Shown in pieces: positions 1 through 30,186 of a stretch of 30,186 nt of DNA (within the stretch, counting starts at the first letter, position 1; each line of letters starts with the position of its first letter). The stretch spans positions 1 through 30,186 of the IMG/VR virus record IMGVR_UViG_3300003789_000014, one strand, 5' to 3'. The position numbers and the translations under genes were made by a program. The notes below the pieces were generated by a model. That model was not told the DNA's origin. It was given only the letters and a program-made list of their open reading frames with translations, and did not search any database. This DNA is from a virus.

Positions 1-151
1 CTATTGCTCAAACTGCGGCGGCGACCGGACCCTTGAAGACGACCTGACGGACGGCTTTTGCCCCGTCTGCACCGAGCCCGCGCCGGAAGACGCGGCGCTG
101 CTGGCCGAACTGGCCAGCCCCGCAACCGACGCAGCGGAGGGCGGAGAATGA
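1..151 (+). CDS. C-terminal fragment of a small zinc-ribbon-like protein (5' end outside window)
   Basis: An open frame enters the window at base 2 and runs for 49 residues to a TGA at 149-151. It contains two CxxC pairs near its start (YCSNCGG and FCPVCTE, 16 residues between the pairs), which is the layout of a small zinc ribbon, followed by an acidic, alanine-rich tail. The stop overlaps the next ATG as ATGA, so it looks like the first visible member of a translationally coupled + strand operon. The start lies upstream of the window. I do not recognise the family; zinc binding is inferred only from the cysteine spacing. Confidence 0.6.
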   Translation, partial: YCSNCGGDRTLEDDLTDGFCPVCTEPAPEDAALLAELASPATDAAEGGE

Positions 152-468
152 GCAAGCGACCGCGCAGACACGTTTCAAAGCGCGACACCATTGAGCGCGC
201 CGCTGATGCTGTATCGCGCGTGACCACGGGACCGTTTCTGCTGTTCTTGGTGAACGATCGCGGGTCCACGGACGAGCAACCCCTAATTATTCACGGATTG
301 CACCGATCCCAAATCGTCGCTCTAGCGGCAGATTTATTGGAAATCGCGCTGGACGTCGGCTTTGGCGCCGATTGCGCCGCTTGCGCTTCTGAAAAGGCTG
401 GGACGGAAGCGGCATTGAACGCCCTGACCATCGCCCTTTCGCCCAACCATTCCGAGGGGCGTCATTGA
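148..468 (+). CDS. hypothetical phage protein, 106 aa
   Basis: I do not recognise this protein. It starts at the ATG that overlaps the preceding stop (ATGA at 148-151) and ends at 468, where its TGA overlaps the next start. A longer in-frame start at 58 exists but would run through the coding end of the upstream zinc-ribbon frame, so the coupled ATG is preferred. The N-terminus is basic (SKRPRR, SKRDTIERAAD); the middle has short hydrophobic strands (FLLFLV, PLIIHGL) and a helical stretch (RSQIVALAADLLEIAL). There are two cysteines at ADCAAC but no full metal-binding set. No signal peptide or membrane helix. Its position among small early-type phage genes is the only clue to role. Confidence 0.6.
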   Translation: MSKRPRRHVSKRDTIERAADAVSRVTTGPFLLFLVNDRGSTDEQPLIIHGLHRSQIVALAADLLEIALDVGFGADCAACASEKAGTEAALNALTIALSPNHSEGRH

Positions 469-848
469 TGCGCGGAACTCTATCAACCCACGCTCAGGCC
501 ATGGCCGAAGCCCGCCGAACCCGCGCGCCGGACCGGTTCAAGGTTCCCTACGCCCTGTTCGTCGCTGGGCGGGAGCGGCCCTATGCCTTCGCCGATCTGG
601 ACGGTTTGGCGCGCTCGATCCAGCGCCGCCGCCAGGGGCGCCGAATCCAGCTGACCAACGTCAGCTACCCGTTCTTTGGCGAGATCGAGCGGCGCACCAT
701 GGTCGCGATCTACATCCTTTCCACCGACGCCATCCCCGAAAGCCAGATTGGCCTGGCTTGGCTCGCGGGCCTGGACAGCCGCGCCTTGCAAGCCGCACTG
801 AGAGCCGCCGACCCCGAAGGCGCGCTGAACGCCATGAGGGCGGCATGA
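468..848 (+). CDS. hypothetical phage protein, 126 aa
   Basis: Unrecognised 126-residue protein. The ATG at 468 overlaps the upstream TGA (TGATG); a TTG one codon earlier is a less likely start. It is basic and arginine-rich, especially over residues 45-60 (RSIQRRRQGRR), which could be a nucleic-acid contact, but no known fold is evident. The C-terminal third is alanine-rich helix. Its stop forms an ATGA overlap with the next gene, so it is probably co-translated with its neighbours. Codon use is the same high-GC pattern as the surrounding genes. Confidence 0.6.
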   Translation: MRGTLSTHAQAMAEARRTRAPDRFKVPYALFVAGRERPYAFADLDGLARSIQRRRQGRRIQLTNVSYPFFGEIERRTMVAIYILSTDAIPESQIGLAWLAGLDSRALQAALRAADPEGALNAMRAA

Positions 849-1195
849 TGACGGAACGGTGCGCCGATTGCCGGTTCATGCGCGCGCCCCGCGCGGGCGT
901 TGAGCCTCACCCCACCTGCCGCGCCGACGCGCCCACCGGCACAGTCAATCCCCGAACCGGCTCCAGCTATCGCAGCTTCGGCGCTTGGCCGGCGATCGAC
1001 CTCAGCGACTGGTGTGGACGGTTTGTCGAGCGCGACGCTGTTTTCACAGCCTGCGACGGCTGCAGCCAGAAAGCCTGCCACGCGGCGCGGGAGTGCCTTC
1101 GCGGAGACCCTGACGCCTTCGCCCCCGCCCTTTTCCCCCATAGCGTCAGCCTGACCCGGCGTCCGCTGTGCGACGTCTGTAGGAAAGCGATCTAA
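845..1195 (+). CDS. cysteine-rich (zinc-binding-like) phage protein, 116 aa
   Basis: A 116-residue protein with ten cysteines in three groups. C6-x2-C9, C25 and C57 (in DWCGRF) resemble a motif common in small uncharacterised phage proteins (CxxCRF ... C ... P ... WCGEF). A second set is C70, C73, C78 and C84; a last pair is C109-x2-C112. This would suit two or three zinc sites, but that is inferred from spacing. The start is the first of two ATGs at 845, overlapping the upstream stop as ATGA. The next gene begins 3 bases after the stop. Function unknown. Confidence 0.65.
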
Positions 1196-1197
1196 CC

Positions 1198-1314
1198 ATG
1201 GCTGACAACACCACGATCGAATGGACGGACGCGACGTGGAACCCGATCACCGGGTGCTCGGTCGTGTCTCCCGGTTGCACGAACTGCTACGCCATGCCGG
1301 GCGCGCCGTCATGA
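1198..1314 (+). pseudogene. truncated Gp37/Gp68 (DUF5131) family gene, N-terminal 33 residues only
   Basis: The ATG at 1198 opens a frame whose first 33 residues match what I know of the N-terminus of the phage Gp37/Gp68 (DUF5131) family: [14 protein letters not shown] followed by [10 protein letters not shown]. The three hallmark cysteines C20, C27 and C30 are present. Full-length members are roughly 200-300 residues, but here the frame ends after five more residues (PGAPS) at 1312-1314. A large deletion joining the start of this gene to the region upstream of the next one is the simplest explanation. The stop forms an ATGA overlap with the following gene, so a 38-residue cysteine-containing peptide may still be made. 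DUF5131 function is not established; the cysteine motif has prompted comparison with radical-SAM-like enzymes. Confidence 0.75.
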
Positions 1315-1562
1315 TTGATCAGCGCTTGCTTCACAACACCCTCCTCCCGCCGATCGTCAACGCCATGACGGTCCGGGTGGTCGATTCCGGCGGCGACGTG
1401 GCGGACGTTCTGACCTTGGCCGAAAGCGTACTCTTGGGCGTCAGCCTCGCGTGCGTTGGGCTGGGCGGAGACCCGGGCGCGATCGACGCCATGCTCCAAC
1501 GCGTCAAAGACCGCCGCACCGCTCTGCAGCTCACCGTTATGCCCGTGAAAGGAAAAGCGTGA
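1311..1562 (+). CDS. hypothetical phage protein, 83 aa
   Basis: Unrecognised 83-residue protein, mostly helical by composition, with a hydrophobic middle ([16 protein letters not shown]) that is too short and polar-flanked for a confident membrane segment. The ATG at 1311 overlaps the stop of the truncated DUF5131 frame (ATGA), and its own TGA at 1560-1562 overlaps the next ATG. A longer in-frame start at 1221 would lie inside the DUF5131 remnant and is not favoured. Its length, helix content and coupling suggest it belongs with the next 92-residue protein, but no function can be assigned. Confidence 0.55.
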
Positions 1563-1840
1563 TGGTCGAACTTAGCGAACCAGCTTTTAACGCGATTGCC
1601 CAGGAAACGCGCTTAGCGGTCATGGAGCTGATCAGGCAACACCTGATGGGCACCGTCGAGGGCCAAGCGGGCCAGCAGGCCGTGGTTGTCGGCGCGCTTG
1701 GGGGCTCCGTAGACTGCTTTGCAGCCTGCTTGAAACGAGACGTTTCTTGCGACGACGTGCGACGGATCATTCGAGAACTCGCGGATGAAATGGCTGGCCA
1801 CGCTTTTGACGCGTTGCACGCGGACGAGAGCGCCGCCTAA
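1562..1840 (+). CDS. hypothetical phage protein, 92 aa
   Basis: Unrecognised, predicted all-helical 92-residue acidic protein. The ATG at 1562 overlaps the upstream stop (TGATG). The C-terminal half contains DDVRRIIRELADEMAGHAFDALHADE, a typical amphipathic helix, and three cysteines (in SVDCFAAC and VSCDD). It resembles the preceding protein in size and layout: N-terminal helix, hydrophobic glycine-containing centre, charged C-terminal helix. They could be divergent paralogues, but I cannot align them convincingly by eye. The next gene starts two bases after the stop. Confidence 0.6.
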   Translation: MVELSEPAFNAIAQETRLAVMELIRQHLMGTVEGQAGQQAVVVGALGGSVDCFAACLKRDVSCDDVRRIIRELADEMAGHAFDALHADESAA

Positions 1841-1842
1841 CC

Positions 1843-1971
1843 ATGGCCGCCGGATCGAGCCCTAAGCGCCGATCGGACACGCCCCCGCCGCCACAGGCGG
1901 TGCTTGACTTAGCGCGGGCGCTTGCGCGCATGATGGCCGCCGACCAGGACCGGCCGAAAGAGACGAAGTAA
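1843..1971 (+). CDS. 42-aa basic protein immediately upstream of the recombinase
   Basis: An ATG at 1843 opens a 42-residue frame ending in TAA at 1969-1971, six bases before the recombinase ATG. The protein has a basic, proline-rich N-terminus (SPKRRSDTPPPP) followed by one amphipathic helix (QAVLDLARALARMMAADQ) and a charged tail. The close spacing on both sides shows it is part of the recombinase transcript. From position alone it could be a small partner or directionality factor of the recombinase, but nothing in the sequence proves that and I do not recognise a family. Confidence 0.6.
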   Translation: MAAGSSPKRRSDTPPPPQAVLDLARALARMMAADQDRPKETK

Positions 1972-1977
1972 CCGCCC

Positions 1978-3621
1978 ATGCGCGCCGCGCTCTATGCCCG
2001 TTTTTCATCCGACCTTCAGAACGTCGGGTCGATCGCCGATCAGTTCGCCGCCTGCCGGGCGCATGCCGCGCGGTTGGGCGCCGACGTCGTGGCGGAATAC
2101 AGCGACGCGGCGATCAGCGGCGCCTCCGCCGCCAACCGGCCCGGACTGATCGGCCTGTTGGCCGCCGCCAAGGCGGGCGCGATCGACGTGGTGATCGCCG
2201 AGGCGCTGGATCGCCTGACCCGTTCCGGCGGCGACGCGTGGGACATCTATGAGGATCTCCGCGCCTGCAACGTCACGATCAATACGATCGCGGAGGGGGA
2301 GGCGCAGACGTTGCACATCGGCCTCAAGGGCACGATGAACGCCCTGTTCCTAGAGGAACTGGCGCGCAAGACCCGGCGCGGCTTGTCCGGCGTGGCGCGG
2401 GATGGGCGATCCGCCGGTGGGCGGAGCTATGGCTACCAGGTGCGCCGCGAGCTGACTGAGGCGGGCGAGATTCGCGCGGGGCTGCGCTCCATCGATCCGG
2501 GGGAGGCCGCCATCGTGCGCCGCATCTTTCGGGAGTATGCGGCCGGCGCTTCGCCGCGCGCCATCGCCGGGCGGCTGAACTTGGAGGGCGTGCCGGGGCC
2601 GCGCGGCGGCCGGTGGAACGCCTCCACCATCAACGGCAACGCCCAGCGCGGCAACGGCGTGCTGCACAACGACCTATACCGAGGCGTTCAGGTGTGGGGC
2701 CGTCAGACTTGGACCAAGGATCGCCGGACCGGCACGCGCCGCGCTAGGGCGGCCGCAGAAGCCGACCGCGTGACCACGGCGGTGCCGGAGCTCCGGATCG
2801 TCGATGACGCCCTGTGGGACGCTGTGCAGCGCCGCCTGGCCAGCGTGGCGCACCCGATGACCCCGGGCGCTGTGCGACGGCCGAAGGGGCTGCTGTCAGG
2901 CCTGGTGCGCTGTGGCGTGTGCACGGGGGCGATGACCCTCAGCGGTCCCGATCGCCGGTTCCGCTGCAACGGCCGGGCGGAAGGATCGGGCTGCACCAAC
3001 ACCCGCACGGCGCGGGGCGCCGACGTGGAGGCTCGCGTCTTGGCCGCCATCCGCGACAACCTGTTGCACCCCGCCGTGATCGAGGCGGCGGTGGCCGAAT
3101 ATGTAACGGAGAAGGGGCGCCAGCGCGCGATCGCGTTACATAACGACGCCGCCGTGAGGCGCGAGCTGGACGAGGTGAAGCGCCGCGCCGCGCGCCTGAT
3201 CGACCAGGTGGCCGATGGCGTGCTGACCGGGGCGGCGATTAAGGATCGGTTGGGGGAGTTGGAGACGCGCAGGGCAGCGCTCGAAGCGCGCCTGGACAAT
3301 CGACCGAGCGCCGATGTGGTCGACCTGCATCCCGCCATCGCCCAGCGCTATCGCCGGCTGGTGGAGGATCTGCAGGCGGGGCTCGATGGCGAGCCGACCG
3401 TGGAGCGAGCCGAAGCCCGCAAAGCGCTGCGCACGCTGATCGCCGGAATCCGGCTCATCCCGGCAGAGGGCCGGGGCAATTACGAACTTGAATTAGAAGG
3501 GGATTTAGCAACCCTCCTCCGGCTGAACAGCCAAGAGGAGGGAGTTAGGGTATCGATGGGTGCGGGGACGCGATGTGGTCGATACCCTAACTCGCCCATT
3601 CTGGTGAAGTTGAGTGCCTGA
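1978..3621 (+). CDS. large serine recombinase / phage integrase, 547 aa
   Basis: Site-specific recombinase of the large serine family, expected to integrate and excise the phage by cutting attP and attB through a phosphoserine intermediate. The resolvase domain (about residues 1-145) opens with LYARFSSDLQ; by the family pattern YxRxS the nucleophile is S10, with conserved arginines R8 and R79 (in LDRLTRSGGD). A recombinase domain follows (about 150-260). A zinc ribbon has C312, C315, C330 and C339, and a helical coiled-coil-like segment covers about 385-440. The length is normal for the family. ATG 1978 is six bases after the upstream gene. The last 25 codons run through a perfect inverted repeat at 3542-3593. 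The gene converges on the late operon, with a terminator hairpin between them. Confidence 0.96.
   Translation: MRAALYARFSSDLQNVGSIADQFAACRAHAARLGADVVAEYSDAAISGASAANRPGLIGLLAAAKAGAIDVVIAEALDRLTRSGGDAWDIYEDLRACNVTINTIAEGEAQTLHIGLKGTMNALFLEELARKTRRGLSGVARDGRSAGGRSYGYQVRRELTEAGEIRAGLRSIDPGEAAIVRRIFREYAAGASPRAIAGRLNLEGVPGPRGGRWNASTINGNAQRGNGVLHNDLYRGVQVWGRQTWTKDRRTGTRRARAAAEADRVTTAVPELRIVDDALWDAVQRRLASVAHPMTPGAVRRPKGLLSGLVRCGVCTGAMTLSGPDRRFRCNGRAEGSGCTNTRTARGADVEARVLAAIRDNLLHPAVIEAAVAEYVTEKGRQRAIALHNDAAVRRELDEVKRRAARLIDQVADGVLTGAAIKDRLGELETRRAALEARLDNRPSADVVDLHPAIAQRYRRLVEDLQAGLDGEPTVERAEARKALRTLIAGIRLIPAEGRGNYELELEGDLATLLRLNSQEEGVRVSMGAGTRCGRYPNSPILVKLSA
3542..3593. other. perfect 15-bp inverted repeat in the recombinase 3' end; candidate attP site
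   Basis: GAGTTAGGGTATCGA at 3542-3556 is repeated exactly in inverted orientation at 3579-3593, with a 22-base spacer. The total span is 52 bp and the centre falls between G3567 and A3568. Attachment sites of large serine integrases are about 50 bp, are imperfect inverted repeats around a central dinucleotide, and usually lie beside the integrase gene; this element has that size, symmetry and position. The spacer halves show only weak symmetry. No T-run follows, so it is not a normal intrinsic terminator. It overlaps recombinase codons 522-539. Assignment as attP is inference. Confidence 0.5.
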
Positions 3622-3630
3622 AACGCAAAA

Positions 3631-3657
3631 CGCCCCCGGCCGGGGTGGCCGGGGGCG
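3631..3657 (-). terminator. intrinsic terminator between the convergent recombinase and late operons
   Basis: CGCCCCCGGCC (3631-3641) pairs perfectly with GGCCGGGGGCG (3647-3657) across a 5-base loop. Read on the - strand the stem is followed by TTTTGCGTTT, the usual U-rich tail, so it should end the late operon transcript. Read on the + strand it lacks a good T-run, but the hairpin lies only ten bases past the recombinase stop and may still stabilise or weakly terminate that message. Confidence 0.8.
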
Positions 3658-3688
3658 TCAGAGCTCGAAATCGAAGAAATTGACCGCC

Positions 3689-3898
3689 TTAGAAATTCCG
3701 GAACGGCCGCACCGGATCGATGCGCCCGACGACCTTTTCACCAATGACAAATTCGACGGTTCGCCCCGAAGCGACGATCTCAACCGCTTGGCGGTGCCTA
3801 TCATCAAGCATCCGCCGAATGTCTGCCGTGACGGGCAAGTAGGCCGCATCGATCTCGGCTTGAGAGGGCATCCGGTAGGGCATCAGTTTTTCGACCAT
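3689..3898 (-). CDS. hypothetical protein at the end of the late operon, 69 aa
   Basis: This is the last gene of the - strand operon, lying between the outer spanin and the terminator. The 69-residue product has balanced composition (PSQAEIDAAYLPVTADIRRMLDDRHRQAVEIVASG, split here only for description) and reads as a helical N-terminal half with a short beta-like end (TVEFVIGEKVVGRI). It looks more protein-like than the overlapping frames on either strand. No clear Shine-Dalgarno precedes the ATG at 3898; internal ATGs at residues 6 and 10 are alternatives. I do not recognise it. Being downstream of lysis genes, it may be an accessory gene, but that is only context. Confidence 0.5.
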   Translation of the reverse strand: MVEKLMPYRMPSQAEIDAAYLPVTADIRRMLDDRHRQAVEIVASGRTVEFVIGEKVVGRIDPVRPFRNF

Positions 3899-3927
3899 GA
3901 GGAGATTCTAACCCCGTTCGAGGCCCT

Positions 3928-4284
3928 TTAAAAGGGCCACCACCATTTCCGTTTCGGCTTCAGCGCGGTTTGCGCTTCGGCTTTGGCGGCTTCGCATTTG
4001 GTGACGATGTCCACCACGTCGGACGTGTGACCGTTGGCCATGTCCAACCGCCCGGTCTGGGCGTCGGCGAAGCCCCACACTTGGCCGGCGTCCGCATCGG
4101 CCGGCGGCAGGGGCGCGCCGGCGACGGGCGCCTTGAGCCGATCAGGGACGAGGCTTGCGCAGTTGAACGCAGGTTGGATCGTTGGCGTAGGCGGCATAGT
4201 CGCACAACCCGCGACGGGCAGCATCATTGACGCTGCGAGCCACCGGAGCATCGTGCCCCGGCGTAGTCTGTAAAACCCGCGCAT
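3928..4284 (-). CDS. outer-membrane lipoprotein spanin (Rz1-like), 118 aa
   Basis: Predicted o-spanin, which acts with the inner-membrane spanin to disrupt the outer membrane after endolysin has cut the wall. The N-terminus is a lipoprotein signal ending in the lipobox VAGC, with C27 as the lipidated residue. Residue 28 is alanine rather than aspartate, which predicts outer-membrane sorting. The mature part is proline-rich near its start (PPTPTIQP, PLPPADA), as in Rz1 proteins, and carries C42 and C97. The gene overlaps the i-spanin gene by 143 bases in another frame, the classic Rz/Rz1 layout. An AGGAG six bases before the ATG at 4284 supports this start. The tail KRKWWWPF is unusual: basic residues followed by three tryptophans. 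Confidence 0.8.
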   Translation of the reverse strand: MRGFYRLRRGTMLRWLAASMMLPVAGCATMPPTPTIQPAFNCASLVPDRLKAPVAGAPLPPADADAGQVWGFADAQTGRLDMANGHTSDVVDIVTKCEAAKAEAQTALKPKRKWWWPF

Positions 4285-4570
4285 GGGCGGCTCCTGTGGC
4301 TTGAATGGCGGCGTCGCGGTCGGCGCCCTTGGAGACGACGCCGGCGGCGTCTGTGGCGGCCTGGGCGTCGCCCTTGGCCACGGTGGCGGCGGCCTTGGCG
4401 CCCACCACCTGAACCCCTTGGCGTTGGATCACCGCGCCGTCGTGGCGCACCATCACTACCAGGAATATGATGGTTAGGATCACCAGGCCCGCGCCGATGT
4501 ACGGCCAGTTCTTAGGGGTTCCGCCCCAGCGCAGCGCGCCGGCGCCCCAGGCGATGAGGAAAGCGGGCAT
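4142..4570 (-). CDS. inner-membrane spanin (Rz-like), 142 aa
   Basis: Predicted i-spanin. It has one N-terminal transmembrane helix (about residues 22-41, WPYIGAGLVILTIIFLVVMV) with a short cytoplasmic lead. A periplasmic region follows that is rich in alanine, glutamine and charged residues, as expected of a helical Rz ectodomain. The C-terminus contains two cysteines (C123 and C134) that could pair with each other or with the outer spanin. The start at 4570 is three bases after the nuclease stop. Its 3' part overlaps the Rz1-like gene out of frame. Sequence similarity to lambda Rz is not obvious, so the call rests on topology, overlap and cassette position. Confidence 0.75.
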   Translation of the reverse strand: MPAFLIAWGAGALRWGGTPKNWPYIGAGLVILTIIFLVVMVRHDGAVIQRQGVQVVGAKAAATVAKGDAQAATDAAGVVSKGADRDAAIQATGAAHARVLQTTPGHDAPVARSVNDAARRGLCDYAAYANDPTCVQLRKPRP

Positions 4571-4573
4571 GGG

Positions 4574-5416
4574 CTATTCTCCCGTCTTGCACGGCCGGGG
4601 CGCGATCGGGTGCGGCCGGGGTTTCAGCGGCGTGACGGCGGCGGGCGTGGCCTTGGCGGCGTCGTCCAGGGCCGGGAACGGATCGAACCCGATCAGCTGC
4701 ACCAGCTCGGCAATCGACACCACAGCCACCACGCCCGACGCGTCGTTTTGCGCCACAAAGGCCCAGGCGCCGAGTTTGGGGTCATAGACCGCCTTCCACG
4801 TCACCCTGGGCACGGCCACGCGGGCGTTGAGCAACGCCGGCGGATCGGCAAACGCCGGTCCGGTGACGATCCACACCTCGCCGTCGGCGATGGCCAGGCC
4901 GCGCACCTCGGCTTCGATCTCAGCCCACAGGCCTTCGTTCAGCTCCGGCGCCTGCGGAACCATGTTGGCGAGGCTGAAGGTCTCGCCCTTGTCGCGATCC
5001 GCGCCGAAGTCGCCGACCGGGGTCATGTGGCCGCGATCGAACGGGGCGCAGTGATAATCCGCCAGCTCCGCCCGATCGGCGGGCGCCAGCTGCGTTTCGG
5101 CGTGAAAGGTTCCGGTGCGCTTGGCGACCATGGCGGCCTTGGCGCCATCCGCCGTTAAGTGCTCCGCGCTCCACAGGGGATCACGCAGCGTGGGCGAATA
5201 GCCGACCACGAAGGCGTGGTAGCACAGGGCTATGGTCGCGCCCGGGGCGGCCGGCGGCGCGGCCTTATAGGTGAACTCCGGACATTGCACCGCCGCCGGC
5301 GCCGGCGTGGGCGACGGCGGCGCGACGGTCTGCGCAAAGGCGGGGTCGAAGTGGCAAGCGCTTAACGCCAGCCCAAAGGCAAGCGCCAGCGCGCCGAGGA
5401 TACGGCGGTGGGTCAT
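4574..5416 (-). CDS. lipoprotein DNA/RNA non-specific endonuclease (NucA/Serratia-nuclease type), 280 aa
   Basis: Sugar-non-specific nuclease of the beta-beta-alpha-metal class. It shows the family signature DRGHMTP (D127-P133), with H130 as the expected general base. ANMVPQ (N151, Q155) and LNEGLWAEIE follow, where N160 and E168 match the Mg-ligand asparagine and the conserved glutamate of Serratia nuclease (DRGH, N119 and E127 there). The N-terminus is a lipoprotein signal with lipobox LSAC (C21), H22 after it, then a proline-rich tether (residues 32-42), so the enzyme should be anchored to the outer membrane facing the periplasm. The proline-rich C-terminus (264-276) is an extra tail. It lies between endolysin and spanins, 25 bases after the endolysin stop. 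Its role there is unknown: genome clearance at lysis or exclusion of incoming DNA are both possible. Confidence 0.88.
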   Translation of the reverse strand: MTHRRILGALALAFGLALSACHFDPAFAQTVAPPSPTPAPAAVQCPEFTYKAAPPAAPGATIALCYHAFVVGYSPTLRDPLWSAEHLTADGAKAAMVAKRTGTFHAETQLAPADRAELADYHCAPFDRGHMTPVGDFGADRDKGETFSLANMVPQAPELNEGLWAEIEAEVRGLAIADGEVWIVTGPAFADPPALLNARVAVPRVTWKAVYDPKLGAWAFVAQNDASGVVAVVSIAELVQLIGFDPFPALDDAAKATPAAVTPLKPRPHPIAPRPCKTGE

Positions 5417-5441
5417 AGGGTGATCCTGTTGCGGTGGAAGT

Positions 5442-6044
5442 TTAAGCCCAGATCGAACGGGCGTGAATCGTCGCCGCTTGGCGTTCGGCCAGGCCGTTCA
5501 GGCCGCCGTTGATCTTTTTGGTGACGCCTTCGATGTCGCCCGCATCGGCCAGCGGGATGCAGCCCTTGGACGCGAAGAAGGCGGCGGCGATCACGGCGGC
5601 GATCTCCGGCTCCGCCGCGCGGTCCGGGTGGGCGATCAGATCCACGGCGGTCCATTTGGACGCCACGGCGTAGTTGGCGCGGCCGGTGATCTGGATCAGG
5701 CCGCGCCCGCGATAGGTCCAACCGTCCGCCGGGCCGTGGTTGCCCAGCCGATCGCCATACAGCCGGCCGGCGATCACGACGGGGCCCTTGGCCGCCGCCT
5801 GCGTCGCGAGATCTAGCGTCGGGAACCGGGCCGGGAAGCCTTTTTTCAGAACTTCGGCGGTGTAATGAAGGTTCTCCTCGAACCGCGTCAGGCCGGTGCT
5901 TTCGACGAACACCTGACCCATGAACACACAAACGCGGGCGGCGGTGGTGATCCCTTGGGCGACGCACGCCGATTGCAGCGGCAAAGCCAGGCTCGCGGCG
6001 TCGCACCGGGGCGCGAACGCGCGAAGCGTGTCCGGCGTGATCAT
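5442..6044 (-). CDS. endolysin, glycoside hydrolase family 19 (chitinase-like), 200 aa
   Basis: Peptidoglycan-degrading lysozyme of the GH19 family. QVFVESTGLTRFEENLHYTA holds the expected catalytic glutamates (E48, and E56 or E57), and YRGRGLIQITGRANY (111-125) is the conserved substrate-cleft motif. The length is normal for a single-domain GH19 endolysin. There is no signal peptide or membrane anchor, so release should depend on a holin encoded just upstream. The start at 6044 overlaps the upstream stop as ATGA and is preceded by GGAG about nine bases away; a longer frame to 6128 would run through the upstream small membrane protein and is rejected. Confidence 0.9.
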   Translation of the reverse strand: MITPDTLRAFAPRCDAASLALPLQSACVAQGITTAARVCVFMGQVFVESTGLTRFEENLHYTAEVLKKGFPARFPTLDLATQAAAKGPVVIAGRLYGDRLGNHGPADGWTYRGRGLIQITGRANYAVASKWTAVDLIAHPDRAAEPEIAAVIAAAFFASKGCIPLADAGDIEGVTKKINGGLNGLAERQAATIHARSIWA

Positions 6045-6166
6045 GGCGTTTTCGCTCCATAGGCGAGGGCCGCCAGCACAAACGTCCAAGCCCCCAGGAC
6101 GACGATCAGGATCAGAACGCCGAGCCAAGGGCCGATGTAGTCGTCAAACAGGCCGCGCCGTTTCAT
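6041..6166 (-). CDS. 41-aa single-span membrane protein, holin/antiholin candidate
   Basis: A 41-residue frame with one strong hydrophobic helix (about residues 11-34, IGPWLGVLILIVVLGAWTFV) after a short basic start (MKRRGLF). It overlaps the upstream two-span gene and the endolysin by ATGA at both ends, showing it is translated as part of the cassette. The size and topology suit a pinholin, an antiholin or a small lysis regulator. Larger readings of this frame to 6418 are out-of-frame shadow of the neighbour. No sequence family is recognised. Confidence 0.65.
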   Translation of the reverse strand: MKRRGLFDDYIGPWLGVLILIVVLGAWTFVLAALAYGAKTP

Positions 6167-6486
6167 GGCGCCTCGCCCCGGCCCCGCAGCTCGAGATCGG
6201 CGCCCAGGCCAGACGCCTTCACCGTGCCGACCGTCGGCATCATGAGGGCGATGACGATCAGGATCAGACCGCCAAGCGCGAAGAACAGCGCCCAACCCAG
6301 ATAGTGAATCCGATCCTTGTCGTTCGGCGCGGTGACGGCCCACGGATGCAGCACCAGGGCCGCAACGATCACCAGCGCGATCACACCGCAAAACGCGCCG
6401 GCCAAAAGCAGCGTCCATTCGCTTTTGACGGTCGGGCGCTCCAGGCGCGAGGGCGCGCTTTCGCTGGGAGGCGACGGGTCGGTCAT
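6163..6486 (-). CDS. two-span membrane protein, probable holin, 107 aa
   Basis: The 107-residue product has two hydrophobic helices (about 24-46 and 62-83) joined by a short charged loop (APNDKDRIH). It has a polar proline/serine-rich N-terminus and a charged C-terminal tail (about 90-107). Small size, two membrane spans and position directly ahead of the endolysin fit a class II-like holin, which would trigger lysis by permeabilising the inner membrane. The ATG at 6486 is preceded by GGAG at a seven-base spacing. Which of the three adjacent membrane proteins is the actual holin cannot be decided from sequence. Confidence 0.65.
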   Translation of the reverse strand: MTDPSPPSESAPSRLERPTVKSEWTLLLAGAFCGVIALVIVAALVLHPWAVTAPNDKDRIHYLGWALFFALGGLILIVIALMMPTVGTVKASGLGADLELRGRGEAP

Positions 6487-6535
6487 CGAATGTCTCCGAG
6501 GATGGGATGCGAACGTCGCTCGCAGGGCGGCGCGG

Positions 6536-6922
6536 TTAGTGCGCCGTCAACAGCGCCTGGTGCAGCGTCGCGGCGAAGGCGACGACGGCGGGCTCCAATA
6601 TCTTGTAGACCAGCTGACCGCCCGGCACGGCGGCGACCACGGCCACGATCAACCCGCCGACCGCCATATGCGGGCTCAACCCGCCGACGCGCCGCCGTAC
6701 CTTGATCGGCGTCGCGCCGGGCTCCAGGTCTTTCGCCGTCAGCTCCGGAATGCCCAGGGCTTGAAGCACCATTGCCAAGTTGGCTTTGGTCACCGCCGAG
6801 TCGCCCGTCAGGGTATCGACCTGCGCCGCCGTCGCCTCCAGGCAATCGTGAAGCTCGCCAATCTGGTTCTGAAGGTCGACGTTTTTTGGGTTGGGTTTGC
6901 GTTCCAACTGGGTGACGGCCAT
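6536..6922 (-). CDS. membrane-associated lysis-region protein with N-terminal helix, 128 aa
   Basis: The start at 6922 is supported by GGAGG five bases upstream; longer frames reach back into the fibre gene. Residues 15-55 form a polar helical region (NVDLQNQIGELHDCLEATAAQVDTLTG, described in part), possibly a coiled coil. Then comes a basic patch (KVRRRVG) and a hydrophobic span at about 86-106, followed by a second hydrophobic stretch (109-125). This order, helical soluble part and then C-terminal membrane hairpin, is seen in some phage haemolysin/holin-accessory proteins, but I do not recognise the family. It is the first gene of the lysis segment after the tail fibre. Confidence 0.6.
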   Translation of the reverse strand: MAVTQLERKPNPKNVDLQNQIGELHDCLEATAAQVDTLTGDSAVTKANLAMVLQALGIPELTAKDLEPGATPIKVRRRVGGLSPHMAVGGLIVAVVAAVPGGQLVYKILEPAVVAFAATLHQALLTAH

Positions 6923-6943
6923 GGGCGCCTCCGGATCAATAGT

Positions 6944-6962
6944 CGGCGAACGCGGTTCGCCG
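6944..6962. repeat. palindromic word copy 1 (intergenic)
   Basis: CGGCGAACGCGGTTCGCCG, a perfect 8-bp inverted repeat with a 3-base loop, lies in the 56-base gap between the fibre gene and the next gene. On the - strand it contains the shared 16-mer CGAACCGCGTTCGCCG. No T-run follows on the - strand, so it is not a typical terminator. Four other copies of the core occur at 14752-14770, 16330-16348, 22645-22663 and 25317-25335. Confidence 0.85.
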
Positions 6963-6978
6963 GAAACAGCCGCTCGCC

Positions 6979-9900
6979 CTATTGCAAAACGCGCACGTTG
7001 TAGGTGGAGGCGGTTGGCGTTGCGCCGGTCGCCGCGCAGACCTTGACGGTCACAACCCCGGCCGCACTGACATAACCGTGCCAGTAGAAAGCATCGCCGG
7101 GATAGGTGGCGGGCGTAACTACAACCGCCATCGAGGTCGTCGCGCCGGTGACTGTGGCCGTTGTAGAGGCGCATGTGCCCGCCGACAAAGCCGACCCTCC
7201 TATGCTTGAGGTCGTGGCGCTGAACGTTGGGGTGATCGCCGCGCCGCCGGACGTTAGAACGCCGCCAACCGTGAGGGCGCCCGGAACGTTGACCAGGCCC
7301 GCCGACGATACAGTCAGCGCGTTGTTCGGCGCGTTGGCGGCGACAGAAAACGGAGTTTTGTTGTTGGTGGAGTCGTACAGTACATAGGCCGTACTGCCGA
7401 ATTCACCTTCGTACCAAACCTGCCCCGTGCCGTCGTGTCGGGTGGCCGAGTAATTGCTCAACGCGATGGTTTGCAGAAAGGCGGCTTTACCATTGGCGAG
7501 GTTGGTGAATGTTACAGTCATATCGGCGGCGGTCGCCGATGGTTGGCTGACAAGAAGCCTTGAGGCGCTTTCAGTCGATGTGCCGATCGAGACGTTTTGT
7601 GTGTTGGCGATATGCAATGCCGGCGCCAACGTTCCCGAAGCGTTCGCCGTTTGAATGTCGATCAACCCAGGGACAACACCTGACGCAATAGTGCCGGAGG
7701 AGCTGAAATTGATCTGCACGCTGCGAGACCAGGTCGTGCCGTCATAGCCCGCCGCCGTGATTTGCCCGATCAAATCTCCCGTGGTGATGACCGATGGATA
7801 TCCGACTGACGCTCCTCTGGCCTTAGCGAAATTAAGGCTTCCCGACGTCGGATCAGACGCCCAATTGATCGAGCCCAAGGCCGAATTGGCGAGGCTAGCA
7901 CCCTCAACCACAAAAACGGGATATCGATCAGTCAAAGATGGCGTCGAGGCCACCGCGCTGTTTCGGTTGACGAACACATTGCCGAAAGCGTCTACGGAAA
8001 ACGAACCGGTCGGCGCAGCCGCCGCGATCTTTAACGGTATCGTGCTGTTGGTAATGTCGTTGACTTGGAACGCAGTATTGCCGAATTGGCCGACCCGCCA
8101 TTCCTGCCCCAGCCCCGCGAAATCCGCGCCCGAATAGTTGGTGCTGGCCGTATAGGTTCGAACATAAGCGCCGTTGGTCGATGCGCCGTTGGTGATCGCC
8201 ATTATGGCGTCTGAACCGGCGGCGCTTTGATAGAGATCCAAGTTGAACGACGGTGTGCGCCCGATTCCGATTTTACCGTTGGCGGCGACATAAAGGGCGT
8301 TGCTGGGCGCGCCTTGGGCGATGGTCAGCGGCGTGGTCCCGCTCGTGATATCTTGAACCTGAAACGCCGTCGTCCCAAATTCGCCGACGGCCCAAGTTGC
8401 GCCGGTTCCATAATACCGTGAGCTGATATAATTGCTCGCGCCCGTCAGGTTTAAGTATGCGCCCTTAGAGCTCGCGGCGTTCGTCAGCCCGATAACCGCA
8501 TCGGTCGCTGAAGACGCGCTTTGATAGACGTCGAAATTGTAGATCGGCCCGCGGCCTAAACCTACAAATCCATTCGAAGTGATATTAACAGCGTTGGTCG
8601 GCGCGCCTTGAACAATGCTGAACGGGAATGTCGAGCTGGTGACATCTTCAATTTGGAACATTGTCGATCCAATTTGGCCCGCGCGCCATTGAGCGCCGGT
8701 TCCGAAATAGGCCGTGTTGCTGTAATTGCTGTTGGCGTTTGCAAGAAAGTAAGCACCGCGACCCGAAGCCGCATTAGTGATCGCCGAGTTAGCGTCGGCG
8801 TTCAGCGTCGATGCTGCGTAAGCGTCGAAATTATAGGTCGGTATGCGGCCCAGGCCTATGAACCCCGTTGGACCAATATTGATTGCGTTGGTCGGCGCGC
8901 CTTGATTAATTACCAAGGGATAAGTGCCGTTGGTAATATCTTGAAACTGAAACGCCGTGCTGCCGAATTCACCGACGCCCCAGGTGGCGCCCGTACCGGC
9001 ATATTGAGAATTCACATAATTGCTGCCGGCCGCCGCGAGCCAAATCGCTGCACGTCCCGAAACACCGTTGTGCACCCGCGCTGTAATGTCTGACGCGGCG
9101 GTCTTGTTATCCACGTCAAGGGGATAAGCCGGAGTGTTCGTGCCGATCCCGACACTACCTTGAACGGCTAGGCCGTTACTGGGCGCCGGGGCGCCGCTAA
9201 ACCCTGTCCCAGATCCAATCGCGATACCGCTGTATCCAATCGCCACGTCGCCGCCGATATTCAGCGGACCGGAATTTGGAAAGGCGATAGCGCCATTGAC
9301 CGCGTCGCTATAGGGCGTCGTAAACGACGAGCCGGCAGGTACGCTGTTATATTGAATACCAGAAAAACTTTGCAGGGTATCACCCACACCACCTGTGTAC
9401 ACTAGGTAAGGCGGCGTATATTGACCCGATATCTGAATATTATGAATGATCGACGCATTGTAAATATGCCCCGATCCGAGCATGACAAATAAACCCTGAC
9501 CCGCCGTCGTGTTTGACGCTGTGTAAATCGTACTATCGTCAACAATAACAGACGCCGCCGAAGACATGTAAATGTAAGGCGCGGTCGGTTGTTCAAAGTG
9601 AATAAAGTGAAACTCCGCGACGATCTGTGTGCCGCAAACCGCGCCAGTCGTTCCGCCTGAGCCATTATAGTCGAAATGACCGTTTTCAAAGCCCCAATTG
9701 TTATACGCAAGGCTGTTTACGCCGCAGTGAGCGTTGTCATAAATGTTAAAGCCCGACACTTTCATCAACTCACCGGCATTGTCCTGACCTCCCGGATCAA
9801 AAATGCCGTCGTAATTGTCGTGAAGGTGAATGCCTGTCAGGTTGATCGCCCAGACGTTATTTCCATAAGTATAGCCGCTCTTAAACCCGGAAATGTCAAC

Positions 9901-10854
9901 GTTCTGCAGGTTCAGAAACGGGCCCCAATAAGTGGACGGGCTAAGCGCGCCCGCCGGGTCGCCGCCGGAATAAACGCCGATATTCGTGTTGCCGGCGCTA
10001 TAACCCGCCGAGTGATGAATTCGACAATCGCGAATTGTCGGCATGGTATAGGTTGTGGCGGCTGTAAAAGTCGGTTCCGCAGCAACAATCGCTGCGCCGG
10101 TCGTGGGCGTGTAATTCAACATCGCCCCTTGGCAATCCAAAAGGATATTGTACGGAACAACAGCAGTCGTGCTGTAAGAATAATCCTGATACGGGTCAAT
10201 AATAACTTTATAAGATTTACCCGTTCCTACATAGGCTACTGCCGCATTGATCCAAGCGCCAATATCGGAACCTGCGCACCAGCTGGGAGCCGACGCGTAG
10301 CCACAAGCCGAGGCGTTCACCACGCCGGCCAGGTTTTGCAGCGCCGTCGCTGCGTCCTTCGCACCGACACCGCCCTGCGCAATCGCCAAAGGCGTGGTCA
10401 AGCCAGTGATCGCTGTAATGTCCGAATTAGAACCGCTTTTCGCCGCGCCTAAATTCGCCCTGGCAGTCGTCGAGCTGGCGACATCAGACAGGTTTGCGGC
10501 CTTAGCCAAGGCCGCCGCCGCCGCCGTGGCTGCAGCGCCTGCCGGATCAAAAGCCGATGAGGGTTGCGTCGCCGCACTATCTAAGCCGAGCGCGGTCCGC
10601 GCGGCCGGAGCGGTTGTCGCTCCCGTGCCGCCTTCGTTGATTGCAACAGGCGTGGTCAAGCCATTGAGGCTTGTAATGTCGGAATTCGCGCCCGACTTAG
10701 CGGCGCCCAGGTTGGTACGCGCCGTTGCCGGATTGGCGACATCGCCGAGATTTTGCGCTTTGTAAAGCGGCGGCCCAATCGTTGTTTGGGCCGCTACAAC
10801 GCTGGCAAGCAGACATAGGGCCGCAGCCCATGTAAACGGGTGACGCCGAGCCAT
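6979..10854 (-). CDS. large repetitive tail fibre / tailspike, receptor-binding candidate, 1291 aa
   Basis: Largest protein of the window, likely the main adhesin. The first 22 residues look like a Sec signal peptide (basic start, hydrophobic core WAAALCLLASVV, cleavage near A22), which is odd for a virion fibre. Two copies of a fibre motif follow (TARTNLGAAKSG and TARANLGAAKSG, each with a GGTGA/GGVGA-like turn). Residues about 200-540 read as a right-handed beta-helix (short strands, asparagine turns, IRDCRIHH, GIHLHDNYDGI), as in pectate-lyase-like spikes; depolymerase activity is possible but unproven. From about 565 come five modules of about 97 residues, with one unrelated fibre module between the fourth and fifth. 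The C-terminal 85 residues (TPTFSATTSSIGG onwards) form a separate terminal domain. AGGAG, overlapping the upstream stop, precedes the ATG. Confidence 0.88.
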   Translation of the reverse strand: MARRHPFTWAAALCLLASVVAAQTTIGPPLYKAQNLGDVANPATARTNLGAAKSGANSDITSLNGLTTPVAINEGGTGATTAPAARTALGLDSAATQPSSAFDPAGAAATAAAAALAKAANLSDVASSTTARANLGAAKSGSNSDITAITGLTTPLAIAQGGVGAKDAATALQNLAGVVNASACGYASAPSWCAGSDIGAWINAAVAYVGTGKSYKVIIDPYQDYSYSTTAVVPYNILLDCQGAMLNYTPTTGAAIVAAEPTFTAATTYTMPTIRDCRIHHSAGYSAGNTNIGVYSGGDPAGALSPSTYWGPFLNLQNVDISGFKSGYTYGNNVWAINLTGIHLHDNYDGIFDPGGQDNAGELMKVSGFNIYDNAHCGVNSLAYNNWGFENGHFDYNGSGGTTGAVCGTQIVAEFHFIHFEQPTAPYIYMSSAASVIVDDSTIYTASNTTAGQGLFVMLGSGHIYNASIIHNIQISGQYTPPYLVYTGGVGDTLQSFSGIQYNSVPAGSSFTTPYSDAVNGAIAFPNSGPLNIGGDVAIGYSGIAIGSGTGFSGAPAPSNGLAVQGSVGIGTNTPAYPLDVDNKTAASDITARVHNGVSGRAAIWLAAAGSNYVNSQYAGTGATWGVGEFGSTAFQFQDITNGTYPLVINQGAPTNAINIGPTGFIGLGRIPTYNFDAYAASTLNADANSAITNAASGRGAYFLANANSNYSNTAYFGTGAQWRAGQIGSTMFQIEDVTSSTFPFSIVQGAPTNAVNITSNGFVGLGRGPIYNFDVYQSASSATDAVIGLTNAASSKGAYLNLTGASNYISSRYYGTGATWAVGEFGTTAFQVQDITSGTTPLTIAQGAPSNALYVAANGKIGIGRTPSFNLDLYQSAAGSDAIMAITNGASTNGAYVRTYTASTNYSGADFAGLGQEWRVGQFGNTAFQVNDITNSTIPLKIAAAAPTGSFSVDAFGNVFVNRNSAVASTPSLTDRYPVFVVEGASLANSALGSINWASDPTSGSLNFAKARGASVGYPSVITTGDLIGQITAAGYDGTTWSRSVQINFSSSGTIASGVVPGLIDIQTANASGTLAPALHIANTQNVSIGTSTESASRLLVSQPSATAADMTVTFTNLANGKAAFLQTIALSNYSATRHDGTGQVWYEGEFGSTAYVLYDSTNNKTPFSVAANAPNNALTVSSAGLVNVPGALTVGGVLTSGGAAITPTFSATTSSIGGSALSAGTCASTTATVTGATTSMAVVVTPATYPGDAFYWHGYVSAAGVVTVKVCAATGATPTASTYNVRVLQ
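7288..9160 (-). repeat. five tandem ~97-residue modules in the fibre gene
   Basis: Each module runs from VGIG/IGLG through N..SGRGAY, SNY, TGA.W..GEFGSTAFQ..DIT and P..I.QGAPTNAV. Approximate extents are 8870-9160, 8575-8868, 8278-8574, 7984-8277 and, after a non-homologous insert (about 7605-7983), 7288-7602. The period is about 294 bases, and short DNA stretches such as GTTGGTCGGCGCGCCTTG recur exactly in two modules. The first four are more alike than the fifth. Likely origin is duplication with later replacement of one unit. Confidence 0.85.
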
Positions 10855-10866
10855 AACGGGGCGCTC

Positions 10867-11322
10867 CTATAATAGGGTGAGTGTGTCCCACGTGCCGTCA
10901 GCTAGATTGACGACAAAATCCACAACGGTTCGGTTGCTTGCGATTGTGATGGGGTTATTCAATTGATCGTTTATTTTATCACCCGCCGCCGGGATGATGA
11001 CGATCGGGTTGGTTTCAGACAGCCCTTTAAGGTCCGCGACACGAATTGCGGCGCCGTCGCTCAATCCAGCCAGCAGCGGCAGAATTAAGGTTCGCGAATG
11101 GGTAGTGACGACGCCATAAAGACCGCCAACCACCAAGGTTCGATCTGACGTCACTCGCGTCCATTGGCCTGGATAATCGAATATCCGGATTCGTGCGGCC
11201 AAAGCCGCAACCTCGCTGGCGGCCACGGGTTTGACGCGGCCGCCTTGACTAATCAACACCGCTTCGTCGCCCGACAACGGCACGGTCGCGCGCACGGGAT
11301 AGCCGTCCGGAAATTCGGGCAT
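10867..11322 (-). CDS. putative virion accessory protein between two fibre genes, 151 aa
   Basis: A 151-residue protein without signal peptide or membrane segment. The N-terminus (ATVPLSGDEAVLISQGGRVKPV) resembles a short motif often seen at the start of phage fibre or head-fibre proteins (L.GdE.v.vsQGG..k.v). The rest alternates short hydrophobic strands with glycine/aspartate turns and ends in WDTLTLL, so it is probably all-beta. It sits between the gp53-like fibre protein and the giant fibre, suggesting an adaptor or fibre-tip role. No Shine-Dalgarno is visible before ATG 11322. Its stop overlaps the ribosome binding site of the giant fibre gene. Confidence 0.6.
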   Translation of the reverse strand: MPEFPDGYPVRATVPLSGDEAVLISQGGRVKPVAASEVAALAARIRIFDYPGQWTRVTSDRTLVVGGLYGVVTTHSRTLILPLLAGLSDGAAIRVADLKGLSETNPIVIIPAAGDKINDQLNNPITIASNRTVVDFVVNLADGTWDTLTLL

Positions 11323-11367
11323 TGGGATGGGCTCGCTCGCGAGGAAAATGAGACGCAGCGGCGCGTG

Positions 11368-12201
11368 CTAGATCTTGCCGACGCACCGCCAGCCAAAACC
11401 CGTGGCCGCCGCGCCGCTGCCGCCAACGTCGTCTTGCACGTAGAAAGTCGCTCCCGTGGCCATGTAACTTTGGGTTTGCAAAGTTGTGTTGCCGATGTTG
11501 GAAGCGCTAGAATTCAATGCCCAAGCGTGAGCGATGAAACATTGACTCATGCCAACAAAGGGAAAAGTAATTGAAACCGACCCCTCGTGAGTAATCGCGC
11601 CCACTACATTACCCCATTGCTCCACATAGCCGTCCGGCCATATTTTATATCCGGGGTCTGCCAAGACAGCCGACGCGCCTGCGCTGGCCAGCGGCGTTTG
11701 CAATTCCCACGCGTTTAAGGCTGCGTTCCAAACAAAAGAATAGATTGAGCCTGCCGTGAGGGAGCCCGCGCCGAGCGCCACTTGGCTGGACGTGACCGGC
11801 TGCGCACCGAGCGCGTTGACGTTGAGCGTCACTGCGCCGGTATTGGTGTGCCCGACTTTGACCCTGACTTCCATGCCGTCCGTCAACGCGGCCGGGACGG
11901 GCGACAAGGTTGCAGTTAAGGTATTAACTGCGCCAGTATCGGCCGCATATTTCGGTGTGCCGCGCTGGATCAAGTAAAGAATGGCATCGCGCACTTGGGT
12001 ATAGACGGTTTTGGACAATCCAATACCGGCCGCGACCACAACGGTGACCAATTCTTCCTGCACCATGTTTGCCCATGACGCCCGAAGCAAAGTCGCGGGC
12101 GTTGGCGTTGCAGGATCGCCTTCCGTGAAATAGCCGGGCGTTCCGGCGGCTTCCGGAGCCGGCAAGGCGTTTGCCGCCGTCGCGTCGTCGATGCGCTGCA
12201 T
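11368..12201 (-). CDS. tail fibre protein with gp53-like C-terminal domain, 277 aa
   Basis: Tail fibre in the position of Mu gene 49. The N-terminal ~75 residues (MQRIDDATAANALP, GTPGYFTEGDPATP, SWANMVQEELVTVV) are a common attachment segment of Mu/P2-type fibres. The middle has a beta-rich repeat (TNTGAVTLNVNALGAQPV). The C-terminal ~85 residues (GYKIWPDGYVEQWGNV, FPFVGMSQCFIAHAW, FGWRCVGKI) match the gp53-like C-terminal fibre domain as I know it. It is separated from the gp48-like gene by four bases. No separate fibre-assembly chaperone of the Tfa type is visible. Confidence 0.85.
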   Translation of the reverse strand: MQRIDDATAANALPAPEAAGTPGYFTEGDPATPTPATLLRASWANMVQEELVTVVVAAGIGLSKTVYTQVRDAILYLIQRGTPKYAADTGAVNTLTATLSPVPAALTDGMEVRVKVGHTNTGAVTLNVNALGAQPVTSSQVALGAGSLTAGSIYSFVWNAALNAWELQTPLASAGASAVLADPGYKIWPDGYVEQWGNVVGAITHEGSVSITFPFVGMSQCFIAHAWALNSSASNIGNTTLQTQSYMATGATFYVQDDVGGSGAAATGFGWRCVGKI

Positions 12202-12205
12202 GATT

Positions 12206-12754
12206 TCAGCTCAAAAGAAGGATGGACGTATGGGCCGGGGCCCGGGCACGAAATTCGCAAATCAACACGGATGGATCGAGGCCGCCACTATTGGCTAATA
12301 CTGTAACGCCCCAAGTGAACGACCAAGCCGGCCCGCGCAAAGCTTGGCCCGCAGAGTTTCGACCGACGCGAAACGGCGTGTAAGTGGCGATGGTGATCGT
12401 AAATCCAAGCGTAGCGGCAAACGCGATAAAATCGAGAGCGCTGACGCCGCCGGTATCGGTGAGGCGGCCGAGCACTTGCGCGCGCCGTTGTTTATCTGTC
12501 GCGCCTGGACCGACACAGGGATCCGGCAAGCCTAAACTGGCTTCCCACTCCGGCAGCAGCTCGGAGGTGGTTGCGGGAAATGCATCGATCAGCAACGCCG
12601 CGCCCCGCGCCGCCAACCGTTGAAAGCTTTGCGCCAGTTCGGTCAAAAGCGCCGTCTGAGTGCTGGACGGGTCCGCAGTCCACACGCGTCCGCGCGGCAA
12701 TAGTCGCTGCAAGGCGGTAGCGAAATCTTGAACGGTAAACGCGGGCGCGGGCAT
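12206..12754 (-). CDS. baseplate wedge/tail protein, Mu gp48-like (DUF2313/YmfQ), 182 aa
   Basis: Member of the YmfQ/DUF2313 family, a baseplate protein next to gp47 in Mu-type tails. Family features are the N-terminal helix with LQRLLPRGRVW, the ERLAARA-like segment (QRLAARGAALLIDAFPATTSELLPEWEASLGLP) and the central TDKQRRAQVLGRLTDTGGVS. Length is typical. The start shares a base with the gp47-like stop (TGATG). The C-terminal ARAPAHTSILLLS resembles the usual KPAHT ending. Confidence 0.88.
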   Translation of the reverse strand: MPAPAFTVQDFATALQRLLPRGRVWTADPSSTQTALLTELAQSFQRLAARGAALLIDAFPATTSELLPEWEASLGLPDPCVGPGATDKQRRAQVLGRLTDTGGVSALDFIAFAATLGFTITIATYTPFRVGRNSAGQALRGPAWSFTWGVTVLANSGGLDPSVLICEFRARAPAHTSILLLS

Positions 12755-13878
12755 CAGCTGTACGTCACAGCGCCGCGCACGGGCAGGTATCCGGCCGCCG
12801 AGCTGATATTGCCCGCCGAGCCCGGGGAGACCGTCCCATGATCGCAGGTGATCGCGGTAATGACGAAGCCAGCCGTCAAAGGCACGGCGGCGATCGCGGA
12901 CTCAATGGCGGACAAGTTTACCGAGCCGCCCGGCGCCGCCACGGCCAACAGCGCCGCGTCGATCGCCGCCGCGATGGCGGCTTTTATATCCGCCGTGGCG
13001 GCGCTTAGCCCCGCCAACGTAAAAGCAACGGTGTTCGGTCGTGGCGCCACCACATAAACCAAAGCGGTCACCGGCTGCAGTGGATAGATGGCATTGGCGA
13101 CGACCAGTTGGTCACCCGTTGCGGCCACGTCGCGCGTTTCCAAAGCCGCGACACCGTTTGAGCCTTGTGGAAATCCGTTATGCGTGGCTTCGGCGTCGTC
13201 CAGCATCACATAGACCACAACCGTGCCAGGCCCCTGACCTCGAGGCGATACCCAAGCGCGGGTGACCCCCGGCGCGCCCAGCGCCCACTCCACATAATCG
13301 CTTTGGGCCCCGCCCTTTGCCGGGGCCGCATAGGCCGCCAACATCCGGGTGCGTAATGAGGCGTCGAGTTCAACATCAGCGCCGCCGCTAAGCGCCGCCG
13401 TAGTCGCGCCGTTGGGCGAAACGCCGGCGACAGCCGAACCAAGTGTTAGCCCCGCTCCGCTGTCGACGTTGCCCGTTGCACCCGCTTGCACCGCTTGAAT
13501 TGTGACGGCGACAGAACCGCCGCTTGCCACGCCGCCCGTGGTGACCACATAAGCCGCTCCGGTCGAGGTCAGCACGACGGGTGTCCCGGCGGGCAACGGC
13601 GACGATCCAGAAGCCGCGAAAGACGCCGGACCTGACGCCTTGGTCGCGGCCTTGCGGGTGACGCCTTTCAACGCCGCCCAGCCTTCCAGCGCTTCATCCT
13701 TAGCCGTAAACGGCGTCGATTGGCGGGCGATCCAATCGAGATAACCGTATTGACCCCAAAGCGCGCCGGCTAAGGCTTTGCCGAGGACGGGAACATTGGC
13801 AAAACGCAGCCAGTCCGACCCGAGGTCGGCTTTAATTTGGGCTCGCAAATCACTTAGGGTGGGACGGGCGAACGGCAT
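12754..13878 (-). CDS. baseplate assembly protein J / Mu gp47-like, 374 aa
   Basis: Baseplate wedge component. The start (MPFARPTLSDLRAQIKADLGS), the segment QYGYLDWIARQSTPFTAKDEALEGWAALKGVTRK (described in part) and the glycine-rich middle (PLPAGTPVVLTSTGAAYVVTTGG) are characteristic of the baseplate J family. So is the central DASLRTRMLAAYAAPAKGGAQSDYVEWA-type motif with GVTRAWVSPRGQGPGTV. It lies between the gp46-like and gp48-like genes and overlaps both by one base, as in Mu. Confidence 0.92.
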   Translation of the reverse strand: MPFARPTLSDLRAQIKADLGSDWLRFANVPVLGKALAGALWGQYGYLDWIARQSTPFTAKDEALEGWAALKGVTRKAATKASGPASFAASGSSPLPAGTPVVLTSTGAAYVVTTGGVASGGSVAVTIQAVQAGATGNVDSGAGLTLGSAVAGVSPNGATTAALSGGADVELDASLRTRMLAAYAAPAKGGAQSDYVEWALGAPGVTRAWVSPRGQGPGTVVVYVMLDDAEATHNGFPQGSNGVAALETRDVAATGDQLVVANAIYPLQPVTALVYVVAPRPNTVAFTLAGLSAATADIKAAIAAAIDAALLAVAAPGGSVNLSAIESAIAAVPLTAGFVITAITCDHGTVSPGSAGNISSAAGYLPVRGAVTYS

Positions 13879-14318
13879 TAGTCAGTCCCCCACGCCCAGG
13901 CATAGGCCAGGCTCACCACGTCGCCGGTCGGCCGCACGATGCCGATGCGCGCCGCCAACCGGCCGCCGGGTTGCCACTCGCATTCGATATCGACGCGCCC
14001 CGCCACTTGGTCCGTCACCAGCCAGGCCAAGGCGGCTTTGATGGCGTCGCGCACCGCGTTCAGCGTCGCCGAGGTCCGCTTGGCGCGCTCATAGAGCCAG
14101 AGCCGGGAGCCGATCGGCGTGTCTTCGCCCTGGTCGCCCCACCAACCGCGCGGATCGCCGGACCCGTCCGGGATGACGTCGGACGGGGTGGCCGTGGCGT
14201 CGCTGAACAGGCTGATCAGCACCGCCGTCTCAAGATCGGAAAGCGGCTGCGACGGATCGGGCGCAACCCAATCGCCCCGCGCTTCGGCAGGGACCCACAT
14301 CGTCGGAATATCGCGCAT
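13878..14318 (-). CDS. baseplate protein, Mu gp46-like, 146 aa
   Basis: Baseplate component of the phage GP46 family, related to the gp25-like wedge proteins. The family signature is visible in the first half (GDWVAPD..PLSDLETAVLISLFSDATA) and in RGWWGDQGEDTPIGSRLWLYERAKRT. The ATG at 14318, just past the upstream TAA, gives the usual length and N-terminus. A GTG start at 14351 would overlap the gp45-like gene and is less likely. The stop overlaps the gp47-like start by one base. Confidence 0.9.
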   Translation of the reverse strand: MRDIPTMWVPAEARGDWVAPDPSQPLSDLETAVLISLFSDATATPSDVIPDGSGDPRGWWGDQGEDTPIGSRLWLYERAKRTSATLNAVRDAIKAALAWLVTDQVAGRVDIECEWQPGGRLAARIGIVRPTGDVVSLAYAWAWGTD

Positions 14319-14319
14319 T

Positions 14320-14880
14320 TTAAGGAACCGGGCCGCTCGAAACAGCGCCACCGGCTGTCACGCCGGCATGTTTGTGCGTGCCGAGCGCAATCGCGGTCCC
14401 GTCGCAATGCGCCACGATTTCGCCGGTGCACTGCAGCGTCGGCGCTTCGACACGCACGGCGCCGGTCGACACAAGAGTAATGGTTGCAGCGTTATAGATC
14501 TTAATCGGCAAATTCGCCGCATCGATCTCGAGCCCGGCCGCCGTGAGTTTCAAATAGGCGCCGCGCACATCGCCCATAGCCGCATCACCAGGCTGAAGGC
14601 CTTTCAACCGCGACTTGGGATCGACCACGCCGAGCACCACAGTGCGGGAGCGATCGCCGGAAATCGAAAGCGCCACAGCGTCGGCGCCCAGAGGCGGAAC
14701 GCCATAATGACCATAGGCGCCGCCCGCGAAAGCCGTGTCGTCCCTCAGCCCTTGCGAACCGCGTTCGCCGTAAGGACCGCGATCGATCTGCAACCGCAAC
14801 ACCGCGCCGCTATCGTCGACGCGCAGCACCTTGGCCATACCGACCAAGTGAGCGATGGCGCGGATCAACTTTTCCATCAT
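14320..14880 (-). CDS. baseplate spike protein, Mu gp45 / gpV-like, 186 aa
   Basis: Baseplate assembly protein V family, the puncturing tip of contractile tails. The N-terminal part (IRAIAHLVGMAKVLRVDDSGAVLRLQ) and ERGSQGLRDDTAFAGGAYGHYGVPPLGADAVAL-like OB-fold region match Mu gp45. The C-terminal part (AAGLEIDAANLPIKIYNAATITLVSTGAVRVEAPTLQ, described in part) is the repetitive beta-prism type ending in GTHKHAGV. The HKH motif suits an apical metal site like that in the Mu spike. Two adjacent ATGs (14880 and 14877) overlap the gpP-like stop; either is possible. Confidence 0.9.
   Translation of the reverse strand: MMEKLIRAIAHLVGMAKVLRVDDSGAVLRLQIDRGPYGERGSQGLRDDTAFAGGAYGHYGVPPLGADAVALSISGDRSRTVVLGVVDPKSRLKGLQPGDAAMGDVRGAYLKLTAAGLEIDAANLPIKIYNAATITLVSTGAVRVEAPTLQCTGEIVAHCDGTAIALGTHKHAGVTAGGAVSSGPVP
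14752..14770. repeat. palindromic word copy 2 (inside gp45-like gene)
   Basis: TTGCGAACCGCGTTCGCCG on the + strand. It contains the exact 16-mer CGAACCGCGTTCGCCG; the inner six bases of each arm pair perfectly around a 3-base loop. In the gp45-like protein it encodes GERGS, a different reading from the other genic copies, so the identity is at DNA level. Confidence 0.8.
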
Positions 14881-15941
14881 ACGATTCCCGCGACGACGGG
14901 TTGGAGCTGCACGGGTTGAGGCGCAAAAGCTGTGGGCGGGCCCAGCACCAGGTCGGCGTGCGTGCCCGACGCATCCAATCGATAGGTCACTTCGCTGATT
15001 AGCCAGGTGGCCTTGGCCAAGCGCAGCGACGGCAACGAAACCGGAGCAAGGGTGTTCGGCGTCCACAAAGCACCGTTCCCATCGCGCCAGCTATCGCAGG
15101 TGATTTGCGCAATCGATCCTCGCCCCGCGCGCCGCTGCGCTTCCCAAACGGCGCGGCGTTGAGCCAAATCGATACCACCTTGGACCGCTTCGCAAATGAT
15201 ATAGCGTTTGCGGTTGCGGCGAACGTTAGGGTCTTTGACTGTAGCGATCAAATTGCCGGCGTGCTGGTCGGCCGGGCCAGTAACGTCGCCAAACGTTTCC
15301 TGCGACGTTAAGAAACAATCGTACTCGCTGAAGCTTTCGTTGATGCTAAATGCCACCGACCCTGCTTCGACGTTTTGGCCTTCCACAAAGCCGCTGGCCG
15401 CAATTGTTGCGCCGACCGGACCAAGCCGAAGAGACCCATCAGCCAGTTCGTAAGCCAATAGCCCCTCGTAACGACAAATCTCTTCGATAATCTCCCACGC
15501 GCTTTGACCCAGCGTCAGATTGAACTGTGGAATGACTTTGCCCGGATCGCCCACGGTCGTGACTTTAATGCCGTAGGCCGACGCCAATTTTTCGGCGATC
15601 GCCTGGACGTTGGCGCCTGCGATTTGGCCGCCGGGCCATTCCGCCGACGCATCGACCAAATCTTGCCCTTTGCCTCGGCCTGACAAAGTTAATCGGTAGC
15701 CCGTCGCCGTGTAAGACGGCGTCAAGCGGTCGACATAACCGGTCACGACCACATCATCGCCCAACAACACCTGACACGCGTCGCCCGGCCGGCCAGTCAC
15801 CTGGGCGAGCGTGGCGGGGTCTTTGTCCGTCAAGGCGATTGTGAAATCGCTGGGAAAACGCTCGATACCGCGCGTCACGCGGATATCCGTCCAGCCGGAA
15901 ATCACGACGCCGCCGACTTTCAATTTGAGCTCGTCGGTCAT
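14877..15941 (-). CDS. baseplate hub protein, Mu gpP (gp44)-like, 354 aa
   Basis: Phage tail protein gpP family, the hub that bridges tail tube and spike. Typical features are the N-terminal DELKLKVGGVVISGWTDIRVTRGIERFPSDF, the early PGDACQVLLGDDVVVTGYVD segment and the middle QSAWEIIEEICRYEGLLAYELADGSLRLG (all described in part). Length matches the family. Its start overlaps the stop of the upstream circularisation gene by ATGA and its stop overlaps the spike gene, so the three are coupled. Confidence 0.92.
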   Translation of the reverse strand: MTDELKLKVGGVVISGWTDIRVTRGIERFPSDFTIALTDKDPATLAQVTGRPGDACQVLLGDDVVVTGYVDRLTPSYTATGYRLTLSGRGKGQDLVDASAEWPGGQIAGANVQAIAEKLASAYGIKVTTVGDPGKVIPQFNLTLGQSAWEIIEEICRYEGLLAYELADGSLRLGPVGATIAASGFVEGQNVEAGSVAFSINESFSEYDCFLTSQETFGDVTGPADQHAGNLIATVKDPNVRRNRKRYIICEAVQGGIDLAQRRAVWEAQRRAGRGSIAQITCDSWRDGNGALWTPNTLAPVSLPSLRLAKATWLISEVTYRLDASGTHADLVLGPPTAFAPQPVQLQPVVAGIV

Positions 15942-17251
15942 GCGGCCAGCGCCCTGAATGCCGTCGGCATGAACAGTGGATGGATTGGATCCGCCTCGGT
16001 GACCAATTGCTCGGCGCGGTTCGGGTCGCGATAAAGCCGCTGGGCCAGAGCTAACGCGGGAATAGGTTCCGGAAGCGTCACAGTCCGGAGCGGCGCAAGT
16101 TTAGCGCCGCGCTGGGTCAGGTCCTGCAGGGCGGCGCTGCTGAGGGCGCGAAGCGCCTTGTAACTGTCCGCTCGACCCGCGTCGGCGGCGGCGATCAGGG
16201 CGGCGTCGAGGGCGGCGGAGACGGCGGCTTTGACCGTGGCGGCGTCGTCATAGGAAGACGGTTCATAGACCGCTGTGGCGCGCACCAACGCCGTCGCCGC
16301 CGTGGTGCGCAGCAAGTCTCCGAACACGGCGGCGAACGCGGTTCGTTCAGGCGGTCGAACCGATGTAAGCGTCAAAAGCACCCGCACTCGGTCCGAAGGA
16401 TCCGCTGCGGCCCCGGCCAGGGCGCCGATCCAGCCCCGCACCGCCGCCGCCAAGGCGGAAGCGCCGGCGCCGCCGCCGAGGGCGCCGAGCGCCGTCTCGA
16501 CCGCACTTTCAGCATCGCCTACTACGGCGCGAGCCGTCGCCGACGCTCCAATCAGATCGCCAATTGTCGCGGCCGTTTCATAAAGCGCCGGGATTTGCGC
16601 CAGAAATCCCAAAGTCCGGCCGGCGGCATACCGACCATTGGAGCCCGCCAAATCGGTGACTAGTCCGTAGATCGCCGTAGCGTCTTTGACCAGCGCCCGA
16701 ATTTCCTTGGTCCACGCCTTGACCGCCGCCAGGGGATCGGTGTTGTCATTTGACAAAGCATCGGCGCTTTCGACATCGAAATCATCGCTAATAGCGAGGT
16801 CGGCGTCATCGGCGGCAGCGACGGCAGCGGCAGGCGTGGCCGTGGTGACGTTTGGAAATACCCGATCACCGCTTTCATAAGCCGTAAGGTTAAATTCGAA
16901 ATACTGGCCGGCGTCCCAACGCTCTTCGACCGACCAGGTGTCCAACGCGACAGTCAGATCGCCATAAGTCGGATGGATCAGTTGCGCCGATCCTTCGGCC
17001 TCCACCGCCGCCACGAACCGTTCGCGCTGGGCGATGACGTCGCCGCCGCCATAGACGGCGCTATCGGTGATCAGGAACCCTCTGATCGTGAACACCCGCG
17101 CGCGGCGACCCATGTCTTGCGCCCAGGGATTATCGCGGAATGGGTATTCATGCAGCGCCAGCCGGCGCCCAAAACGCGCCTCCGCATTAAGCACAGCGAA
17201 CGGCACGCCTCGGAACGAGGCCGGCCGCAACCGGTCGGTCCAAGCGCTCAT
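15938..17251 (-). CDS. tail/DNA circularisation protein, Mu gpN (gp43)-like, 437 aa
   Basis: The N-terminal ~130 residues match the DNA circularisation N-terminal domain family: RPASFRGVPFAVLNAEARFGRR, HEYPFRDNPWAQDMGRRARVFTIRGFLI and YGDLTVALDTWSVEERWDAGQYFEFNLTAYES, described in part. In Mu the homologous protein is a baseplate/tail component. The C-terminal part is long, alanine-rich and helical, as in the family. It lies between the tape measure and gpP genes with one- and four-base overlaps. A copy of the recurrent palindrome lies inside it at 16330-16348. Confidence 0.88.
   Translation of the reverse strand: MSAWTDRLRPASFRGVPFAVLNAEARFGRRLALHEYPFRDNPWAQDMGRRARVFTIRGFLITDSAVYGGGDVIAQRERFVAAVEAEGSAQLIHPTYGDLTVALDTWSVEERWDAGQYFEFNLTAYESGDRVFPNVTTATPAAAVAAADDADLAISDDFDVESADALSNDNTDPLAAVKAWTKEIRALVKDATAIYGLVTDLAGSNGRYAAGRTLGFLAQIPALYETAATIGDLIGASATARAVVGDAESAVETALGALGGGAGASALAAAVRGWIGALAGAAADPSDRVRVLLTLTSVRPPERTAFAAVFGDLLRTTAATALVRATAVYEPSSYDDAATVKAAVSAALDAALIAAADAGRADSYKALRALSSAALQDLTQRGAKLAPLRTVTLPEPIPALALAQRLYRDPNRAEQLVTEADPIHPLFMPTAFRALAA
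16330..16348. repeat. palindromic word copy 3 (inside gpN-like gene)
   Basis: CGGCGAACGCGGTTCGTTC on the + strand. Its complement holds the exact 16-mer CGAACCGCGTTCGCCG. Five inner base pairs per arm are perfect and two more are G-U. The protein reading here is RTAFA, unlike the other genic copies. Confidence 0.8.
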
Positions 17252-18792
17252 CAGGATCTCGGAATGTCAGGGAAGGCGTGTTCGATTTTGATTTTCGTGG
17301 TCACGTCCGGACCGCCGGCGGTTTGAACGCCGGTTCCAGGCGGCGCGTTCTTGAATTGGACGTTGACATCCAATCGAGCACCTTCCGCCGCGCGACGCAT
17401 GCTTTCCTGCGGATCGCCGTGACGTTCAAACAGCTCGGAAATGACGAACGCAGCGTTGGCGCCGGTCATGGCTTGATCCAGCTTTTGACCAGCGTTTCGT
17501 TCATTGCCCTGGCGCAGTTCATAATTGGCGAACGCCATCTGTTCGCGGCCGGCCGCTAAGGGGTCTTTCGTGTCGGTCATGGGGTGGCCGGCCCATGCTT
17601 TAAACGCCGCTTGCCGGTCCTTATCCCATTGAAACAACCCATAATGCTGCCCGTTACGCGCGAACGGGTTTAGGCTCGATTCATGTTCGGCGTTGGCGAG
17701 CAGGCCTGCCGCCTGCGCCTGGTTCCAACCCGCTCCTTGGAAAAAACCTTGAAACCCAGCGCGGTCGACGCGCTTTACTCCGGCAGTCTGATTGGCCCCG
17801 TATCGAACGCCGGGCGCTGCAGGCGCAGGCGGCGCACTCGGTTTGGAACCGCCCAAGCCCAAAGCGTGAAAAAGATCGCCCCACATATCGTTGACCGAAT
17901 GCGTGGTCAGATAATCTGCACCTTTGATTGCCGGGAGCGCCCACGGGATGACGAACTTTTCAGTTAAATCCTGTTTCATTTTTCTCCATTGAGCGTCCAG
18001 GTCGACGATTTCCGATTTCCAGCGCCGCGCGTCCGAAATTTCTTGATCGGTCATGGCCGTGTTGGCTTCTGCCGTTTTTCGGATCGCCGCCGCCAAACCT
18101 TGAGGGCCGTCCTGTAACGCGGGCAACAAGGCGTCCAACCCAAATTGACGCGCCACCAACCCTGCGCTTTGCGCATTATTTTGGCGCGCCACAACGGCGG
18201 AGACGTCTAACAGGGCTTGGCGGTAATCGAGCGCGCCGTCCGCGCCGCGCTTAAATTGTAGATGGGTTTGGTTCATAAACGCTTTAAGGGCGTTGTTGCG
18301 GCCAAAGTCGGCGTCGTTGATGGCTTCGCCAAACCCGGTCAAAGCCGATGTCGCGGTGCTTTGATCGATCCCGTATTTTGACAAAGCGACGCCGAGACTT
18401 GTGACATCGCGCACCGAAGCACCCATGCGCCGCGATACGTTGAACGTATTCACGCCCAGATCGGAAAACTTGTTTCCCGCGTCGATCATTTCTTTGACCG
18501 CAAGACCGAGCGCTGCGCTGATGGAGCCCGCGCCCAGCGCTACGGCGCCAAACCCGACATTGGCCAACTCTGCCGATCCGGCCGCCTCAGCAAAGGCGCC
18601 ACGGGCGGTCATGAGCGACTTGGCCGCGTCGCCCAAATCGCCGCCGATGTTGAACGCGTTCGATCCGCCGGCCAGCTTGCCTGTGGCCTTACCTAGGCTG
18701 GCGCCCAGCGCATCGACCTTTTTATTGATCGACTTAAACGCCGCCGCCGTTTTGTCTTCAGCGGTAATGGGAAGACGAAACGGATTAGACAT
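17251..18792 (-). CDS. short tail tape measure protein with C-terminal phage-tail lysozyme domain, 513 aa
   Basis: Determines tail length and probably helps penetrate the cell wall. The N-terminal ~300 residues are helical with glycine/alanine-rich hydrophobic stretches (FGAVALGAGSISAALGLAV), as in short tape measures. The LGVALSKYGID..T.ALTGFGEAI segment is typical of Mu-like phage tape measures. After a proline-rich hinge (residues 319-328), residues 340-475 match the phage tail lysozyme fold: FFQGAGWNQAQAAGLLANAEHES, then NGQHYGLFQWDKDRQ. The catalytic glutamate is probably E371. Mu gp42 is not known to carry such a domain. By the usual ruler relation the tail would be fairly short. The start shares a base with the upstream stop. 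Confidence 0.88.
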   Translation of the reverse strand: MSNPFRLPITAEDKTAAAFKSINKKVDALGASLGKATGKLAGGSNAFNIGGDLGDAAKSLMTARGAFAEAAGSAELANVGFGAVALGAGSISAALGLAVKEMIDAGNKFSDLGVNTFNVSRRMGASVRDVTSLGVALSKYGIDQSTATSALTGFGEAINDADFGRNNALKAFMNQTHLQFKRGADGALDYRQALLDVSAVVARQNNAQSAGLVARQFGLDALLPALQDGPQGLAAAIRKTAEANTAMTDQEISDARRWKSEIVDLDAQWRKMKQDLTEKFVIPWALPAIKGADYLTTHSVNDMWGDLFHALGLGGSKPSAPPAPAAPGVRYGANQTAGVKRVDRAGFQGFFQGAGWNQAQAAGLLANAEHESSLNPFARNGQHYGLFQWDKDRQAAFKAWAGHPMTDTKDPLAAGREQMAFANYELRQGNERNAGQKLDQAMTGANAAFVISELFERHGDPQESMRRAAEGARLDVNVQFKNAPPGTGVQTAGGPDVTTKIKIEHAFPDIPRS

Positions 18793-19216
18793 CAGCTTTT
18801 CTTTCGGGCTTTTTGTGCGGCGCGCATGGCCTCAAACCAAAAATCGAGTTCAGACCACGTCAGCGCCCAGAGCTCGCGCGGAGCCCAACCGTAGAACAAT
18901 GCAAGGGCGGCTAAGCGACCGGGCCAGTCGCTGGGCCGCCGTTTGTAAAAGACAATAAATAATCGACAGCCCTGCGAAATTCGCGGGCAGGCAATTGTCT
19001 CACACACGACAACGGCCAACCGGCGACGACGTGAATCGCAAATTCGCCAAAATCATCAGTGCGCTTGGCGATAGCCATTAATTGGCCGGCGGTCGGTTCT
19101 TGCAGATCAAGGCTGCTGTAATCGTTTCCGCCCGGGTTTTTGATCGGCGAGCGCAGCGGAATGGACAGGGTGTCCGGCAGCGCCATCATGGCGTCTACTT
19201 GCTTATCGGTCATCAT
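18792..19216 (-). CDS. frameshifted tail assembly chaperone (long form, about 141 aa)
   Basis: The 51-codon frame downstream of the short chaperone (YKRRPSDWPGRLAALALFYGWAPRELWALTWSELDFW, described in part) resembles the small GpE/Mu gp41-type extension with its YGW and LTWSELDFW pattern. It ends one base into the tape measure start. It has no good start of its own: only a TTG at 19017-19019 without ribosome binding site. It lies -1 relative to the short gene. Slippage at TTTT (18950-18947 on the - strand) would join residue F90 to Y, giving about 141 residues. Frameshifting here is conserved in long-tailed phages; the exact site is inferred. Confidence 0.7.
18911..19216 (-). CDS. tail assembly chaperone, Mu gp41 / gpE-like, short form, 101 aa
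   Basis: Helper that binds the tape measure during tail assembly and is not in the virion. The N-terminal part is IPLRSPI..GGNDYSSLDLQEPTAGQL, followed by KRTDDFGEFAIHVVAG..C..LPAREF..AVDYLLSF. This is the tail assembly chaperone pattern of the Mu gp41 / lambda-like E family. The gene lies between tube and tape measure, exactly where these occur. The first of two ATGs (19216) is four bases after the tube stop, with GGAG about ten bases upstream. Confidence 0.85.
   Translation of the reverse strand: MMTDKQVDAMMALPDTLSIPLRSPIKNPGGNDYSSLDLQEPTAGQLMAIAKRTDDFGEFAIHVVAGWPLSCVRQLPAREFRRAVDYLLSFTNGGPATGPVA
18947..18950 (-). promoter_or_regulatory. candidate -1 ribosomal slippage site (TTTT)
   Basis: On the coding strand the run is TCT TTT ACA in the short-form frame; moving back one base gives TTT TAC AAA, the extension frame. 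The P-site phenylalanine tRNA re-pairs perfectly, while the A-site does not, so it is weaker than a standard XXXYYYZ heptamer. It is the best site in the overlap before the zero-frame TAG at 18911-18913. Confidence 0.45.
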
Positions 19217-19220
19217 GGGA

Positions 19221-19583
19221 TCAATTCTCCGAAACGTCGAGGCCTTCGAACTTCAATTCGAATTCGCCCTCTTCGGTGTTTACTTCTTGGTTATCGACGG
19301 TCCACATGTTGCGACCAACGATCACTTTGCCGTTGGCCAGCTCGGCCACGACCGTAACATCGTCCCAGTCGTTAACATCGCCGAGGCTAAGGCCGGAGCT
19401 GTCACGGATCGTGGCGGAAATCATGCCCGCCAGCGGTTTGATTTTTTTACCGTGAACGTCGTCTTGACCCGTCTGGGTCTCTCTGACGACACCCGACACA
19501 CGGTAAGTCAGCGCTTTGACGACGGGTATCGCCCTGCCGTCCACGGTGAGGGTTGCGACGCCGGAATTGAGGTTGTCGGCCAT
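19221..19583 (-). CDS. tail tube protein, Mu gpM (gp40)-like, 120 aa
   Basis: Inner tube of the contractile tail. NLNSGVATLTVDGRAIPVV at the start, then SGVVRETQTGQDDVHGKK, SATIRDSSGLSLGDVNDW and ANGKVIVGRNMW are characteristic of the Mu-type tail tube family. The length (about 120) is typical. It is 13 bases downstream of the sheath gene and four bases upstream of the chaperone gene. Confidence 0.93.
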   Translation of the reverse strand: MADNLNSGVATLTVDGRAIPVVKALTYRVSGVVRETQTGQDDVHGKKIKPLAGMISATIRDSSGLSLGDVNDWDDVTVVAELANGKVIVGRNMWTVDNQEVNTEEGEFELKFEGLDVSEN

Positions 19584-19595
19584 GGCGGCGCGCTC

Positions 19596-21086
19596 CTATT
19601 GCAGGCGGAATTGAAGAAGAAGGGCGAGCTGACGCAGCTGACCGATCAAGGTCCCTGGCCAGAGCACGTCCAGCCGGTTGGGGTTTGTGCTGTTGCGCTG
19701 AACAACGATGTTGGCGGCGAACACAGCAGCGTCTTGCACCAAGCCATCGGATTCCATGGCGCGGTACTCTGCGATCAGAGCACCTCGCACGACTTTCGGC
19801 GTTACAATCGCCGAGCCCGGCGCGATCCGCGCACCGTCGCTCGCCAGCTTGACCCGCGCGAACTTAGACGTGATGACGGCCGCCAGACGTCGCAACACAG
19901 CTGCAATGGTGAACAGCGTCTCCACCTCCAGCAAGCTGTTGTCCGGTTGGCCAAATGCGTTCTTTTGATAAGTCGTGATCAGGTTTTCGATCGCGACCAC
20001 GCCGCCCTGCTGGACGGTAAAGGTGGAAATCCCGTCGTAGAGCAAGGCGTTGCGCTGGCTGAGCGTAAAGCGCGACGTCAACGGCGGCGGAAGCACGCCC
20101 GGAATCGTCACGGTCTGCAGCGGTAGCGCCGGATCGGCCCGCAGACTTGCCGCCGCCGCGCCCGCCACAGCCGCCGCCCATACGAAGGCGGGCGTCGGAC
20201 TGTCGTAGACGCCGAGCGCGGTCGAGTGCGGATCGTTCTGCGTCACGCCGAAGGTGGCGAGGCCCGCATAGCTGGCGCGCTTGGCCGTGAACACGTGGCC
20301 ATAGATCTGCACCTGCCAGCTCCATCGACCGGTTTGGTCGTTGAGCAAGGCGGTGAACGCCGCCAGCGAGGTCGAGTCCGTATAGGGCGACACGATGAAG
20401 TCGAACGGTTTGTCGTGAAGATTGGTAAGAAGGTTTGTGAGCACGGGATTGGTGGCGCCGCCGGCCATGGCCGTGAGCGTCACCGTGATCCCTGCGGGCG
20501 TCGCCTCGCCGCCGGCGGCGTTGCGATAGTTCATGCGAAGGTCAATGTCGTTGCCGCATTCGCCCGCGTTCTTGGCCGTCAGGTTGACCTTGGCCGTGTT
20601 CGCCCCATCGACCGCTGCGGTTACCGGCAGGTCGCTGTTGGCCGCAATGGCCGCCGCCAGCGCCGTCGCCAACGAAGCCGCCGTGGCGCCCGACAGCACC
20701 GGGATTTGCACCCGGCCGCCGGCGACATAGAGGTTGATCGTTCCCGCCGCCGTAGCCGGCCCGGCAAACAGCACCGAGCCCGTGGCCGCGACGCCCGCGC
20801 CATTGTCGGCCAGCGGCCCCAACCAGACTTCGCCGTAAGGATCCGCGCCGATATAGGCGGCGGCCATAAGGGCCAGGATCGAGCCCGCGCCGCCCTGGGC
20901 CTTGGCGTCGGCGATCCCCTGGCAGAGCACCGGGGTGTCCGCGACGCCAGTCCCGCCGGACGCGATCTGGCCGACGATCAACGCGCGCTGGCTGGCCTGG
21001 GCGGTGTTCGCTTGGCTGGCATCCACTTCCGCATAGAACAGCGGCGTGCGCAGGTTCTGCGGGATGTTCTTGAACGGAATCGTCAT
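19596..21086 (-). CDS. contractile tail sheath protein, Mu gpL (gp39)-like, 496 aa
   Basis: Main sheath subunit. The N-terminus (IPFKNIPQNLRTPLFYAEVDASQANT) and LIVGQIASGGTG..DTPVLCQGIADAKAQGGAGSILALMAAAY match the Mu-type sheath (described in part). So do the C-terminal segments RNALLYDGISTFTVQQGGVVAIENLITTY and IAEYRAMESDGLVQD. Length is normal for the family. Its presence shows the phage has a contractile (myovirus) tail. It follows DUF2635 by eight bases. Confidence 0.95.
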   Translation of the reverse strand: MTIPFKNIPQNLRTPLFYAEVDASQANTAQASQRALIVGQIASGGTGVADTPVLCQGIADAKAQGGAGSILALMAAAYIGADPYGEVWLGPLADNGAGVAATGSVLFAGPATAAGTINLYVAGGRVQIPVLSGATAASLATALAAAIAANSDLPVTAAVDGANTAKVNLTAKNAGECGNDIDLRMNYRNAAGGEATPAGITVTLTAMAGGATNPVLTNLLTNLHDKPFDFIVSPYTDSTSLAAFTALLNDQTGRWSWQVQIYGHVFTAKRASYAGLATFGVTQNDPHSTALGVYDSPTPAFVWAAAVAGAAAASLRADPALPLQTVTIPGVLPPPLTSRFTLSQRNALLYDGISTFTVQQGGVVAIENLITTYQKNAFGQPDNSLLEVETLFTIAAVLRRLAAVITSKFARVKLASDGARIAPGSAIVTPKVVRGALIAEYRAMESDGLVQDAAVFAANIVVQRNSTNPNRLDVLWPGTLIGQLRQLALLLQFRLQ

Positions 21087-21094
21087 GACGGCGC

Positions 21095-21271
21095 TCAGCC
21101 CTTCGCTTTAGCGGCGGGCTTGGCGTCCGGAACGACCACCAGGTCGCCGTCCCGCACCAGGCGCGCGATGGAAAGATCGGTCGGATCGGCGGCGAAGCCT
21201 TCCGCCGGGATGACGAGCTTGGTCCGAGGATCGCGCACGTGCGCCCCGGGCGGCGAAGGTTTGACCCACAT
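21095..21271 (-). CDS. DUF2635 protein, Mu gp38-like, 58 aa
   Basis: Small protein encoded just before the sheath in Mu-type tails; function not established. The ATG at 21271 gives MWVKPSPPGAHVRDPRT, the family start (VKPA.G..VRDP.t), followed by LVIPAEGF and a lysine/alanine-rich tail. A longer frame to 21469 is shadow of the upstream gene. It is ten bases downstream of the gp37-like stop. Confidence 0.85.
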   Translation of the reverse strand: MWVKPSPPGAHVRDPRTKLVIPAEGFAADPTDLSIARLVRDGDLVVVPDAKPAAKAKG

Positions 21272-21281
21272 GGGGCGACTC

Positions 21282-21902
21282 CTATTCGGGAAGGATGATG
21301 TCGAGGGCCTGGGGGAAGGCCGGCGCGTCGGTAATGCCGGCTTCGGTGTCGTCAAGGATGGGCGCGGCGGCCTCGTCAAGGATCGGCAAACCGCTCGGCG
21401 TAATGGTGATTTCGGACAGGGTGTCCGATGCGATCGGCGCGAAGTCTTCCCAGCCCTGGTAGAACTCAAGCCCGAGATCGATCACCATTTGGCCGAATTG
21501 CTTGGCGCCTTCAGCGTCGAACATCATCTGGCTGGTGACAGTCGGATATTGCTGGATCAGGCCCATCAACGCCGGCGCGCCGATCAAGGCCATTTCGATC
21601 TGGCGCTGGAGCGCCCATAGCGCGGTTTCGTTTGATCCGGCCGCAGCGTCGTCCGTGGACGCCAAGGATGACACGCGCGCGGAAATTCTGACCGTCGCTG
21701 TGGTGGTGAAACTCAGCCCAGCGCGTCCCTGCGAGACTTTTTGTTCATTTGGCGCCGAAACGAAGAGAACCGGATATTGCTGCCGGTTCCAACTGGGCCA
21801 ATCGCGCGGCGCATAGACTCGTTTGTTGGCGTCCGTCGCGCCGTTATCGCCGGCCGCCAGCAAGGCGACGACAACGTCTACCAGGTCCGGCGTGCGGGTC
21901 AC
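21282..21902 (-). CDS. tail terminator / neck protein in Mu gp37 position, 206 aa
   Basis: First gene of the Mu-type tail block. RVYAPRDWPSWNRQQYPVLFVSAPNEQKVSQGRAGLSFTTTATVRISARV (described in part) resembles the minor tail / tail terminator family that caps the tube before head joining. These typically have a PRdWP...P.ilV..p.E segment, a G...FtTT..l.i..R strand and later a D.EG.....Q....L..EFYQ strand. The last ~50 residues (ILDEAAAPILDDTEAG) are an acidic tail. The gene overlaps the FII-like gene by four bases, so it marks the head/tail module junction. Confidence 0.7.
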   Translation of the reverse strand: MTRTPDLVDVVVALLAAGDNGATDANKRVYAPRDWPSWNRQQYPVLFVSAPNEQKVSQGRAGLSFTTTATVRISARVSSLASTDDAAAGSNETALWALQRQIEMALIGAPALMGLIQQYPTVTSQMMFDAEGAKQFGQMVIDLGLEFYQGWEDFAPIASDTLSEITITPSGLPILDEAAAPILDDTEAGITDAPAFPQALDIILPE

Positions 21903-22246
21903 GGTGCGGTCTCGTTCAACTCGAGCACGGCGTGGCCATGGCTGTCAGGGCGGACATCGTTGACGAGGTAAGTTTTCCCATTGCGGGGAATAAAAACTTT
22001 ATCGTTCGGCGCGGGGGGCGTGGCGAAAAGAGAGAGACGCACGCCAAGCGTCGGGTCTGTGGTGGCGAAGCCGGGGGCGCCGTCATCCAGCAACACGCGG
22101 GTCTGATAACCGTCGTCGAACACCGCGTCTTGCAAGGCGAACGGTGCACCACCCTGCGGCGTGTACATCGGCAAGCCGACCGTTTCGTCTTCGCCGAACA
22201 CGGCCATCAACGGGCCGAGCACGGCCTGGTCCCAGTCGATGGCCAT
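21899..22246 (-). CDS. head-tail joining protein, lambda gpFII-like, 115 aa
   Basis: Probable head-completion protein that forms the tail attachment surface. At 115 residues it is the size of lambda FII (117). GGAPFALQDAVFDDGYQ and GKTYLVNDVRPDSHGHAVLEL recall the FII pattern (exposed N-terminus, AVFDd.., then V..v.pD..G...L.L near the end). It lies in the same position: after the capsid-proximal genes and before the tail terminator. Overlaps the next gene by ATGA. The match is from memory of the family rather than alignment. Confidence 0.7.
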   Translation of the reverse strand: MAIDWDQAVLGPLMAVFGEDETVGLPMYTPQGGAPFALQDAVFDDGYQTRVLLDDGAPGFATTDPTLGVRLSLFATPPAPNDKVFIPRNGKTYLVNDVRPDSHGHAVLELNETAP

Positions 22247-22252
22247 GGGAGG

Positions 22253-22600
22253 TTAGACGCGTTCGATCAAAGTCCGGGGGCCGGACGGCGCCGAGACATT
22301 GGCGTTAGGGTCCGACAGGAAACCGGCGGCGATCAGTCCGGGGTATTCCTCCGCCGGGACGCTCACTTCATCACCGGCGCGGTAATGGGTGTCGCCGACC
22401 ATGAGGGAGCGCCCGCGCGCGACGGTCGCTTTGACCGGCTGCGGAGCGCCGGTCTTACCGCCGGACTTCCCAGACTTCGCAGGCGGCGGAGCGGGCGCTG
22501 CGGCGGCGGTTTGTTCGGCTTGAGATTGAACGTCCTGGGACTGATCGGCGGGATCCTGACCGCCTTGGGTTTGGTCGGAGTCGAGGGCTTGATCGCTCAC
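22253..22600 (-). CDS. hypothetical head-region protein in lambda FI position, 115 aa
   Basis: Two-part protein. Residues 1-60 are low complexity: glutamine/aspartate-rich (SDQTQGGQDPADQSQDVQSQAEQ), then alanine/proline and a lysine/glycine stretch. Residues 60-100 form a small domain (VARGRSLMVGDTHYRAGDEVSVPAEEYPGLIAAGFLSD) like the short barrel-type domains found in several phage head genes near the capsid. It lies between major capsid and FII-like genes, where lambda has FI, but no sequence similarity to FI is evident. Function unknown. Confidence 0.6.
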   Translation of the reverse strand: MSDQALDSDQTQGGQDPADQSQDVQSQAEQTAAAAPAPPPAKSGKSGGKTGAPQPVKATVARGRSLMVGDTHYRAGDEVSVPAEEYPGLIAAGFLSDPNANVSAPSGPRTLIERV

Positions 22601-22640
22601 GGCGAAGGCTTCCTTGTGCGGAGAATGGGGGAAAAGGGCG

Positions 22641-22667
22641 GGGGCGACGAACCGCGTTCGCCGCCCC
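22641..22667 (-). terminator. stable hairpin after the capsid gene, containing palindromic word copy 4
   Basis: On the - strand GGGGCGGCGAAC pairs with GTTCGTCGCCCC (one G-U) around the loop GCG, a 12-bp stem in the 82-base gap between capsid and FI-position genes. A TTTT tract lies five bases further on, so it could act as a weak terminator or mRNA-stabilising hairpin that raises capsid expression relative to downstream genes. Its core (22645-22663) is a copy of the recurrent palindrome, with the exact 16-mer on the + strand. Confidence 0.65.
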
Positions 22668-22682
22668 AGTAAAGCGCGCGGC

Positions 22683-23732
22683 CTAGTAGACCTTGACCGC
22701 GAGAGAAGCGTTGACTCGGCTCGGGATGACCAGGGGGGCGGACTGCATCATGATCAGGCGCTGGGCCGGATCGTCGGTCACCCAGGTCTTCGGCGCGTAG
22801 GCCATCGGCTTGTAAGCAAACTTGGGATCCATGATCATGCCGAAGGCGCGGGTGCCCATCAGGGCCGGGCCGCTCATGATGATATAGCCGTCCGGCAGCA
22901 TGGGCTGCTCGACGTCGTTATCGTCCACATACCAGTCGTTGTAGAGCCAAAGCCGGTATTGGCCCCAGCTGCCTTGATAGACGCCGCCCTTTTGCACGAT
23001 AGCGGCCGGGTTGATGTTGTTCCCACTGTCGGCGAGCTTGGGATAATTGATCGCCCCGTAAACGCCGGCGGCGTTGATGAACTTGTTCCAGGCGCCGTTG
23101 CTGAACACGATGTCGGTCGCCCCCGCGCCGGAGAGCTGCAGCATCAGCGCGTTCCAAGTGGTCAGCTGCGGCACGATCACGGTGTCGCGGCCCGTGGCGT
23201 CGAGCGTCTGACCCCAACGGTTCGAACCGGTAAGAGCGATCGTCAGGCGGCTGTCCCGGCCGAAATCCACCAACGTGGTGGCGAAACCGTCGCCGGCAAC
23301 GACCACGGTGCCCGTTTGGAGGGCGCTGGACGCCATCCATTCCAGGCGCCGGTTGATCATGTCGATCTGGTCTTCCATCTCGAACTGGAGATTGGCCATT
23401 TCCCGTTCGGCCGCGTTGAGTTCTCCGCCCACCCGCTCACCGATCGAGCGCCGAACCGGGCGGCGCAGATCCGGCGCCCGTTTGTCTTTGATATAAGGGG
23501 GCTTGAACTTGTCGGTTTGGATGCGGCGGGCCTCCACCAGTTTGCCTTCGACCAGGGGCGAGACGAACGGCGCCATGCGGCGCTTACCGACGTCGATGTC
23601 GATCAGCACCTCTTCCGTGTCGAACTCGACCAAGCCGGGGAAGAAGGTGTCCAGCAGGAAGTTTTGCGAGGTCTTGAGGTTGGGGACGACGGCGACCAGC
23701 TCCGCCGTGTCAAAAGAGATCGAATCCGCCAT
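22683..23732 (-). CDS. major capsid protein, lambda gpE-like, 349 aa
   Basis: Main shell protein with the HK97-type fold of the lambda E family. The N-terminus has TAELVAVVPNLKTSQNFLLDTFFP. Segments typical of gpE are VLIDIDVGKRRMAPFVSP, FKPPYIKDKRAPD, and the central AADIVFSNGAW-like and WLYNDWYVDDNDVEQPMLPDG regions, with the RLIMMQSAPLVIPSRVNA ending (all described in part). At 349 residues it is close to lambda E (341). It lies directly after the decoration gene, and a stable hairpin follows it. Confidence 0.95.
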   Translation of the reverse strand: MADSISFDTAELVAVVPNLKTSQNFLLDTFFPGLVEFDTEEVLIDIDVGKRRMAPFVSPLVEGKLVEARRIQTDKFKPPYIKDKRAPDLRRPVRRSIGERVGGELNAAEREMANLQFEMEDQIDMINRRLEWMASSALQTGTVVVAGDGFATTLVDFGRDSRLTIALTGSNRWGQTLDATGRDTVIVPQLTTWNALMLQLSGAGATDIVFSNGAWNKFINAAGVYGAINYPKLADSGNNINPAAIVQKGGVYQGSWGQYRLWLYNDWYVDDNDVEQPMLPDGYIIMSGPALMGTRAFGMIMDPKFAYKPMAYAPKTWVTDDPAQRLIMMQSAPLVIPSRVNASLAVKVY

Positions 23733-23800
23733 GGCGGGGCATCCTTTCGTTCAAAGGTAAGCGCCCGCCATGGGGCGCGGTGAGGGTTGGAAAGCGAGGA

Positions 23801-24472
23801 TCAGCTCGGGTCGGCGGCGGAGACCGACGACTTGATAAAGATGCCGAAGGCGCGCAGGGCGCCACGGACCGTGGAGATCGTCCAGGAGGCGTCGATGATG
23901 ATCGCACGCGAGTTGAACTCGCCGGTCAGATATGCGCCCGTGGCCACCGGACCGGCCGAGGCGTCAACGTCGTCAGCCAGGATAGCGCTGGGGTTTTGGG
24001 AACCGTCGGTCGCCGTGGCGACCGATTTGATGTACTGACCGGTGGCAGCATAAACGCGACCCGTAAACTTGTCGCCGGCGACGCAGGCGGCGCCGCCGGC
24101 GGTGATGGTGAAGTTCAGGCCGTTCTGGCTGTAGGCCGTGCCGAACACCCCGGCCGCCAAGGCGACGCCCTCCGGGTCGGTGACCGTGAAGTGGGTGGCG
24201 TCGGTCATTACGATGGCGAAGTCGCCGACCCGCGCACCGTTGGTGGAAATGCCGGAGAAGGTCGGGTTGCCGGTATTGCCCGCGACCGCGAACAGTTCGG
24301 CGTGCTCGACCGACTGGCGGCCCAGCACCGTGCCGCGCTTCAGTGTGCCGGAGTTCAAGATGATCGGTTGGGTGACGATCGGTTGGGCGCCGGCGATCAG
24401 CTGATCGGGCAGATAGGCGTCGTGAACGACGCCGGGGGCGTAGGGGTTGTCGCCGATGTTGTTCGTGCTCAT
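23801..24472 (-). CDS. head decoration protein, lambda gpD-like with inserted domain, 223 aa
   Basis: Stabilises the expanded capsid at three-fold positions. The ends match the gpD fold: PIILNSGTLKRGTVLG near residues 36-51, and after residue 145 KSVATATDGSQNPSAILADDVDAS followed by GEFNSRAIIIDASWT. Lambda D is about 110 residues; here roughly residues 65-145 are an extra beta-rich module (GNTGNPTFSGIST..., HFTVTDPEG, LNFTITAGG..AGDKFTGRV). I know similar modules from decoration proteins of related phages, so it is an accepted variant rather than an error. No frameshift. Confidence 0.9.
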   Translation of the reverse strand: MSTNNIGDNPYAPGVVHDAYLPDQLIAGAQPIVTQPIILNSGTLKRGTVLGRQSVEHAELFAVAGNTGNPTFSGISTNGARVGDFAIVMTDATHFTVTDPEGVALAAGVFGTAYSQNGLNFTITAGGAACVAGDKFTGRVYAATGQYIKSVATATDGSQNPSAILADDVDASAGPVATGAYLTGEFNSRAIIIDASWTISTVRGALRAFGIFIKSSVSAADPS

Positions 24473-24546
24473 GGGATCGGACCTCGGTTCGGATGTGAGG
24501 GTGGGTTGGCCGCACCGGGGTCCGGAGCGGGTGGGTTAAACGGGGC

Positions 24547-25182
24547 CTAGCCCCGGACTTTGGAAACCGCTTGAGCGGCCAGAGCCGCAAAGGCGGCTGG
24601 CGAATCCTTGGCGGGCGCAGCGCCGCCATCGGAGCCGGGGGCGATGCGCTCCACGGTCTCCATGCGCCGGTCGAGGCTGGCTCTGCCGGGTTGTTGAGCG
24701 ACCGGGGCCTGGGCCGGGATGGCGGCCACGGCCTCGACGATCGAGGTCGAGCGGAGCGAGGTATTGGCGAGCAGATGGCACGCCGTGGCCAGGTGGCCGG
24801 CCGACTGGGCGGCCGGGGCAGAGCCCATCACTCGAGCCCAGCGGGCGCGCTCGGCGCGGCGGGCCTGGCGCATATCCGAGGTGTCCTTGTCCTCGTCTTC
24901 GTCCTCGCACTCCTCGTCTTCGGCGCGTTTGGACTTCTTTCCGTCCTTTTTTTCGGGGTCGTCGCCCTCGCCCTTCTTGCCGTCAGGGTTCTTTTTATCC
25001 GGGTCCTGATCTTCGGCGCGGCGGCCTTCGGGGTCCTTCTTTTCGGGGTCTTCGTCCTCGACCTTTTTGCCCTTCTTGCCGTCGATGTCGTCATCGGCGG
25101 CGCGGGCGAGACCGGCGCCCAGGCCGATCAACGAAGCAAACGAAAAAGCGCGGGCGCGCACGCCCGAAGCTTGGGTGGACAT
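24547..25182 (-). CDS. probable capsid scaffolding protein with charge-repeat domain, 211 aa
   Basis: Lies between the head protease and decoration genes, where lambda makes its scaffold from the end of C. Residues 30-116 are almost entirely charged and repeat a motif like DEDPEKKDPEGRR / DQDPDKKNPDGKK / DDPEKKDGKK, with a 14-base DNA repeat at 24971-24984 and 25070-25083. After RQARRAERARWARVMG comes an alanine-rich helical tail (SAGHLATACHLLANTSL) that resembles the scaffold end of related phage proteases. The N-terminal FSFASLIGLGAGLARA could mimic a signal peptide, but similar segments start other phage scaffolds. Scaffold function is inferred from position and composition. Confidence 0.65.
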   Translation of the reverse strand: MSTQASGVRARAFSFASLIGLGAGLARAADDDIDGKKGKKVEDEDPEKKDPEGRRAEDQDPDKKNPDGKKGEGDDPEKKDGKKSKRAEDEECEDEDEDKDTSDMRQARRAERARWARVMGSAPAAQSAGHLATACHLLANTSLRSTSIVEAVAAIPAQAPVAQQPGRASLDRRMETVERIAPGSDGGAAPAKDSPAAFAALAAQAVSKVRG

Positions 25183-25207
25183 AGCGAGTCTCCAGAGTGG
25201 GTGGGGG

Positions 25208-26068
25208 TTAGGCCAGCTCGGCCAGGATTTGTTGGAAGGCCGCCGCCGGGGAGGCCACGGCGTCGGCGAGACCGGCGGTGACGCCGAGCCCGCCCAGGAA
25301 GGTGGCGGCTTCGGTCCGACGAACCGCGTTCGTCGCGAGGCCGCGATTGCGGGCGATGGTCTCGACGAAGAGTTCGCCCATGGCGTCGATATCGCGCTGC
25401 AGGTCGGCGTGCGCCGTTTCCGAGAGCGGGATCTCCGGATGGCCGTCGGCCTTCTTGGCGCCGTACTGGACGATGGTGACTTTCAACCCGGCGTCATCGA
25501 GCGCGCGGCTCATATCGAGGTGCATGCAGATCACGCCGATGGAGCCGGTTCCGCCGGTGCGCGGGACGAAGATCTTGCCGACCGAGCCCAGGGCGTAGGC
25601 GGCGGAGAAACCGACCTCGTCCATGATGGTGTAGATCGGCTTGTCGGCCTTTAACGCATAGAGATCGTCCACCAGGTCGAAGCACCCAGCCACGTCGCCG
25701 CCGCCCGAGTTGACATGCAGCACGATGGCTTTTGCAGCCGGGTCTTCCGCCGCCGCGAAAGCCGCTTGGCGGATGCCGTCATAGCCGGTCATGCCCGAAT
25801 AGGGCCGGAGCGAGCCGGTACGCTGGACCAGCAAGCCTTTGATCGGGATCACAGCAGCGGGGCCGAGGAGATCATAACCCCGGTCGCGATCCGCATTGTC
25901 CTGCCGGTCGCCAAAGCCCCAGTCGGCGTCGTCATCGTCCCAGGCGCGGGGCTCAATGCGAGCAAGGCCCATGCGGTCTGCCAGGGCCGCCAGGACCAGC
26001 TCGGCCTTCTTGGGGTGGAGCATCAGCGGACGGTTGAACATCTGCTGCGCCAGGTGCGCGAACTGCAT
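25208..26068 (-). CDS. head maturation protease, S49 family (lambda gpC-like), 286 aa
   Basis: SppA-type serine protease that cleaves portal and scaffold during head assembly. VLHVNSGGGDVAGCFDLVD (117-135) is the oxyanion/SGGG motif. MDEVGFSAAYALGS carries the nucleophile S155, and YGAKKADGHPEIPLSE holds the likely general base lysine (K205 or K206). Lambda gpC also uses a serine/lysine pair. At 286 residues it lacks the fused scaffold tail of lambda C, which appears here as a separate gene. The start at 26068 overlaps the portal stop by one base; a frame to 26134 lies inside the portal gene and is rejected. Confidence 0.93.
   Translation of the reverse strand: MQFAHLAQQMFNRPLMLHPKKAELVLAALADRMGLARIEPRAWDDDDADWGFGDRQDNADRDRGYDLLGPAAVIPIKGLLVQRTGSLRPYSGMTGYDGIRQAAFAAAEDPAAKAIVLHVNSGGGDVAGCFDLVDDLYALKADKPIYTIMDEVGFSAAYALGSVGKIFVPRTGGTGSIGVICMHLDMSRALDDAGLKVTIVQYGAKKADGHPEIPLSETAHADLQRDIDAMGELFVETIARNRGLATNAVRRTEAATFLGGLGVTAGLADAVASPAAAFQQILAELA
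25317..25335. repeat. palindromic word copy 5 (inside head protease gene)
   Basis: CGACGAACCGCGTTCGTCG on the + strand, a perfect 8-bp inverted repeat with a 3-base loop. It differs from the 16-mer of the other copies by one C-to-T change that restores symmetry. The protein reading is TNAVRR, unlike the other genic copies. Confidence 0.85.
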
Positions 26069-27726
26069 CAGGCGGGCTCCGGATCGGTGATGGTGCGACT
26101 GGCGGGCTCGCCCATCGGGTTCATGCCGGACCAAGTCGGCGGCGCCATGCCGCGCTTCTTGTAGCCCGCGATCTCGGCCGCGCGCTGATCGAGGATGTCC
26201 TCATAGAAGTCGCCGCCGTACTCCATGGCCTCGGTCTCGAGGGTGGAGAGGCCGGCGTCCATGCGTAGCACCGCCGCCTTGGCTTCGGCGACGGGATCGA
26301 CCGAACCTCGGCCGGGCCCGGCCCAGATGGCGCGAGCGTAGGCGGTGCGGCACTCCATGAACTCCGGCGCGCCGTTCGGCAGCGGCAGTTCGCCGAGGTC
26401 GTGGCACTCTTCCAGCCAGGCCGCGCGGATCGGATGGGCGAAGCCGTGGCCGAAGTTCTTGCGACGGCGCAGCACCGTCTTCCACGCCTCGTTCAGGGCC
26501 GCGCGCATCGACGAATAGTTGGCGTCGGACCAATCGTTGGTGATCCAGGGCGTGGCCGCGCCCGTGGCGGCGGCGACGTTGCGGAGCACAGCCTTTTCGA
26601 ACTGGGCGAAATTGGCGTTGGGCCGCTCGCTCTTGACGATCTCCAGCTTTTCGCCGGGGAACATCTGCAGCACCTTGGCTCTACCCATCATCAGGCGACG
26701 CTGATCGTGATAGTCGGCCCGGGCGTCCTGGTAGCCGTTGATCTTGGAGGCGTCGCCGTCGCCCAGGGCTTCGGCCATCAGCTCCGGATCGAAGGGGCTC
26801 TCCGCGACGGCCGCGAAGATGGCGTTGATGATCGCGCCTTCCAGTTCGGCCACGTCGTAGCCGATCAGCATCTTCAGCCGCTCCACCACGGGGGCGAAGA
26901 TGCCGACGCCGGCGCCCCGGTGCTGGTTCGCCCGGTCGGGTTCGAAGTAGTGGACGAAGACGGGGCGGCCCCAGCTGGTCTCGCGCGGAATCCGCTCCCA
27001 GGTGACGCTGTCCGCGCCCGCCCACCAATCGCCCGGGTGGGCCTTGCGGATGTTGTAGGCCACGGCGGCCTGGTCGTCGTCGATCTCGATGCCGCCGCGC
27101 AGGTGGCGCTGATCGAAGGCGTAGCCGGGGTTGGACAGCCGGTCCGGATCGATCAGCTGAACGCAGGTGGCGTAGTGGGCCCGGCCCGGCCCGACCCGCT
27201 CCGGCCGCCACGGCAGGGCGGCGCAGCAATCGTTTTCCTGCAAAAGATGACGGAAGGCCACCCCCATCATCAGGCTCATCCAAGACTGGCGCGAGGCGTC
27301 GCACCACTTGCCGGAATAGTCGTCCGCCCAGGTGCGGTGCCGGGCGTCGGCCGCCCGGCCGTACTCGTCCGCCCAGGTGGCGTCGAAGGCCGCGTTGCCG
27401 CTATAAGCCGCCAGCGCCCGGTGATCGGGGCGCGAGATCGGGCGGAACGACGCGCCGATGGCGTTGTCGAGGATGCGGGTGACCGCGCCGGACGCCCAAC
27501 CGTCGTTGCGGGCAAGGTCGCGGGCGCGCGCGACCATGATGTCGCGAAACGGGTTGCGTTCATTGTCCGGCGACCAGAGGGTCGGATTCCAGCCCTCGGT
27601 GTGCGGGCTTGAGTAGCCGGCCGCGTCGTAGGCGGTGCGACCGCCACCCGCCAGCGCCGCCGCCCGCGAGGGCTTGGACGGCGGCAGGGGCTGATTATCG
27701 GGACCGTAGAGGGTGACGCCGGCCAT
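26068..27726 (-). CDS. portal protein, lambda gpB-like, 552 aa
   Basis: Forms the dodecameric DNA channel at the capsid vertex. Recognisable gpB-family segments are RARDLARNDGWASGAVTRILDNAIGASFRP, then LIDPDRLSNP followed by HLRGGIEIDD, VHYFEPDRANQHRGAGVGIFAPVVERLK and the late segment TPWITNDWSDANYSSMRAALNEAWKTVLRRR (described in part). At 552 residues it is close to lambda B (533). It is five bases downstream of gpW, and its stop overlaps the protease start. Confidence 0.95.
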   Translation of the reverse strand: MAGVTLYGPDNQPLPPSKPSRAAALAGGGRTAYDAAGYSSPHTEGWNPTLWSPDNERNPFRDIMVARARDLARNDGWASGAVTRILDNAIGASFRPISRPDHRALAAYSGNAAFDATWADEYGRAADARHRTWADDYSGKWCDASRQSWMSLMMGVAFRHLLQENDCCAALPWRPERVGPGRAHYATCVQLIDPDRLSNPGYAFDQRHLRGGIEIDDDQAAVAYNIRKAHPGDWWAGADSVTWERIPRETSWGRPVFVHYFEPDRANQHRGAGVGIFAPVVERLKMLIGYDVAELEGAIINAIFAAVAESPFDPELMAEALGDGDASKINGYQDARADYHDQRRLMMGRAKVLQMFPGEKLEIVKSERPNANFAQFEKAVLRNVAAATGAATPWITNDWSDANYSSMRAALNEAWKTVLRRRKNFGHGFAHPIRAAWLEECHDLGELPLPNGAPEFMECRTAYARAIWAGPGRGSVDPVAEAKAAVLRMDAGLSTLETEAMEYGGDFYEDILDQRAAEIAGYKKRGMAPPTWSGMNPMGEPASRTITDPEPA

Positions 27727-27731
27727 GGGTG

Positions 27732-28007
27732 TCAGCGCCAGCCGTAAGTGGGACGAAGCGGGCGGCGGCGACCGCCGTCGAGGCCGAGCGCCGCCTTGAT
27801 CTGGCGGATCAGCTGCACGAGCTGAGCCGGGTTGGTCGGCTGATAAGTGACGCCCTTGGCCCCGTCGCCTTGGGTGTAGGTGTAGTTCACGCCCTTATCG
27901 CCGCGCATCAGGGCCAGATAGGCTTGTTGAGCCTTGGCCAATTCGGCGCGGAGCTGGTCTTGGGACAGGCCGTCGAGCAGGGACGGCGGCGGCGCGCAAT
28001 CGGTCAT
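27732..28007 (-). CDS. head-tail joining protein, lambda gpW-like, 91 aa
   Basis: Small protein between terminase and portal, as in lambda A-W-B. The family pattern of an N-terminal helix (LRAELAKAQQAYLALMRGDKGVNYTYTQGDG, described in part) and a C-terminal helix (PAQLVQLIRQIKAAL) around a short sheet is visible. Lambda W (68 residues) stops DNA leakage after packaging. The extra arginine-rich tail (GGRRRPLRPTYGWR) may contact DNA or portal. Confidence 0.85.
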   Translation of the reverse strand: MTDCAPPPSLLDGLSQDQLRAELAKAQQAYLALMRGDKGVNYTYTQGDGAKGVTYQPTNPAQLVQLIRQIKAALGLDGGRRRPLRPTYGWR

Positions 28008-28031
28008 GCGGCGATCCTTCCCAGTTCGAGG

Positions 28032-29963
28032 TTAGGCTAGGCGGCGCGTGATGCGGCCGGGCTTGCGGGGCGGCGGGTCACCGGCAACGGGCGCTTTGAT
28101 CACCGCCGGGCCGATCATCAAGTCTTCCAGGTCGCCCTGCACGTGGACTTCGGGCGTTTCGCGTTCGGCGGCCAGCTTGTCCCAGCTGGCGTCGGGCAGG
28201 TTGCGGACGCCCAGGCGGATCGCGGCGGCTTCGGCCTGCAGGTGTGTATCGAGACCTTCGTTGGCCTGGGTCGGGTCCTTGACCCAGCGGTAAACCGTGA
28301 AGCCCTGCCGGTTCTTTTCGGGCAGGCGACGCTCAGCAGTGAGCTGGCGGAAGAATTCGTCATCCAGCCCCCGGGGCAAGCCGACGAAGCCGGGCTCGAG
28401 CGGGTCTTCCTTGGCGAGGTTCCGATAGAGCCCCATTTTCAGCACGGATGTGGCGAAGTTGTAGAACCGCTTGGAGTAGCGCAGCACCTTGCCGGTGCGG
28501 TTGTTGCGCTCGCGCTTAACCAGGGCCAGGAGGACGGCGTTCTCGGAGCCGACGCCCCGCACCATCATCACTTTCGCCGCCGGGTGCTTCTTGACCCAGC
28601 CCCAGACGTCTTCGGTCCAGGCGTTGCCGTCGATGGCCATCAGGTCGAGGCCGAGACGACGTTGAGCGGCGTTACGCCAGGTCTGGATCAGAAGAGCGTC
28701 GAGCTTGGCGCGGCACCCCTCTTCGGAGATGTGGCCGGGGATAACCCCGGCGGCGATGATCCAGCGGCGATAGTCGCGGCCCCAGCCCACCACCTGCCAT
28801 TCCGCCCGGTCGATCTGGCAATCGACGCCGCAGGTGATTAGGAGCGCGCCGGCGGGGATTTCACCGATGGCGTAGGGCGAGGTGGCGGCGCGGTCGCGCA
28901 GCGCCTCCCAGGGCACCGCCTCGCCCTGCGCCCGGTAGGGCAGGCCGAGGGTGTCGTTGAAGAAGGTTTTCTCCTTGCCGGGATCGCCCCGGGCGGACAG
29001 CCATTCGGCGGCGATCAGTCGCCAGCTCTGCAGCACGCTGTAGGCCGACCAGATCCAGAAGCTCCGGTGATAGGCCTTGGCCTTCGGGTTGGCGGCGCGC
29101 CACTCGAGCCGCGCCTTCATCCAGGGGCGGTCGTGTTCGTGGATTTCGCAGCCGCAGCCGGTGCAAGTGAAATGCGGGTTCTCGGGGTCCGCCTCGATTG
29201 AGGTCAGGAGGTTCTCCCACTCCAGCACCTGTTTGTGGTGGCAGTGGGGGCACGGGACGAAGGGGCGTTCCTGACTTCCGGCCTCATAGCTCGCCGTGAT
29301 CCGGCAGCCCGGCGCCACTAGGGGCGTGGAGATCTTGAACAGCTTGGCGAACTCATGGGCGCGCGAGCGGCTGTCCGCCTGGGTCTCCGGATCGCCGGCG
29401 GCGTTCATCTCCCACTTGGACAAGTCGTCCTGCACCTGGCGGCGCATGGTGACTTGCGACAGGGACGCCGGTGAGTTGGCGCCCGAGATCAGCAGGGCCG
29501 CTCGGCCGTCGCGCCGCTCCTTGTAGAGGATCGAGTCGCCGCCCTCGCGGCTCTTGCTCACGAATAGCCGCTGCAGGTTCGGCGAGCCGTCCAGCATCGG
29601 CTTCAGTTTGCGCTTGGACCACCTAACCGCGTTGTCTTCGGTCGGGTGGATGTACATCAGGTCGGCCGGATCGAGGTCGATGGAGCCGAGGATGAAGATG
29701 TTGGCGAGAATGGTCCCGCCGAGCTGGGCCGACTTGGCCAGGGTGACGATCCGGCACTGGTCGTCGGGCGACAGAGCCACCAGGATCTCGGTGAACTCCG
29801 GGAACATGGCCGGGTTGTAGGGGCCAGGGAACGGGCTCTCGCCGTCCTTGAAGGTGATGTTGTTTTCGGCCCAGGCCAGATAGTCGACCGGCGGCGGCGG
29901 CTCGAGGGCGAGCGCCACGGCGTTCAGCGCCAGGCGGTCCGGGTTGCCGAGGTGGATGCACAT
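28032..29963 (-). CDS. terL: terminase large subunit, lambda gpA-like, 643 aa
   Basis: Packaging motor and cos nuclease. The lambda-type Walker A-like segment is VTLAKSAQLGGT (K77), with a Walker B region at RRQVQDDLSKWE (D179, D180). A zinc-binding insertion C238-x2-C241 ... C267-x2-C270 (PCPHCHHK and CTGCGCEIHE) is a hallmark of the gpA family. Nuclease-domain acidic residues are expected at CGVDCQIDRAEW (D381) and LMAIDGNAW. At 643 residues it equals lambda A in length. Membership of this family implies cohesive-end packaging, but no cos site is visible in the window. Confidence 0.95.
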   Translation of the reverse strand: MCIHLGNPDRLALNAVALALEPPPPVDYLAWAENNITFKDGESPFPGPYNPAMFPEFTEILVALSPDDQCRIVTLAKSAQLGGTILANIFILGSIDLDPADLMYIHPTEDNAVRWSKRKLKPMLDGSPNLQRLFVSKSREGGDSILYKERRDGRAALLISGANSPASLSQVTMRRQVQDDLSKWEMNAAGDPETQADSRSRAHEFAKLFKISTPLVAPGCRITASYEAGSQERPFVPCPHCHHKQVLEWENLLTSIEADPENPHFTCTGCGCEIHEHDRPWMKARLEWRAANPKAKAYHRSFWIWSAYSVLQSWRLIAAEWLSARGDPGKEKTFFNDTLGLPYRAQGEAVPWEALRDRAATSPYAIGEIPAGALLITCGVDCQIDRAEWQVVGWGRDYRRWIIAAGVIPGHISEEGCRAKLDALLIQTWRNAAQRRLGLDLMAIDGNAWTEDVWGWVKKHPAAKVMMVRGVGSENAVLLALVKRERNNRTGKVLRYSKRFYNFATSVLKMGLYRNLAKEDPLEPGFVGLPRGLDDEFFRQLTAERRLPEKNRQGFTVYRWVKDPTQANEGLDTHLQAEAAAIRLGVRNLPDASWDKLAAERETPEVHVQGDLEDLMIGPAVIKAPVAGDPPPRKPGRITRRLA

Positions 29964-29969
29964 GGCGGG

Positions 29970-30186
29970 CTAGGCTTGGCCCTCGGCGGGGTCGCTGGCG
30001 TCGGGAACCTGCTCTTCGATGACGAGCGGCAGGGCGTCGGCTTCGCGTCGGGCGGCGTCGGCGGCCTTGGCCCGGGTGGCGCGCCAGGCTTGGCGGAGGC
30101 TGTGCAGCACGGCGCGCCGGTCGAGCTTGTGGGCGGCGGCCAAGGTGTCGGCCAGCTCGCCGAGGGAAGCCTCCATGACGGTGAGC
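29970..30186 (-). CDS. small protein upstream of terminase; possible small-terminase end, start may lie outside
   Basis: The first visible ATG (30176) gives 68 residues: an N-terminal helix (EASLGELADTLAAAHKLDRRAVLHSLRQAWR, described in part), a basic/alanine-rich segment and an acidic end (EEQVPDASDPAEGQA). The frame stays open to the edge of the window, so the true start may be upstream. Position six bases before terL suggests a small terminase subunit or packaging accessory. However, it is much shorter than lambda Nu1 (181) if the ATG is right, and no helix-turn-helix is evident. Confidence 0.5.
   Translation of the reverse strand, partial: LTVMEASLGELADTLAAAHKLDRRAVLHSLRQAWRATRAKAADAARREADALPLVIEEQVPDASDPAEGQA

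Follow-up and report, generated by a model that had tools for sequence, protein, structure and literature searches.

A predicted secreted nuclease encoded among the lysis genes of a Gram-negative phage

Lysis by phages of Gram-negative bacteria is usually described in three steps, directed at the inner membrane, the wall and the outer membrane. To our knowledge, the viscous chromosome that is spilled is rarely treated as something that the phage manages. The locus described here, in which the gene for a predicted secreted nuclease lies among lysis genes, raises the question of whether that nuclease serves lysis or is merely carried there.

The window, by which we mean the whole stretch of DNA analysed, comprises the 30,186 bases of an IMG/VR virus record and carries the late genes of a myovirus (sheath, baseplate, tape measure, capsid, portal and terminase) on the minus strand. 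The nearest terminase found is that of a Sinorhizobium phage (48.5%). A serine recombinase of integrase type, pointing to a temperate phage, is located at the left end, next to the lysis end. Another locus, L002, is identical to the window for 10,416 bp and can in effect be taken as the same virus. Elsewhere in the window, a tail-fibre protein of 1291 aa (6979-10854) contains several tandem copies of a unit of about 95 residues, for example ASGRGAYFLANANSNYSNTAYFGTGAQWRAGQIGSTMFQIEDVTSSTFPFSIVQGAPTNAVNI, and a 102 bp stretch at 1195-1296, under Gp37/Gp68-family and HTH genes, is 84.6% identical to Rhizobium phage RR1-A. The features with which the argument is concerned are the following.

1978..3621, plus strand: large serine recombinase (integrase); Pfam Resolvase, Recombinase and Zn_ribbon_recom, phrog_95 at 5.1e-81
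3629..3659, minus strand: intrinsic-terminator-like hairpin of 13 pairs, closing the operon; consensus match only
3928..4284, minus strand: o-spanin-like lipoprotein with lipobox VAGC; topology and overlapping-gene layout
4142..4570, minus strand: i-spanin-like protein, 142 aa, one N-terminal transmembrane (TM) segment; topology and position only
4574..5416, minus strand: secreted DRGH-type DNA/RNA non-specific nuclease, 280 aa; Pfam PF01223, invariant residues, AlphaFold2 model and Foldseek
5442..6044, minus strand: GH19-type endolysin, starting from the ATG at 6044 (as listed, with a TTG start, the ORF extends to 6128); phrog_181 at 8.9e-70
6041..6166, minus strand: possible accessory holin or antiholin, 41 aa, single TM segment; topology only
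6163..6486, minus strand: holin candidate, 107 aa, two hydrophobic segments; topology only
6536..6922, minus strand: 128-aa protein encoded upstream of the lysis genes, hydrophobic segment at the C terminus; topology

The nuclease gene and its operon

The nuclease ORF is intact, with an ATG start. Its product matches Pfam PF01223 (Endonuclease_NS) with E=4.2e-38 and 131.7 bits, above the curated cutoff of 23, as well as phrog_14168, 'nuclease', at 1.2e-30. The DRGH motif spans D127 to H130 and, with N160 and E168, makes up a complete catalytic set; in an alignment of 26 nuclease sequences R128, G129, H130, N160 and E168 are invariant. The AlphaFold2 model (mean pLDDT 86.8) has as its top Foldseek match in the PDB the Serratia marcescens endonuclease, 1ql0 (E=1.3e-15, TM 0.66/0.76), and model and match agree with the beta-beta-alpha-metal fold of Endonuclease_NS. 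The sequence-only reading, which had proposed a complete NucA-type nuclease with H130, N160 and E168, is borne out by the family match, the invariance of these residues and the Serratia-like model.

The Serratia nuclease (NucA or Sm endonuclease) resembles the window protein in family, fold, DRGH/Asn/Glu set and secretion, with about 23% of residues identical when the structures are aligned. It is, however, the product of a host gene, whereas the window protein is encoded by a phage within an endolysin-spanin operon and has a lipobox. The Serratia gene is itself linked to a prophage through nucC, nucD and nucE: its activator is a P2 Ogr-like factor from a cryptic prophage, and the holin and lysozyme genes of that prophage help to release the nuclease. 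The window protein would appear to be an ordinary member of Endonuclease_NS in a new setting.

The lysis region runs in the order 128-aa membrane-type protein, two-TM holin candidate, 41-aa TM ORF, GH19 endolysin, nuclease, i- and o-spanin-like genes and terminator-like hairpin. The endolysin assignment is firm on its profile match, the Pfam Glyco_hydro_19 match being below cutoff; lacking a signal peptide, the enzyme would be released by the holin. The o-spanin-like gene overlaps the i-spanin-like gene by 143 bp in a different frame and matches phrog_29557 (unknown function) at 6e-4. Pfam and PHROG profile searches found no named spanin family for either 4142-4570 or 3928-4284, and both are called spanin-like by topology only.

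Endolysin and nuclease are separated by 25 bp, and the nuclease stop precedes the i-spanin-like start by 3 bp. A consensus scan between endolysin, nuclease and spanin-like genes found neither a promoter nor a terminator of the nuclease's own, and its GC3 and codon score resemble those of the neighbouring genes. Within 3500-7100 a single terminator-like hairpin was found against 3.3 expected in shuffles, again by consensus match only. The nuclease thus appears, from this layout, to share one transcription unit with the endolysin and spanin-like genes, as had been claimed from the first reading, with the spanins identified by topology. Judged by sequence, both the identity of the nuclease and its membership of the lysis operon are secure.

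Export is indicated by a hydrophobic stretch followed by a lipobox, L18-S19-A20-C21 (LSAC), which fits the pattern [LVI][ASTVI][GAS]C; the +2 residue after C21 is His, not Asp. Since a signal-peptidase-I-like site, AFA before Q29, lies downstream of the lipobox, lipidation at C21 is likely rather than certain. The proline tether noted earlier is real, in the form of a proline-rich linker at around residues 32-41.

Recurrence of the arrangement

The order of endolysin, nuclease and spanin recurs in L003, a divergent siphovirus with an HK97-type capsid and protease. Its endolysin is 52-53% and its nuclease 53% identical to those of the window, and otherwise the two share one weak match in the early region (27.6%). 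In L003 the nuclease stop and the ATG of the following gene overlap. This gene, an Rz-like spanin gene, matches phrog_8821 (Rz-like spanins) at 4e-7, contains an o-spanin-like ORF and is the positional counterpart of the i-spanin-like gene of the window. A related myovirus, L181 (sheath 59%, recombinase 63% and nuclease 54% identical to the window), keeps the pair of endolysin and nuclease; a lipoprotein gene follows downstream, and no i-spanin was recognised beside the nuclease.

The nucleases of the window, L003 and L181 form one clade (support 100/99), and the tree relatives outside it are not known from an endolysin context. The association of endolysin with nuclease therefore appears, on gene order and phylogeny, to be kept across divergent phages. 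Among the annotated phages whose genome contexts were opened, none has the order endolysin, nuclease, spanin, and the literature searched yielded no publication on a nuclease inside a Gram-negative lysis cassette.

The lipobox is not conserved across this clade. It is confined to the window and its twin L002; the L003 nuclease has AFSC and then a downstream site, ASA before AP, in what is an ordinary cleavable signal of the signal-peptidase-I type, and that of L181 has a short signal of the same type. An outer-membrane tether is therefore optional and not essential to the role of the clade: the earlier description of the protein as a lipoprotein holds for the lipobox at C21 in the window but does not extend to the anchor as a general feature. 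Four cysteines, C45, C65, C123 and C276, are common to the clade alignment and would be fitting in the oxidising periplasm. In the three lysis-linked nucleases C123 lies within a 'DYxCA' motif, where most relatives have 'SG', and C276 belongs to a C-terminal RxC motif; C123 and C276 may possibly form a clade-specific disulfide.

Away from this clade the picture changes. Other viral relatives of the nuclease mostly have no lysis genes next to them, and the idea that DRGH nucleases at large go with lysis was rejected, there being no peptidoglycan hydrolase near the 40 representatives outside the clade among the 25 of 37 Pfam families listed. The sole, loose link is in L032-L036, where a GH19 endolysin lies downstream behind a thioredoxin gene. 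Jumbo phages of Klebsiella and Xanthomonas (K64-1, RaK2 and XaC1), likewise Gram-negative systems, encode PF01223-type proteins annotated 'periplasmic DNA/RNA non-specific endonuclease' with 37-39% identity but, unlike that of the window, these are not beside annotated endolysin or spanin genes. The clade was absent from 385 sampled alphaproteobacterial genomes (repeat sampling drew largely the same genomes), where the best identity was 47%, and no GH19 endolysin was seen in the fetched flanks of the alphaproteobacterial relatives.

Thioredoxin-like genes directly adjoin secreted nucleases both of this family and of the one described below (L032:6581-6838, L034-L036, L235:2619-2927, L240:2604-2912 and L297:337-588). 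In L032-L036 the thioredoxin-like gene stands between the DRGH nuclease and the GH19 endolysin.

These distributions bear on whether the gene could be cargo, that is, a bacterial secreted nuclease acquired near the integrase end, with no part in lysis and, after release, perhaps of use for the nutrition of the host or in competition. Chromosomes and plasmids commonly carry relatives of the nuclease, and the ends of prophages adjoining lysis genes are usual sites for cargo. The nuclease is also optional, since of the 80 nearest endolysin loci that were fetched just two carry a DRGH nuclease, L101 (the window twin) and L102 (the same as L003). Cargo would, however, sit poorly with the same position in three divergent phages, the tight coupling to the neighbouring genes, the lack of a promoter or terminator of its own in the consensus scan and the neighbour-like codon use, to which the second secreted family in comparable positions can be added. 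We regard this explanation as rather unlikely and agree with the first reading that the gene belongs to the lysis operon and is not there as random cargo. Transfer of endolysin and nuclease as a unit was also considered and is suggestive only, the endolysin tree not resolving the nuclease-bearing phages as one clade.

A second secreted family beside endolysins

In L106/L217 an endolysin 51% identical to that of the window is followed, 13 bp downstream, by a gene for a 167-aa signal-peptide protein with a D-H...GG...N-L-W motif. The protein is unrelated to the DRGH nuclease and occupies the slot next to the endolysin in related GH19 lysis regions. The members located are as follows.

L106, 4620-5123: HNH-like protein downstream of the GH19 endolysin
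L218, 4989-5459: HNH-like gene in a cassette that includes a SleB-type hydrolase, immediately preceding spanin-like genes
L219, 4857-5402: HNH-like gene after a lysozyme-like gene
L296, 2956-3438: HNH-like gene between a 127-aa protein and a GH19 endolysin
L221-L300: loci of further members

The 127-aa protein of L296 resembles the 128-aa protein of the window, as judged by eye. The name HNH-like is based on the invariant E-x-D-H...GG...D..NLW motif (E92, D94, H95, G102, D107 and N110 in the alignment), on a model (pLDDT 90) with a beta-beta-alpha element and on significant BFVD matches labelled HNHc. No assignment in Pfam, PHROG or NCBIfam was found for the family, nor a significant PDB fold match for the model, and two members had no match in the isolated-phage collection. 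From motif and model the family is predicted to be a putative nuclease. It is common in viral contigs, with the signature TICVHGW...E-x-DH...GG...NLW.

A scan gave 88 viral relatives, of which 80 were fetched and reduced to 37 representatives at 70% identity. Around a third of these (about 12 of the 37, with hydrolase families matched to loci partly by eye) have a peptidoglycan hydrolase gene no more than two genes away, and the hydrolases belong to several families. Those that Pfam identified among the nearest neighbours are CHAP (three), M15 (two) and Amidase_2, Glucosaminidase, GH25 and Hydrolase_2 (one each), while a GH19 profile made in this study added L221, L288 and L296 to the loci beside hydrolases. 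As a separate observation, L181:6752-7351 encodes a DUF1353 protein (PF07087) and another DUF1353 protein neighbours one HNH-like gene; DUF1353 proteins near lysis genes and secreted nucleases are a possible further component of the lysis region.

A nuclease in lysis

The leading reading, which we hold to be somewhat more probable than its negation, is that the nuclease is exported at a late stage and breaks down host nucleic acid when the cell lyses. It would be made along with the late lysis proteins and leave by the Sec pathway, which would keep it out of the cytoplasm, the site of phage DNA replication and packaging; separation from replicating phage DNA would then require no inhibitor gene. 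It would wait in the periplasm, where an outer-membrane tether probably holds it in the window phage, while in the relatives it is apparently soluble. Once holin, endolysin and spanins had opened the cell, the nuclease would meet the spilled chromosome and RNA and degrade both, virion DNA being shielded in capsids. Virions would then escape and diffuse faster from the viscous lysate, and fewer would be trapped in DNA-bound debris. Activity, late expression, localisation and benefit are in this way what we infer for the protein.

The first reading could recall no characterised example of such an enzyme, yet characterised secreted DNases of prophages do exist. The Campylobacter jejuni proteins Dns (CJE0256), CJE0566 and CJE1441 are prophage-encoded DRGH nucleases with signal peptides, about 25% identical to the window nuclease. 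Those of CJIE1, CJIE2 and CJIE4 block natural transformation, and no role in lysis is reported for them in the same two papers (PMC4372405, PMC3995785). They lend substance to a different explanation, in which a periplasmic nuclease destroys incoming superinfecting or transforming DNA and so protects the infected cell or lysogen; the window nuclease is predicted to be periplasmic, and an outer-membrane tether would suit interception. Protection of a lysogen, however, needs expression independent of the late genes, and no promoter was found upstream of the nuclease gene, which is locked between endolysin and spanin. The CJIE4 nucA instead directly follows and overlaps the repressor gene, as expected for a function expressed in the lysogen, whereas the window nuclease sits with lysis genes. 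Exclusion of incoming DNA is accordingly judged unlikely as the main role.

Least probable, and in our view distinctly so, is action after release, by which nucleic acid would be degraded to feed surviving kin or DNA-rich biofilm loosened for progeny: Campylobacter extracellular DNases, prophage-encoded ones included, do degrade biofilm (PMC4372405), but linkage to endolysin and spanin would not be needed, and such a function is hard to tell from clearing of the lysate.

Digestion of host nucleic acid at lysis has a precedent in Spd1, a secreted DNase encoded by a Streptococcus pyogenes prophage and characterised as a virulence factor (PMC7538557). Broudy et al. (2002), whose proposal is discussed in PMC2658872, suggested that this enzyme lowers lysate viscosity and eases phage diffusion. 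Its host is Gram-positive, with neither outer membrane nor spanins. The idea concerning viscosity and diffusion is thus already published, for Spd1; what appears to be new, from the gene neighbourhoods, is that the gene keeps its place within lysis cassettes of Gram-negative phages and that a second family, one without annotation, is used in parallel.

A broader proposal can be made tentatively, at a little under an even chance: that Gram-negative phages have a recurrent 'lysis nuclease' function, for which at least two unrelated secreted families, DRGH Endonuclease_NS and HNH-like, have been recruited independently beside many types of endolysin, to be exported before lysis and to destroy host nucleic acid. 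With a nuclease beside the endolysin in unrelated phages, and a second nuclease-like family, the old idea about viscosity becomes testable in a Gram-negative system. The unannotated secreted HNH-like family is worth attention both for its biology and as a possible tool to lower the viscosity of lysates. Taken together, the findings suggest that lysis can regularly include the shredding of the host nucleic acid that is spilled.
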